A DNA stretch of 64,000 bases from Sorex araneus. Its lineage: Eukaryota; Chordata; Mammalia; Eulipotyphla; Soricidae. The translations under genes were made by a program, and so were the position numbers. The notes below the pieces were generated by a model. That model was not told the DNA's origin, did no database searches, and worked only from the letters and a program-made list of their open reading frames with translations. Position 1 is the first letter of the stretch; the number at the start of each line of letters is the position of its first letter. Of the stretch, positions 1 through 64,000 are shown piece by piece. The DNA is taken from assembly GCF_027595985.1 (NCBI RefSeq), contig NC_073311.1:47319963-47383962 (forward strand), written 5' to 3'.

Positions 1-681
1 ATTTTTAATTAGAGAATCACCATGAGGGCACATTTACAGATTTATACACTTTTGTGCTTATGCTTCCCTCATACAAAGTTCGGGAACCCATCCCTTCACC
101 AGTGCCCATTCTCCACCACCCGTAAACCCAGCGTCCCTCCCACCCTCCCCAATCCCATCTCCCCCCCACCCCACCCTGCCACTGTGGCAAGGCATTCCCT
201 TCTGTTCTCTCTCTCTAATTAGCTGTTGTGGTTTGCAATAAAGGTGTTGAGTGGTCGCTGTGCTCAGTCTCTAGCCCTCATTCAGCCCGCAACTCCCTTC
301 CCCCACATGGCCTTCGACTACAATGTAGTTGGTGATCGCTTCTCTGAGTTGCCCTTTCCCCGGAACGTGAGGCCAGCCTCGAAGCCATGGAGTCAACCTC
401 CTGGTACTTATTTCTACAGTTCTTGGGTGTTAGTCTCCCACTCTGTTATTCTATATACCATAGATGAGTGCAGTCTTTCTATGTCTGTCTCTCTCTTTCT
501 GACTCATTTCACTCAGCATGAAACTTTTCATGCCCATCCACTTAACTACAAAATTCTTGACCTCCTTTTTTCTAACAGCTGCATAGTATTCCATTGTATA
601 GATGTACCAAAGTTTCCTCAACCAGTCATCCGTTCTGGGGCATTCGGGTTTTTTCCAGATTCTGGCTATTGTAAACAGTGC
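1..681 (-). mobile_element. 5'-truncated young L1 3' end (copy 1 of an inverted pair)
   Basis: Read on the minus strand this is the 3' end of a LINE-1. It has the segment resembling the well-known L1 3' region (ACAATGGAATACTATGCAGC, then a GAGTGAAATGAGTCAGAAAG stretch), then a G-rich tract, and ends TGATTCTCTAATTAAAAAT at base 1. The window opens inside or next to its A-rich tail, so the left target-site duplication cannot be seen. It matches the plus-strand copy at 6455-7168 almost base for base. The similarity stops abruptly at about 681, which marks the 5' truncation. The long open frames across it are antisense and non-coding. Confidence 0.85.
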
Positions 682-1447
682 ACGCATAGGTCTTTTAAAC
701 AGTTGAGATTCTTGTTATACTTTCCCAGGTGCCACTGTTCCTGCGCTCCCCGATTCAGGCGCTAGATGGCGCTGAGCCCTCACGCCCGCGGGCTTCCCTG
801 CGCTCCTGCGGCCGCCAGAGTTCTCACTCCAGCCCACCTCCAGCGCCCCAGGAGGTTCCCAGGACCCTGCCCAGATTTATTTCTGCAGCCCTGCAGTCCC
901 GCGCATTGATTTGGGCCTGGTGCATCCGGGCACCTTCTGAAAACGCAAAGAATTCAGAGGAAGTCATACCAAGGCGCCCGTGCAGGCTGGCGACAGAACC
1001 TTAACCCGTCCCAATGCGTGAGTGAGCAAATACTCACTTTAAGCACGCAACGTGTGCCGAGGTGCACGCTTTTTCTCCAAGGAAAGCAAAGCGGAGTCCC
1101 CCCTGCTCCCGATGAAGGAAGGGTCGCGCTGTCCTTTGCTCGGCGAGACCCACGAGCCCGGAAGCATCCTCGCAACCAACCGCCAGCCCTCAAGGGTGCC
1201 CTTCGCAACAGAACCGGGCACCGAGCACTCAGGCGCAGAGGCGGTGGTTTCCTCCGGTTGATTGCCCAAGAGGTCTTGCAGCCCAGTGTCCTGGCCCGGA
1301 GAGCCCAGCTTGGCCTAGGGGCCCTTCCCCTTCTCACCCTCCCGCAGCCCGCCGCCCGCAGCGACTCCCCTGTCCTGTCCCCGGCTTGCTTCTGGCTGCC
1401 GGCTGGATGTGGGCTGGATTTCGGCCTGAGATAGAGCCAGAAACAAG
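682..1447. other. Unique GC-rich sequence, no gene seen
   Basis: There is no recognisable coding exon, RNA gene or repeat here. Base composition turns CpG-containing at about 740-1400. Open frames run on both strands but match no family I recognise and look like chance frames in GC-rich DNA. Confidence 0.5.
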
Positions 1448-1460
1448 AATTCACACCGAG

Positions 1461-1633
1461 GGCTGGAGCGATAGCACAGCGGGTAGGGCGTTTGCCTTGC
1501 ACGTGGCCGACCCGGGTTCGATTCCCAGCATCCCACATGGTCCTCTGAGCACCGCCAGGGGTAATTCCTGAGTGCAGAGCCAGGAGCAACCCCACAGGTG
1601 TGACCCAAAAAGCAAAATAATAATAATAATAAT
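1461..1633 (+). mobile_element. Family A SINE (SOR-type)
   Basis: A complete copy has the tRNA-derived head, the box B match GGTTCGATTCC, the GTGTGACCCAAAAAGC end and an (AAT)n tail. Target-site duplications AATTCACACCGAG (1448-1460) and AATTCACACTGAG (1634-1646) flank it. Confidence 0.93.
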
Positions 1634-1646
1634 AATTCACACTGAG

Positions 1647-2100
1647 CCCCGTCTCCTGAGCTGTCTGTGAACTCGGGCTGCCTCTCTCTGGGGCCGGGAT
1701 CTGCATGAGCAAAGGGAGGTCCCCGGACAGACACGCGCCCTGGCCTGTCACGTGACCCGTTATCACGCTGATGGAAAGTGACTTGTCCCAGTTAAATGAT
1801 GGCACTGATAAGCTCTGGATAGCTACTTTGGTTTTTCTCACAAGTTCTCTTTTTCAAACAACAAAATTGTTTAAAGGGCGTTCCCCCCACCTCCTTTTCT
1901 CCCTATTCTTTTCTTAAAAATGCAATTGCAGGTATTCCCAACCTACAAAGATAACCTGGAAAAGAGATGTCTCGATATGTAATGAGAAAATGTTCAGCAA
2001 AATGTTCATTATAGCATCTAAGTAGTAGATATGGGTGTGCCCTGGTTAGTTCTTTTCTCTTTTCTACTTCAATTTTCAAAATAAAATGTCCAGAAGAGGG
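1647..2100. other. Unique AT-rich spacer
   Basis: I see no gene and no clear repeat between the two SINEs. Confidence 0.4.
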
Positions 2101-2275
2101 GTTAGAGCGACAGTAGAGTGACTAGGGCGCTTGCCTTGCATGCAGTCAACCTGGGTTCAATCCTCGGCTTCCCATATAGTCCCCTGAGTGATCGCCCCAT
2201 TAGGAGTGATTCCTGAGTGCAGAGCCCAGGAGTCAGCCCTGAGCACCATCAGGTGTGGCCCCAAAACAAAAAAGT
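2101..2275 (+). mobile_element. Family A SINE, diverged
   Basis: Head (GGTTAGAGCGACAGTAGAGT), box B-like GGTTCAATCC and a GTGTGGCCCCAAAAC end are recognisable but diverged. This is an older copy than the one at 1461. Confidence 0.8.
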
Positions 2276-2280
2276 AAATG

Positions 2281-2424
2281 TGCTGGAGAGAGGACAGGGG
2301 CTAAAGCACTTGCCTTGCATGTGGCCAACCCCAGCTCAATGCCTGACACCACAAATGGTCCTCCAAACACTGCCAGTAATGATCCCTGAGCACAGAGCCA
2401 GGAGTAATCCCTGAGCACTGTGGA
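2281..2424 (+). mobile_element. Family A SINE, old, with microsatellite tail
   Basis: Diverged head, the CTTGCCTTGCATGTGGCC segment and the CTGAGCACAGAGCCAGGAGTAA body are visible. The usual 3' end is replaced by the purine microsatellite that begins at 2425. Confidence 0.7.
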
Positions 2425-2661
2425 TGGGAGAAGAGGAAGAGGATGGAGGAGGAAAAAGGAAGAAAGAGGAGGGGGAGGGGAGAGGGGAGGAGGAGAAGGA
2501 GGAGGAGGAGGAGGAGGAGGAGGAGGAGGAGGAGGAGGAGAAGAAGAAGAAGAAGAAGAAGAAGAAGAAGAAGAAGAAGAAGAAGAAGAAGAAGAAGAAG
2601 AAGAAGAAGAAGAAGAAGAAGAAGAAGAAGAAGAAGAAGGAGAAGGAGAAGAAGAAGAAGA
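2425..2661. repeat. (GGA)n/(GAA)n polypurine microsatellite
   Basis: An almost uninterrupted purine tract on the plus strand starts irregular, then becomes (GGA)n, then long (GAA)n. It directly follows the 3' end of an old SINE. Glu-rich, Lys-rich, Arg-rich and Ser/Pro-rich frames across it are artefacts. Confidence 0.95.
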
Positions 2662-2738
2662 GATGATGATGATGATAATGATAAACAACTTGAACTTAGA
2701 ACTTAAATATTCAGTTCACTGATCTTTTCTTGATTTTT

Positions 2739-3525
2739 TTTATTGAATCACCATGAGACCAGTTACAAAGCTTTCCAGTCTAAGTCTCAGTCATACAATG
2801 ATCAAACAGCCATCCCCTCACCAGTGCACACCCTCCACCACCAAGAACCCCAGTATACTCCCTATCCCACCCCTCCCCCTGCCAATGTGGCAGATGATTT
2901 CCACCATACTCTCTCTCCACTTTGATCACATTCAATATTTTGACAAAAGATCCACCATTATTATTTGGAATTTTCCCCAACATTCAGACCTCCCGAAAAG
3001 GCATCATTAGATAATTTGTTTTCTATGGCTAATATGAAGAGCATGTTGGATTTCTGATATTCTAGTAATAAGTCTGGAGGGATTTCTGCCCAAACCCGCT
3101 GAGTTCCGAGATTGTTTTGTGTGCCTCTGGGATCATGGCCCTTCAGGAGCCAGGAGCCATTTGTGGGCGGCAACCTGGCCTCGTTGGGGCGGGGAGAGGG
3201 GCTGCTTCCACCTCCCATTCCGTGAAGCCCTGCATGTCTCGTCACTGCAGTCTCACACCTGGCTGTCCAATAGGCTCTGAAAAGGTGGCGGCCACCACGC
3301 CGCTGGGGAGTAAAGGCGGAAAGGACAAACACCTTTCCCCACCCCAGGTGGCACGGCGCTGTAGTTTGATGTTCAGTCCAGATGCATTTCTGCCAAAAGC
3401 CGCTGGGTTCCGAAATTGGTTTGTGTGCCTCTGGGATCCTGGCCGTTCAGGAGCCAGGAGCCGCTCATGGACAGCAACCCGGGGCCTCATCGGGCAGGGA
3501 GAGGGGCCGGTTCCACCCCCATCAG
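2739..3525 (-). mobile_element. Composite retroelement A: duplicated GC-rich module plus L1-type 3' UTR
   Basis: On the minus strand a GC-rich 5' part (3525-3040) is followed by a linker and an L1-type 3' UTR ending in TGGTGATTCAATAAAA (about 2740). The GC-rich part holds a direct duplication: a segment of about 80-100 bp around 3095-3190 recurs around 3395-3490 (shared CTCCTGGCTCCTGAA, GATCCCAGAGGCACACAAA). Similar flanks TTTCTTGATTTTT (about 2726-2738) and TTTCTTGATATTTTT (about 3529-3543) suggest that the whole 0.79 kb inserted as one unit. It shares the 3' UTR and linker with the element at 36613-37231. Confidence 0.7.
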
Positions 3526-3544
3526 ATATTTCTTGATATTTTTA

Positions 3545-3880
3545 CTATAATGAAGAGTATTCTTTTGCATGGTTTGTTTCATTCATGCTGTGTATTTTTT
3601 TTTTTTGCAGTTTTTTCACTTTTATCTGCTCAGTCTTTCAGTTGAGATATATCCCCACTAATACGGATAATTCTGATTCATTTCTTCATATTATTGGATT
3701 GAGGTCCACTGTATGAATAGCAATACAGTTATTAATTGGGTTGTCAGACTTTTAAAAGCTTTTTTTATAAATAACGTAGGAGTACTGCTATTTATTCAGC
3801 CATTGATTAAACTGATTGAATTGGGCATAAACTCCACATTACTTTTCTCTTTTTTTAATTCAGAATTTTAATTAAATTTA
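3545..3880. other. AT-rich spacer, no feature
   Basis: AT-rich sequence with several T runs. I recognise no gene. It could be an old antisense L1 3' end (TTATTCAGCCATTGATTAAACTG), but that is too diverged to claim. Confidence 0.35.
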
Positions 3881-3881
3881 G

Positions 3882-4134
3882 AGCTGGAGAGATAGCACAG
3901 AGGGTAGGACGTTTGCCTTGCATGCAGCCAACCCGAGTTCGATTCCTCCGTCCCTCTTGGAGAGCCTGGCAAGCTACCGAGAGTATCTCGCCCGCACGGC
4001 AGAGCCTGGCAAGCTCCCCGTGGAGTATCTGATATGCCAAAAACAGTAACAACAAGTCTCACAATGGAGACGTTACTGGTGCCCGCTCAAGCAAATCGAT
4101 GAACAACGGGAGGACAGTGCTGACAGGACAGTGC
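3882..4134 (+). mobile_element. Family B SINE (tRNA head on second body)
   Basis: The head matches family A up to the box B region (GAGTTCGATTCCTCC), then switches to a different body: GAGAGCCTGGCAAGCTACC, an internal repeat AGAGCCTGGCAAGCTCCCC, CCAAAAACAGTAACAACAAGT, GGAGACGTTACTGGTGCCC, and a tail of GACAGTGCT-like units rather than poly(A). Confidence 0.85.
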
Positions 4135-4149
4135 TGGCTTCATGTTATA

Positions 4150-4440
4150 TTACATATTGGGACAGAAGCCCCGGCTGCTGGGGAGATGGCTGCAAGGACG
4201 AGGGTGTGCGCTCTGCGTGCAGGAGCCTGAGTGAGACCCTGGCACCACAAAGCTCCCAAGCACCACCTGATGGACAAACGTAATTCATGATGATGGAGTC
4301 TGAGTTCTTACTGAGCGAAGGGTGGAGGAGGCTCAGGGGCGACCCCCAGTGCTGCCTGGGGGACCACGCGGTACCACGGCTTGACCCTGGGTCTCTCACA
4401 TGCAATGTGTGCACTTAGTCCTTCGAGTTGTCTCAGACCC
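4150..4440. mobile_element. Remnants of two old SINEs, opposite orientations
   Basis: 4150-4272 resembles a decayed plus-strand family A copy (CTGCGTGCAGGAGCC, GCACCACCTGATGG). 4315-4440 resembles a minus-strand copy (GCTCAGGGGCGACCCCC, GACCCTGGGTCTCTCACATG). Both are heavily diverged. Confidence 0.45.
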
Positions 4441-4464
4441 TGTGTATTTGATGTGATCTCATGC

Positions 4465-5085
4465 TTAGTGTGTGGGGACCCTGGGTACTTCAGGCTTAGT
4501 ATGTGGGGACCCAGGGTACTTCAGGCTTAGTGTGTGGGGACCCAGAGTACTTCAGGCTTAGTGTGTGGGGACCTGGGTGCTTCAGGCTTAGTGTGGGGGG
4601 ACCCAGGGTACTTCAGGCTTAGTGTGGGGGGACCCTGGGTGCCTCAGGCTTAGTGTGGGGGGACCCTGGGTGCCTCAGGCTTAGTGTGGGGGGACCCTGG
4701 GTGCTTCAGGCTTATTGTGGGGGGACCCTGGGTGCTTCAGGCTTATTGTGGGGGGACCCAGGGTACTTCAGGCTTAGTGTGGGGGGACCCAGGGTACTTC
4801 AGGCTTAGTGTGTGGGGACCCAGGGTACTTCAGGCTTAGTGTGTGGGGACCCTGGGTACTTCAGGCTTAGTGTGGGGGGACCCAGGGTACTTCAGGCTTA
4901 TTGTGGGGGGACCCTGGGTGCTTCTGGTTTATTGTGTGGGGACCCTGGGTACTTCAGGCTTAGTGTGTGGGGACCCTGGGTGCTTCAGGCTTACTGTGGG
5001 GGACCCTGGGTGCTTCAGGCTTATTGTGGGGGGACCCTGCATAGTTCAGGCTTAGTGTGGGGGGACCCTGGCTACTTCAGAGGCA
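4465..5085. repeat. Minisatellite, unit about 30 bp, about 20 copies
   Basis: Tandem units of the form GGCTTAGTGTGTGGGGACC followed by CTGGGTACTTCA alternate between GTGTGTGG and GTGGGGGG, and between CCCAGGGTAC and CCCTGGGTGC variants. Near-multiples of 30 keep a reading frame open across it (GDPGYFRL-type repeats), but there is no gene context. Confidence 0.95.
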
Positions 5086-5703
5086 GGTGTCCTAGAGCAG
5101 ATTGTATTTTCTATTAAAAACATTTTTTAATTTAATCATCCCTGGCACCCTTGGGTGCCCCAGTGAGAGGCCTGGAGGTTGGTGAGGCTCCAGCAGCTCA
5201 GGGCGGGGAGAGGGGTGTGGGGGGCAGGAGAAAGGGGCCCACAGCAGGTTCTGCATCGCCCCGGACCAAGCTAATCACTAGGAGGAACTGGCCGAGTCGG
5301 GCTGGAGCTAGGGAGGCAGCTTGGAGGTTCCCCGTGGGCACAGGTCAGCTGCTCTCTGCTATCTGGCCGGGCTGCTGAAGTGGGGACCTGGTGGGGTGCT
5401 GGGGTGGAACGGGGTGCAGGTGATGTGCCTCTGGGAGGAACAGCCGCCCCAGGGACCCTTCAGTGCCTGTCCTGCAGCCTGAAAAACACATAGGTGGGAT
5501 CTCAGACACCGCCCTACTGGGAAACCATGAGCATGCGCCCACCCAAATCAGCCCTGGCCTGGAAGTTGGACCCGGTCCCCGGGGCCCTGCTCCGCTGGTC
5601 ACCCCAGCCTTGCTGGACCTAGGAGGTCTAGTGAGCCCTCACAAGGCCACGGAAGGACCCAGAGCTATCACTACTGGTATACAGGCAAACAGAATGTCTT
5701 TAC
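5086..5703. other. Unique GC-rich spacer, no gene seen
   Basis: Moderately GC-rich single-copy sequence between the minisatellite and the CA-rich tract. Short open frames on both strands have no recognisable family. Confidence 0.4.
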
Positions 5704-6025
5704 AGATGCACACTCACACATACATACATGCACACAAACACAGGTACATACATGCACACACATACATGTACGCACTCATGGACATACACGCACTCACATA
5801 CACACACTCATACATATATGCACAAACACACATACAAATACACGCACTCACATACACTCATACATACATGCACACAAATACACGCTCACAATACATACAT
5901 GCATAGTACGTGCATTCACACATGCATGCACATGTACACACATGCACATATGTGCACGTGCATGCACACATGTACATATATGCACTCACACACTCACATG
6001 CACACACATACATACATGCACACAC
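5704..6025. repeat. CA-rich low-complexity tract (CACA/CATA/CATG mixtures)
   Basis: About 320 bp of interspersed CACACA, CATACATA and GCATGCACA words on the plus strand. Alternating purine-pyrimidine content is high. Confidence 0.9.
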
Positions 6026-6282
6026 GTGTCAGCTCCGTCTTGCATCCTGTAGCAGTCTTTTAGCCTCTAGTGCAGTCGGCCTCACATTAGCAAATCCTAT
6101 ATTTGATGACTTTTTGGTTCTTTCTCCCCTCACTGGTGTTTTCTCCTCTAATACATATGGGAAATGACTGACACATCTCACAGGCGGAGCAGAAAAACGC
6201 AGGACAGGGCTCAGGAGGAAAGGCAGAGTATCCCCAAAGCAAGCCCCTGAGCTGAGCAGCAGCCAGAATTGATCTGATCTCC

Positions 6283-6309
6283 CCACACACACACTCACCC
6301 TCACCCCCC

Positions 6310-6357
<48 letters not shown>
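6283..6357. repeat. (AC)n microsatellite
   Basis: A pure dinucleotide run of about 47 bp at 6310-6356 is preceded by an imperfect CA-rich stretch. Confidence 0.95.
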
Positions 6358-6454
6358 ATGCCTGGGATTCTGTGCTGCTCAGCACCCTCCCCCGGAGAAG
6401 CCAAAACTAGCTACTAATAACAGAGCCACTTCCACGTTAAAAATACCAGTGCTC

Positions 6455-7168
6455 CATGTATGTTCATCGCAGCACTGTTTACAATAGCCAGAATCTGGAA
6501 AAAACCCGAATGCCCCAGAACGGATGACTGGTTGAGGAAACTTTGGTACATCTATACAATGGAATACTATGCAGCTGTTAGAAAAAAGGAGGTCAAGAAT
6601 TTTGTAGTCAAGTGGATGGGCATGAAAAGTTTCATGCTGAGTGAAATGAGTCAGAAAGAGAGAGACAGACATAGAAAGATTGCACTCATCTATGGTATAT
6701 AGAATAACAGAGTGGGAGACTAACACCCAAGAACTGTAGAAATAAGTACCAGGAGGTTGACTCCATGGCTTCGAGGCTGGCCTCACGTTCCGGGGAAAGG
6801 GCAACTCAGAGAAGCGATCACCAACTACATTGTAGTCGAAGGCCATGTGGGGGAAGGGAGTTGCGGGCTGAATGAGGGCTAGAGACTGAGCACAGCGGCC
6901 ACTCAACACCTTTATTGCAAACCACAACTGCTAATTAGAGAGAGAAAACAGAAGGGAATGCCTTGCCACAGTGGCAGGGTGGGGTGGGGGGGAGATGGGA
7001 TTGGGGAGGGTGGGAGGGACACTGGGTTTACGGGTGGTGGAGAATGGGCACTGGTGAAGGGATGGGTTCCAAACTTTGTATGAGGGAAGTATAAGCACAA
7101 AAGTGTATAAATCTGTAACTGTACCCTCACGGTGATTCTCTAATTAAAAATAAATAAATTTAAAAAAA
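6455..7168 (+). mobile_element. 5'-truncated young L1 with 16-bp TSD (copy 2 of inverted pair)
   Basis: The L1 3' end begins at CATGTATGTTCATCGCAGCA and ends in TCTCTAATTAAAAATAAATA plus an A tail. Perfect target-site duplications AAAAATACCAGTGCTC lie at 6439-6454 and 7169-7184. The insertion point reads GTT/AAAAA, the usual L1 endonuclease type. It is about 0.71 kb long and non-coding, and nearly identical to the minus-strand copy at 1-681. Confidence 0.93.
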
Positions 7169-7184
7169 AAAAATACCAGTGCTC

Positions 7185-7929
7185 TCTGCTCCTGCGAAGT
7201 GCTCCTTCTGACCGGGAGGGGGGACCTGCTGAGCTTGAAGCCCTGGGGTGCCGCTCAGAGACCCAGAGGGACTGAGGGAGGAAGTTCACAGAGGAAGGGC
7301 CCTCAGGCAAAAAAAAAAAAAAAACACCAGAAGCTTCTTCCCAGCAGCCTGAAGAGGCAAGTGTGTAGGGCGGCCACAAGAGCACAGTGGCCAGCCGGCC
7401 TCGGCACGACAGGCGAAGCCAGGGGAGAGCAGCCGGAATCTCAGCCCTGCCACTCCCCCCTTGCAGAATGCTCCCCACCCGCTGGCCCTGGCCCTGCGCA
7501 GTCCAGAGCTGAGCCTCAAGCTCTGCAGTAAGCACCACGGGGCTAGGCGGGAGGCAGAGGCGCCCAGGGGAGGAAAGGCGTCCTGTCCGGGCCGAGCTGG
7601 ACACTCCTGAAGGCTCAGGGCAGCAGCCGCTGCAGTGCCGGACCCAGCCCTCCTGGACCCGCGGACCGGAGCCGCCCGGCCCTCTTGGGAGATCTGAGCA
7701 GACTTAAGAGTCCAGACCCGGCCCTCGACCACGCCGAGTCCAGCAATAAGAAACAAACCCCGTCCAAGGCAGCAGAGGCGGCCCAGGAGCCAGAGTGGGG
7801 CCATCTCGGTTTCAGGGGACAGTGACAAGGCAAAACACACCTGGCGGGTCTAATCCCGAAGAACCCCAAGTAATAAAAGCAGGGAACGGCTGAGGTCCCG
7901 AGGTCTCGGAAAGCAACCACGCTGGAGAG
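7185..7929. other. Sequence downstream of CKAP4, no gene seen
   Basis: GC-rich single-copy sequence with one A run at about 7311-7324. Open frames on both strands match nothing I know. It lies just past the CKAP4 poly(A) site. Confidence 0.45.
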
Positions 7930-7949
7930 GTCGTAACAAAGCTCAAGTG

Positions 7950-7955
7950 TTTATT
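7950..7955 (-). terminator. CKAP4: CKAP4 poly(A) signal AATAAA
   Basis: TTTATT on the plus strand reads AATAAA on the gene strand, in the context TTAATAAACACTTGAGC. It is the canonical hexamer at the expected distance from the stop. Cleavage is expected near 7930. Confidence 0.75.
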
Positions 7956-8981
7956 AAGAGTTAAAAATACTGTAAATAAGCCATACCGTTCGTTTCACAG
8001 TCAACTAAAACTTTTTTTTCTTTTCATTTTGCTTTTTTTTTTTCCTTTTTAATCTTCTTTTTCAAAGATCAAGACAGACATTTTAAAAAAACAAGAAGAA
8101 GAATCCCAGGACAGTTCAGAGGGCAGAAAAAAAAAAAAAAAAACCAGCAAACAACTATTGGAAACGGCCATGTTCCTGACAGGTGGGGTCTGCTCTGTCC
8201 CGGACCTCAGACATCCAGGGAGGTGAGAGGGGCACGACCCCCAGAGCAGCCCCCACTGCTGAGAAGCTCTGGACGTGGACTTCCTGTAGGGGCTCAGGGG
8301 GGCTCTGCTCCTGGGTGTCCCCTGGGATGACGCAGGCCTCAGCCACCTGAGGTGGGGTCCCCTCCTACCTGGGGACCCTCCGGATTTCTGCAGCCACAGT
8401 CATGAGAGGGGCTGATTGGGGATTAGAAAACTCAGCACCTGGTGGTGAGGGTGGCCCCAAGCGGCCACGTCCAGAGTCAGGCGGGCTCCCTGGCCGTCCC
8501 AATGCCCGGGGGCTTAAACCAGTGTACATGTGGAAGACAGCAAGGTCCGTGGCACCTGAGGGCCGGGAGTGTTTTAAAAATGAATGGCACAAAAGTAAAA
8601 CCACCGTTCCTTACTCAGACCCCCCACCCACCCCCTCGGACTCTGCTGGGTTTCCTGAGGTGGGCTGGCGGCTGGGACTGACGTGGACGCTGCTGCTGAC
8701 CCCCTGCACCCATGCCCCCAGCCACGGAGACGCCCCTTTGAGGAGCACCCCCCATGACTCACGGTGGGGGAGCTGAGCCTTCAGGAAACCCACCCAAAGC
8801 AGAAGCAGCAAACTGGAGAGACCAGAGGGGTGGGGTCGGAACAATGGAAGAGTGGACAGGGCAGCGCGCGGAGAGTCCACGCGGCTGCCGGGAGGGCTGG
8901 CCTGTCCTCTGGGGGGCTGGGGGGGGAGGGGCTGAACCTGAGGGCCGGGTTGGGGGGGGCAACACGGGAGAGAACAACTCT

Positions 8982-8985
<4 letters not shown>

Positions 8986-9013
<28 letters not shown>
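8986..9013. repeat. (CT)n microsatellite in CKAP4 3' UTR
   Basis: About 28 bp of pure CT on the plus strand (GA on the mRNA strand), just downstream of the CKAP4 stop codon. Confidence 0.9.
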
Positions 9014-9064
9014 CTTTGGTCGTGGCAACCGGAGCTGACCCCCGCGCCCGCGCCCCACGCCCGG

Positions 9065-10378
9065 TCACACTTTCTCGTGGATCTTCTCCACCTTCAGGAA
9101 GAGCCTGTCCAGGTCGCTGCGCAGGTCCTCCAGCAGGCCCTTGGCCGCCTCCAGGTTGTTCTCGTTGGTCTCGATCTTCACCGAGTAGGCCACCAGGCTG
9201 TCCACGGCAGTCCTGAGCATCTTCAAGTCCGCCTCCACCTGGCCCACGGAGGCCTTGAGGCTGTCCAGGGAGGCCAGGCGGCCCAGCAGGTCGGGGGGCG
9301 GCGCGGGGTCCCGGGCGAGCAGCGCGCGCACCTGCTCCTGCACCTGCTGCAGCGCGCCCGCCGTGCCGGGCAGCTCGCCCACGCTGCGCTTCAGCGCCTC
9401 CACGTCCCCGGCCAGGGCCAGCTGGGCCTCCCCGAGGCTGCGCACGGTGCCGGCCAGGCCGCCCGCCTCCGCCTCCGCCCCCGCCTCCGGGGAGGCGCCC
9501 AGGCTCTGCAGGTGCTCCTGCAGGTCGGCCAGGCGCCGCTCCTGCTCCTCGCTTCGGGACGCCAGCGCCTCCAGGCCGCGGGCCTGCCGGGCGGACACCT
9601 CCTCGGCCGCGGCCACCCCGCTCTCCACGCTCTGCAGCCGCGCGTCCAAGGCCTGGCTCTCTCTCTGCAGGGCTTCCCAGGCTCCGGGCCCGGGGGCGTC
9701 CCCGGCGGCGGCGGGGGTTGGCCGCTGCCGCAGCTCCTCCTCCAGTCTCCCCAGCTGGGCGGGGAGGGGGGCGGCGACCTGCTCAGCCTGGGCCACCCTG
9801 TCCTCCAGGGCCCGCAGGGCCTGGCGCTGCGCCTCGGCTGCCTCCCGGACCTTCTGCTGCTCCTGCTTGAGGCTCACCAGCTCCTTGACCTCGGTGTAGA
9901 CGTCCGACTCCAGCGCGCCCAGGGCGCCCCGCAGGGCCTCCAGCTCGCCGGCCCGGGGCTGGGCGGCCGCCTGCAGCTCCCGCACGGCTTCCCGCAGCGC
10001 CTGCAGCTCCCCGGGGGCCCCCTCCAGGGCCCCCAGCCCCGCCACCTTGGCCTTGACCTCGCTGATCTCCTGCTGGCTGCGCGTCTGCACGTCGGTGAAG
10101 AGGGCGATGTTGTCGTTGATGGACTTGGTGAGCTCCGTCAGCCGCTCCTCCACCGTGTTCTCCAGCGACGTGAAGTCCCGCTCGCGCGCGTCCCGCACCA
10201 CGTGGATGCCGTCCGACAGGTCCTTGAGGATCTCGTTCTGCAGCTTCTGCAGCACCTCGCTGATGCGGTTCAGCTCGCCCTCCCCTTGCTTCACCGCCTT
10301 CTCCGTGGCTTCCTGCCGGTGCTGCGCGCTCCGCAGGACAGACTCGAAGGCGCCGAAGGTGGTCTGCAGGGAATGCAC
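9065..10378 (-). CDS. CKAP4: CKAP4 coding exon 2: luminal coiled-coil domain of CLIMP-63/p63
   Basis: This exon encodes residues 132-568 and the TGA stop (9067-9065). The acceptor CTTCCAG lies just before GTGCATTCC (exon base 10378), giving the join VEQK-VHSLQTTFG, which matches the human protein. This is the ER-luminal rod of cytoskeleton-associated protein 4, which spaces ER sheets and, at the cell surface, has been described as a receptor for DKK1 and for antiproliferative factor. The segment is almost wholly heptad-patterned and Glu/Leu/Ala-rich, with the conserved blocks KLQNEILKDLSDGIHVV, FTSLENTVEERLTELTKSIN, DLKMLRTAVDSLVAYSVKIE and the C-terminus VEKIHEKV. It contains no cysteine and no N-glycosylation sequon that I can find. 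It is uninterrupted and GC-rich at third positions. The protein is 568 residues against about 602 in human; the shortening is mainly in the N-terminal tail. Confidence 0.97.
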   Translation of the reverse strand: MHSLQTTFGAFESVLRSAQHRQEATEKAVKQGEGELNRISEVLQKLQNEILKDLSDGIHVVRDARERDFTSLENTVEERLTELTKSINDNIALFTDVQTRSQQEISEVKAKVAGLGALEGAPGELQALREAVRELQAAAQPRAGELEALRGALGALESDVYTEVKELVSLKQEQQKVREAAEAQRQALRALEDRVAQAEQVAAPLPAQLGRLEEELRQRPTPAAAGDAPGPGAWEALQRESQALDARLQSVESGVAAAEEVSARQARGLEALASRSEEQERRLADLQEHLQSLGASPEAGAEAEAGGLAGTVRSLGEAQLALAGDVEALKRSVGELPGTAGALQQVQEQVRALLARDPAPPPDLLGRLASLDSLKASVGQVEADLKMLRTAVDSLVAYSVKIETNENNLEAAKGLLEDLRSDLDRLFLKVEKIHEKV

Positions 10379-10492
10379 CTGGAAGCAGAGGCCGGGGGTC
10401 AGGCGGGGAAGAGCCAGGGCCCCCCCAACAGGGGAGAGCCCCATCTTCCCCCTGGAGAACCCTCTGCACACAGCTCAAGTCTCCTGAGAGTG

Positions 10493-10494
<2 letters not shown>

Positions 10495-10579
<85 letters not shown>
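10495..10579. repeat. (TG)n microsatellite near CKAP4 acceptor
   Basis: A pure run of about 85 bp reads (CA)n on the CKAP4 strand. Its downstream end is about 116 bases upstream of the exon 2 acceptor. Confidence 0.97.
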
Positions 10580-10580
<1 letters not shown>

Positions 10581-10735
10581 GGAGAGGAAGCGGGAGTCAC
10601 AAAATATGTGGCCACAGTAAAAGGTTCCTGAACACGCAATGGCCAAAACTTTGAAAGTCAAACCAAGGAGTGAATCGGAGGCGTTTCTGACGGTACTGGT
10701 CTGTGTTGTGTTTTGGGGGTCAAGACTAAGAAGCC

Positions 10736-10908
10736 GGGGCTGGAGCAATAGCACAGCGGGCAGGGCGGTTTGCCTTGCACGTAGGCGACCCGGGTTCTAT
10801 TCCCAGCATCCCATCTGAGCACCGCCAGGAGTAACTCCTGAGTACATGAGCCAGGAGTAGCCCCTGTGCATTGCCGGGTGTGACCCAAAAAGAAAAATAA
10901 AAAAGATG
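10736..10908 (+). mobile_element. Family A SINE
   Basis: Near-complete copy (head with an extra G in CAGGGCGGTTTGCC) with a short deletion in the body after CAGCATCCCAT. The tail reads AAAAAGAAAAATAAAAAAG. It is followed directly by another copy. Confidence 0.92.
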
Positions 10909-11081
10909 GGGGCTGGAGTGATAGCACAGCGGGTAGGGTGTTTGCCTTGCACGCGGTCGACCCGGGTTCGAGTCCCAGCATCCATATGGTCTCCGGAGCA
11001 CCACCAGGAATGATTCCCTGAGTGCAAAACCAGGAGTAACCCCTGAGCATCACCGGGTGTGACCCAAAAAGCAAAAAAAAA
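10909..11081 (+). mobile_element. Family A SINE, in tandem with the previous one
   Basis: Complete copy with GGTTCGAGTCC as box B. AAAAAGATG occurs before and AAAAAGATGAAG after it, so this copy probably inserted into the A tail of its neighbour. Confidence 0.92.
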
Positions 11082-11827
11082 AGATGAAGAAGCCTTTACT
11101 TAGGGGGGGCCAACCCAGGGGAGCCTCTAAAGGGTCTAAGATGGTCTGTGACTCAGGCCTTTCTATTCATTCACCCACCCGAGGGCAGGTGGGGGGGCGC
11201 GTCGCAGGCCCTCGAGCTAACACCAGAGCCCCTTGTTTTCTGAGGTGATCGTGGGCGGCAGGTCGAGGGGCCTGGACCCTTCAACCCTGTTCAAACCAGG
11301 AAGATGCCGGTGGGAAAGCCTCAAGCCCACATAGACAGAACCCGAGAGGGCAAGAGGAGACGCTGACGCCCCCTGAGAGGGAAGGAAGGACAGGCTGAGC
11401 TCGGGTACCCTCCCCCCCCGCCCCGGGACTCGCCTCTGAGCTGGGACTTCAGCTGCTACAACTGCATCTAATAGGAACAAAGCAGAGGCAGCCGGGGACC
11501 CCCATAAGGGGGTGCAGGCCTCCGTGGGGCACTTCCGGCTGCCTGTGGTCACATGGCGCTGGGCAAGTCACTGTCTGCACCACAGAACGAGAGTGCCAGG
11601 GTGGCGACGCCCTGGCACACGTCCATCCTCATTACACCCCACCCCAAACAGAGCTGACCCGGGCTCTCCTCCACAAAGCTGGCTGCACGGGCAGGGGCCA
11701 GCGGCCCTACCAACGGACCGGACTCTGTGCAATGGAAAAAGAGAAAAGCCAGAATCTGATGGACGTCCCTGCCCCTCTCGCCCGTCCACAGACCAGCGTG
11801 CCAGCAGGATGCATCCGCCAAACGCAC

Positions 11828-11926
11828 TGAGGAGAAGCCTCCCCAGACCACCCTTGGCAATGAGGAGAAGCCTCCCCAGACCACCCTCGGCAATGAGGAG
11901 AAGCCTCCCCAGACCACCCTCGGCAA
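11828..11926. repeat. 33-bp tandem repeat, three copies
   Basis: Units start TGAGGAGAAGCCTCCCCAGA at 11828, 11861 and 11894, nearly identical. The period is a multiple of three, but the repeat lies inside the CKAP4 intron and has no coding context. Confidence 0.93.
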
Positions 11927-12567
11927 CGACAACAGGGCCTACTGCAGTCGGGGCCCTGCAGGTTTATCTGGTGCGTGCAGCCCTGGGGCTCGGGAGGGTC
12001 TTGATTCAAACACACCCGACGCTAGAGAGACATTTCTGGTGGTCAGGAGAACCTGCTTCAGGGTAATCAAGGACTACTGTCCCCTCTCAGGCAGGATGCT
12101 CTGTGCGAGGACACGGGGAGAGGAAAGGAGAGGGACTGCTTTTTGTTCTGCAAGTGGCAGTGCTTGGGCATGACCTGGGCCGCGCTGGGAGTTCCTACTG
12201 GGTCTGGAGTTTGGAACTTGGGTGTCCCCCCCCCCGGCAAAGCACGCAGCCGTCTGTGAGTGGTCTCGGCCCGGGGACTCTACCTGCTAGAGACAAACCC
12301 TGACACTCTCTGGGTGAACTGAAGGAGGCTGCCAGGCAGCGATGCTCTGCCAGAGATGCAGGAGTCCCTTAGCAACCCGGAACACAGCCAACCTGCGGGA
12401 AAGCCGTGCAGCCTGGGCATGCAGAATCCGTGCGGGGAGAGAGAGGGGCGGCACCTCCGTGCTGTGTCGTGGCTGTCCAGAAGCCCGGGGCCACCACCAG
12501 GAAGGAGAGAAGTTGTGGCCAAGGGGAGTAAGCGGGAGGGAGGCCCGGGGCCCCGTCAGAGAGAGGC

Positions 12568-12745
12568 ATACATACAAACTGCATGTATGCAAACTGGCCA
12601 ACGAGGAAATACATACATATATACATACATACATACATACAAAATGCATATATGCAAAGCTGGCCAACAAGGAAATACATACATAAATACATACATACAT
12701 ACATACATACAAACTGCATGTATGCAAAGCTGGCCAACGAGGAAA
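12568..12745. repeat. CATA-type repeat with embedded longer unit
   Basis: (CATA)n blocks alternate with a segment containing GCATGTATGCAAAGCTGGCC and AACGAGGAAA. The combination repeats about 2.5 times with a period of about 65-80 bp. Confidence 0.88.
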
Positions 12746-12887
12746 CAAGGCTAGCAAGAGGTGACAGATGTGACCGAGCTGCCGTGGCTCATCAGTCTCA
12801 TCTCACCTCTGCCTTTACCCCGGAATGCGCCCACGGGGACAGCCCCGAGAGGGCGGGAAACAGACTCATTTAACTTCCAAACCAGGC

Positions 12888-13045
12888 CCGGGAGCCAGAG
12901 CGACAGGACAGCAGGGAAGGCGCTTGCCTCGCACAGGTGAACCCGAGTTCAATCCCCGGCCCCGCCAGGAGTGATCCTCGAGCACAGAGCCAGGAGGAAG
13001 CCCTGAGTCACCGCTGGGTGTGACCCAAAAAGGGAAAAAAAAGTA
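12888..13045 (+). mobile_element. Family A SINE, diverged and internally deleted
   Basis: The head (CCAGAGCGACAGGACAGCAG), GAGTTCAATCCCC and GTGTGACCCAAAAAGGG are visible. Part of the body after box B is missing. Confidence 0.8.
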
Positions 13046-13068
13046 AGAAATTGAAAAGTAGGGCCTGG

Positions 13069-13292
13069 GGGCTGGAGCAATAGCATAGCGGGTAGGGCGT
13101 TTGCCTTGCACTCGGCGGACCCAGGTTCGAATCCGGACCCAGGTTCGAATCCGGACCCAGGTTCGAATCCCAGCATCCCATATGGTCCCCCAAGCACCGC
13201 CAGGGGTAATTCCTGAATGCATGAGCCAGGAGTGACCCCTTTGCATTTCCAGGCGTGACCCAAAAAGCCAAAAAAAGAAAAAGAAAAAGAAA
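13069..13292 (+). mobile_element. Family A SINE with box B segment triplicated
   Basis: Otherwise ordinary copy in which the 18-bp segment GGACCCAGGTTCGAATCC occurs three times head to tail (13117-13134, 13135-13152, 13153-13170). Each copy carries a complete box B core GGTTCGAATCC. The tail is (AAAAAG)n. Confidence 0.93.
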
Positions 13293-13816
13293 AGCAGGGC
13301 CTGACCACATCCCAGCCTCGTGCTCGCGGTTAAGGCTTCTGGCTTCTGGGTCTTGGTTCTCTCAGCCCCAGGATGGGTCCAGCACAGCTGACGGGATGAA
13401 AACACGAGACTCAGGTGAATTCAGGCACGAGAGCATGAACTGTGCCCAACACACAGCGCCCGAGGCAGGGTCTGCAGCCTCAATGGACCCCTGTGTTAAC
13501 TGAGCAGCTACTACACACGTGGCAGGGCACAGGACCAAAACAGCAGAGGGCTCTCGGAATTCACCGGGCACTGGAGCAGGCAGCTGCGCCCCCTCTCTCT
13601 CCTGTTGCTCATCTGCCAGAAGGGATGCTAACAGTGCTCACAGTGCGAAATGTGGGATGAGTGAAACACTCAGTGAGTCTGGGGGCACTGAGAGATGAGC
13701 ACCTGATACTCATCTGTACACAAGGGCCAGAATGGGTGCCGATCCCACTGCTGATCTGCCACAAAGCCCACGACTGCCTCAGCGGCCAGGAGGGTTCCTT
13801 AAAATCAGGATGATTG

Positions 13817-13995
13817 GGGGCTGGAGGAACTGTCCGGCGGGTAGGACGCTTGCCCTGCACATGGCTGACCAGGGGTTGATCCCCGGCATCCCACACGGTG
13901 CCCTGAGCAACACCCGGAGTAATTAACGCCTTAGCAGAGAGCCAGGAGTTACCCCTGAGCATCGCCAGGCGTGGCCCCCAAAACAAACAAAAGAT
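13817..13995 (+). mobile_element. Family A SINE, diverged
   Basis: Head GGGGCTGGAGGAACTGTCCGG, GGTTGATCCCC, body and a GCGTGGCCCCCAAAACAAAC tail. This is a moderately old copy. Confidence 0.82.
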
Positions 13996-14704
13996 AACCT
14001 TGCTGATGCCAGGTATTGCCAACACAACTACGCGATGGGCTCAACCTTAGCACAGAGGGTTCGAGCCACAGCACCACCAAAAGAGATGGAGGGGACCCTC
14101 CCGCTGCCCTGCACAAGGACGGGAGAGCTGAACCTGCGACGGGGAAGCAGAGGAGAGAGGCTGAGTTCAATCTCAGCTCAACTCTCCTGGGACACCCTCC
14201 TCCCTCCCCGTGACGCCCGCACGGGCAGGGCCACTGCCGTCTCCCCTGGTTCAGGATAACCCGGCGATGCTCAGCGCCTTCTCTCTGGGACCACCTGCTC
14301 CCCGCACCCCCGGGTTCTGGGCCCCTGGAGGACTCCCCAGCCCACTTCTGCACGGCCCCCTGCAGTTTCCCCTGGATGGAGACCTCCTGACGCGGCCGTC
14401 TGCGCCCTGAGCTCCAGTGCTCATCCCTGGGAGAGCCCCACGTGAAGCCAGCGCACCTATCAGACTTCCGCAAATAGTGTGACTGACCCGGCAAGTGGGT
14501 GGGTGCACGAGGCTGGCGATGATCCCCCAGCAGTCTGTCTTCCTCAGAAGATGCGGCAGGCGCCAGGCTGCCTACTTAATTCCCTGAGGGCGGCCCCCTC
14601 CCTCCGCCTGCAGCAGCGTGGGGGGCTGACTCATCCCAGAGAACTGGCTCTGCTAGTCTTGAGAGAGGCAGGTTGGCCCATCCCAAACCCCCCGAACCCA
14701 CCCA

Positions 14705-14723
14705 CCCCCCCCCCCCCCCCCCC
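14705..14723. repeat. Poly(C) run in the CKAP4 intron
   Basis: About 19 consecutive C on the plus strand, after a CCCACCC lead-in. Assembly length may be uncertain here. Confidence 0.85.
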
Positions 14724-15908
14724 GCCACGCACAGCCCCCTGACAAAAGTTTGAGAACTTGGTGGGACAGCCAGCACGGGAGGGGTTGGGGGTGGGGGGAG
14801 GGCAGCCTTTCCTGGCTTCCAAGCAGTGGCGGGATTTTTTTTTTTGTTTCCACCCAGCAACCAATCCAACTTCCTCGGAGTGATGACTTTTAAGTGGAGG
14901 GCAGAAGAGGAAGATGAGATGGAGAGGCGTGGATCTGGGCTGAAAGGGGTGCCCATCTGCAAGGGTGCAAGGGACCTCCCTCCCCCCATGGGACCTTGAT
15001 CCAGGGCACTCAGCCACCCACCAGCTGAGGCCTCATCACCTTCGCTTGACCCTGCCCGGCCTCAATCTTGCAATCTGGAAAATGGGAGTCTTAAAAGCAG
15101 CCAGGCCTACCTACCTCCCTCCTCCGGGAAGGGTGTGGGGATGAGGCAACAGCTGACTAAGACCTCCGCAGACACCACATAAATGGGCCCGTGCTATTAT
15201 CAAGCACCAGGAGACAGGGTGGGAGAGGAAGGGGGGCTCCACCATTTCCCTCCAGACTTGCCCTTCAAGCTTAAGCGGGCTATTTCAAAGCCCCTGGAAC
15301 CAAGAAAGAGGGGTGGGGGGGGGGCGTGCAGAACAGAGGGGGTGTGTAACAGAGTGCCCCGGGGGCCTTTGAATCTGAACTTGACACGTGAGCAGGCTTC
15401 CTCTCCTTCCCTGCCTGCTCCCTGCTCCTGGTTACCAGTCTGGCTCAGCTGGTGTGCCCCGGGCGGGCAGGGCCGAGGTGAGGCCTGGCCCCACGCGCCC
15501 AGGGGTGCCCGGCTGCCGTGCCAAGCTCCTCTGCAGACAGCTGTGCCCATTCAGCGCTTTCTGAGCCAAGAAGGATGAGCTTCCCCCGGGGCGGGCGGGT
15601 GACTGGTCACCTCGCGTGTCCCGCACTGGGCGCACCCGCACCCCCGGCCCGCCTTCCCCCCACTCCGGGCCGCGGTCACTGACAAAGAGGGTCTGGGGTC
15701 CGCCGGGGGGGGGGGGGGGTCGGAGGTAGAGGTGCCGGGGAGGGGAGTGGTCCAGCCGGGAGGGGTTGGGATGGGTTCCAGAGGCTGGGGGTGGGGGCGC
15801 GGAGGGGGAGGGCGTCTGGATGGTGAGTGCGTCCGGGGAAGCGGACCCGGGGGGTGGGGGTGGGGGTGGGGATGGGGGGAGGGCTGGGGGAGGGGGCGAG
15901 AGACCCAC

Positions 15909-16301
15909 CTTCTGCTCGACGCCCTGCAAGCCCCGGCCCAGCTCCTCCCGCTGCCGGGCCAGGTCCTGGTGGCTGCGCCGGACCTGCTGCACCTCGTCCA
16001 GGACGTGGTGCACGCCCCAGCCCGCGGCGGCGGCGGCGGCGGCGAGCGCCAGGTAGAAGAGCAGGCCGAGCGCGCGGCCCAGGGGGCGCGGGCAGCAGGC
16101 CGGGGCGCCGGCGGCGGGGGCGGCCCTGGCGCGGTGGCCGGCCCGGCCGTGCGGCGGCGGCGGCGGCGGCGGCGGCGGCTGCGGCGCGGGCGGCGGCTTC
16201 TTGGCCACGTCATCCGCGCCGCCCGTCGGGTGGGCGCCCCTGTCCGCGGGGCTCGCGGCGCCGTGGCCGCCCTTGGAGCCCCTTTGTTTGGCCAAGGGCA
16301 T
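15909..16301 (-). CDS. CKAP4: CKAP4 coding exon 1: cytosolic tail, palmitoylation site and transmembrane anchor
   Basis: This exon encodes residues 1-131. The start ATG (16301-16299) opens MPLAKQRGSKGGHGAASP, which aligns with the human start. The cytosolic tail (1-73) is basic, the part that binds microtubules in the known protein, with a proline run at about 41-50. Cys69-Cys70 just before the membrane match the position of the palmitoylated cysteine (human Cys100). A hydrophobic Leu/Ala segment (about 77-94, LGLLFYLALAAAAAAAGW) is the signal-anchor of this type II protein. Conserved HHVLDEVQQVRRSHQDLARQ starts the luminal stem. The exon ends AAG/GTGGGT in phase 0. Residues aligning with human Ser3 and Ser19 are Leu3 and Ala19 here, while Ser17 is kept. 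The His/Gln/Gly/Ser-rich part of the human tail is shortened. Confidence 0.95.
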
Positions 16302-16377
16302 GGCGGGCGGCGGGCGCGGGGCGCGCGGGGCGCTGGCGGCGTCGGAGCGGCCGGGAGCGGGCCGGCGGCGCGGGAGG

Positions 16378-16426
16378 AAGGAGGAGGAGGAGGAGGAGGA
16401 GGAGGAGGAGGAGGAGGAGGAGGAGG
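16378..16426. repeat. (GGA)n microsatellite at the CKAP4 promoter
   Basis: About 49 bp of GGA on the plus strand, 77 bases upstream of the CKAP4 ATG. It is a polypyrimidine run (TCC)n on the gene strand. Confidence 0.95.
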
Positions 16427-16569
16427 GGAGGAGGGAGGGACGAGGGGGAGGAGGGCGCCGACCCCGCCTCCCGGGGAGGGCGGCCGGAGCCCGGGCCGGG
16501 CGGACCTGCCACGCACGCGGGGGTCGCCCCTCCCCCTCCGCCGCAGCCTCGGCCGGGGGGTGTGGGAGC

Positions 16570-17095
16570 GGGCTCGAGGGGTCTCCGGAAGCCGGGGGCC
16601 GCCGGGTGGGGGGGCGGGGGCAGTACTTGGGGGTCTCCGGAAGCAGGGGGTGGCCTACGGGAGATGGTCGGGGGTCTCCGGGACCTAGGGGTGGCCTATG
16701 GGAGTGGTCGGGGGTCTCCGGAGGCCGGGGACTGCCAGGGGTGGGTGTGGTCTGGGGTTTCCTGAAGCCGGGAACGGCCTAGGGGGAGTGATCGGGGGTC
16801 TCCGGAGGCCGGGGACGGCCTGAGGGGTCTCCTGGTGCGGGGAGCGGCCTAGGGGTGGTCGGGGGTCGCTGGAGGCCGGAGACCGCTGGGGGGGGGGGTG
16901 TCTGGGGTCTCCTGAAGCCGGGAAACGGCCTAGGGGGTGATCGGGGGTCTCCGGAGGCCGGGGGCGGCCCGGAGGGAGGGTCTGGGGTCTCCTGAAGCCG
17001 GGGAACGGCCGAGGGGGTGATCGGGGGTCTCCGGAGGCCGGGGGCGGCCTAGAGGGGTGTGGCCGGGGGTCTCCGGAGGCCGAGCACGGCCCGGG
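16570..17095. repeat. GC-rich minisatellite upstream of CKAP4, unit about 39 bp
   Basis: About 13 tandem units begin GTCTCCGGAGGCCGGGG or GTCTCCTGAAGCCGGG and continue CGGCCTAGGGGGTGATCGGG with length variation. Two unit types alternate in the right half, giving a dimer of about 79 bp. Several units carry CpG-rich G-run clusters. Confidence 0.92.
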
Positions 17096-17889
17096 GTGTG
17101 CTGCCGTGGGCCCGGCGGGGTCTGCGGGGCGCCGGGCGGGGAGGGTGTCGCGCCGTGTCGCCCAGGGGTCTGCTGGGCCGGCGGCGGGAGGGGTGGAGGC
17201 GGGGCGGGAGGCGCGGGGAGGGGCCGAGAAGCCGCTCGACGTGGAGGTTGGGGCTGGGCGGGGGCCACGGGGACCCCGGGGATAGGTGGCCGCGGCGGGG
17301 CCGGCCCGAGGAAGGCCAGGGAGGGGCCGTCTGAAGCCCCATCCTTTGCATCCCGGGAAGAGAAACGGCCGGTGCGCCCCGAAACAAGCCCCACCCCACC
17401 CCTGGTTCCTCTCTGCGTGGACGCGGGGAAATCCCGGCCGCCCCTGCCTGCGGCCTTTGCAGGGCCCGGGCTGCAGAGGCCACCAGGCCGGCCGGCTGGT
17501 CGGCTCCGTAAGCCCCGACTTAGCAGAGATTGCGGCCAGCCTGCTACAGGGGCTCACGTCCACTGCTTCCCCCTCCCCCCCCCCCCCCCCCGCGACCCCT
17601 GTGGACGCTGGTTCTTATTCTGAAGCTTTTAAGGTTCCCACTGCCCCCGTGCAGCCTGACCCCTGCCCTTCCTAAGGACAGGCGGGAGCCGCGTGCCGGG
17701 GTGTGAGGAGGTGAGAGGGGGCAGCCTCCTGCCAAGGGACCTCGCACTGCCGGTGGTCCCCGGTCCCGACATAAAATAATGGAATAATATAATGCCAGGC
17801 TGTGCAAACCCAGCGTGTGCTTAAAACCTGTAAGGTAGGAACTATTGGTTTTAATGTTTTTTTGAAACATGATTTTAAAACACTTGTGG
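17096..17889. other. GC-rich sequence grading into unique intergenic DNA
   Basis: CpG-rich to about 17560, with a C run at 17575-17591, then ordinary single-copy DNA. Open frames in the GC-rich part are not supported as genes. Confidence 0.5.
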
Positions 17890-18050
17890 GCCACACCGGG
17901 TTGGTATTAAAGGCTTACTCCTGCCTCAGAGCTGAGGGGTCACCCCTTGGCGGACTTGGGGTACTCTGTGCGGTGCCAGCGATCAAACCTGGATTGGCTG
18001 CTTGCAAGGCAAGTGCCCTGCCCACTGCGCTATCTGTCGCTGGGCCTGGG
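17890..18050 (-). mobile_element. Family A SINE, old
   Basis: The reverse complement shows the head at about 18050-18000 (GCCCACTGCGCTATCTGTCGC on the plus strand) and the body toward 17890. Heavily diverged, with no clear duplications. Confidence 0.65.
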
Positions 18051-19146
18051 AGGAGAACTATTTTTACTCACCGGAAGGAAGCCAGATCCTGCCCAGACAG
18101 CTTCAGTGGGACTCGGCTGGGCTAAAGAGGGCAAAGAGGAAGGGAGAGTCAGCCCCAGGGCAGTGGGTGCTGAGGGCTGCTGGGCATCCTTCCGGCTTGC
18201 CCCTCCACCTGGACTGTGGGGTCACTGTCTCCTACACATCTCCTGTGCGCGGACCCTTCTCCAGAGTCTTGTCTCTAAGAAGACGTCCATTGCCCTGAAG
18301 ACCTGATTCGGCTGCCTTTGAGGGCTCCCTTCCCGCTCACCCCTGGGCAGCGGTTAGAGCAGTCAGAGGCAGCCAGTAATTGCCAGTGGTGTTATTTTTT
18401 TTTTGTCCCTGTCTGGCAGGCCGGTTTCTGCACCCAGGACAGCCTCCCCTCCAGGAGGACAGGAAGCAGCCTTGCCCATGTCTCTGCACGTGGCCTTGGA
18501 AGGTCCCAGGAGGGCGGAGCCTGCGCCCATGAGCAAGTTTTCGTGGCAGGTGGGGAGATGCACAGAAATAAGGGCTGGATTGTGTGTGGTGCGGCTCAGA
18601 AATGAAAGGGAGCTGAGAAAGCCCGGCAGCCTTCTGGGGCAGGATCTGGCGGGGGCCAAGTCTGGAAACGGGCTTTGCCGGGGAGGGCTGCGGCTCTGTG
18701 TCAGCACTGAGCTCAGAGGGGGTGCCTCCGCCCTCGCCCTGTTGTGGGGGTTGCGAGAGGCCAGCTTTGGGGACAAAGGTCTCCTTTTTACTCCTGGGGA
18801 TTTGTTCAGGCCCCGGAGTTCTCAGAGGCGGCCGGCCACCAGGCAGTTAGGGGGAGTCGGGGGACATGCTTGCCGGCGGTCAAACTCCGTATCTAGGCAC
18901 GTGCTCCAGCCTCGAGCCCATCTTCCCACCCAGGCGCCCCACATTTCAGCCTCCCCTCTTCTCCCGAGCCTTGAAAGGTTTGCCCTCACCCCCTATTCCC
19001 ATTTCTAAGGTCCCCCTTCTCACTCCAAAGCCGGTCTTGCTGCTTTATTAACATAAAGATAGGGGGGGAATTAACCCTCTGCTGGTTCTCAGAAGTTGCC
19101 CAAGGATACATTTTTTTTGAAGTTGATTCAGACCCTTGGCAGACAC
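18051..19146. other. Unique intergenic sequence, no gene seen
   Basis: About 1.1 kb of moderately GC-rich single-copy DNA. Open frames up to about 200 codons exist (18403-19008) but have no family resemblance and no splice or promoter context. Confidence 0.45.
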
Positions 19147-19160
19147 AAGAAAGGAAGGTT

Positions 19161-19352
19161 GGGGGCTGGAGCGGTAGCACAGCGGGTAGGGCGTTTGCCT
19201 TGCACTCGGCCGACCTGGGTTCGATTCCCAGCATCCCATATGATCCCCTGAGCACTGCCAGGGGGTAATTCCTGAGTGCATGAGCCAGGAATAACCCCTG
19301 TGCATCACCGAGTGTGACCCAGAAAGCCAAAAAAAAATTAAAAAAAAAAAAA
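19161..19352 (+). mobile_element. Family A SINE
   Basis: Complete copy with GGTTCGATTCC and GTGTGACCCAGAAAGCC, then a long A tail. Flanks AAGAAAGGAAGGTT (before) and AAGAAAGGAAGTTT (after) are the target-site duplication. Confidence 0.92.
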
Positions 19353-20380
19353 AGAAAGGAAGTTTGTCCTCAGTTTCTCCCTCCCCTGAGCCCGATACGC
19401 AGAGGGGTAACCTGGGGAGGGCTCCACTCTTTCCAGGGCCTCCCCCCCACCCCCCACCCCCACCTTTCCCCACCCTATTCTCTGGGAAGCAATGACAGGG
19501 AAGGGCTCACTCTTGGGCCCGGAAACAGAACCTCCGGGGTCCCAAATGCAGCTGTGTGCCCTCCCCGAAGCCCCGGCAGCCCGTGGCTGAGAGAAAAGCA
19601 TGACCCAGAGCCGCTGCGTCTCCAGGGGAGCCCTGCTCGGAGCGTGGCCTGGCCCGGCCGTCTGGGCTGAAAGGCTGCGATGGTGTCTGGCTGCCTCCGT
19701 GGCAGGAGGCGCCTGGGGGTGTGGCCCGCCCCGTTTGCTGGGAGGATCTCCCGCCTCCGAGGGAATTTCCTTCCTTCCAGATGTGTGCCCTGCTCTCCCC
19801 TCCCCCCGCCCCAGGGTGCCTGCTGGTGAAGGGGCGTGGAGGGGAGGGGCGGCCAGGCCTCTGGTCCCTGGCGGGGAGGCAGGGCCCTCCCTGCTGGACT
19901 GCACGTCAGGAGGAGCAAGCCAGGACTTCTCAAGCCTCAGCCTCAACTAAGCCCCTATGTGGGGAATGAGGCGCCCCCCACCCACCCCGTGCCCTGTAGT
20001 CGTGGCAGGGTGTTAAATCTGGGCTCTGGGTGACTGGGGTCCACCTCAGCATCTCCCCCGCCCGGGGCATCCGTGTCGCGGGTCCTGGGTACTGGGTCCT
20101 GGGTGCCGGGTGTCCTAGCTCCGAGCAGGAGGGGAGCCACTGCCAGCTCCCACGCCCTGTGCTCCTTCACCCACTGTCCTGTCTTTCCTCCAAGCCGCCG
20201 AGTGCGTTTCAGAAAACCTGACTAGTAAGTCAGTTCTCCCCTCCCGGCCCCTCCTGGAACCCACCTCATCCCAGCACCCTGGAAACCAGCACCAGGTTAC
20301 TCCGGAATCACCCCTGGCTCCCCTCCCCGCTCCCTCCACCAAAGCCTCTCATGTTTGCAAATCTGTCCGAGGGTGTGAGG
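19353..20380. other. Unique GC-rich intergenic sequence, no gene seen
   Basis: Single-copy DNA with open frames on both strands (for example 19338-19946 minus) but no recognisable protein. Confidence 0.4.
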
Positions 20381-20384
20381 GTTG

Positions 20385-20535
20385 GGGGCTACACCCGGTG
20401 GTGTTTTGGGGCTGCTCCTGGCTCTAGAGTGCTCAGGGATCCCCCACCCACCCACTCACCCCACTGCAGTGCCAGGCATGGAACTCAGGCGTCCTGCAGG
20501 CACGGCCTGCGCACTGCCCTCTGGGCTCAGCCAAA
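20385..20535 (-). mobile_element. Family A SINE remnant
   Basis: On the plus strand the pattern GGCTACACCCGGTGGTG, GCTGCTCCTGGCTCTAGAGT, GCTCAGGGATCC and GCACTGCCCTCTGGGCTCAG is a decayed antisense copy. Confidence 0.5.
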
Positions 20536-20977
20536 GCTCATCGGTTTTACCCTCCAACTGCCACCTGCAGCTCTGACGTCTCAACAGCTGCAGGGCTCTC
20601 GAGTGACTCCCTTGTCCCCAGGTGGCTGGAAGGAGCCCGGCCCAGCCTCCCCACTGCCCAGAGCAATCCCTGGGAAACACTGTGGATCGTGTCACACCCG
20701 CACGAACCTCACCCAGTCAGTGAAAGGCAAGGTCCTCCCAGCCACCACGGTCCCCGTGGCCTGGCCCCTGCGCCCGCCTGATCTCGTCCCCTCCCGCCTG
20801 GCCCCATGTTGCATCCACCCAACCCACCGTCCTCTTTTTTTTGCACAACAGGCCATGGTCGAACGCTGGGTCTTGCTGTATTTGTTTCCCCTGCCTGGTG
20901 AACGCTTATGTGGCTGTGGCATTCAACTCAAGTGTCCCCCTGAAAGACTGGTCCTTGACCGTCTCTTAGAAAAGGGG

Positions 20978-21158
20978 GCCTGGGGCAATAGTACAGCAGG
21001 GAGGGCATTTGCCTTCCAACCTGGGTTCGATTCCCAGCAAGTGGTGGTGGCCGCAAGCACCGCCAGGAGTAATTCCTGAGTGCAGAGCCAGGAGTAGCCC
21101 CTGTGCATCGCCAGGTGTGACCCAAAAAGCAAAAAAAGGAAAAAAAAAAAAAAAGAAA
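20978..21158 (+). mobile_element. Family A SINE with internal deletion
   Basis: Head GGGCCTGGGGCAATAGTACA, GGTTCGATTCCCAGCA, then body and tail. The CATCCCATATGG segment is replaced by AGTGGTGGTGGCCGC, and part of the region before box B is deleted. Confidence 0.87.
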
Positions 21159-21159
21159 A

Positions 21160-21340
21160 GGCCAGGGACCAGTGAGATTGTACAGCAGATAGGGCACTTG
21201 CTTTGCACACGACCGACCCAGGTTCAATCCCCAGCTGCCCATATGGTCCCCTGAGCACCACCAGGAGTGATGCCTGAGTGCAGAGCCAGAGGTAACCCCT
21301 GTGCATCACTGGGTGTGACCCAAAAATATAGAAAAAGAAT
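21160..21340 (+). mobile_element. Family A SINE, older
   Basis: Head CCAGGGACCAGTGAGATTGT, GGTTCAATCCCCAGC, full body and GTGTGACCCAAAAATATAG. It directly follows the previous copy. Confidence 0.87.
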
Positions 21341-21394
21341 ATCACTGCCCTGACTTAGTCTATACTAAGCTCCTTTACCTTTCTCTTCTACTTT

Positions 21395-21588
21395 GCAATA
21401 AACTTTTTGGCACCCCATATGGCCCCAGAGTCCAGGCAGGAGTGATGTGTGATGAGGTTGAGATCTGAGGTCGGGTAAACCATACATATGGAATTTGATC
21501 TTGACTGATTGTAAAGGTGGGAGCTATGAATAACTTTGTAAATTACAGTACCTCAATAAAAAAAAAATTAAAAATAAATAAATAAATC
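21395..21588 (+). mobile_element. L1-type 3' end fragment (tentative)
   Basis: Ends AACTTTGTAAATTACAGTAC followed by CTCAATAAAAAAAAA, similar to the 3' ends of the L1 and composite elements elsewhere here. The 5' limit is not clear. Confidence 0.45.
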
Positions 21589-21592
21589 ACTG

Positions 21593-21838
21593 GATCACTG
21601 TCATCCCGTTGTTCATCAATTTACTCGAGTGGGCGCCAGTAATGTCTCCATTCGTCCCAGGTCTGAGATTTTAGCAGCCTCTTCTTACTCATCTTTCCCA
21701 ACAATTGGAGGCTTCTTTCAGGGCCAGGGGAATGAGACCTGTTGTTGTTACTGTTTTTGGCGTATCGAATATGCGACGGGGAGCTTGCCAGGCTCTGCGG
21801 TGTGGGCAGGATACTCTCGGTAGCTTGCCGGGTGAGGC
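21593..21838 (-). mobile_element. Family B body without tRNA head, long form
   Basis: The minus strand carries the family B body (GGCAAGCTACCGAGAGTATC, GCAGAGCCTGGCAAGCTCC, CCAAAAACAGTAACAACA, GGAGACATTACTGGCGCCC, a GATGACAGTGATCCAGTG tail). It lacks the tRNA head, and it has about 80 extra bases (about 21654-21733) that every other family B copy in the window lacks. Confidence 0.75.
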
Positions 21839-22828
21839 TTGGCCCGAGCATGTGGAAAGCGGCCTGGAGCATGGCAGGCGGTTGGGTAGTGGAGGTCAGC
21901 TGCCAGGGCTGGGTCCCTTGGGGCGGGGAGGGCTCTCACCCCCCCTCCCCCGGGGCTTCCTGGAGTGGAGTCCAGAGGCATGGCTATGGCCATACATACA
22001 TACATACATACGTACATACATAAAATAAGGGAAATAAATCACTGTCCAGGCCGAGACGTTAGCCTCGCCCAGCTCGTCTTTACCGTGGTGTTCCTCTCCT
22101 TGGGCAGCCTGTGCATTTGTGCCTTTGCATTGCCCATCTCTTCTCAGCAGCCGGAAGCACCCCAGGTGGCACCTGTGCTCGCTCACTCGGGTACCCAGTC
22201 CCCACAGCACTGCCGGGCAAGGCGCCGAAAGCCAGCACCTGGCACGGATTTCACATTCTGGAAAAGCCCCTCCCCAGAGCCCCTTCCATCAGCCCCTGGG
22301 GAAAGGCCTGTGGCGGAGAGAAAGGCAGTGAAGAATAACCCCCCCGCCCCGCCCCCGGGAACCGCCGCGCCACGGAAAAGGACGTGATGGAGAAGCCGTC
22401 CAGCTGCGAGGACCCACAGCACTGCAGCGAGTCAGCGTTTCAGTAACGTCCTGCGTGCAGGGGCCTGTCCTGCTGCCCTGTTAGCTTTGCTGGGGCCACC
22501 CTGACAGTGCTGGTCCCCTTTACCGATCGATGAGGAACGGGCATCCCCAGCCCCACAGGGCCAAAGCAGGGCTGCATCCTCTGGTCCTTGCCTTGCTTTT
22601 TTTTTTTTTTTTTTTTTTACCTGTTCGCTAAGAACCATGAGGAAGGACCCGCTGGACCTCCTGAGTATGTCTGGAAGTTTCCTTCTCCCTTCTACCCCCA
22701 CCAACACCAAAACTTTTGTTCTGAATTAAAGTTCTTTGTGCTCTATTATCAGTAGGTGTTTGATTTCTGCATCTCTTTTATATCTCTGTGTGCTAAAGGT
22801 GGCGTCAAAATGTCAGGTGGGGGAGTAG
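21839..22828. other. Unique intergenic sequence with T run
   Basis: Includes a short (CATA)n at 21993-22023 and a T run at 22597-22618. I recognise no gene; open frames are short and unconvincing. Confidence 0.4.
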
Positions 22829-22995
22829 AGCCAGAGAAGTGGGGACAGCAGGTCAGTTAGGCCTTTGCCTTCCATGTCACGGATCCCGGTTCTATCCCTG
22901 GCACCGAGTGTGGTCCCCCGAGTACTGCCAGGACTGACGCCGGAGCACAGAGCAGCCCTGAGCACAGCTGGGTAGAAACCCAGAAGGGGGCGAAA
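22829..22995 (+). mobile_element. Family A SINE, old
   Basis: Diverged head (GAGCCAGAGAAGTGGGGACA), box B-like GGTTCTATCCC and GAGCACAGAGCAG body. Its A tail is lost. Confidence 0.7.
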
Positions 22996-23347
22996 GGGCT
23001 CACGCGTGGAAACCATTTAAGAAGCCTTGTTCTAGGAGAATCCAGTCCCCGTGCTCCTCTCCATCCTTCGGGATCCCGAGACAGGGAAGAGGGCGTGGGG
23101 AACGGAGTGGGTTGGGTTCTTACGAGGTTGCGTGACACTGAAAAGAAGCAGTTATCTACCTCGTCTGCTGCGGTTCCCCTGATTACAGAGCAGGCTGGAT
23201 AATTCACAGGATCCACGGGAAGGAGTGAATATGAAAAAGACTATTATTATAAGCAAATTACACATACACAGTTGCCATGGGTGTGTGCCAACTGGATCAA
23301 CCCAGCCCCCTCTGTAGTTCAGAGCCTATGTGGATATTTTCAGCTAT
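22996..23347. other. Unique spacer, no feature
   Basis: No gene or repeat recognised. Confidence 0.35.
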
Positions 23348-23362
23348 AGAAAAACTCAAAGA

Positions 23363-23545
23363 GGGCTGGAGCGATAGCACAGCGGGTAGGGCGTTTGCCT
23401 TGCACGCGGCCGACCCGGGTTCTAATCCCAGCATCCCATATGGTCCCCTGAGCACCGCCAGGAGTAATTCCTGAGTGCAGAGCTAAGAGTAACCCCTGTG
23501 CATTGCGAGGTGTCACCGAAAAACCAAAAAAAGAAACCAAAAAAA
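23363..23545 (+). mobile_element. Family A SINE with 15-bp TSD
   Basis: Complete young copy. Perfect target-site duplications AGAAAAACTCAAAGA lie at 23348-23362 and 23546-23560. Confidence 0.95.
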
Positions 23546-23560
23546 AGAAAAACTCAAAGA

Positions 23561-25262
23561 ATATCTGCAAAACGGTGATTTGTAGAAACCTAGGACCGTG
23601 GTGGGGTTTCAGTAAGACCAAATGAGGAAGGCTTCCAGGATGCTCTCTTTCAGCGGAAGGGAGACGATCTGTGATGGGCGCTTTATCCGGTCCCCACCAG
23701 GCCGTGGGTTCTAGACAGCAAAATCCTGGCTCATCCCAGTACTGTGTGATGGGTGGGTGGACAGTTGACGGGAAGAAAGTTCCTTTGATTCAAGCCCAGA
23801 CCTAGGACAAGCCACATGAACCCGACTTCTCCATGCCCCCACTCCCTGGCACCCTGCCCCCATCAGGGCACCCTGGCAGGAGCACGCTAATCTAGCGCTT
23901 GCCAAGGAGAGAGGAAAGGGAGTGGGAGGCGACGGGTGAGGGGCCCAGGAGTCTTCCCTGAGAAGATGACGTTTGAGTCAAGACCCAAAGGGAGTTCGGG
24001 AGCCAGTCCTGGAAGAGGAGCTTGCATGACTAAACGAGTAGCGTGCCTGCCACCTGGTCCACACTCTGTGTGGCCATCACTGTCATTCTCATCGCCCCTC
24101 GCTCCTTCCCAGCACCCCGTCCCTGCCTCCGCCCCGAGTCGAGGGTCCCTGGCAGGCAGGCGGCTGTCCCGAGCTGGTAGTATCCTCTGCTCAGCCCTGG
24201 ACGTTCCGTTGTTTTGGAGACATTGATTGCTTCCTTCTTCCGTCCATACAGCCTCGAAGTGCTGCCAGGGCTGTCTGCAAACACAGCTCATAAATATTCA
24301 GCCTCAGCGGCATGTTTCCGCCTTCAGAAAGAGAGGGATACCCAGGGGTTCACATTTCTCGTTTCTTTTTTTTTTTTCCCCATCTGTCCCGGGTCCCTTC
24401 ATTTTATTGCAGCCCTTAAGGGAATGGCCAGTGTGGGGGCTGTGGACATTTTCATCAGCTTCGGGGCGCCTCTTGGACCCAGTGCCCAGGACCAGAAGCC
24501 CGCTGACCAGAGAGGGTTCTCCGTAGCAGGGCTGGGTGAGAGAGGGGCAATGAGGCTTTCAGTAAGAAACCTGCAACACAGTGATACTACACCGGTTACG
24601 GCTGCTTGCCTGGGATGTGGTGGACCCTATCCCATCCCCTGGGATACCCAGAACCCCCTCTTAGCCCTCCAAAAATGCATATTCCCGTAGACACAGTGAC
24701 CAGGGCAGTCACGCAGGAGCCTCGTCCGGTGAGTGGAGGAGACTGGGACCCTCAGGGAACGACACCCCTGAAGCCCCCTCTGAGGAAGGAGCCTTGCAGG
24801 GCGACCACACACTTTCCCGCAGTGAGGACATCCGTCTTCGGACCTACTTCTAGACTCTACTTCCCTGAGCTGGGTTTCCGGGTCCACTCTGCAAGGGAAG
24901 GAACACACGTGCTGGCCTTCCCGACCCAGCGCTCCAATGCGGAGGTGCTTCCCTGGACCCTTCGCTGTCTAGTCAGCGGGACTTGCTGTATTCACCCCCT
25001 TTGCGGCTCCAATGCCCCGAGCCCCCAGGACAGTCCAAGATGCTTTCTAAAGCCTGCCCGGGGGCACAGAGCATCACGGCTCCTCCCATGGCCCCTCCTA
25101 TATGTCCTCTCTCCTGGTTCCCCACAGCCAGGCTGGCCTTTCTTCTCTTCTAGAATGGATACACCTCCCCTCTTCTGGGAAGAGAGCGCTGGCTTTAGAG
25201 TCAGGAAGGCAGAGAAAAGGAACGTGTCCTCTAGAGATTTTTTTCAAAAAGAAAAATTTATC
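23561..25262. other. Unique intergenic sequence, no gene seen
   Basis: About 1.7 kb of single-copy DNA. Several moderate open frames (longest 24606-25394 plus, which runs into the next SINE) have no recognisable domains. Confidence 0.45.
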
Positions 25263-25282
25263 TTAAAAATACCAAAAAAGAA

Positions 25283-25458
25283 GGGCTGGAGTGATAGCAC
25301 AGCGGGTAGGGCGTTTGCCTTGCATGTGGCCGACCCGGGTTCGATCCCCGGCATCCCATATGGTCCCCCAAGCACTGCCAGGAGCAATTCCTGAGTGCAA
25401 AGCCAGGAGTAACCCCTGAGCATCGCTGGGTGTGACCCAAAAAGCAAAAAAAAAAAAA
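25283..25458 (+). mobile_element. Family A SINE
   Basis: Complete young copy with GGTTCGATCCCCGGC. AAAAATACCAAAAAAGAA before it and AAAATACCAAAAAAAGAA after it form the target-site duplication. Confidence 0.94.
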
Positions 25459-25494
25459 AAAATACCAAAAAAAGAATAATAATAATAAAGGCAT

Positions 25495-25572
25495 CAGGGA
25501 TATGGCTCAGTGGTAGAGCATGTGACTAGCATATGTGTGGCCCTGGTTTTAGTCCTCAGCACCACACACAGA
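25495..25572 (+). mobile_element. tRNA-Ala/ID-like SINE or tRNA pseudogene
   Basis: This segment is unlike the local SINE head. GGGATATGGCTCAGTGGTAG then AGCATGTGACTAGCATATGT looks like the 5' half and anticodon arm of a tRNA-Ala-type molecule, with box A TGGCTCAGTGG intact, and GGTTTTAGTCC is a degraded box B. It ends in CTCAGCACCACACA and an A-rich stretch. The layout recalls rodent ID/BC1 sequences, known to derive from tRNA-Ala. An independent origin in shrews, or a plain tRNA pseudogene, are both possible. Confidence 0.6.
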
Positions 25573-25682
25573 GAAAATAGCTAAAATGGAAAAAATAAGA
25601 GGGGACAAAAGGGGCCGTCCAGAACATTGTAAGCTATAGACCGGAAGTCATAGAAATCCTTTCTTTCAAGAGTCAGGATTTG

Positions 25683-25858
25683 GGGGCCGGAGCGATAGCA
25701 CAGCAGGTAGGGCATTTGCCTTGCACTCGGACGACCTGGGTTCAATCCCCGGCATCCCATATGGTCCCCCAAGCACTGCCAGGAGTAATTCCTGAGTGCA
25801 AAGCCAGGAGTAACCCCTAAGCATCGCTGGGTATGACCCTAAAAGTAAAAAAAAAAAA
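25683..25858 (+). mobile_element. Family A SINE with 14-bp TSD
   Basis: Complete copy. Perfect duplications AGAGTCAGGATTTG lie at 25669-25682 and 25859-25872. Confidence 0.95.
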
Positions 25859-25872
25859 AGAGTCAGGATTTG

Positions 25873-26430
25873 CTTCCGCACCTGTCTGATACCAACCACC
25901 ACCACCATCCCCTGTCTCCGTGTGTCTGTCTCTGTCTGTCTCTCCCTCTCTGTCTCTTTGTCTGTCTGTCTATCTGTCCCTTCCTCCGTCCCTCCCGTCC
26001 CTCCCAGTCCTCATTGCTTCCTGAACAGTGGCCTCCAATATAGACTGACTAGCTCAATCCCAGAGTAAATATTTTATGTCAACTTATACTTCTGGGCAGC
26101 TGGGGAAATCAGTGTTCACTGATCACAGACGCCGGTTCTAAAGGAGTTTTCAAACAACAGGGATATCCGTCAATATTTGTGCACCCCCTGCCGCTGGAGC
26201 CAGCCATCCCAGCCTTGGGGCTCTGCTCCGGGAAGCAGCCTAGTCACCAGCCAGGAGCCTCTGTGCGTGCCTGCTGTGTGGTACCCAGGTCGGGGCTGCA
26301 CATCACAAACAGAATCACCCCAGAATCTGGCAGAACGTCAACGGCACCATGTCTACTCTTACCACTCTCTCGGAAATGTCAAGAGGATGCACCCACATGC
26401 ACACACACAAATTAGGTAACAAGATCAATG
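25873..26430. other. Unique spacer with CTGT-rich stretch
   Basis: A CTGTCT/CCTC low-complexity run lies at about 25920-26005; the rest is single-copy DNA without a recognised feature. Confidence 0.45.
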
Positions 26431-26782
26431 GGAGGAAGGAGGGAAGGAAGGAAGGAAGGAAGGAAGGAAGGAAGGAAGGAAGGAAGGAAGGAAGGAAGGA
26501 AGGAAGGAAGGAAGGAAGGAAGGGAGGAAGGGAGGAAGGGGAGGGAAGGATGGAGTGAAGAAGGGAGGGAGGGAAGAAGGGAGGGAGGGAAGGAGGGAGG
26601 AGGAAGGAATGAAGGAGGAAGGAAGGGAGGGAGGGAAGAAGGAAGGAAGGAAGGAAGGAAGGAAGGAAGGAAGGAAGGAAGGAAGGAAGGAAGGAAGGAA
26701 GGAAGGAAGGAAGGAAGGAAGGAAAAAAAGAGGAAGAGAGAGAAAGAAAAAAGGAGGGAGGGAGGGAGGGAGGAGAGAGAGA
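26431..26782. repeat. (GGAA)n tetranucleotide array, two long blocks
   Basis: About 350 bp of near-pure GGAA/GGGA. Two long perfect GGAA blocks (about 26441-26525 and 26639-26725) flank a degenerate GGGAGGAAGG-type centre. Confidence 0.96.
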
Positions 26783-27270
26783 GAAGAAAAATAACCCAAA
26801 TTTCAAAATTAAAAAATAAAATGAGCAGAAAGAGAAAATCAATCGGCTACCCATCCCCCCTCATTGAGGCGGTGAGTGTCTGTGTTTATACCCTTCCCAC
26901 TTGTTTGCACGGTCACCTCCCCCTTCCTTAGGGAGTGTCCCTCAGAGAGGACCAGGGCTTCCAAGAGCCAAGTTTACATCTTCCGTCTTTGCAAACTGGT
27001 TGTTAAAACAGTCAGCCCTGGAAATCCGTTCTCTGCCTGTTTACTCACTGGGCACGGGAGAGCTTCTGGGCCATGCAATCCGTAAACAATATGTATCAGA
27101 CCTATTTTATACTTTCCTGGAGAGCCAGTAGCTAAGCATTCACCAGCACACCACTACAGAGGGCTGAGCTGCAGAGATAAGCCCTCGGATTTATGGATAC
27201 TTAACCCATGACACAGCAGCGCCGGGTGCATGAAGCAGAGGGAGGCAGGTCTCTTCAACAAAAGAGGGAC
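26783..27270. other. Unique spacer, no feature
   Basis: A-rich start after the microsatellite, then single-copy sequence with no gene recognised. Confidence 0.35.
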
Positions 27271-27274
27271 TGTG

Positions 27275-27834
27275 AAAACTGCAGAGCCTCGTGCAGAAAG
27301 TGAAACTGGATCAGAGCCTCACATCACACACAAAAAGCCCATGCTCAGTGGATTCAGAAAATCTCAAGATTAGACCAGAATCCCTGAAATACATTGAGGA
27401 AAACCTAGGCAGAACTCTCCAGGGTCTACAAGCCAGCGGTGTCTTCAGTGGCTCAACTACAACGGCAAGAGGACAAAAATAAACAAATGGGGCTGTATCA
27501 AATCGGAAACATTTTACATGGCAACATAAAAAGAAAGACACGTTATTAAATGGAAGAAAGCATTCACGCATCACGCATTAGATAAAGGGCTAATATCCAA
27601 GGTAAAGCACTCACAAAGCTCAACAACGACAAAACAACCACCCCATCAAAAAAAAAATAGAAAAGGACAGAGGAAATGGACAACCCATCAACCCATCACC
27701 CCAAGAGGACATACGGGTGGCCCCGAGACAAGGAAAAAGTGGGTTGTGCACAAGGAACGCTCATTCACGGTTGGTGGGAACATCATCTGGGTTAGCCTCT
27801 GTGGAAAACTGCATGGAGCTTCCTCACAAAAATA
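27275..27834 (+). mobile_element. L1 fragment: end of ORF2, interrupted
   Basis: Translation in the plus frames shows the decayed C-terminal part of an L1 reverse transcriptase protein (for example KYIEENLGRTLQGLQ, then in other frames a NKWGCIKSETFYMAT-type stretch and SKVKHSQSSTT-like end), with stops and frameshifts. The L1 3' sequence TTCACGGTTGGTGGGAACAT and GGAAAACTGCATGGAGCTTC follows. The element resumes at 28849 after nested insertions. It is not functional. Confidence 0.85.
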
Positions 27835-27843
27835 GGAATAGAG

Positions 27844-28015
27844 GAGCTGGAGCAATAGCACAGCGGGTAGGGCATTTGCCTTGCACACGGCCAACCCGAG
27901 TTCGATTCCCAGCATCCCATATGGTCCCCTGAGCACTGCCAGGAGTAATTCCTGAGTGCAGAGCCAGGAGTAACTCCTGTGCATCGCAAGGTGTGACCCA
28001 AAAAGAAAAAAAAAA
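27844..28015 (+). mobile_element. Family A SINE nested in the L1
   Basis: Complete copy. Duplication AATAGGAATAGAG (27831-27843) recurs as GGAATAGAG (28016-28024). Confidence 0.94.
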
Positions 28016-28024
28016 GGAATAGAG

Positions 28025-28848
28025 ACACCGACAGCTGAGTTATTCCAGCTGGACCTGGCCACCCCCCGGCCCAGATCTCAGGAGCCATAGGGGGACAGAG
28101 GCCTGCAAAGGTGCAGAGCTCCAGCCAGCTCCTGCTCCCACCACTGACCCAGCTTCCGAGATCTCGGGGAGACGCCAGAGAGACATCTGCAGCTGATGGT
28201 CCCAGCCCCAAGACTGCCGAGGAGTGAGGCCCAGCTACTCCTCCCATCTTCACAGAGCCAACAGCCTGGGAGAAGCACGGGGAATTAGACGGGAAACTTG
28301 AATAGAAGCCCACTACACTCAGTGAGTGGAAACGAGGGTTACTCACACCTACAGCTCAGTAAATCCTCAGGCTGTGACTTTTGCAACACCATCAGGAGAC
28401 AGGTGCAGTAACATACAATATAAAGTGCATGATTTAGTGCTCACTGATGGGCTGGAGCGATAGTCACGCAGCCGACCTGAGTTCGATTCCTCTGTCCCTC
28501 TCGGAGAGCCCGGCAAGCTACCAAGAGTATCGAGTCCGCACAGCAGAGCCTGGCAAGCTACCGGTGGCGTATTGGATATGCCCAAAACAGTAACAATAAG
28601 TCTCTCAATGAGAGACATTACTGGTGCCCGCTCGAGCAAATTGATGAGCAACGGGATGACAGTGATACAGTGATACAGTGATGAATGGAGCAGGCCGGGG
28701 AGGTGGGGGCAGGGGGACACTGGTGGCGGGAAGGGCATGTTGGAAGCAGGACTGGTATTGGGCCATTGAATGCCTGAAACAATTGCACGGTGAACAACGT
28801 TGTAAATCACGGTGTTTAAATCAAGTTTCCAATTAAAGAAAATATTTT
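28025..28848 (+). mobile_element. Composite retroelement C: GC-rich module plus L1-type 3' UTR, nested in L1
   Basis: A GC-rich 5' part (about 28050-28250, with GAGACGCCAGAGAGACATCT) is followed by an AT-richer linker and an L1-type 3' end (GGGGACACTGGTGGCGGGAA, GTTGTAAATCACGGTGTTTA, A-rich tail). It interrupts the host L1, whose 3' UTR continues at 28849 with GAAGAAAAGTAGAGTTTCCA. Without the SINE nested inside it (28449-28682) it is about 590 bp. Its 5' module shows no clear similarity by eye to those of the other two composites. Confidence 0.55.
28449..28682 (+). mobile_element. Family B SINE with deleted head, nested in composite C
   Basis: GGGCTGGAGCGATAG jumps directly to TCACGCAGCCGACC, losing the middle of the tRNA head. 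The body is complete, and the tail is three GATACAGT-type units. Confidence 0.88.
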
Positions 28849-29065
28849 GAAGAAAAGTAGAGTTTCCATATGACCCAGTGATTCCATGCCTTGAGAGCTA
28901 TTTCCCAAACATAACAACATTAATTCAAAAAATTGGTTGCAGCACTTAGTACAACTGCCAGGATGTAAAGTTGACCCAAACATCCAACCACAGGTGAATG
29001 GATGGAGCAACAGTGGTGTGTACGCATGTACACGGGATGACTATGTACACACCATGACACACATA
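28849..29065 (+). mobile_element. L1 3' UTR, continuation of the interrupted element
   Basis: TCCATATGACCCAGTGATTC, then CAGGATGTAAAGTTGACCCA and CCACAGGTGAATGGATGGAG are the standard L1 order after the ORF2 end at 27275-27834. Confidence 0.75.
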
Positions 29066-29508
29066 CACACCGTGCTATTGTTGTTGCTAGAAAAATTACT
29101 GTTGTAGTTGACGTCACATGTTTGTGATGCTGTTAGTGCTCCTGGTCTTGATGGATACACACCCTGTACACACCATGACACATGTACATGCTCGGACACA
29201 GGTAACACTCTGGTACACGATGCAGCTGGAAGTAAAGAGGAAATGCGGCTGCAGCCTGGAGGGAAGGTGCCAAATCCTGAAGGATCTCACTCCGCTGTCC
29301 TGCAGAGAAACAGAACAGGGAAGAGACAACCCTCAACAGTGACAAGCCCTTGGCCAGGACGCGGGACGGAGGTCACAGGGTGGGGAGGGAGCGAATGATG
29401 AGGGCGACTAGAAGGAACTTCAGGACAGTGCGGGGGATGCTGGGCGCCGATGCTTGCTGCACCCCTCAAGATGAGGAGCACTGACAGTCATAAACATGCG
29501 ACCTCGAC
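29066..29508. other. Unique spacer, no gene seen
   Basis: Single-copy sequence with short CA-rich words. Possibly the decayed rest of the L1 3' UTR at its start. Confidence 0.35.
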
Positions 29509-29526
29509 TACAACAGTAATTTTTCT

Positions 29527-29695
29527 TTTTTTTCTTTTTGGGTCATACTGGCGATGCACAGGGGTTACTCCTGGCTCTACATTCAGGAACCACTCCTGGC
29601 GGTGCTCAGGGGACCATATGGGATGCTGGGAATCGAACCCAGGTCGGCTGCGTGCAAGGCAAACGCCCTCCCCGCTGTGCTATTGCTCCAGCCCC
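29527..29695 (-). mobile_element. Family A SINE with 18-bp TSD
   Basis: Complete antisense copy. Perfect duplications TACAACAGTAATTTTTCT lie at 29509-29526 and 29696-29713. Confidence 0.96.
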
Positions 29696-29713
29696 TACAA
29701 CAGTAATTTTTCT

Positions 29714-30069
29714 AACAACAACAACAAAATGCACCTGGGCTGGGTTTCTGTCAAGCAGCAAACCTAAAATCCTGGGGCCACGCTGCCAGAATGGCTGTGA
29801 GCACAAGGTCCCACCTGTGACTTTATAGTCCCCAGGTATGCAAATGGCAAACGCCCCCCCCTGCCCCCCCCCCCGGAAGTCCCTGGAGGCAGAAGTTCAA
29901 GGGGAAGCTTTGTTGTCAGCCCGGCTTCAGGTCTTGCCTCTCTAGGTAGAACTGGGTACAGGGAACTCCTCTAGCTCTTAAGGGGTCAGAATTCCCTCCC
30001 CTCCCCCCCAGTCCTGGATACTAGGTCAGCCTTGGCAAGGAATGGTGACACAGGACACAGCCCTGAATG
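29714..30069. other. Unique spacer with C run
   Basis: Single-copy sequence. A CCCCCCCTGCCCCCCCCCCC stretch lies at 29855-29875. No gene seen. Confidence 0.4.
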
Positions 30070-30116
30070 ACATAGGTGAGGGGAGAGGGAAGGAGAAGGG
30101 GAGAAAGAGAGAGGGA

Positions 30117-30179
<63 letters not shown>

Positions 30180-30295
30180 GGGGAAGGAAAATGAGGAGAG
30201 AAACAGAATGGGGAAGAGGGGCAGAGAGGGTGGGGCAGGAGGAGGAAGCAAGACACACACACACACACACACACAAACACACACAGTTTTCTGAA
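30070..30295. repeat. (GA)n and (AC)n microsatellites
   Basis: A (GA)n tract with a pure core at about 30121-30175 is followed, after a purine-rich spacer, by (AC)n at 30251-30288. Confidence 0.95.
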
Positions 30296-30389
30296 TGTCA
30301 CAGACCCAGGGAGGACCCCACAGGCGTTCGCCCCATAGTTTGGTTGCCTCCCTGTTTTTATTTCCTTTCGGATTCTTCGGCTCTCAGCT

Positions 30390-30535
30390 GGCACTGCTGA
30401 GGGGGCTACACCCAGCTCAGTGATCTGGGCTCATTCCCAGCGGTGTTCTGAGGGCCGTGAGAGGGTGTCGGGACTCCAACCTGGGGCTCCCCCTGCAAAG
30501 TGCGCACGCATCGCTTTGAGCCACGACCCCAGCCC
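30390..30535 (-). mobile_element. Family A SINE remnant
   Basis: The plus strand shows GGGCTACACCCAGCTCAGTG, CATTCCCAGCGGTGTTCTGA and GCATCGCTTTGAGCCACGAC followed by CCCAGCCC. An old antisense copy. Confidence 0.5.
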
Positions 30536-30884
30536 ACCTCGGGAAGGCTTTGAAAGCAGAGGAAACGTCCAGCCCTCCTCCAGGAAGGAGCCCGGGGTCT
30601 GGGCACCGGCCAGACAGGCAGGGGGAGTGACCCATACCAGCCCCCTAACCTGTTCCTGCACCTCAGATCAGTCACCTCAAAGGAGACCCCAAGGAGACGC
30701 CTGGACCTCTATCCAATCACTCTCCTCCCCTTGGAAAAGGGACAAAGAAGGGGGAGGGGGGTGGGAAATAGGCCCCTTTCCCAGACGCCTTCAGCCGTGT
30801 GAGACAGTCTGTACGACCAGCACAGCTGCTCTTTTCCACTCTGTAGCTCCATTGCCGGGAACTGTCCCTGCACAAATGACAAAA

Positions 30885-31055
30885 AGGGATGGAGAAGCAG
30901 CACAAGAGGTGAGGCGCTTGCCTTGCACACAGCCAACTAGGGTTCAGTCCCCAGCTCCATACATGGTCCCCCCCGCACCCCCAGTCCTGCCAGGAGTGAC
31001 CCCTGAGCACAGCTGGATATGGCTCCAAAACAAACCAAAAAAGAAAAAGAAAAAG
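30885..31055 (+). mobile_element. Family A SINE, old
   Basis: Head AAGGGATGGAGAAGCAGCAC, GGTTCAGTCCCCAGC, body with inserted C run, and TATGGCTCCAAAACAAACC end. Confidence 0.78.
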
Positions 31056-31136
31056 ATATCACAAGAACAACTAAGAGGTGCAGGCACGGGCTTGTTTATT
31101 GCTATTTTAAATCAGACACTTCTAATGAGAGAACAA

Positions 31137-31388
31137 TTAGAGAACAATAGCACAGCTGGTAGGCCATTTGCCTTGCACTCTGCTGACCCAGGTTCGGTTC
31201 CTCCGTCCCTCTCGGAGAGCCCGGCAAGCTACCAAGAGTATCCCATCCGCACGACAGAGCCTGGCAAGCTACCCGTGGCGTATTCAATATGCCAAAAACA
31301 CTAACAACAAGTCTCACAATGGAGACGTTACTGGTGCCCACTCGAGCAAATCGATGAACAACAGGATGACAGTGCTACAGTACTACGA
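31137..31388 (+). mobile_element. Family B SINE
   Basis: Head from GAGAACAATAGCACAGCTGG, GGTTCGGTTCCTCCG, complete second body with both GGCAAGCTACC repeats, and a tail of GACAGTGCTACAGTACTACG. Confidence 0.9.
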
Positions 31389-31685
31389 CAGTAACTCGTT
31401 GATTCAATTTAATGTACCATATTCATGAAAACCTTTTGTAGATGTTATAGATGGAAAAATCTTTGGACTAACTAAATACAAATGAAGATTTAAATTTTAT
31501 ATTCTAAAAGACAGGCAATGCGAAAAGGGGAAAAGGGCAATATAAGCGTTATATTGATTTAAAAATGGAGAGGTCTACTCCAAAAAGCTTTTCGTGGTCT
31601 TCTCCCTTAGGTGGTGGAATTATTCATGGTTTTTAGTTCCACTTATTTTTGTATCTTCCACAAGAAATATTCATAACAGTGGATA
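31389..31685. other. AT-rich unique spacer
   Basis: No gene or repeat recognised. Confidence 0.35.
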
Positions 31686-31689
31686 CCTC

Positions 31690-31868
31690 TCATTCAGCAT
31701 GGATTTTGTGCCAGGCTCTTGTGGAAAACTTACCATTAATTATTTTATCTGAGTCTCCCGGCCATCCTACGAGGTACCTGTATCCTCTCCAGATGACAAA
31801 TGAAGAGTCTGGGACCAGCGTAACTTATTCAAAGTCATACAGACAAAAACCAGGATTCCAGAGGTGAA
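31690..31868 (+). mobile_element. MIR element (ancient tRNA-derived SINE)
   Basis: Order and spacing match MIR: CATTCAGCATGGATTTTGTG and CCAGGCTCTT, GAGTCTCCCGGCCATCCTAC and GAGGTACCTGT, then AAATGAAGAGTCTGGG, TTATTCAAAGTCATACAGAC and CAGGATTCCAGA. Confidence 0.75.
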
Positions 31869-32391
31869 TCCCACTCCCTCCCCACCCCCCTAATAAAAGA
31901 AATAAGCACAAATGGTTCACATCTTCCTTCATATAGAAAATAGGGGTGGACCCAGCCTCGAAAGCAAGTTCAGAGCTTTCCAAGAACAGCTCCCAATTCT
32001 CACCCACGACGACTGACTGTTGCTCCCGCAACGGCTCGTACTTCCTCCTCTTACATGCGAGAGGTCAGCCACAAGCTCCCTTCGCCTCGAAACAAAATGG
32101 GCTGGACGTGCCCACATCCCCGTCCAAAGGGAAGCTGAACAGCCTCACCCAAGGTTTCGTTGCGCAGCCTCACCCAAAGCCCGCTATCTTCTGGCTGTCT
32201 TCCTGGGACAGGCTGGAGCCAGTTCAGAGCATAAGACTGCTCAGCCATCTGTCCCTGACCCGCAGGGAGCCCCTGGCCCTTACGGGGTTTCTCCAGCAAA
32301 CCCCCACGACCAGGAAGGCTGAGCGAGGGGACTGCACGGCGGACACTAGATAGGCTCATCCTGTGAAGCACTTCCGTGAGACAGTCGCACA
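31869..32391. other. Unique sequence, no gene seen
   Basis: Single-copy, moderately GC-rich. The open frame at 31946-32353 has no recognisable family. Confidence 0.4.
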
Positions 32392-32636
32392 AAGGACCAA
32401 ACAGGAGGGCCTCAGTACCTGTGTTGCAAACCAGGATACCCATATATAGAGAGAGAGTAAGAGGGAAATTGTCTGCTAGAGAGGCAGGGGGAGAGGTGGG
32501 ACAGGGAGTGGGGGAGGGACACTGGGGACATTGGTGGTGGAAAATGTGCATGATGGAGGGATGGGTGTTCGATCATTGTATGGCTGAAACTCAAACATGA
32601 AAGTTTTGTAACTGCAGCTCACGGTGATTCAATAAA
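32392..32636 (+). mobile_element. L1 3' end, 5'-truncated
   Basis: GGACCAAACAGGAGGGCCTC, AGAGAGAGTAAGAGGGAAAT, ATTGTATGGCTGAAACTCAA and CTCACGGTGATTCAATAAAT. The usual A tail is replaced by the GGAA array that follows. Confidence 0.85.
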
Positions 32637-32706
32637 TGGAAGGAAGGAAGGAAGGAAGGAAGGAAGGAAGGAAGGAAGGAAGGAAGGAAGGAAGGAAGGA
32701 AGGATG
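32637..32706. repeat. (GGAA)n microsatellite at an L1 tail
   Basis: About 70 bp of perfect GGAA begins within the L1 end AATAAATGGAAGG. Confidence 0.96.
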
Positions 32707-33585
32707 GAAGGACGGGGAGAGCAGACACACACACAGAACGGAGAGAACCTGCTTCAAGTCAAATGCTGGAGACCCAGAATTAACTCATGTCTTAACAATT
32801 CAGTAAAACCTTGTCATGACATTTCCAAAAAGGTCACAGTGCTCCCATCCCATGCGTGCTCCCACCCACGAGTGCTCCCACCCCAGCCTAACAGGAACAG
32901 GGAAAGGGCGTTGGGAGGGCAGAGGACAGAGCAGCCTGAGCACATGGGCCCTGAAAAGGTCCCAGCTCCTGACAGGCAGGATCCTTGAGTTCTGAGGTCC
33001 CTCCTGTAACCTTGGGTTCAGGTGTGACTGTTTACGTTTTCCATTCTAGAGCTTCCTTCAGGTGTGACAGCCAACATTCCGTGCATTACCCAATAAGCAG
33101 CTTGGATGACGGACACAAACCCCAGTAAAGCCCTCCCGACAGCAACCCCAACGTGCCAGGTACAGAACATTATCTCTGGGCAAGCCCTGTACTGCCCTGC
33201 TAAGTACTGTGGGTGCCTCAAAGGCCGTTGGTTTGGTTGGGCGAGGGAGGATGGTGAAGATTCTTCAAAGAAAGTTCACCTGTGCTCAGGATCACTTTCA
33301 ACTCAAGTCTCCCAATTCTTGGGGTTTTTGTTTGTTTGTTTTTGGTTCCTCCTCCCCCTTTCAAAATCAAATGCAAAACAGAGTTCTTTCCAAATAAATA
33401 AACAACAAAAGGGAAAGAGTGGTCATCTCAACCTTTACCACAAAGGATGTCGCCTGACTTAACAGTGGTTCCAACAATTCCCTTACAAACAGTGTAAATG
33501 CTTTATGTAGCCTTGGTTTGAACATCAAAGAGAGAACGATTGGTGGTCCAGATGATCAGATTGCTCGCCATACAAGTTCTGCTCT
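32707..33585. other. Unique sequence, no gene seen
   Basis: About 0.9 kb of single-copy DNA. The imperfect words GTGCTCCCATCCCATGC/GTGCTCCCACCC repeat at 32840-32885. No exon recognised. Confidence 0.4.
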
Positions 33586-33589
33586 TTGT

Positions 33590-33790
33590 AGAACATGTTA
33601 CATGTTAGTTAGCATGCTAAGTAGAAAATCTAATATCACCCTCAACATGAATCTCTGAGGTAAATGATATGTCAAATTTTTTTTGAAAAGAAAATTGAAA
33701 TTCTGAGAATTTTCCCAAGACCTCATCATAGTGGTTAAGTAGAAGAGCTGGTATTGGAAATCAAATTCATTTGAGTCTCATGGTGTCTCT
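33590..33790 (+). mobile_element. MIR-like element
   Basis: Recognisable MIR-type middle and 3' part: CAACATGAATCTCTGAGGTA, then TTTTCCCAAGACCTCATCAT and GTGGTTAAGTAGAAGAGCTG. Very diverged. Confidence 0.5.
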
Positions 33791-33890
33791 TCATGCAAAG
33801 ACCCACACAGGTAAAACTCAGGTCATTTTAGAGGTCATTCCCTAGCTACTTGAGACTAATCAAACATTTTATCTTTCATTTATTTATTTG

Positions 33891-34147
33891 GCTGGAGCGA
33901 TAGCGCAGCGGTAGGGCATTTGGTAGGGCGTTTGCCTTTCACTCGGCCGACCCGCATTTGATTCTTCCACCCCTCTCGGAGAGCCCGGCAAGCTACCAAG
34001 AGTATCTCACCCACACGGCAGAGCCTGGCAAGCCACCCATGGCTTATTGGATATGCCAAAAACAGTAACAATAAGTCTCACATTGAGAGACGTTACTGGT
34101 GCCCGCTCGAGCAAATAGATGAGCAACAGGATGACAGTGACAGTGAT
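33891..34147 (+). mobile_element. Family B SINE with small duplication in head
   Basis: The GGTAGGGC-(A)TTTG segment is duplicated in the head (GGTAGGGCATTTGGTAGGGC). The body is complete and the tail is GATGACAGTGACAGTG. Confidence 0.9.
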
Positions 34148-34334
34148 TATTTATTTATTTATTTATTTTTGCTTCTTTGGGTCACACTGGCAATACTCAG
34201 GATCTACTTCTGGCTCTGCACTCAGGAATTACTCCTGGCGGTGCTCAGGGGACCATATGGGATGCCGGCGATCGAACCCGGGTCAGCTGCTTGCAAGGCA
34301 AACACCCTCCCTGCTGTACTATCACTCCAGCCCA
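34148..34334 (-). mobile_element. Family A SINE, inverted against its neighbour
   Basis: An antisense copy begins in a (TTTA)n tail at the very end of the preceding family B SINE. GGGTCACACTGGCAATACTC through CACTCCAGCCC is complete. Confidence 0.92.
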
Positions 34335-34361
34335 ACATTTCATCTTTTAAACATGTAATTG

Positions 34362-34545
34362 GGCTCCAGGGAGATCGTGCCAAGGGCTGGAATACAGGTT
34401 TTGCATGCCAGAGGCCCCGGCTCCATCCCCCCATACCAGATGTACCCCCACCCCCACCCCCACCCCCATCCTGCCCCAGCACTGTCAGGAGTGTTCCTTG
34501 AGCGATGAGCACAGCCAGGTGTGACTCAAACACAAAAATAAACAA
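34362..34545 (+). mobile_element. Family A SINE, old, with CCCCCA run
   Basis: Diverged head (GGGCTCCAGGGAGATCGTGC), CTGTCAGGAGTGTTCCTTGA and GTGTGACTCAAACAC. A (CCCCCA)n run at 34445-34468 interrupts it. Confidence 0.7.
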
Positions 34546-34559
34546 AGTGAAACTGCCCA

Positions 34560-35100
34560 ACCATCTGCCTAAGCCATTGCACCCCTTGGTAATCACACAA
34601 GAAATGAAAGCATATGCAAAGGGGGAAGAAATGGTACATGAATGCCCTTGCAACTTGAGCTGTAACAGCCCCAAACTTTAACCATCCAAACGTTTATCTG
34701 CCAATGAACAGGTCCATACTTAGAGACACAAGCAGACAGCACAATGCCACCCAGCAATTATACAAAATCCATTGTAAGTATACTTACTAATCAGATGCTT
34801 GAGTCTTAAGCTAATATTCCATGGAGGCAAGACCCACACCAAGACCCATTGTATCATTCCATTTATGCAAAATTCTAGAAATGCTCATCATTAGTGACAG
34901 AATACAACGACTTTCTGGGGGAAATGGACAAAAAAGGCTGGGAGGAGGGAGTAGGTAAGGAGAAAGAAGTTTTTGAGTGATGATGGTCACTTGAGATGGT
35001 AGTAATGGTTTCCTAGGTGTGTTCCTATGTGAAAACCCCTTACATCATATACGTTATGTGCAACCTATTTTGTGCCAGTTAAACCTCCATAAAGCTTAAA
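34560..35100 (+). mobile_element. Ancient mammalian L1 3' UTR (L1M-type)
   Basis: GAATGCCCTTGCAACTTGAG, CATCCAAACGTTTATCTGCC, GTATCATTCCATTTATGCAA, a GGGAGTAGGTAAGGAG stretch and the end TGCCAGTTAAACCTCCATAA plus AGCTT are the order seen in old mammalian L1 3' ends. Confidence 0.7.
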
Positions 35101-35225
35101 CCCATATACACACTCACATAGTACCTACATAGATGCACACATGTAACACAAACACACATACACATGAAAAATTAACGGTGTCAGTACCATCTCTTGAAGT
35201 TACTCTTGATAGAAATTTTATGATC

Positions 35226-35411
35226 GGGGCTGGAGCAATAGCACAGCGGGGAGGGCGTTTGCTTTGCACGCGGCCGACCCGGGTTCGACTCCAAGCATCC
35301 CATATGGTCCCCTGAGCACCGCCAGGAGTAATTCCTGAGTGCAGAGCCAGGAGTAACCCCTGTGCATCACCAGGTGTGACCCAAAAAGCAAAAAAAAAAA
35401 AAAAAAAAAAA
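35226..35411 (+). mobile_element. Family A SINE with 15-bp TSD
   Basis: Complete young copy with a long A tail. Perfect duplications AGAAATTTTATGATC lie at 35211-35225 and 35412-35426. Confidence 0.96.
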
Positions 35412-35636
35412 AGAAATTTTATGATCATATTTCTAGGCATTTGCACAACAGGAGCATATTATAAATTATTCGGTATGCCTGTTTCATTTGGGCATACTCA
35501 CATCCCTACGAACACAGTTATCTGGTTTACTACAATCCAACATTGTTGATATTCAATCCATTTTCTATTTTCGTACATTTAATTGAATTTCAGGTCTTGC
35601 TGGAGTTCTGTTTGTTTGTTTTGATCATCCTCAGTT

Positions 35637-35815
35637 ATTTATTTATTTATTTATTTATTGCTTTTTGGGTCACACCCGGCGATGCACAGGGGATACTCCT
35701 GACTGCACTCAGGAATTACTCCCAGAGGTGCTTGGGAGACCATATGGGATGCTGGGGATCGAACCTGAGTCGACCCAAGGCAAACACCCTACCCACTGTG
35801 CTATAGCTCCAGCCC
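35637..35815 (-). mobile_element. Family A SINE
   Basis: Antisense copy with a (TTTA)n tail at 35637-35660. A few bases are missing in the head (GAGTCGACCCAAGGC). Confidence 0.92.
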
Positions 35816-35880
35816 AATCATTCTCATTATTGCCAGAGTTCAAGCACTTGACAGTGTCCAGTTTATTAAAAGTCCTTTGA

Positions 35881-36047
35881 GGGGCTAGAGCGATAGCACA
35901 GTGGGTAGGGCGTTTGCCTTGCATGTGACTCACCGGGGTTCGATTCCCAGCATCCCATATCGTCCCCTGAGCCCCGCCAGTGAATGAGCCAGGAGTAACC
36001 CCTGTGCATCGCTGGGTGTGACCCAAAAAACAAAAAACAAACAAAAA
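35881..36047 (+). mobile_element. Family A SINE
   Basis: Body with a short deletion (CCCCGCCAGTGAATGAGCC). AAAGTCCTTTGA before and AAAGTCCTTCGG after form the duplication. Confidence 0.9.
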
Positions 36048-36057
36048 AAGTCCTTCG

Positions 36058-36596
36058 GGCAACCAAGCTGTTCTGGTCCACTTGCCCCACCTAGTGGAAA
36101 GAGAGAGGAACTCATGCTTTGTTATTTTCACTCGAAAACCACCTCTTGGTTTTCCTTTCTCAATCCCATTTTGCAGTTGGATGATCAGCCAGGCTGATCT
36201 TCCTAAATGAAAATACAATTTTTCTCATTCTCCTGTTGTAAGTTCATCACATAAAATAATCTTGAGTGCCTAAGCAGAACTTATGAAGCATTAATACACT
36301 GGTCTTTGATGTCTCTCTGGCCTCAGTTTGCATCTCATCAATATCCTGACTCTTTATGCTCCTAAAATACCCTTAGTCACACAGTACTGCTTCACACACC
36401 AATATAGTTCAACCTGATACTTCTTCCCCCTGATGGGTCTCTTTGTCCTCTCTCATTCCTTTTTGGTCTTTATAAACTCCTATCCAGCCTTCAAAACCCT
36501 ACTTACAAGTCTCTTTATCTCTGTAGTCTAATCTGTCCCCCAGACATGGGATTAATCACTTTTTCCAAGCATGCCTACCTGGTCTGTTCAATGCCA
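36058..36596. other. Unique AT-rich sequence, no gene seen
   Basis: Single-copy intergenic DNA without a recognised feature. Confidence 0.4.
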
Positions 36597-36612
36597 CACT
36601 CATAGCACTTTA

Positions 36613-37231
36613 TTTTTTTTTAAATTTTTTTAAAGAATTTTATTTTATTGAATCACCATGTGGAAAGTTACAATGCTTTCAGGCTTAAGTCTCAGTTATA
36701 CAATGCTGAAACAACCATCCCCTCACCAGTGCCCATATCCCACCACCAAAAAAAAAACAAAAACAAAAACACAGTACACCTCCCATCCCACCCACCCCAC
36801 ACCCCCCGCCTTGTAGCTGATAAATTTCACTTTACTTTCTATTTACTTTGGTTACATTCAATATTTCAACGCAAACCTCACTATTATTGTTAAGAGTACC
36901 CCACTAGAGTCAGACCTGTTGTGAAGAGATATGAGGTTTTGGATTTCTGTACTTTAGCAACTAAGTCCAGGGAGATTTCTTCCAGATATTGGATCATTGC
37001 AAGCTTGTAAACCCCATCTGTGGTCGTCATATATGGCGTTCACCACGTCCTTCACCCCCGGCAAGGAAGAGGCGAGAGAGAGAAATACCTTTCCCCTCCT
37101 GGGCGGGCATGGGGCCTCGGCTTAGTTCTCAGTCTGGAGACCTTCTGTCAGGAGCTGCCCATACCGAAAAATTTAGCTGGCGTCTGGAGTCGCGCTCGTG
37201 CAGCCCCCGGGATCACATCTTGGCGGCACCG
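36613..37231 (-). mobile_element. Composite retroelement B: GC-rich module plus L1-type 3' UTR, with 16-bp TSD
   Basis: On the minus strand it opens with GGTGCCGCCAAGATGTGATC (5' end, about 37231), runs through a CpG-containing 5' module to about 37000, a linker shared with composite A (CTGGACTTAGTTGC, CAGAAATCCAAAACC), then an L1-type 3' UTR ending CACATGGTGATTCAATAAAA and an A-rich tail. CACTCATAGCACTTTA (36597-36612) and CACTCATAACACTTTA (37232-37247) flank the whole, so both parts moved together. Length is 619 bp, with no credible open frame. Confidence 0.8.
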
Positions 37232-37317
37232 CACTCATAACACTTTAAATACCTCTTAATCTATTTGCCTAATGCTCTAAAAAGGTGGTGTCACTAAAAC
37301 CCCTCACTAAACTTCTT

Positions 37318-37436
37318 CCTTCTTTCCTTCCTTTTTTCCTTCCTTTCTTCCTCTTTCCTTCTTCCCTTCCTTCCTTCCTTCCTTCCTTCCTTCCTTCCTT
37401 CCTTCCTTCCTTCCTTCCTTCCTTTCTTTCTTTCTT
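37318..37436. repeat. (CCTT)n microsatellite
   Basis: Imperfect start, then a pure CCTT block to about 37420, then CTTT. Confidence 0.95.
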
Positions 37437-37444
37437 TTTTTTTA

Positions 37445-37504
37445 AATTTAATTTAATTTTTTTTTATTAGTGAATCACCATGAGTTACAGTTACAAATTT
37501 ATGA
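37445..37504 (-). mobile_element. Very short L1 3' end
   Basis: AGTGAATCACCATGAGTTAC followed by AGTTACAAATTTATGAAC is the antisense L1 terminus. Only about 60 bp were inserted. Confidence 0.65.
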
Positions 37505-37507
37505 ACT

Positions 37508-37682
37508 TTTCTTTTTTTTCTTCTTGGGTCATACCCGGTGATGCTCAGGGGTTACTCCTGGCTCTGCACTCAGAAATTACTCCTGGCTTTGCTCAGGGGA
37601 CCATATGGGATGCTGGGAATCGAACCCGGGTTGGTCTCGTGCAAGGCAAACACCCTATCCACTGTGCTATTGTTCCAGCCCT
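37508..37682 (-). mobile_element. Family A SINE
   Basis: Complete antisense copy (TTGGGTCATACCCGGTGATG to TGCTATTGTTCCAGCCC), lying between the short L1 end and a CCTT array. Confidence 0.92.
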
Positions 37683-37856
37683 TCTTTCTTTCTTTTTTCT
37701 CCCTTCCTTCCTTCCTTCCTTCCTTCCTTCCTTCCTTCCTTCCTTCCTTCCTTCCTTCCTTCCTTCCTTCCTTCCTTCCTTCCTTCCTTCCTCCCTCCCT
37801 CCCTCCTTTCCTTTCTTCCCTTTTCTTTTCTTTCTTTCTTTCTTTCCTTTTTTTTT
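37683..37856. repeat. (CCTT)n/(CTTT)n microsatellite
   Basis: A pure CCTT core (about 37700-37790) flanked by CTTT- and CCCT-rich stretches. Confidence 0.95.
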
Positions 37857-38022
37857 TTTGCAGGGTGCCAGATTCAGAATTGATCAGGTGTTACTCCAAA
37901 ATCTGTGCTCATAGATCACTCCTGGTGGTGCTTGGGGGACCATATGGGGAGCCAAGGATCAAACCTAGGTCAGTTGTGTGCAAGGCAAGCGCCCTAACCG
38001 CTGTGCTATCTTCCAAACCCCT
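37857..38022 (-). mobile_element. Family A SINE, old
   Basis: Antisense; CACTCCTGGTGGTGCTTGGG, GATCAAACCTAGGTCAGTTG and CGCTGTGCTATCTTCCAAAC are recognisable. Confidence 0.78.
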
Positions 38023-38287
38023 CGAACTTGAGGATGAAAATGATCTCTTCATCATTCTTGTCTTCTCTTCTTCTTCCTAGTGCCCAGTACCTTGTTTCAA
38101 AAGATATAATCAGCAGACATCAAAACAAACAAACAAACAAACAAAAACCTCTCTGAGCCTATTTGCAGCCTGGAGGGAACGGGGCCGAGCACTTTCCCTC
38201 TTTCCTACCCATGACCCAAAAGCCAGGGTACAGTAATTGAGTCGATATGCAGAGACCCCAACCAGAATGAGGGAGTCACAGCTTTTT
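38023..38287. other. Unique spacer
   Basis: Contains a short (AAAC)n at about 38124-38147. No gene seen. Confidence 0.35.
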
Positions 38288-38461
38288 TATTACTTGGCTT
38301 TTTGGGACACACCCAGCATTGCTCAGGGGTTACTCCTGGCTCATGCACTCAGGAATTACTCCTGGTGGTGCTCAGGGGACCATATGGGATGCCGGGGATC
38401 GAACCTGGGTCGACCACGTGCAAGATAAATGCCCTACCCACTGTACTATCACTCCGGCCCC
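38288..38461 (-). mobile_element. Family A SINE
   Basis: Complete antisense copy. GTCACAGCTTTTT before it and GTCACAACTTTTC after it are the duplication. Confidence 0.93.
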
Positions 38462-38845
38462 AGGTCACAACTTTTCACCATTAGCAAAGACACTGCCCAG
38501 TCGCAGTGGCCACTTAACCAAGCCAGCAGGTGGCAGGGAAGATCCTGAACGAGGCAGTTCTCAATCAGTGATAGAGAAACGAATGGCAGTGGGGTATGGT
38601 TGGCTTCTTCTAGTCTGTTCCCTTTGGGGGCCACATGTCCGTACATTCTCCCAGATGCCTCCCAAAAGTGTGGTATAAATCTCTCCTTTTGATAGTGGGG
38701 TACACTAAAGGGGTCTAACTGAAGTGGGTGGGAGTAAAGGGGAGAGCAGAATGATGGTCTCCTGGAAGGTCAAGTTAGAGCACATCAAGATTCTTAGAAC
38801 TGGTCCCGTTGAGACACACACTCCTTCATGCAGATTTTTGTTTTG
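38462..38845. other. Unique spacer, no gene seen
   Basis: Single-copy DNA without a recognised feature. Confidence 0.35.
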
Positions 38846-38980
38846 TTTTTGGGCCACACTTGTGCTTGGGAATTATTCCTGGCAGTGCTCGGAGCACTAT
38901 ATGGGATTCTGAGGATCAAAGCTGGGTCAATTGCATGCAAGGTGAACACCTTTCCAGCTGTAGTATCTCTCTCTGGCCCC
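38846..38980 (-). mobile_element. Family A SINE, old
   Basis: Antisense: GGGCCACACTTGTGCTTGGG, GATCAAAGCTGGGTCAATTG and CTCTCTCTGGCCCC. Confidence 0.75.
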
Positions 38981-39064
38981 CATGTGCAGATTATTTTGAG
39001 CTGGGAACAGCGAAGGTCCTGGAAGCTGAGAAGTTCTTGCCTTTTCCCTAATGCCTCTGCCCCC

Positions 39065-39168
39065 TTTATGTTTGTTTTGTTTTTGTTTTTATTTGTGATG
39101 CCCGGGGTCAAACTTGGGACCTCACATGTGCAAGGCATGTGCTCAGACACTGAGTCACATCCCGGAAC
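39065..39168 (-). mobile_element. tRNA-like SINE fragment, possible second ID-like copy
   Basis: On the minus strand GGGATGTGACTCAGTGTCTG, AGCACATGCCTTGCACATGT and CAAGTTTGACCCCGGGCATC form a tRNA-like 70-mer resembling the ID-like segment at 25495-25572 (GACTCAGTGTCTGAGC against GGCTCAGTGGTAGAGC). A diverged family A head is the alternative. Confidence 0.4.
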
Positions 39169-39339
39169 TGTGAAATTGATTTTCCTTTTGATAACCAGTC
39201 CCATGCTGTTTGGGTGATGTGACCAGCCTCAGCAGGACTCGAAGGATAGGGGTCCCCTGGGCCCCTTCTCAGCCTATGTGTGAGAAGTACAGCACCCCCA
39301 AAGCCACCAGCCTGGACAAATTATATGAAGAGGCCACCT

Positions 39340-39505
39340 AGAGAGACAGAGAGAGGCAGAGACAGAGACAGAGACAGATAGACAGAGACAGACACAGAGA
39401 AAGAGAGAAAGAGAGTGACACACAGAGACACAGAGACAAAGACACACAGAGAGACAGAAAGACAGAGAGAAACAGAGAGACAGAAACAGACAGAGACAGA
39501 CAGAC

Positions 39506-39545
<40 letters not shown>
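39340..39545. repeat. (GACA)n/(GAGA)n low-complexity purine-rich tract
   Basis: Mixed AGAGACAG words end in a pure (GA)n run at about 39510-39545. Confidence 0.92.
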
Positions 39546-39548
<3 letters not shown>

Positions 39549-40165
39549 CCTGAGGGTTAGTCATTTGACTTTTCCCAGGAGGTTCTGCCGGACACAGCGT
39601 CAACTTCCAACCAAGTGCCTTCTCGTAGGCTGGCCGAGGTCCCAGACATCCAGAGAGAGGACTTTCCTGCTGCGAACATTTGAGATTCCCGACGGACTCC
39701 ACGCTGGGAGCCTCCTGCCTCTCAACTGGGAGGCTCACTTGTGACCCAGCTGTAGTATCTAGAGAGTTCTCTGGAGGATGTAGCAAGCCGAAGTGGTTGC
39801 AGCCTCATCCACGAAGCCCCTGAAATCCATGGTAAGAAATTTGGACTTTTACTTGGGGGAAACAGGAGCCCTGAGCGTTCTCAAATGGATTGATGATGGA
39901 GTCTCGCCCAATGGAGCGCCAGTGCTTTGGTTGGGACAGCTGAGTATGTCCCGGAAGCACATTAGTGGGGGAAAGAGGAGAAAGTCCTGGAGGCAACTGG
40001 TGTGGAGAGAGTGGGATGGACACTCACAGTTCAGCGTCCAGGGGAAACCCCAGGGAACAGGGAAGATGGGGCAGTCCACACTGAGCAGAATACCCAAGGT
40101 CCACCACCACACACGAAGACACTTTTCTTGTCTTTCTTTCGCTGCTTTCCACTGGGTTAAGAAAA
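39546..40165. other. Unique sequence, no gene seen
   Basis: Single-copy DNA. The plus-strand open frame at 39793-40200 runs into the next SINE and shows no domain I know. Confidence 0.4.
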
Positions 40166-40171
40166 ACTGGA

Positions 40172-40255
40172 GCAGGGCTGGAGCAATGGCACAGAGGTAA
40201 GGGTTCAGACTCCTGACACCACATACTGTCCCCAGAGTGCCATCAGGCTCACTCA

Positions 40256-40291
<36 letters not shown>
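40172..40291 (+). mobile_element. Truncated family A SINE ending in (CA)n
   Basis: GCAGGGCTGGAGCAATGGCA, CCTGACACCACATACTGTCC and GTGCCATCAGGCTCACTC, then (CA)n at 40258-40291. Much of the body is missing. Confidence 0.65.
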
Positions 40292-40292
<1 letters not shown>

Positions 40293-41285
40293 GCCCGCAA
40301 AGGAAGAAAATATAGAGCAGCCGTGACCAAGTCACAGGGTTTGCCCTTTGCTCTTCGAGTCCGTACCGCCGCTAGTGCCCACCTCTCCGCCCTCTGTAGA
40401 CATTCCCTTTAGCCTCCCACACTTCGGCTCTCTTGCTGCTAGCTTTTGCTCTAGACTCAGCTGTCGCACCGTTCCTGCGTTCATTCATTCCTTCATTCAG
40501 TCACACAGTAGTTCTGAGGATGGGAGAAGCAGAGGGAAGACAGAAGGAAGGTTGTTGCGGTCTTCCACGGGCCCGACAGACGTGGTGTGTGAACTTGACC
40601 GAGAGGGTTTCAACGCCTGGTCCAAGGTCTCTTCAAGGTAGAGAGGCCAGGAGAGACACAGCACCAGGGCACTGTAGCAGGACGCGAGGGGGAGGAACCA
40701 GGATGATGCGGGTAGGTTGGGCACCAAAGAAGAGCAAGCCACATCCCTTAGGAAACCCCATCACCGGGTGTCCTTGGAAAGAAGAACCAGCAAAGGCTGT
40801 TCAGGAATGGCCAGGGAGGAGTCTGGTACAAAGGAACAAGACAAACTTTGTGGCGTGGGTGCTAGGGATTCGGGAAGCTCCCCACCATTTCTAGTGTCTA
40901 TGTTGCTCCCCTGTCCCAAGAGAAGCCTTTTTAATTCTCCCTCCCTGCATATAATTTCTTCTCCCTATTGAATTTCCCCCATTGAACACTGCAGAAAGGA
41001 CTCCTGTTCTCCCGAATGGGATCCAGCCTGCCAGTCAAATGAGTGGGGGACTGTCAATATTCATATTAATATGTAAATACTAGTACGGGGCGGTCTGTTA
41101 AGCTTGCTCGTTAGCTGAATGAAGGCCTCCGATACCATTAACTGGTTGGATTCAAATTAGACCCCTGGCAGAATTTTAAATAATCATGTGTCATAGACCT
41201 GATAGTTTTAAGTTGCTCAGGACCCAAGGAAAATCTAAATTGGAAATAAGGGGGAAAAAGGTATAATAATAGTAGTAATAGTTTC
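40292..41285. other. Unique sequence, no gene seen
   Basis: About 1 kb of single-copy DNA. No exon recognised in any frame. Confidence 0.4.
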
Positions 41286-41287
41286 TT

Positions 41288-41375
41288 GATCTATATAGGA
41301 TACCTGGTGTTTGCTCCACTCCTTATAGGCATGATCTCTCTTAATTCTCCAACAAACTGGGGGGCATTTATTCTA
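41288..41375 (+). mobile_element. MIR fragment (tentative)
   Basis: ATACCTGGTGTTTGCTCCAC, CATGATCTCTCTTAATTCTC and CAACAAACTGGGG follow the order of the MIR core. Confidence 0.5.
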
Positions 41376-41382
41376 GCTCACG

Positions 41383-41628
41383 CTGTATCACTGTCACTAT
41401 CATCCCATTGTTCATCGATTTGCTCAAGCGGGCACCAGTAATGTCTCCACTGTGAGACTTGTTACTGTTTTTTGGCATATCAGATATGCCAGAGGTAGGT
41501 TGCCAGGCTCCGCCATGCAGGCAGGATACTCTCAGTAGCTTGCCAGGCTCTCCAAGAGAGACGGAGAAATCGAACCCGAGTCGGCTGTGCGCAAGGCACG
41601 CGCCCTACCCGCTGTACTGTTGCTATTA
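41383..41628 (-). mobile_element. Family B SINE
   Basis: Complete antisense copy: tail CACTGTCACTATCATCCCAT, body with both GGCAAGCTACT-type repeats, and a diverged head (CGCCCTACCCGCTGTACTGT). Confidence 0.9.
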
Positions 41629-42184
41629 GAGCAAATTAGACGCTACTAGAGCAAATAACAAAGATCTGCTTTGACTAGTCATACCGGGAAAGCTTGGGGC
41701 TGTGAATGGAACTAAGAGGAAGGTTAAAGCATCAGGCTGGGGGTTGTCAGCAAGAAAGGCATAGTGGAGACTGTGCCACACGCAAAGAACCCAGGCACTG
41801 GCCCCTGTGGGCTTGTGAATAGCCCTGCCTGCTGTAGTGGGCAGCGGGGAGCAGGACGTTCGCTGGCCCATGTTCCTACAGCCAGGATCTCGGAGACAGA
41901 AGGTCTTACCCACTCTCCGCTTCCATAGTCAACTAGCCTTGAGGTGGCCACCTCCCCACATGCCTTTGGCTTCGATAGTAGCCTCAGCCCTGGGACTAGC
42001 ATTTGGGAAGCTGGACCACCAAAGTGACAAGTGGCTTTGCAGCACATTATTCTCATGTTACACCTAAGGGCAGATGAATAATGAATGGTGGCAGTCGGCA
42101 GTTTCGAGCATCCCTCTTTCTACCACACTCCATTGGCTCTTGACACACAGCTAGTTTGAACCTTAAATTGCTTTCTTCTTCAAA
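41629..42184. other. Unique sequence, no gene seen
   Basis: Single-copy DNA, no feature recognised. Confidence 0.4.
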
Positions 42185-42610
42185 AACTCCAACCTACATA
42201 TCCTTGTAATTTTTTTTATTTTTAAATAAATTTTAAATAAATTAAATAAAAAAATTTAAAATTTTTTTTAATTGTGTTTTAGTTTAGTTTCGAAAACCCC
42301 AATCTACATATCCTTGTACACTGTCACTGTCACTGTCATCCCATAGCTCATCAATTTGCTCAAACGGGCACCAGTAACGTCTTCATTTGTGAGACTTGTT
42401 ACTGTTTTTGGCATATCGAATATGCCATGGGTAGCTTGCCAGGTTCTGCCATGTGGGCGGGATACTCTTGGTAGTTACCAGGTTCTCTGAGAGGGGCAGA
42501 GGAATCAAACCCGGGTCGGCTGCGTGCAAGGCAAGCGCCCTAACCTCTGTGCTATTGCTCCAGCCCCATATCCTTGTAAATTTTTTAAAATTGTGTTTTA
42601 GCTTAGTTTA
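42185..42610. repeat. Local tandem duplication interrupted by a SINE
   Basis: CCTACATATCCTTGTA (about 42191) with the downstream AATTGTGTTTTAGTTTAGTT recurs at about 42304 and again after the SINE (AAATTGTGTTTTAGCTTAGT). A unit of about 110 bp was duplicated, and the second copy then received the family B SINE. Confidence 0.7.
42319..42567 (-). mobile_element. Family B SINE in a duplicated segment
   Basis: Complete antisense copy with tail CACTGTCACTGTCACTGTCA. CATATCCTTGTA occurs directly before (42307-42318) and after it (from about 42568). Confidence 0.92.
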
Positions 42611-42660
42611 GTCACAGTGACAGTGTTTTAGTTTACTAGTATGATCAGATTCTGATTTTT

Positions 42661-42791
42661 TTTTTAATTTTTTATTGAGTCACCATGTGGAAAGTTACAA
42701 AGTTTTCAGGTTTAAATCTCAGTTATACAATGCTCGAATACCCATCCCTTCACCAGTGCCCATATTCCACCACCAAGAATCCCAGTAGAGT
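42661..42791 (-). mobile_element. Short L1-type 3' end
   Basis: Antisense end of the L1/composite type (TTATTGAGTCACCATGTGGA, then the ATACCCATCCCTTCACCAGT region). TTCTGATTTTT occurs before (about 42650) and after (42792-42802). About 130 bp inserted. Confidence 0.75.
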
Positions 42792-42814
42792 TCTGATTTT
42801 TGATCTGCTAATCT

Positions 42815-42820
<6 letters not shown>

Positions 42821-42896
<76 letters not shown>

Positions 42897-42970
42897 TTCC
42901 TTCCTTTTCTTCCTCTTCCTTCCTTCCTTCCTTCCTTCCTTCCTTCCTTCCTTCCTTCCTTCCTTCCTTC

Positions 42971-43029
<59 letters not shown>

Positions 43030-43112
43030 TTCTTCCTTCTTCTTTCTTTCTTCCTCCTTCCTTCCTTCCTTCCTTCCTTCCTTCCTTCCTTCCTTCCTTC
43101 CTTCCTTCCTTC

Positions 43113-43165
<53 letters not shown>

Positions 43166-43237
43166 TTCTTCTTTCTTTCTTCCCCTTCCTTCCTTCCTTC
43201 CTTCCTTCCTTCCTTCCTTCCTTCCTTCCTTCCTTCC

Positions 43238-43304
<67 letters not shown>

Positions 43305-43315
43305 CTCTCTCTTTA
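42821..43315. repeat. Large (CTTT)n/(CCTT)n array with higher-order pattern
   Basis: About 495 bp of pure pyrimidine on the plus strand. CTTT and CCTT blocks alternate, and the linker CTTCCTTCTTCTTTCTTTCT recurs, giving a larger unit of about 120-140 bp about three times. Confidence 0.97.
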
Positions 43316-44308
43316 AGAATTTACCCTGAGCACTAAAATCCATTTGTACAATTGTATTGTCATTGTAATCCAGCTTCTCAGAATGTCTGATTGTTTGTTT
43401 ACAGTACAGCTGAACTTGTAAGATGAACAATGTCCCCATCAGAGATTACTCTCAAGGAATGAATCAGACAGACAATTGCTTATATCAGGATTTTTTTCTT
43501 GGCTGCCAGTGCCATATATAAATAAGAGAAGGGCACACAGCTTCATATTTTAGGAGAGTAGGCAGCATTCCATTCCCTGCTTGCTGGAAGGTTTCCCAGT
43601 ACCTGGTCCCAGCTGCTTTCACAGTAATGGAGTGTGATGAGAAATACTTTGGGCATTTTGTTGATAAAGTACTGGTCTGCTTGCTGGCATGTTGCCATGG
43701 GAATTTTGGAGATTATACCTATAGGTAATATTTTGCATGTGACTGAGTGTGTGACTGTGACTGTGAGTGTGTGAGTGTGAGTGTGAGTGTGTGTGTGTGT
43801 GTGAATGCATTGTAGAGAGAAGCCTAGAGCTGTTCTATTTTTGATCTGCCAATTTGGTGAGTCACTGGATATCCCTTTAGTCAGTCATTAGCCTTCAGAG
43901 TCCTAACACAATAGCTTCCAAAGGAACCCCGAGGAAGTTAGGTAGAAGCTCCTGTGAAAACTGTTGACTGTTCAGAGATCTCAATTTTGCATCCTCAAAA
44001 GGTGATAAAATATTTTTATTCTCCTACTGATTTGGGTATGAATGCCGGTCCAATATATTATGAAGGGAAGAAAGATTTTTAGGGGGTCAGAGATTGCAAA
44101 AACATCTTTAAAATGAAAGCCAATTCCATGTGCTGACTACCTAAGAATGGAGTTTGAAGGGAATAACTTAAAATAATCAAAAAGGCAATCAATATGCCCC
44201 ATTCCCAGAACAAGCAATCTGGACATGCCATGGTGAGGGCCTTCGGCACATCTATTCATTTCTATGTTTTAGATGAGAAGTTTTACTTGCTATCACGACT
44301 TAAAATTA
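43316..44308. other. Unique sequence with GTGA-rich stretch
   Basis: About 1 kb of single-copy AT-rich DNA. An imperfect (GTGA)n/(GT)n tract lies at 43739-43803. No gene seen. Confidence 0.45.
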
Positions 44309-44319
44309 TGGATCATTTA

Positions 44320-44936
44320 TAAGCAAATTTCATGACTTCATCTCCCCTAACAGCTGCATAGTATTCCATTGTGTAGATGTATCAAAGTTTCTTTAACCAG
44401 TCATCTGTCCCAGGGCACTTGGGTGGATAGACATGGAGTGTATCATGCTCAGTGAAATGAGTCAGAAAGAGAGGGACAGACACAGAAGGACTGCACTCAT
44501 TTGTGGAGTACAGAATAACATCACGTGAGGCTGACACCCAAGGACAGTAGATACAAGGGCCAGGGGGATTGCCCCATAGCTGGAAGACTGCTTCATGCGT
44601 GGAGGGGAGAAGGCAGATGGAATAGAGGCGGGATCACTAAGAAAATGATGGCTGGAGGAATCGGTCGGGATGGGAGATGTGCGCTGAAAGTAGATAATGG
44701 ACCAGACATGATGACCTCTCAGTGTCTGTGTTGCAAGCCATAATGCCCCAAAGTAGAGAGAGAGAGAGTATGGAGCATATTGTCTGCCATGGAGGAAGTG
44801 GGGTAGGAAGGGAGAGGTATACTGGGGATATCGGTGGTGGGGAATGTGAACTGGTGGAGGGATGGGTGTTTGATCATTGTGTGATTGTAACCAAACATGA
44901 GAGCTTGTAACTATCTCACAGTGATTCAATAATTTT
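44320..44936 (+). mobile_element. L1 3' end with inverted 5' segment (twin priming)
   Basis: 44320-44425 carries L1 3' region sequence in minus orientation (CAGCTGCATAGTATTCCATT, then AACCAGTCATCTGTCC). At about 44426 the L1 continues in plus orientation (GAGTGTATCATGCTCAGTGA) to its 3' end (GTGATTCAATAATTTTTTTA). AAATTATGGAT occurs on both outer edges (about 44309-44319 and 44940-44950), so this is one insertion. Confidence 0.82.
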
Positions 44937-44950
44937 TTTAAATTATGGAT

Positions 44951-45270
44951 AAAAAAAATTAGAAAATTAATTGTGCAGCAGTGCTAGCCCACTTCCCCTA
45001 AAGTATATTTAGGACATGCAATGGTGAGAGTGGCAGCCTGAAGGCATTGTGAAACTTCAGAATAACATATGAATGAATATACGTTCATGCTGCAAAGGAA
45101 ACCAGGTGTATGTGCACTAAGCCAGAAACAACTCCCAGTTTTCTTCTCAAAGCTTGGAGGGTCACTCTTTAGTCTTTGTCTATGAATTTCATTTGAATAT
45201 ATTTATAACACTATCAACTCATAACCATTTTCTAAAATTTGTATTTAGCTTTATTTTTATTTTTTATTTT
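44951..45270. other. Unique AT-rich spacer
   Basis: No gene or repeat recognised. Confidence 0.35.
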
Positions 45271-45445
45271 TTAATTTTTTGGTTTTTGGGTCACACCCAG
45301 TGATGCACAGGGGTTATTCCTGGCTCTTGCACTCAGGAATTACTGCGGGCAGTGCTCCGGGGACCATATGGGACGCTGGGATTCAAACCCGGGTTGGCCG
45401 AGTGCGAGGCAAACGCCCTACCCGTTGGGCTATTGTTCCAGCCCC
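45271..45445 (-). mobile_element. Family A SINE
   Basis: Complete antisense copy (GGTTTTTGGGTCACACCCAG to GCTATTGTTCCAGCCCC). Confidence 0.92.
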
Positions 45446-45461
45446 ATGTGTTTAGTTTTTG

Positions 45462-45613
45462 TTTTTGTTTTTTTTTTTGCCACACCCAGCAACGCTCAGG
45501 GCTTACTCCTGTCTCTGTGCTCAGGAATTACTCCTGGTGGTGCTCAGGTGACCATAAACAGTGCTCGGGGTCAAACCAGGGTCAGCAGTGTGCAAGGCAT
45601 GCACTTTAATCTC
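45462..45613 (-). mobile_element. Family A SINE, older
   Basis: Antisense: GCCACACCCAGCAACGCTCA, GGTGACCATAAACAGTGCTC and GTCAGCAGTGTGCAAGGCAT. The head is truncated. Confidence 0.82.
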
Positions 45614-45654
45614 TGTTTTTATCTCTTTGACTATTCCTTTTATCAATTTGAAGA

Positions 45655-45754
45655 GTCATCCTTCTTCTTTCCTTCCTTTCTCTATCTTTCCTTTTTTTCC
45701 TCCTCTTCTCTCTTCCCTTCCTTCCTTTCTCTTCCCTTTCTTCCCTTTCTTTTT
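45655..45754. repeat. Pyrimidine-rich stretch
   Basis: TTCCTTTC/TCTTCCC-rich sequence leading into the next SINE. Confidence 0.8.
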
Positions 45755-45929
45755 TCTTTTTTTTGCTTTTTGGGTCACACCTGGCGATGGTCAGGGGTTA
45801 CTCCTGGCTCATGCACTCAGGAATTACTCCTGGCGGTGCTCAGGGGACCATATGGGATGCTGGGAATCGAACCCGGGTCTGCCGTGTGCAAGGCAAATGC
45901 CCTACCCACTGTGCTATCGCTCCAGCCCC
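45755..45929 (-). mobile_element. Family A SINE between pyrimidine tracts
   Basis: Complete antisense copy (GCTTTTTGGGTCACACCTGG to CTATCGCTCCAGCCCCA). Confidence 0.94.
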
Positions 45930-45932
45930 ACT

Positions 45933-46143
45933 TCTCTCCCTTTCTTCCTTCCTTTCTTTCTTTCCTTCTTTTTTCCTCCTTCCTTCCTTCCTTCCTTCCT
46001 TCCTTCCTTCCTTCCTTCCTTTTCTTCCTTCCTTCCTTCCTTCCTTCCTTCCTTCCTTCCTTCCTTCCTTCCTTCCTTCCTTCCTTCCTTCCTTCCTTCC
46101 TTTTCTTTCTTCCTTCTCTTCCTTCCTTCCTTTTCTTTCTTCC

Positions 46144-46206
<63 letters not shown>

Positions 46207-46235
46207 TCCTTTTCCTTTCCTTTTTCTTTCCTTCT
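45933..46235. repeat. (CCTT)n then (CTTT)n array
   Basis: About 300 bp of pyrimidine: CCTT blocks to about 46102, mixed, then a pure CTTT block at about 46146-46210. Confidence 0.97.
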
Positions 46236-46390
46236 TTTTTTCCCCACACCTGGAGGTTCTCAGGGATTACTCACCATTTCATGCTGGGGGTCACTCTCAG
46301 TGATGCTCGGGGGACCACGTGGTGCCAGGGATTTAAGTAGGTCTCCTGTTCAGAAAGCATGTGCTCAGTCCATTGAACTATCTCTCCACT
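46236..46390 (-). mobile_element. Family A SINE, old
   Basis: Antisense: CCCCACACCTGGAGGTTCTC, GATGCTCGGGGGACCACGTG and CCATTGAACTATCTCTCCAC. Confidence 0.72.
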
Positions 46391-47825
46391 CGTGTTTCTT
46401 AATCTATGACTTTATGAATTTATGACTTCTGGGTCTTTCATGTTATTTTTATAACTACCTGGTGCATCCTACTGCACCCTACTGATCTTTAAAGCGAGAA
46501 CATAAATAATCATTCATGGTTGTGCAGAACTGCAAAGGCATTTAGGAAACAATGGCCTACGAGCCCAGAGGTCAGGTAGAAAGAGTAAATCCTGGCCAGG
46601 ACTCTGACCATCACCTTTTTGGCCTCTCATGGATGCTCTTTTGAACTTCAACTCTCATTGGCTCCTCCCACTTCCTGCCCAGAGTTGCTCTCCCTGCAAT
46701 ACTCACTCTCTTCCTTGCTTTCCAGGGGACAACAGCAGTTTCCAGGTAAGTGGAGGGGATTCTGGAGGAGGGAGGGGGAGATGCTAAAAATGATTTTCTT
46801 TTTCATATACAGGGATTTGGGTCTGGAACTGTATCCAGGTGTAAGAGCACAGGCAACTGGAATGAAAAATAGCAACTAATTCTATACCAATTCAGTTTAG
46901 TGTGGAATTAGGGGGAAAACAACTCGTGGTGCTTAGGAGACTTGTTCAGACATCAACATTTTGATCAACAGTCAAAATTTATTAAGCTCAAAGTCAGTCT
47001 CATCTTCAAGATGGAAAGAAAAGGAATGACAAAGTCAATTGTGAATGAATTTTGGACACAGAGCTGGAATATCTACTGTGAGGATTAGCCAAACTTGTTC
47101 TTCCTTCTACTTGTCATTGCCTTTTCTGCCCCTGCTCCTTTTAGCCCCATTTAGCATTTTAAATATGGACAGATGGACAGGGGACAAAAAAAGAAGTGAG
47201 ATCCCATTGGTTAATGTTTTTACATACAGCGAATGGCCTCCTACCTTACGGGCAGGGAAGTTTTCAAAAAGAGCCAGAGGTCAAATGTATATGGAGCCAA
47301 CCTTACTCTTTGGGATACACCTAGTTCATTTTTTAATTTTTTGTCTACAACATTGAGATAGGCATGTTTCTTCAGTTGAGTACTAGCTAAAACAATTGAT
47401 TTGCATTTGGGAACAGGTTAAGAGAAAACAAGTACCTCTCAAGACTAGAGTCCTGTCTTCTAGTGGTGAGATGAGGACTGGCTCCATAACTGCAGAATGA
47501 AAGAGCAGCCTGGAGCCCCGAGTTTGAAATTTTTGAAGACTCTCACTCTGGGCAGCAGAGTCCCCACGTGGAGGGTCAGGTGCGCATGCGCACAAGTTCC
47601 ACGCTCGGACCAGAACGAGAATCCTGGAAACGGAGAGAAACTCAGGAAGACCAGCTTCCCTCTGCCCTCGAGTGAGAGGCTCTGCCTATAACAGTGTTTC
47701 CAGGACCCTCGTGTTCCTACCCTGCCCACAGAGTTGAATTCGCATTATGCTAGATCAGCACAAGATGCTGCTCCGCTTTGTAAGTTCAATGGTGAAAGGT
47801 TGCAACTCTAAAAAAATGACATTTT
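46391..47825. other. Unique intergenic sequence, no gene seen
   Basis: About 1.4 kb of single-copy DNA. No open frame with recognisable family, and no other feature. Confidence 0.45.
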
Positions 47826-47827
47826 GA

Positions 47828-47998
47828 GGAGCCAGAACCATAGTACAGTAGGTACAGTGTTTGTCTTGCATGTGGCTGATCCAGGTTTGATCTCGGCACC
47901 CATATGGTTCCCAGAGCCAGCCAGGAGTGATCACTGAGCACAGAGCCAGGAGCAAGCCCTGAGCACAGCCAGGTGTGGCCCCAAAATAAAAAATAAAT
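47828..47998 (+). mobile_element. Family A SINE, old
   Basis: GGAGCCAGAACCATAGTACA, GGTTTGATCTCGGC, GAGCACAGAGCCAGGAGCAA and GTGTGGCCCCAAAATAAA. ACATTTTGAG occurs before it and again after it. Confidence 0.85.
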
Positions 47999-48015
47999 TT
48001 TTCAAATTACATTTT

Positions 48016-48190
48016 GAGGCCAGAGAGATACTACAGGAGAGAAGGTGCTTGCCTTCCATGTAGTACATTCCAGTCCCATTCCTTGCATCACATATGGTCC
48101 CCCAAGCACTGCCAGGAGCGAAGCCTTGAGCACAGAGCCAAGAGTAAGCCCGGAGCATGGTTGGGAGTGGCCCAAAACAACAACAATAAA
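48016..48190 (+). mobile_element. Family A SINE, old
   Basis: GGCCAGAGAGATACTACAGG, CAGTCCCATTCCTTGCATCA, GAGCACAGAGCCAAGAGTAA and GAGTGGCCCAAAACAAC. It sits directly after the previous copy. Confidence 0.82.
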
Positions 48191-48600
48191 AACAACTTTG
48201 GATCTGTCTTTAGGCATTTTTCAAAGCCACCAGATCAAGTTTAGTTTCTTATTTAATTTACAAGGCAGAGCCAAAGTACAATTTCATGAGTCCTCTAAGT
48301 AGAGTTAGAAAAATCAAGAGTCATAATGGTCTCATTAATAAAAAGCTTATTACTTTATAGAGTTTTATTTCCAGAGTCATAATATGAACAGGAGATTTTT
48401 TTTTTTTTATTTCTCAGTACCTGAGCTCTGTAAGCAAGAATCACCCAAGATCTTTTAAGGGAAATTGCCTAATGTTATACAGCACTGTGCACTTTTTTTC
48501 CCCCAAATGATTTTATACACAAATCAAGCTGAGGGCAGTTGGTCAGGCATTTGAACAAAGGGTTCCAAATGGTTGTTTCACATGAGATGAACAGAAGATT
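48191..48600. other. Unique AT-rich spacer
   Basis: No gene or repeat recognised. Confidence 0.35.
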
Positions 48601-48601
48601 G

Positions 48602-48758
48602 TGTGGATGGTGATACTGTACAGGGGTTAGGGCATTTGCCTTGCCTATGGCTGGTCTTGAGTAGATACCCCAGCACTGCCAGGGGTGATTTCTGAGCACA
48701 GTCCCAGGAGTAAGCTCTGAGCACGTCAGAGTATGGCCCAGAAAAATAACAAAAAAGG
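48602..48758 (+). mobile_element. Family A SINE, old
   Basis: GGATGGTGATACTGTACAGG, GGGCATTTGCCTTGCCTATG, GCACTGCCAGGGGTGATTTC and GAGTATGGCCCAGAAAAAT. Confidence 0.78.
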
Positions 48759-50420
48759 GATGCATTTCTGGGCCACTTCCTCCCCCTGGCTGGGATCTCT
48801 GATGTTGCCTCACCCTGCCCACCTTCAGATTCCTCCCCAGCACGTTCTGAAACGTGACTCACCTGCTTTGGCCAAAAATTGCTTCCTTGTGGCTTTGGGA
48901 GTTGCATATTTGAGATTCAGGTATCTGGTCCTGGAGGTCGGCTGGACAACTGGTCTGACTCATGTTCACCTGCTCTAGTTTATGTCACAGAGCCAAACAA
49001 CATTTAACAAGCGCCTGCAGAGCCGACAAAGGAAACAAAGCTGCAATGTGTCATTGTCACATTGTCCAGAGGTTTGGGGATATTTTTGGTTAGTTGTTGT
49101 CCTGCGGAGTTTTTAGAATGCTAAAGCTGGTGATGTAGGACATTTGTTGTGTGGTTCTGGCGATTTGGCAATAATGATAATTGAAGGCATCTGTCATTCT
49201 GATTGTTGATTCCAACAAGAGATACAAACCAGGGCATGATCAGAGGAAAGAACCAAGGTGCAAACCAGGTTTTCTCTTTAATCTCCTGATCTGTATCTAG
49301 TATATTTTAGGAGAAGGGAGGAGAGAGTGGCAAAAGAGACAGAAATACAAGTTTGTTTAGATCATCTGCCAAGTTGGTGCTGTGTGGCTTGCCAAATAGT
49401 TTGAATAACTGGGAGTACTGATTGAGTGCTTACTGCACATCGTTGTAAGTGTTTTCACATCCTTTATCTCATTTCGTCCTCTCAATAATCCAAGAAATTA
49501 ACACCATTAAGTCCGTTGACCAAGAAACTCATGGGTAATAAAGTTTGGAGCCCAAACACTGAGCTACTATTCCATCTGGCATAACCATCTTACTATCATT
49601 TAGTTCATCCGATTTTATTTCGGAGAACAAATTTTGCCTCCACAATCCAGATATGATTTCAGCATTACAAAAACAACAAAACAAAATCCTCAGCCAACAT
49701 AACACTCACTTATACTCCTGCAAGAAATTCTTTGCTAAATAATACCAGCTTCTCCCTGCCAGAATGATCATGGTGTCACTTGCACGGTAGGGGAAAAATG
49801 TATTGAATCCCTTAATAAGACACTTGCAAGAACTGAACAGGAAGCCTGAAGTCACAGAGCAAGGAAGGCAGACCCCAGTACTGCGGGTGGCTATTTACAT
49901 CAACAAGGTGGAAACTTGTAGAGGTCTGCTCTGCCAAGAACCCTAGAGGAAGTAAGCAGCTTTATCTTTTGCATGCACACAAGTTCACCTCAACTGGGAG
50001 GCTGGGTGGGTCCCACTCCTAGAAGCTAATCTCCTAGACCAGCCAGATGTAAATCTGGACCAGAGTTCTTGGGAGATGCCGCCGACACAACGAAGGAGAC
50101 ATGTCTGATTGCTGACACGCGTGGGGTGTGTTTTTCCCACGGGCGGTGTTGTCTGTGTTGTCTCTGTGTGGGAGGACGGTGTGATGGTGGCTCCCTAATG
50201 TGTACATTGTGCGGTTTAGTCTGGCTTTTCAGCGGTGCTTGGTATTGAATCCAGGGCTAAGTGCTGTACTGCTGAGTTAAATCGCCTACTGGGTGGACCC
50301 CTGATTTGGATCACCCAGTCTAGCTGACGGGTATGAGGTTACTAAGAGATCTAGTCAAGACAGAGGAATTGCACCTAGTTCAGGAGGGCCAGGACAAGAA
50401 GAGTCAACCCAGCTCAAGCT
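48759..50420. other. Unique sequence upstream of TCP11L2, with one MIR
   Basis: Single-copy DNA with a MIR at 49395-49580 and a short decayed SINE piece at about 50222-50285 (GGTATTGAATCCAGGGCTAA). No exon recognised. Confidence 0.45.
49395..49580 (+). mobile_element. MIR element
   Basis: GATTGAGTGCTTACTGCACA, CATCCTTTATCTCATTTCGT and CCTCTCAATAATCC, then ACCAAGAAACTCATGGGTAA follow the MIR order. Confidence 0.75.
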
Positions 50421-52200
50421 AGTGCACCTTCGCCCCACCCTGGCGCCCTGGTCCAAAGCTCAGCGCTGAATACTCCGCCAGACCCTCAGCTGCCTTCCTG
50501 GGGGCCCGGCAAGCTCCTGCCCCGCCCCTGGCACGCCCACAGGCCACAGGCCCCGCCCACAGCGCCCTAGTGCCACGCCCAGCGCGAGGCTCCTCCACCA
50601 GACACTCAGCGGCCCTCTAGGAGGCCCGACTCGCCCCCACCCCGCCTCCCGCCCCGCCCACGCCCAGTAGGCCCCGCCCACAGCGCGCCTAATCCCACGC
50701 CCAGCTCGACGCTCAGCGGCCTTCCCGGCGGCCCGTCCTGTCCCTGCCCCGCCCCCGACACGCCCACAGGCCACAGGCCCCGCCCACATCGCCTCGCTCT
50801 CCCAGCAGCGCCGCCGCCGCAGTTCCGTAAACACTTCTCGCCCCGCCCCCAGCAGCCTCCGGAGCGCCGCACTAGCCGCCCGCGGCGGGGGGGAACCGGT
50901 CGATCCCGCACATCCCGCTCAGAGCCCCCGGAGCGCCCAGCTCGCTACATCCTGGAAGAGCACTGCTTGGCGGAGCGTCCGAGGCTGTCGGTGCCCGGCC
51001 CCCAGTGCCTCCAGCGCCCTGCATTGCCCCCGCGACCCGCGCGTCCTCTGCGCACCCCCGCGGCCGGCTGCCCGGTGGTCGCGTCCTGGCTGGCTCCCCA
51101 GAGTCCCTCCCGGCCCTTTAAATACCGCGTGGGGTTGGGGGGGGGTTGGGGAGCGAGAGGTTGAGGGGTGCGGGCCTGGGGAGCTTCCCCGGGGCTGCTG
51201 CGCTGCGTGGCGAGGACACATCCACACGCCCTGACCGGGCCTCCCTCTCGGGGCTCGGCGCCCAGCTCGGTGCGTATCCATCCCCGGCGCGGGGGTGGGG
51301 GCCGGGGGTGACGGGCCCTGCGGGAGCTGCAGGGGGGAGTGGGGGGAACCCCTCGCCCCCGAGGGCAGCGGGAGACCCTCCCGGAGCGATGCAAGTCCCC
51401 TCTGCCCGCCGTCCCCTTCCTGGATGCCCGGAGCGGTGCAGTCCCCGCTCCCCGTTCCCCTTTCACCTCCCCACCCCTCCTTAATTCTCGTGTCGGCCCG
51501 CGAACCGCCGTCCCGCGTGGAAGCAAGTCTGGAGGTGGGGGGGGGTGTCGGCGAGCGGTGGCCGCAGGCTTCGGGAGCCCGGAGCGACCGAGTGGACGCG
51601 GCCCGGGCCGTTTGTTTACATCGCGCTGGGCGGGTGCCAGCGCCGGCGCGGTCCTCGGCTGCCCCGTCCCCCGGGCTCCGGGTGGGGGCACTGTCGCTGG
51701 GCGGGCTGTTTGGGTTCGGGTTGCCGGGGTTTCCGCGGCTCGGCCTCAGCTGGGCCCTCCCTCGCACCCCCCCCCCCCCGAGGGTTTGTTTTGACAGGAA
51801 ACGTGCTGGCTGCGGGGAGGCACGCCCGGAGGGCGGCGGGTGGTGGTGGTGCGGGGGAGTGCAGGCTCCACCCCGTTACTCTCCGTTGTGGGGGGAGGAT
51901 GGATGGGGACAGGGAGTGGGGTCTGCCTCGGGGCCGGCTGGCGGGGCGGGGTCGCAGGTGTTGCCCCTCGTTGCTCCCCGGGAGGAGGCACCGCGTGCAC
52001 TTGGCGGTGGCCCGTGCACGGCCCGCTTAGGTGTGCGCCTGGGTCTTTGGAGAAACTTTCGCTGGAGAGTCTTGCCCGGCCCGGTGGCGGTTTCCTCTGC
52101 AGATGAGGGCCGTGATAGATGATGAGCGTCTGGGCCAGATAAGGGAACGGGATGGCTCGATTAGAGGCTAGGTGAGGCTGGAGACGGCGGGACTGGCCCT
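50420..52200 (+). promoter_or_regulatory. TCP11L2: TCP11L2 CpG-island promoter and non-coding exon 1 region
   Basis: About 1.8 kb of dense CpG, flanked by ordinary DNA, lies about 9 kb upstream of the TCP11L2 start codon, where the gene's untranslated first exon is expected. Many GC boxes (CCCCGCCC, GGGGCGGGG) are present, and there is no convincing TATA box. Two plausible donor sites are CTCG/GTGCGT (GT at 51270) and CTAG/GTGAGG (GT at 52172); sequence alone does not decide between them. Open frames on both strands are typical CpG-island artefacts. A tandem repeat occupies the left edge. Confidence 0.75.
50460..50795. repeat. Promoter tandem repeat, unit about 120 bp, nearly three copies
   Basis: Each unit carries CCTCAGCTGCCTTCC or CTCAGCGGCC, a GGCCCG word, a CCTGCCCCGCCCC-type GC box, ACGCCCACAGGCC or GCCCACGCCCAG, and GGCCCCGCCCACA. 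The units start near 50460, 50580 and 50700. Confidence 0.8.
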
Positions 52201-54031
52201 GCGCAACCTGGGTAACTAACGTCCTTGTAGGTTGTCTCGGTACTTGAACCTTGAAAAACAGTTGTGCACGCCATCCCCCGTGCCCCCCTCGGACCCCACG
52301 CGTCTCCATGGGCCCCTGCAGCATAGCCACACCCCGTGCTTAGTACGACCCCATCCGGAGAGCGTCCCCAGAGAACAGTGTGTGTGGGGAGGGGCGGGGA
52401 GGAGGGTCCCTTGATATGGGTCTAGGGCATTGAGGGCAGAGCGAAGCTGCACTCTCCAGTGCTGAGTTGACCCTTCTTGTCCCGCCCGCCTGAGCAAGCT
52501 GCAGTTCCCCTGCCTCCACTAGATCTTTCAGCAACCTGTCCAGGCCCTGCTGCCCTTTCCCTCTGGCCTCCGGTGCTTGCAGGTGTAGCTTTGGCAGCCC
52601 AGGGAGGTTGCCAGGCTGAAAGTGGCCCCGGGCTGGAGCGAACCAAGCCACTGCAGGATCATAGCCTCCAGGCCCCATGGCACGGTGTTGAGGGCCCCCA
52701 GCTGGTGCCCAGACAGCCGCCAGGCAGTGGAGAAGCGCTTTCCAGCGTGCTTAGAAACCTTTCTTCTCCCTGGGGCAGTGGCTGCACTTCCGCTGGACTT
52801 GGATGAGAACCTACAGTTCTCTAGCTACACATTCCCCCACCTCCCTGTCTCTGCTCAGTGTCTTAGCGCTGCTCCTTGACACCCTCCAAAGCAGCATTCT
52901 GCAGAAGACAGGGATTTCCCATCGAGGTGGGTCTCGAACCCCGACTTGCCCAGTGCTGCATCGCACGCGGTGCTGGGTGCTTGCACTTCAGCGGGGCTTG
53001 AAGGGAGCGACCTGCTAGCTGGTTGTTTTGAAACGTCTCTGTTCCTCAACACCCCCCATCCCCACCCCCCACCCAATTGCATTGGTTCTGCTGCTCAGGT
53101 TTTGCTGATAATCAGGACAAATTCATCTCTAAGTGTTGCTGGTGTTTGGCGCTGTGCTCAGTTTACCCTTCTGATAACATTTGGGTTTTTAAGGAGGGAG
53201 TTGGAGTCTTGGTTTCAGTGAAATGGCAGTAAGTGGTTGGGGGCTTTGGACACTTTGTGATGCTCTTCACCTGTGAGCAGGTGCAGTGTCCAGCGGTGAT
53301 GGGAAGCAAGAGTGGTGGAGAAAGGGTGAGCTGTGCTAGGGGGTGGGGGAGGGCAGGAGCTTGGGCGTGGGGGCTCTGCTGGTGGTTTTTGTTTTGTTTT
53401 TGGCACTGCTGGGAACTCTTGGGCAAAAACACTTGCACCTCTCTGAGGTTCTCATCTGTAAAATTAGAGATGAGCAGACCCGAGGCAGCCAGGTGATAGT
53501 GAAGACTCTAGGAGTTAAATTAGCACCTGTTGTCAGACCTGTGGGTCCAAATAAGCATTGATTCCCGCCCAGCTCAGATTGTTATTGCTCTCGGTGAGCC
53601 TTAGGAGGGAGACAGATACAAAGTATTTGTTACTTCAGAGTCTGGAACTGGGAGTCTTTGCTCACAGTTTGAGTTATTTGAGTTCACGGTGCATTATTGA
53701 ATTGCTTTGAAATATAGGCACTAGAAATGGGGGGGGGGGGGTTGTAGCGTCTTCCAAAGCAGCCTGATCTGTGGTAGGGACAGAAACAGCTGTGTACTGA
53801 GTGCTTCATAGGCACGTGATCCGTGTGGAAGAGACAGAGAAGGCAAAGCGGGCTGGGGAACAGGAGGGGCGTGATGCCCTCCGGGCATGACGCCCTGGGG
53901 CGCTCCTGCTGTTTTCCAGGCGGTCTTTAAGCTGGGAGAAGTCCAGAGAACTTCCTGTTGTCTGGTTTTCACTCCAATTTATGGACTAACATTTACCTCA
54001 TATGCTTCTGCTGTTTTTACTTTTCTCCTTT
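52201..54031 (+). other. TCP11L2 intron 1, unique part
   Basis: Single-copy sequence with a G run at 53730-53740. No SINE in the first 1.8 kb after the CpG island and no recognised coding exon. Confidence 0.5.
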
Positions 54032-54047
54032 AAACCTTTTGAGGAAA

Positions 54048-54224
54048 GGGGACTGCAGTGATAGCACAGCGGGTAGGGCGTTTTTGCCTTGCATGCTGCA
54101 GAGCCAGGTTCGATTCCCAGCATCCCATATGGTCCCCTGAGTACCGCCAGGAATGATTCCTGAGTGCAAAGCCAAGAGTAATCCCTGAGCATTGCCGGGT
54201 GTGACCCAAAAAGCAAAAACAAAC
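54048..54224 (+). mobile_element. Family A SINE with 16-bp TSD
   Basis: Complete young copy. Perfect duplications AAACCTTTTGAGGAAA lie at 54032-54047 and 54225-54240. Confidence 0.96.
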
Positions 54225-54240
54225 AAACCTTTTGAGGAAA

Positions 54241-54667
54241 AAGTTTTCCTGTTTGAGGACTCTATTCCTCAAAGCCTATCACTATACATTCACTTAAAAA
54301 ACTTAATGTCATCAGTAGATGCAAGTATTATAATTTTGATTCCTGGCATTGACCATGAGAGGTATTTTAATAGTTGCCCATTGACCCAATAAAGCCCATT
54401 ATAAGATTTTCTTCCCTCCTTCAGTACAGAATCCAGTAGGATCATCTCTTGCCAAGTCTCTTTTCATCTGCAACATATATTTGGCTTTTCAAAGTGTCTG
54501 TGGCATTGGTACTTTGGTATTCAGAAATTCTTTCAATAGGAACAAAATAATAGTCTTATCTGGTAAGCACTCAGCTTAAGTACTTGACATACTTCTAACC
54601 CACAGAAATCTATAAGGGAGAGATCTCTTTGTTTTTGCAAATGATAAATACCCTGTCTCCCATCTGT
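54241..54667. other. Unique intronic spacer
   Basis: AT-rich single-copy DNA, no feature recognised. Confidence 0.35.
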
Positions 54668-54681
54668 AAAAATATCAGGAT

Positions 54682-54857
54682 CGGGGCTGGAGTGATAGCA
54701 CAGCGGGTAGGGCATTTGCCTTCCACGCTGCCGACCCGGGTTCAATTCCCAGCATCCCATATGGTCCCCTGAGCACGGCCAGGGATAATTCATGAGTACA
54801 GAGCCAGGAGTGACCCCTGAGCATCGCTGGGTGTGACCCAAAAAGCAAAAAAAAAAA
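54682..54857 (+). mobile_element. Family A SINE
   Basis: Complete copy. AAAATATCAGGATC (54668-54681) and AAAATGTCAGGATC (54858-54871) are the duplication. Confidence 0.95.
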
Positions 54858-55075
54858 AAAAATGTCAGGATCAAGAACCCTGGCTCAGGGTGGAGGTGGG
54901 AGAAGAGAGCGAGAGGGAGTGAGGGAGGAGAGAGGAGGAGAGAGTGAGAGCACCCTTTGGCTACTTTAGTATATTAGCTGTAGCACCTCTGGGGTTGGTC
55001 TGGGTTTCCAAACACCTCCAGGAAGGACCTCTCTGGAAAGTCTCACAAAACTCCCTCCTTAGAACCAGTGTTCTT

Positions 55076-55258
55076 TTTTTTTTTTTTTTTTTTGCTTTTT
55101 GGGTCACACCCAGTGATGCACAAGGGTTACTCCTGGCTCTGCACTCAGGAATTACCCCTGGCAGTGCTCAGGGGACCCTATGGGATGCTGGGAATCGAAC
55201 CTGGGTCTGCCTCGTGCAAGGCAGACGCCCTACCCGCTGTGCTATCGCTCCAGCCCCC
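55076..55258 (-). mobile_element. Family A SINE with 15-bp TSD
   Basis: Complete antisense copy. Perfect duplications AGAACCAGTGTTCTT lie at 55061-55075 and 55259-55273. Confidence 0.96.
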
Positions 55259-55273
55259 AGAACCAGTGTTCTT

Positions 55274-55668
55274 GACGCTTCAGGCCATGCGCACTGTATT
55301 AGGTGGGTCTCTGCTGTGGTGACCCCGAGCACAGCCATCTCAGGCAGTTCCCTGTGAAAGGAAGTAATGAAGTTCGGAGCCCTGATGGAGGTGTTCTATC
55401 ACTCAAAAAATGTCAAGTGACCCCTCAGTCCAGGGTGGGACACAGGCTAGCTCCTTAGGGTCCCTCTACCCACGTCCTCCCCTCTGTCTCAGTTGACACT
55501 GTTTACACTGCTTGCCACTCATCCAGTAGTCTTGGAGTCCCTGCTGCCTCCCCTGTCACACCACTGTGGCCCTGTTACAGATGGTACAATACTCCAGTAA
55601 GGCTCTGGTTGTGCCTCTCCCAACATGGAAGCACTGTTTGGTTAGAGGCTTTACTTGAAGTTGAGCTC
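55274..55668. other. Unique intronic spacer
   Basis: Single-copy DNA, no feature recognised. Confidence 0.35.
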
Positions 55669-55681
55669 AGCTACGTCTGTT

Positions 55682-55866
55682 TTTATTGTTGTTGTTGTTT
55701 TCGCTTTTTAGGTCACACTTGGCGTTGCACAAGGGTTACTCCTGGCTCATGCACTCAGGAGTTATTCTTGATGGTGCTGGGGGACCATAGGGGATTCTGG
55801 GAATCGAACCCTGATTGGCTGTGTGCAAGGCAACCGCCCTGTCCACTGTGCTATCGCTCCAGCCCC
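55682..55866 (-). mobile_element. Family A SINE, first of two at one target
   Basis: Antisense copy with a (TTG)n-containing tail. CAGCTACGTCT precedes it and TAGCTACGTCT follows it. Confidence 0.93.
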
Positions 55867-55879
55867 TTAGCTACGTCTT

Positions 55880-56050
55880 TTTTTTTTTTTTTTTGGGTCA
55901 CACCCGGCGATGCACAGGGGTTATTCCTGGCTCTGCACTCAGGAATTAATCCTGGCGGTGCTCAGGGGACCATATGGGATGCTGGGATTTGAACCCGGGT
56001 TGGCCGCTTGCAAGGCAAACGCCCCACCCACTGTGCTATTGCTCCAGCCC
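55880..56050 (-). mobile_element. Family A SINE, second at the same target
   Basis: Antisense copy with a plain T run as tail. TTAGCTACGTCT precedes it and CTTAGCTACAT follows it, giving a third copy of the target. Confidence 0.93.
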
Positions 56051-56214
56051 ACCTTAGCTACATATTTAACTTGACCTTTAGCCCTGACCTTTAGCCCGTT
56101 GGGAAGCCCTCCAGGTCACATGAGATGTAGTTTTCCTGAAAACTTGTGTGAATTGCTTCAGAGTTCCAATGGTAAATGTTAACCATGGTTTAGGTTTGTG
56201 TTTGAAAAACTTAT

Positions 56215-56358
56215 TTTTATTGCTTTGGGGACCACACCCAGAAGCTCTCGGGGTCTGTTTTCAGCGTGTTGCTTTGTTCCTTGCAGTGTGCCGAAGGACT
56301 GAACCCAGTGCTGCCATGGGCAGACCCTGTGTCCCTGCTATTTGAGCCAGCTCCCTGG
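56215..56358 (-). mobile_element. Family A SINE, old
   Basis: Antisense: GGGGACCACACCCAGAAGCT, GAAGGACTGAACCCAGTGCT and GAGCCAGCTCCCTGGC. Heavily diverged. Confidence 0.6.
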
Positions 56359-58250
56359 CTTTCAAATTGCCTTTGAAAAAAGAAACAGCCTAGTTTCATT
56401 AGCACCACACTAAGAAAGAATCCAAAAATAGTCTTTAAAGCCGTCTAATTATCATCACTGTGTTTTGGGTCAAGTGCCTTTGTCCCCAGCTGACTTATCT
56501 AGGAACTCAAAACTGAGAAAAGCTAAGTATCGGTGCAGAGGTGCTTGTAGACCAGTGACGTCATGATGGGTAATTTGCTATGGGTTTTTTTCATTTCAAA
56601 CAAGTGCAGGAGTCCTAGATGGACTACCTGTCGTATTTTCATCCCTCAAATGCTCGAAATGATGATAACAACAGCAACAATGAAAGGCAAATGAAGCTAA
56701 GAATAGCAAACATGCGCATCCTGTTTACTCTTGAAGAACTCTGCCTATGTTGACAAATTAAATCTCTCACAACCCTGTGAGTTAGATATTATTAGTTATG
56801 ACTATTATGAGGAAACAGGAAATTCCATAATCCAGTAATACTGTGCATTTTGGTTTCAAAGTAAAGCTTCTGCTTGATGCATTAAAGTTTATTTTTAGTG
56901 TGATGGCTACCAACTAAATGAGTTCCTAATTTTTTTTTTTTTGAAAGCTTTAAATTTGCAATTTTATCCCCTATGCCATCAGGTTCCTCCAGAGACTTAC
57001 CAGGAGGGAACTTGGTTGCACATTCTCAAGCAGCCTGATGACCACATTCAATTTCTCAGGCTTTCTAGTGTCGTCTCAATGGAACTCTGTTCATAACATT
57101 TTAGTGCTTTCTAGCTTGAAAGGGACCTTGCTGCCGTTGGCCCAGTCCGCCGAGAAACAATGAGGGGAAGATGGGAAGTTCAGTCTCCCAACAATTCCAT
57201 GACACGCCCAGGCCTCGAGCCCTCAGCTTCTAATTCCTGGCTGACGTAATCCTTAAATATTTTATTTTTTGATCTTTGAACTTTGCTCTCTTGTTAAGCG
57301 CAATTAAGAAACCAGTGATGTGTGCTTCAGGAGTGGAGTTGAAAGTGAAGGTGACAGTTACGACTATAAAGTGTCTGTAAGTTCTTATGGATGATGAGAT
57401 CTTTTATTCACCTTGACTTGAAAAAAAAAAAAACAAATGAAGAGAAATGAAGTGCAGGGGACACACACACACACTCACACTCACAATTGATACAGTGGAA
57501 TGACTTTTAAAACATAGTGGCAGCTAATTGAAGATACATTCAGTCAAGAGTGCGACAAGGATCAAGAATCTTAATCTAATAAGGCTTAATAATAGGTTCT
57601 CTGCCTCGTGGCTAGAGCTTTAGCAGTGCCAGGCCTGCAGGTGTGGAGTAATATCAGTTTGCAAATGTTCTGGTTGAAACTGTACCAACTGGGATACCAA
57701 TTCTGCTGACTCCGAGTGCATTCTTGACACATGCTTGCCACTGACACTGGCCAGGGCATGGTCCCTGCCTTATTGAGGGGAGTCAGAGGGAGCCAGACGT
57801 AGAATATAGCTTCCGGGGACCACCTGCTGGTGTGGAACTATGGAAGAGGTGCTTCAGTCACACAGCAAGGGTTACCAGGATCTCTGCACTGAGAATAGAA
57901 GGAAGGCTTCCTGGAGAAGGCAGCACTTTCCAGAAATGCCATCCATCACCGAGCACTGGCAAAGGGAAGGAAAGTAGGCGAGTTGAGTAGGACATTCTGT
58001 GTAGGATGTGGTGCTTGCTCAAAGTGGAAAGGTTAGAGCAGACCCTTCTCTTCTGTCCGCTCTCCCTTCCCCTGCTGCAGGATGGAGCAAAAGCTCTAGT
58101 CGGATGTAGTTAGCGTCAGGCAGAGGAGGCCAGTGACCCCCTGCCACAGCTCCAGGGACTCTGAGAGAAAAGGGGCGTGTGCTTGCACGCAAGCCTGGCC
58201 CTTGGCTCTGCAGAAGCAGCCTGGCGTTTTTTTCTGTATACAAGAGTGGG
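56359..58250. other. TCP11L2 intron 1, longest repeat-poor stretch
   Basis: About 1.9 kb with little recognisable repeat apart from a probable MIR (56725-56850), T run, A run and a short CA stretch. No coding exon is recognised. It is the best place in the intron to look for conserved non-coding elements. Confidence 0.45.
56725..56850 (+). mobile_element. MIR fragment
   Basis: CTCACAACCCTGTGAGTTAG then ATATTATTAGTTATGAC and ATGAGGAAACAGGAAATTCC match the MIR middle section. Confidence 0.6.
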
Positions 58251-58256
58251 GGTGCT

Positions 58257-58683
58257 GCTCATTTGTGGAATATAGCATAATATAATGTGATACTCACACC
58301 CAGGGTCAGTAGAGACAAGGGCCAGAAAGATTACTCCACGGTTGGCAGCCTGCCTCATGAGCTGGGGGAGAAGGCAGCTGGGATAGAGAAGGGGTCACTA
58401 AGTCAGTGATGGTCGGAGGGATCACTCGGGATGGGAGATGTGTGCTGAAAGTAGACGAAGGACCAAACATGATGGCCTCTCAGTATCTGTATTACAAACC
58501 ATAATGCTCAAAAGTGTAGAGGGAGAGTAAGAAGGAAATTGCCTTAGAGGCAGGGGGAGGGAGGAGGGGGGCGGGAGGGATACTGGGGACATGGGTGGTG
58601 GAAAATGCACTGGTGGAAGGCTGGGTGTTTGGACATTGTATGGCTGAAACTCAAACCTGTCTCACGGCGATTCAATTTTTTAA
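58257..58683 (+). mobile_element. L1 3' end, 5'-truncated
   Basis: TTGTGGAATATAGCATAATA to CTCACGGCGATTCAATTTTT. AGTGGGGGTGCTG before and AGTGGGAGTGCTG after are the duplication. Confidence 0.85.
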
Positions 58684-59118
58684 AAAAGTGGGAGTGCTGA
58701 AGCAGGGTGCCTTTGTCCAGGGGACAAGACAGAAGAAGGTGGTTCATGTAGACTCGGCACAAGTGGCCCGGGTTGTTGATCCTCAGATAAATGCTTATCC
58801 TGGCCTTGTCCTACCCACAGCGCCTAGTCTCTTAGCAAAGGCTGTATTCCCTCCTTTGTCCCCACCCCGCCTCTCCTTCCTTCACCCCAGTAAGGTCTTC
58901 TTTCCCCTTCTCTCCAGCAGCTGGCACTCACGCTCGGAGAGTAGGCCCTGGGCATCCACTCCTTATGCTTCCCAGTGCCCGGTGTGCGGCAGACCCTCCT
59001 AAGGACAGGGACATTGAAAACTGCAGGCGTTGCGAGGCACACACGGCATCGCCTGTAGCAGCTTTTAGAGACCAACGTACTTCATTCCGTTGGTGGGTTG
59101 GGTTTAAATAGACGCCCT
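58684..59118. other. Unique intronic spacer
   Basis: Single-copy DNA, no exon recognised. Confidence 0.35.
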
Positions 59119-59130
59119 GAACACTGTTCT

Positions 59131-59321
59131 TTTTTTTTTTTTTTTTTTGCTTTTTGGGTCACACCCAGCAATGCACAGGGGTCACTCCTGGCTCATGCAC
59201 TCAGGAATCACTCCTGGCGGTGCTCAGGGCACCATATGGGATGCTGGGATTTGAATCCGGGTCGGCTATGTGCAAGGCAAATGCCCTACCCGCTGTGCTA
59301 TCACTCCAGCCCCCCGCCCCC
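59131..59321 (-). mobile_element. Family A SINE
   Basis: Complete antisense copy. AACACTGTTCT occurs at 59120-59130 and 59322-59332. Confidence 0.95.
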
Positions 59322-59332
59322 AACACTGTTCT

Positions 59333-60045
59333 GACTCTGCTGGACGCCACATTCTCGGGGCCCTTGCCTGGCCGGGGCCCTGGGCATAGGCCTGAGTCTC
59401 CCCCTTTCTCTCTGATGATCGGCCCAGCTTTCCTGCCCTTTCTTGGAAGGCCGTTTGATGTCCATAAATGACACTGGACTTGGTGTGAAACTGGTTTTGT
59501 GTCATTGGATATCTTGTCCCTTGGAGTCCATCCTGCGCTCTCCCTACCCATCTGTGAAGGAGGGTCTCTGCTGCCTGTGTGTTTATTGGGTGGCAGTGGG
59601 GACTTTGGAAACAGTCACCTACCGACTAAATACCCAGCCTTGCCGCTCATGCCAGGGCCGCTTGCAGGAGATGGAGCCCCGAAGGATGTGCCAGGGAGCG
59701 GTGTGCAAGGGCACCGGGCCCCCGAGGCTGGTTCTCAGTCACGGGACTAGAATGGCTGCCACACGAGGTGCGAGTGCTTCCAGGAGCCGCGTCCTATCGC
59801 CTCTGTCAGCTGCCCCCTGAAGTTAGTCTCCAGCCCCGTTTTCTTGAAGAGATAGGTGGTTAAGTGGCTTCCTCCTGCCACAGGAGAGAAAACAGACAGG
59901 CAGAAGGTGCTGGTGGCAAAGCCCACTCTGCCCTCATCTCCCGCCCCTTTAGCATCCCAGGAGGAAGAAGAGCGTCTATGCTTGCTTGCTTTTTTAAAAA
60001 AAAAAAATTATTTATTTTTTGGTTTTTGCCATGTATCCTGTACTT
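59333..60045. other. Unique intronic spacer
   Basis: Single-copy DNA with open frames but no recognised protein. It ends in T-rich sequence. Confidence 0.35.
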
Positions 60046-60047
60046 TT

Positions 60048-60495
60048 ATTCTTTTTTTTCTTTTTTGATTGAATCATCGTGAGATACAGTTACAAAGCTT
60101 CATGATTGGGTTTCAGTCCTACAATGTTTCCAACACCCGTCCCTCCACCAGTGCACATTTCCCACCACCCATATCCCCCATATCCTTCTGCCAACCACCT
60201 CCTCTGCCCAAGCCTGCCTCTGTGGCAGGCACTTTTATTCTTTGTCTTTCTCTCTCTCAAGTAAGAGAGATACCCAAAAATACCTTTTGGGTATTATGGT
60301 TTGCAATTTCAGGTACTGAGAGGCCATCATGTCTGGTCCTTAGTCTACTTTCAGCACACATCTGCCATACTGAGCGATTCCTCCAATCATCAGTGACTTA
60401 GTGATCCCTTCACTATCCCAGCTGCCTTCTCCCCCAGCTCCTGAGACAGGCTTTCAACCATGGACCAATCCTCCTGGCCCTTGTCTCTGCTAATA
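60048..60495 (-). mobile_element. L1 3' end, 5'-truncated
   Basis: Antisense L1: TTGATTGAATCATCGTGAGA with ACAGTTACAAAG, CCAGTGCACATTTCCCACCA, CTCCTGGCCCTTGTCTCTGC. Confidence 0.85.
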
Positions 60496-60509
60496 GTCTC
60501 ATACTTTTT

Positions 60510-60690
60510 AATTTTTTTCTTCTGCTCTTTGGGTCACACCCAGCAATACACAGGGGTTACTCCTGGCTCTGCACTCGGGAATTACCCCTGGCGGTGCTCA
60601 GGGGACCATATGGGATGCTGGGATTTGAACCCAGGTTGGCTGCGTGCAAGGCAAACGCCCTACCCGCTGTGCTATTGCTCCAGACCCTCT
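60510..60690 (-). mobile_element. Family A SINE just upstream of TCP11L2 exon 2
   Basis: Antisense copy: TCTTTGGGTCACACCCAGCA to GCTATTGCTCCAGACC. Its head end is about 255 bases before the exon 2 acceptor, with a further T run at 60692-60707 between. Confidence 0.93.
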
Positions 60691-60944
60691 TTTTTTTTTT
60701 TTTTTTTAAAGAGACTCTGGTACTGCCGAGAGCTGCTCTGCACCCTATAGGCGTGGAACCCCTTCTCCTCGGGAGAGCCTTTCCCGAAGGCCTCGCGCTA
60801 GTGTGGGTTGGGCTGGGGGGTGCTGGGAAGCAGGACGCAGCCCGCTGGGGCCCACTCCAGCGCGGGGACCCCTGCAGACATGGCCCTTGGTGCCAGCCCT
60901 GAGTGTGCCGCAGGGTGTTGACGCGGGGTCTCTCTGTCTGACAG

Positions 60945-60979
60945 GTCCTTCCTCTGTACCCACACCCGAGGGACGCGAC
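60945..60979 (+). other. TCP11L2: TCP11L2 exon 2, 5' UTR part
   Basis: The acceptor TCTCTCTGTCTGACAG ends at 60944 with a good pyrimidine tract. 35 bases of untranslated sequence precede the ATG. The frame is open through this part, so the start is chosen by homology with human TCP11L2. Confidence 0.8.
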
Positions 60980-61136
60980 ATGCCCTTCAACGGCGAGAAG
61001 CAGTGCCTGGGCGAGGACCAGCCCAGTGATTCCGACTCCTCGCAGTTCCTGGAGAGCCTGGCTTCCCTCAGTGACTCCGAGTGCTCCGGCCAGGGCTTTG
61101 CCAGCGACCCCTCCAGCAAATCCAGCTCTCCTACTT
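60980..61136 (+). CDS. TCP11L2: TCP11L2 first coding exon (partial gene)
   Basis: Encodes the first 52 residues of T-complex 11-like protein 2, starting MPFNGEKQCLGEDQPSDSDS and continuing with a Ser/Asp-rich stretch (ESLASLSDSECSGQ, SDPSSKSSSPT) that aligns closely with the human N-terminus. The exon ends CCTACTT/GTAAGT, leaving one base of the next codon. The TCP11 domain begins after this exon, in sequence to the right of the window. Human TCP11L2 is about 519 residues. TCP11-family proteins are best known from sperm function; the role of TCP11L2 is poorly defined. The exon is intact, and Ser- and acid-rich with no membrane segment. The head-to-head neighbour CKAP4 agrees with the human gene order. 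Confidence 0.93.
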
Positions 61137-61628
61137 GTAAGTTGGGAGGGGATCAGGGCTGGGGCGGGGCGGGGCAGGGGGAGGGTCCCAGCTAGTCCAC
61201 GGTGCCCCCTACCCTCCGGCTTAGATCTCTCCAAATAGCACGTGGCGTCCAGGGACTCACTCATAGTGCTCTGTGGGGTAGTCACCAAAATGTGCAGCTC
61301 ACCCCATTTTTCCTTGCCTCTGGTGGTCATTTTTGTGGACTTCTTTCAAGCATACACTCCAACCAGTCTTTCCTAATCACTTCTGGTTCACATGGAAGGA
61401 AACTTGCCCCAAGTTTAAGGGTCAGGCAGGAAATAAAGGTTTCCTGATGGTTTCAAAACCTCTTTTGCACATCAGCCCCGGAAGGTGCCCGCAAAGAGAA
61501 TTGCTCCATGCCTGGGCTGGGAGCAGGGGCTGGGGTGGGGTGGGTGGGTCGGTGTGTAGGAAACAGGTGAATGACCAGCTTCCTTTTTCCGGATACAGAA
61601 GCTAAAGATGCATAAAGTGGGTATGCTT
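61137..61628 (+). other. TCP11L2 intron 2, start
   Basis: Donor GTAAGT at 61137. The following 490 bases are single-copy with no exon recognised. Confidence 0.6.
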
Positions 61629-61629
61629 G

Positions 61630-61808
61630 TCTTTTTTTTTGTTTGTTTTTTTCTGGGCCAAACCTGGCAGTGCTCAGGGCTTACTCCTACGTCTGTGCTC
61701 AGGGATCACTCCCGATGGGGCTCAGGGGTGGCATTTGAGTGCTGGGAATGGACCCCGGGTCACCTGTGTGCAAGACAGGAGCCCTACCTATTGTACTATT
61801 GTTTTGGC
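61630..61808 (-). mobile_element. Family A SINE, old
   Basis: Antisense: GGGCCAAACCTGGCAGTGCT, GACCCCGGGTCACCTGTGTG and GTACTATTGTTTTGGCCC. Confidence 0.82.
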
Positions 61809-61842
61809 CCTGTTTCTGTTTATATATATATATATATTATTT

Positions 61843-62087
61843 TCACTGTCACTGTCATCCTACTGCTCATCGATTTGCTCGAGCAGGCACCAATAATGTC
61901 TCCATTGTGAGACTTGCTGTTACTGTTTTTGGCATATCAAATACGCCATGGGTAGCTTGCCAGGCTCTGCCATGCGGGTGGGATACTCTCGGTAGCTTGC
62001 CAGGCTCTCCGAGAGGGGCAGAGGAATCGAACCCGGGTTGGCCGCGTGCAAGGCAAACGCCCTACTCGCTGGGCTATTGCTCCAACC
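61843..62087 (-). mobile_element. Family B SINE
   Basis: Complete antisense copy: tail CACTGTCACTGTCATCC, body with both GGCAAGCTACC repeats, and head ending TGGGCTATTGCTCCAACC. A (TA)n run lies just before it at 61818-61837. Confidence 0.93.
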
Positions 62088-62258
62088 TTATTTTATTTTA
62101 TTTTATTTTATTTGCTTTTTTGGGTCACACCTCCTGACTTTGCACTCAGGAGTTACTCCTGTTGGTGCTTTAGGGACTATATGGGATGTCGGGGATTGAA
62201 CCTGGGTCGACTGCATGCAAGGCAAACACCCTCCCTGCTGTACTATTGCTCCAGCCCC
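62088..62258 (-). mobile_element. Family A SINE with (TTTTA)n tail
   Basis: Antisense copy with an internal deletion near the 3' end (GGGTCACACCTCCTGACTTT). It directly abuts the family B copy. Confidence 0.92.
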
Positions 62259-62369
62259 CTATATTGGCCTTTTAGATAGGAAATTGAACACTTAAACTGA
62301 CAAATCAGAGAAGCAGCTAATATTTGGTGTGGTGACATGTAGGCTCCACAAGAAAGTCTGCTCCTATCT

Positions 62370-62500
62370 GTCTTTCTGGTTGGGGGACCACACTCAACAC
62401 TGCTCACTGCCTGTTCTTGGCTCTCTTCCTCAGGGCAATCGGCCCTGGCCAAGTGCAAGGTAAATGCCTTGATCCCTGTTCCTGTCTCCCCAGCCCCCTT
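62370..62500 (-). mobile_element. Family A SINE remnant
   Basis: Antisense: GGGGACCACACTCAACACTG, GGCCAAGTGCAAGGTAAATG and CTGTCTCCCCAGCCCC. Confidence 0.6.
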
Positions 62501-62529
62501 ATTTACTTATTTGCAATGTACGCGTTCTT

Positions 62530-62890
62530 GGTCTAAGAATTTGGAAAGTCAAAAGTATAAAGAAAAGAAAATATTGCCTATAATATCATCCACAGATGGC
62601 AGCTGCTAGCACTTAGTCATAATATCACTTTTCACAGGACGTGTGTATGTGTATAGTCTTTCACTTAGTGTTATAACTACAATGTTTACTCATGATAAAA
62701 TAAATTTAAAACATTAAATGTTTTTATGGCTGTAACTATCCCATCAAGTGAACAGATTATGAAATATTTCACAGATTTATCATTGGACGTTTAGTTAGTT
62801 TCCTTTTTTTGCTGTCACAAAGAGAACTTCGTGAACATCTTGATGCATTTAGCCTTTCTAGGAATTCTTTTAGATATAATTACATTTTCA
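62530..62890 (-). mobile_element. Ancient L1 3' UTR, antisense
   Basis: GTTTTTATGGCTGTAACTAT, TCATTGGACGTTTAGTTAGT, TTTTTTTGCTGTCACAAAGA and GAACATCTTGATGCATTTAG match the order of old mammalian L1 3' ends on the minus strand. Confidence 0.7.
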
Positions 62891-63250
62891 ATCAGTGAGC
62901 ACAGACATTTTCAGGGAGAATCTTAATGGGATAGAGAAGTGGCCAGATGGCTCTATGATGTTCAGTTTCCACTTCTTTGTCTTCTCTCACTCTCTATTCT
63001 ATGGGGGTTGAGGCCACCAGTATAGTACATAGGTATCCAGAAAAAGAGTTTTAGTAATTCTTTGTATTAGTATTTCTTCCTCTTCCCTCCCCCTCATCTC
63101 CTTTTCTCTGCCCTCTCCTAAGCTTCTCCATCTCCTTTACCCCCTTCATCACCATCATCATCATCATCATCGTAGGCAGCAAAATATTTCCAGTACCATT
63201 GTGATCATGAATTTTAATGATCAAAAACTTAGTCCCAATAGCTCGTTCAA
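62891..63250. other. Unique intronic spacer
   Basis: Contains a short (CAT)n at 63158-63173. No exon recognised. Confidence 0.35.
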
Positions 63251-63267
63251 AGAGACATGCTTTATTA

Positions 63268-63772
63268 TTTTTTAATTTTTTTTAAATGAATCTCCATGAG
63301 ATACAGTTACGGATTTACAAACTTTGGCGATCACGTTTCAGTGAGACAATGATTGAGCACCCATCCCTCCACCAGTGCACATTCTCCACCACCAATGTTC
63401 CCAGTACCCCTCCCGCCACCACCGCCACTCCCCCTTCCCCTTGCCTCTGTGGCAGGCACATTCCCTTTTACTCTCTCTGTCCTTTTGGGTGGTATGGTTT
63501 GCAGTACAGGTACGAAGTGGTCATCATGTTCACTCATAGTCTGTATTCAGCACGCATCTCCCATGCCGAGCGAGCCCTCCAAGCATCATTTACTTGGTGG
63601 CCCCTTCTCTATCCCAGCTGCCTTTTCCCCCAGCATGTGAAGCCATGGAGCCATCCTCCTGGCCCTTACCTCTACTATCCTTGAGTGTTAGTCTCCCATT
63701 ATGTTACTTTATATTCCACAGATGAGTGCAATCATTCTATATCTGTCCCCCTCTCTCTGACTCATTTCACTT
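63268..63772 (-). mobile_element. L1 3' end with 16-bp TSD
   Basis: Antisense 5'-truncated L1 (TTTAAATGAATCTCCATGAG to CTCTCTGACTCATTTCACTT). GAGACATGCTTTATTA (63252-63267) and GAGACATGCGTTATTA (63773-63788) are the duplication. Confidence 0.93.
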
Positions 63773-63884
63773 GAGACATGCGTTATTAGAATAGTTTCTT
63801 AGAGTTTTCAGAATTACCTAGAATAATTCTTTTTATTACTACTTCCTCATGAGTAGATTCTCTAGCTTATAAAATTTATTTTTA

Positions 63885-64000
63885 CATTAATTCTTTATGT
63901 GTATTGAGTTTTTGCTGTGTTCTCTAAGTTACCTTATTTAATGACCTTAATTCAGCTATCTGAGATGGTGATCTGTGCCTCAGTGAGGTAAAATGATAAC
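63885..64000 (+). mobile_element. MIR fragment at window edge (tentative)
   Basis: TTTATGTGTATTGAGTTTTT then GCTGTGTTCTCTAAGT, GTGATCTGTGCCTCAGTGAG and GTAAAATGATA follow the MIR order, incomplete at the edge. Confidence 0.5.

Follow-up and report, generated by a model that had tools for sequence, protein, structure and literature searches.

Results

A composite insertion with target-site duplications

The DNA analysed here, referred to as the window, is a 64,000-nucleotide stretch of the Sorex araneus genome (NCBI RefSeq assembly GCF_027595985.1, contig NC_073311.1, positions 47,319,963 to 47,383,962 of the forward strand). At window positions 36613–37231, reading of the sequence and a test of the flanks identified a complete insertion of 619 bp, enclosed by the duplications CACTCATAGCACTTTA at the 3′ end of the element (36597–36612) and CACTCATAACACTTTA at its 5′ end (37232–37247), which are identical at 15 of 16 positions. 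The A-rich tail (36613–36643, poly-T on the plus strand) and the AATAAA polyadenylation signal (36644–36649) both lie at the low-coordinate end, so the minus strand is the sense strand. A first-pass annotation of the window had given the right coordinates for the insertion and had described its 16-bp duplications. When 3,000 pairs of positions with similar spacing were drawn at random from the same window, 0.67% matched as well.

Read along the minus strand, the insertion begins with a GC-rich 5′ monomer (36992–37231), recognised from copy alignments, from a module word present 4,200 times in the genome and from a tandem spacing of 315–318 bp. A linker conserved in 52 aligned copies follows (36852–36991; its boundary with the monomer is approximate), leading into a part derived from an L1 3′ UTR that includes the tail (36613–36851) and matches an L1 3′-UTR profile over element bases 381–619 at E = 8e-29. 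The observed/expected CpG ratio is 0.75 in 37000–37231, compared with 0.29 in 36613–36900 and 0.44 in the window, in line with the earlier description of a CpG-containing 5′ module and an L1-type 3′ UTR within one insertion. The claim that the 619 bp lack an open frame also held: no minus-strand stop-to-stop frame of at least 90 amino acids overlaps the body of the element, and the sole plus-strand frame of that size (91 amino acids, 36965–37240) has no Pfam match at E 0.01.

Several other repeats occur in the window. A short, 5′-truncated 3′ end that shares 89% identity with the element across 110 bp lies at 42668–42780; by eye it has an apparent AAAAATCAGAA duplication, and it adjoins a TTCT array. 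A 31-bp minisatellite of about 20 copies occupies 4459–5080, GC-rich tandem repeats of 40–80 bp lie in the most GC-rich part of the window at 16629–17091, and a 185-bp repeat, which resembles the common SINE of this genome, is present in two head-to-tail copies at 55705–56061. Pfam searches of 17 long window frames gave no L1 or other match over the cut-off.

The insertion belongs to a large family

We searched 2,405,902,106 bases on 65 contigs for further copies. With the element as query, there were 5,207 first-look candidates, of which 40 were scored; all 40 cover at least query bases 29–604 of 641, and the 39 others are 91–94% identical. The 5′ module alone returned 2,219 candidates (40 scored, 30 fetched), and each of the 30 fetched loci, one of which is the window copy, proved to contain a whole composite. 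Allowing up to two mismatches, a 26-base 5′-module word occurs 4,200 times in the genome, a linker word 3,925 times, a mid word 20,785 times and a 3′ word 27,546 times; with up to three mismatches, a 5′-end word occurs 2,769 times and an inter-monomer word 801 times, and the reversed-word control was 0 for every word. Zero-mismatch 5′-end words were found on contigs C1–C12. With thousands of word matches, the window copy is a member of a large family; copies sharing its 5′ end and junction are far from few, and most of those fetched carry duplications of their own, in agreement with the family that the first-pass annotation had proposed.

Matches to the 3′ word outnumber those to the module word 6.6-fold (27,546 versus 4,200), which means that the majority of 3′ ends come from truncated copies, from other subfamilies or from L1s. 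Simple random truncation of the window-copy subfamily was considered as a source of the 3′, mid, linker and module counts, and fails to reproduce them. Word co-occurrence was assessed for the 44 of the 100 listed module places that lie where the lists overlap (C1, 0–65.36 Mb), with tandem module words counted singly. Another zero-mismatch composite word lies downstream of 34 of these 44 module words, and the remaining 10 have none; the mid word is downstream of 28, a count that falls to 0 when the mid-word list is shifted by 50 kb. Because the zero-mismatch module and linker lists rarely met, we at first thought that many modules might have a different sequence context; this idea was dropped when the mid word was found at 28 of the 44.

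Copies share a defined start and insert at L1-type sites

The comparison of copies drew on 58 loci (28 from the set of 40 scored with the whole element and 30 found with the 5′ module), which gave 52 distinct copies after removal of 6 duplicates; they were picked by score and do not give the full-length share in the family. Both boundaries are sharp in the alignment of the 52, with a per-column agreement of ~0.4 outside, 0.57 in the boundary block and 0.88 just inside the 5′ end, dropping again past the tail. The flanks differ between fetched copies and the 5′ end is common to them; approximately 27 bp near this end are absent from the window copy and present in most of the others.

Seven of the 52 copies lack the 5′-end motif and were set aside, leaving 45 that could be tested for duplications. 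A narrow search at a score of at least 10 detected duplications in 25 of these 45 (control, 1.1% of 872 shuffled pairs), and a wider search at a score of at least 11 detected them in 31 (control, 1.67% of 658 shuffled pairs), with 14 copies having none at the threshold of the wider search. Across the 31 copies, the duplications have a median length of 15 bp (range 13–22), and the integration point is TT/AAAA-like, with T, T, A, A and A in 21, 20, 27, 26 and 24 of the 31, respectively. The starts that these duplications define fall from 9 nt before to 3 nt inside the GCCGCCAAGATG point in 23 copies; the other 8 lie 13–26 nt before it, and 7 of those include the segment that separates tandem monomers. 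These copies arose by insertion of an RNA that has a defined start.

AATAAA is present near the 3′ end of all 45 copies, which were anchored there with a word that itself contains AATAAA, four errors being allowed. The longest sense ATG frame spans 107 amino acids (median 72). Every one of the 45 contains an internal TTTT, located within the first 250 bases in 43, which argues against transcription by pol III; together with the absence of any Rfam match over 36590–37260 at E up to 5, this gives no sign of a small-RNA-derived (tRNA, 7SL or 5S) pol III SINE head.

The 5′ module is a ~316-bp unit that is sometimes tandem. Among the 100 module places listed are five pairs of words separated by 315–318 bp, locus L011 contains two complete 5′ units, and L018 and L086 each contain part of a second. 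Near 201.73 Mb on C1, two inter-monomer words and a linker word follow one another at distances of 322 and 321 bp, which implies three or more 5′ units. Functional YY1 sites have a GCCAT core (PMC11602158, available part); by reading, this core is absent from the 5′ end of the composite, for which a YY1 site was considered and is not claimed.

The 3′ part derives from L1 and is shared by a second subfamily

Eight L1-type 3′ UTRs went into the L1 3′-UTR profile: seven are from the window, and the eighth (L099) lies ~3.5 kb downstream of a complete 351-amino-acid ORF1 frame (L042). The profile matches all 53 composites compared, namely the 52 copies of the window-copy subfamily and a window copy of a second type, type C, showing that the last ~240 bp of the composite are L1 3′ UTR. 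Entry into the profile falls at position 266–282 in 45 of the 53 and at 315–334 in 8. Upstream of this junction, most L1 copies are still alike among themselves and the composites are unlike them; by eye a few more upstream bases may be homologous, and the true junction might lie slightly earlier. The junction is common to both subfamilies, which suggests a single founding fusion.

The type C composite lies on the minus strand at 2734–3523, assigned by profile and copy comparison, and contains a repeated block (3071–3218 and 3375–3522, 82% identical). Of nine other fetched type C copies, eight extend ~310 bp beyond its 5′ end and share a start, so the window's type C copy is 5′-truncated; duplications of type C copies were weak in a test that used this truncated end. 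With the window's type C copy as query there were 8,308 candidates, of which 40 were scored; those other than the query itself are 86–89% identical. A type C 5′-unit word occurs 956 times in the genome with up to three mismatches. Rfam returned just four rows for 2720–3560, all far below gathering scores. The first-pass annotation had linked the insertion at 36613–37231 to this copy, there called the copy at 2739, and the kinship holds for the shared 3′ half (70.7% identity over 280 bp) and, by reading, for linker blocks; it does not extend to membership of one subfamily, since type C is a different, older subfamily.

Non-CpG sites in the 52 copies diverge from the majority base by a mean of 2.4% (0.8–7.1%) and CpG sites by 16.6%; these copies were selected for similarity, and the true spread of the family is wider. 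The pattern points to recent activity together with CpG decay.

Possible sources of the 5′ module

An ORF1 search gave 13,300 candidates, 150 of which were given scores, and the 30 highest-ranking loci were retrieved with ~1 kb 5′ of the ORF1 frame. These 30 loci have several 5′ UTR classes, and neither BLAST nor a profile search up to E 10 matched the 5′ module to any of their 5′ regions; the L1 sample leaves ~1.7 kb of mid-ORF2 outside it and under-represents old lineages with a weak ORF1.

Many of the ORF1 copies (150 scored of the 13,300 candidates) have an open 351-amino-acid frame, and the start of ORF2 is open in several of the fetched loci; both features point to a young L1 family. Five of the 30 loci (L032, L035, L044, L056 and L057) have internal repeats 142–152 bp apart 5′ of ORF1; in the repeat-bearing L1 5′ regions inspected, a tether with GGGGCGTGG-like motifs comes after the repeats. 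At L035:3013–3196, a type C-like composite 5′ region meets L1 exactly where L1 similarity ends (profile E 3.4e-10), and is either an insertion into L1 or a chimera.

One reading, which we consider unlikely but worth weighing, is that the composite is an internal-deletion derivative of L1 that lost both frames, with the monomer array as its own 5′ UTR and with autonomous copies that are old or lost. Its 3′ end is that of L1, some L1s of this genome have repeated 5′ units 142–152 bp apart, with the tandem unit of the composite behaving alike, and L1 lineages replace their 5′ UTRs (PMC5753468, available part). Against it, the module has no counterpart in the 30 ORF1 loci and at least 34 of the 44 module words lie in composites; furthermore, a two-part query for module plus ORF1, a weak test in which young L1s fill the list, returned 40 places, 39 with ORF1 only and one, the window copy, with the module, so that no locus combined the two. 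LINE deletion derivatives of the RIME/NARTc type take both ends from the same LINE; here the 3′ end comes from L1, and the 5′ end was not found in 30 L1 loci, a sample that may miss an extinct 5′ UTR.

The first-pass annotation had also offered an L1 transcript spliced from 5′ UTR to 3′ UTR and then retrotransposed, akin to a SpIRE, and this now appears highly improbable. Both ends do lie within one insertion, and of eight L1 copies three have an AG no more than 2 nt from the junction; these three are all of one type and the other five lack it, so that no conserved splice acceptor is apparent. The L1s at the 30 loci examined do not have the 5′ module as their 5′ UTR. Human SpIREs, moreover, are few and are called dead ends (131 of 6,609 full-length L1s; PMC5860796, available part), compared with thousands of matches and with subfamilies here. 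A one-off 5′ transduction, for which the earlier annotation had allowed, or a segmental duplication, in either case without any family, has next to no probability left, being refuted by the differing flanks around a common 5′ end, the many copies with their own duplications and the spread over contigs C1–C12, with nothing found in its favour.

Discussion

The observation made in the first-pass annotation is real, and its reading of the locus is supported. The copies have shared 5′ ends, a shared junction, tails, duplications and a site preference, and the genome holds thousands of word matches. On sequence grounds, the element is very probably a composite retroelement that is non-autonomous, with transcription from a 5′ unit of its own and with insertion by L1 acting in trans. 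Its RNA would start at a fixed point in the GC-rich, sometimes tandem, 5′ monomer, from which RNA polymerase II may transcribe, would continue through the linker into the end of the L1 3′ UTR, and would be polyadenylated after AATAAA. Copying into the genome was most likely carried out by L1 enzymes: endonuclease and reverse transcriptase, presumably supplied in trans, would nick TT/AAAA-like sites and copy the RNA in at the nick, leaving duplications of about 15 bp. The family probably goes back to a single founding fusion, with the 5′ region diversifying later.

A further proposal, which we judge equally open to proving right or wrong, is that the composite is an independent counterpart of SVA in a non-primate. 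A monomer-array promoter originating outside L1 would have been joined a single time to the L1 3′ terminus and would then have multiplied to thousands of copies, its subfamilies swapping the 5′ region and keeping the L1 junction. If this is true, the retention of the junction would suggest that the L1 3′ end helps a non-autonomous RNA to recruit L1, and L1 would be seen to gain such parasites more than once, here as a separate and apparently recent composite in which the L1 3′ terminus is kept. The composite would offer a natural test of whether the L1 3′ UTR matters in recruitment and of the ways in which 5′ promoter units are acquired or exchanged. Thousands of CpG-bearing 5′ units across the genome could serve as promoters, and would have to be taken into account when shrew-like genomes are annotated.

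We found no such shrew element in the literature on shrew or Sorex SINE, LINE and composite families, HAL1, SVA and LAVA, SpIREs or template-switch chimeras, in a search with most subscription journals outside its scope; Repbase or Dfam may name the family. Shrew and Sorex are absent from the available main text of PMC13174262, the accessible part of PMC8608897, on shrew-specific PCR targets, contains nothing on a composite element, and PMC6542046, as far as available, concerns a different shrew element, RTE1_Sar.

Among known systems, the composite resembles SVA and LAVA: all are non-coding and have a tandem GC-rich portion, target-site duplications and an A tail. These families are thought to be mobilised by L1 in trans, the 3′ part of LAVA contains an L1ME fragment, and families of the SVA type have been described as restricted to hominoid primates (PMC4432496, available part). 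The SVA-like alternative raised in the first-pass annotation thus fits as a way of life and not as membership: the shrew composite has no Alu-like region (Rfam, 36590–37260), no CT-hexamer array at the 5′ ends inspected and no central GC-rich VNTR of 30–50 bp, having instead a ~316-bp unit at its 5′ end, and its 3′ end is the terminus of this genome's own L1.

HAL1 is likewise non-autonomous with an L1 3′ end but encodes ORF1p (PMC5753468, available part), whereas the composite has no long sense frame, the longest ATG frame in 45 copies being 107 amino acids. As in SpIREs, a retrotransposed RNA without internal L1 sequence is involved; unlike SpIREs, its 5′ part matches no examined L1 5′ UTR, and it has thousands of matches and subfamilies. 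The closing comparison is with the monomeric 5′ UTR of mouse L1 (PMC9022269, available part), which also consists of tandem GC-rich 5′ units in variable number with a recurring start point within the unit. In the shrew composite, the units are joined to an L1 3′ end rather than to ORF1, and the 5′ end lacks a YY1 GCCAT core.
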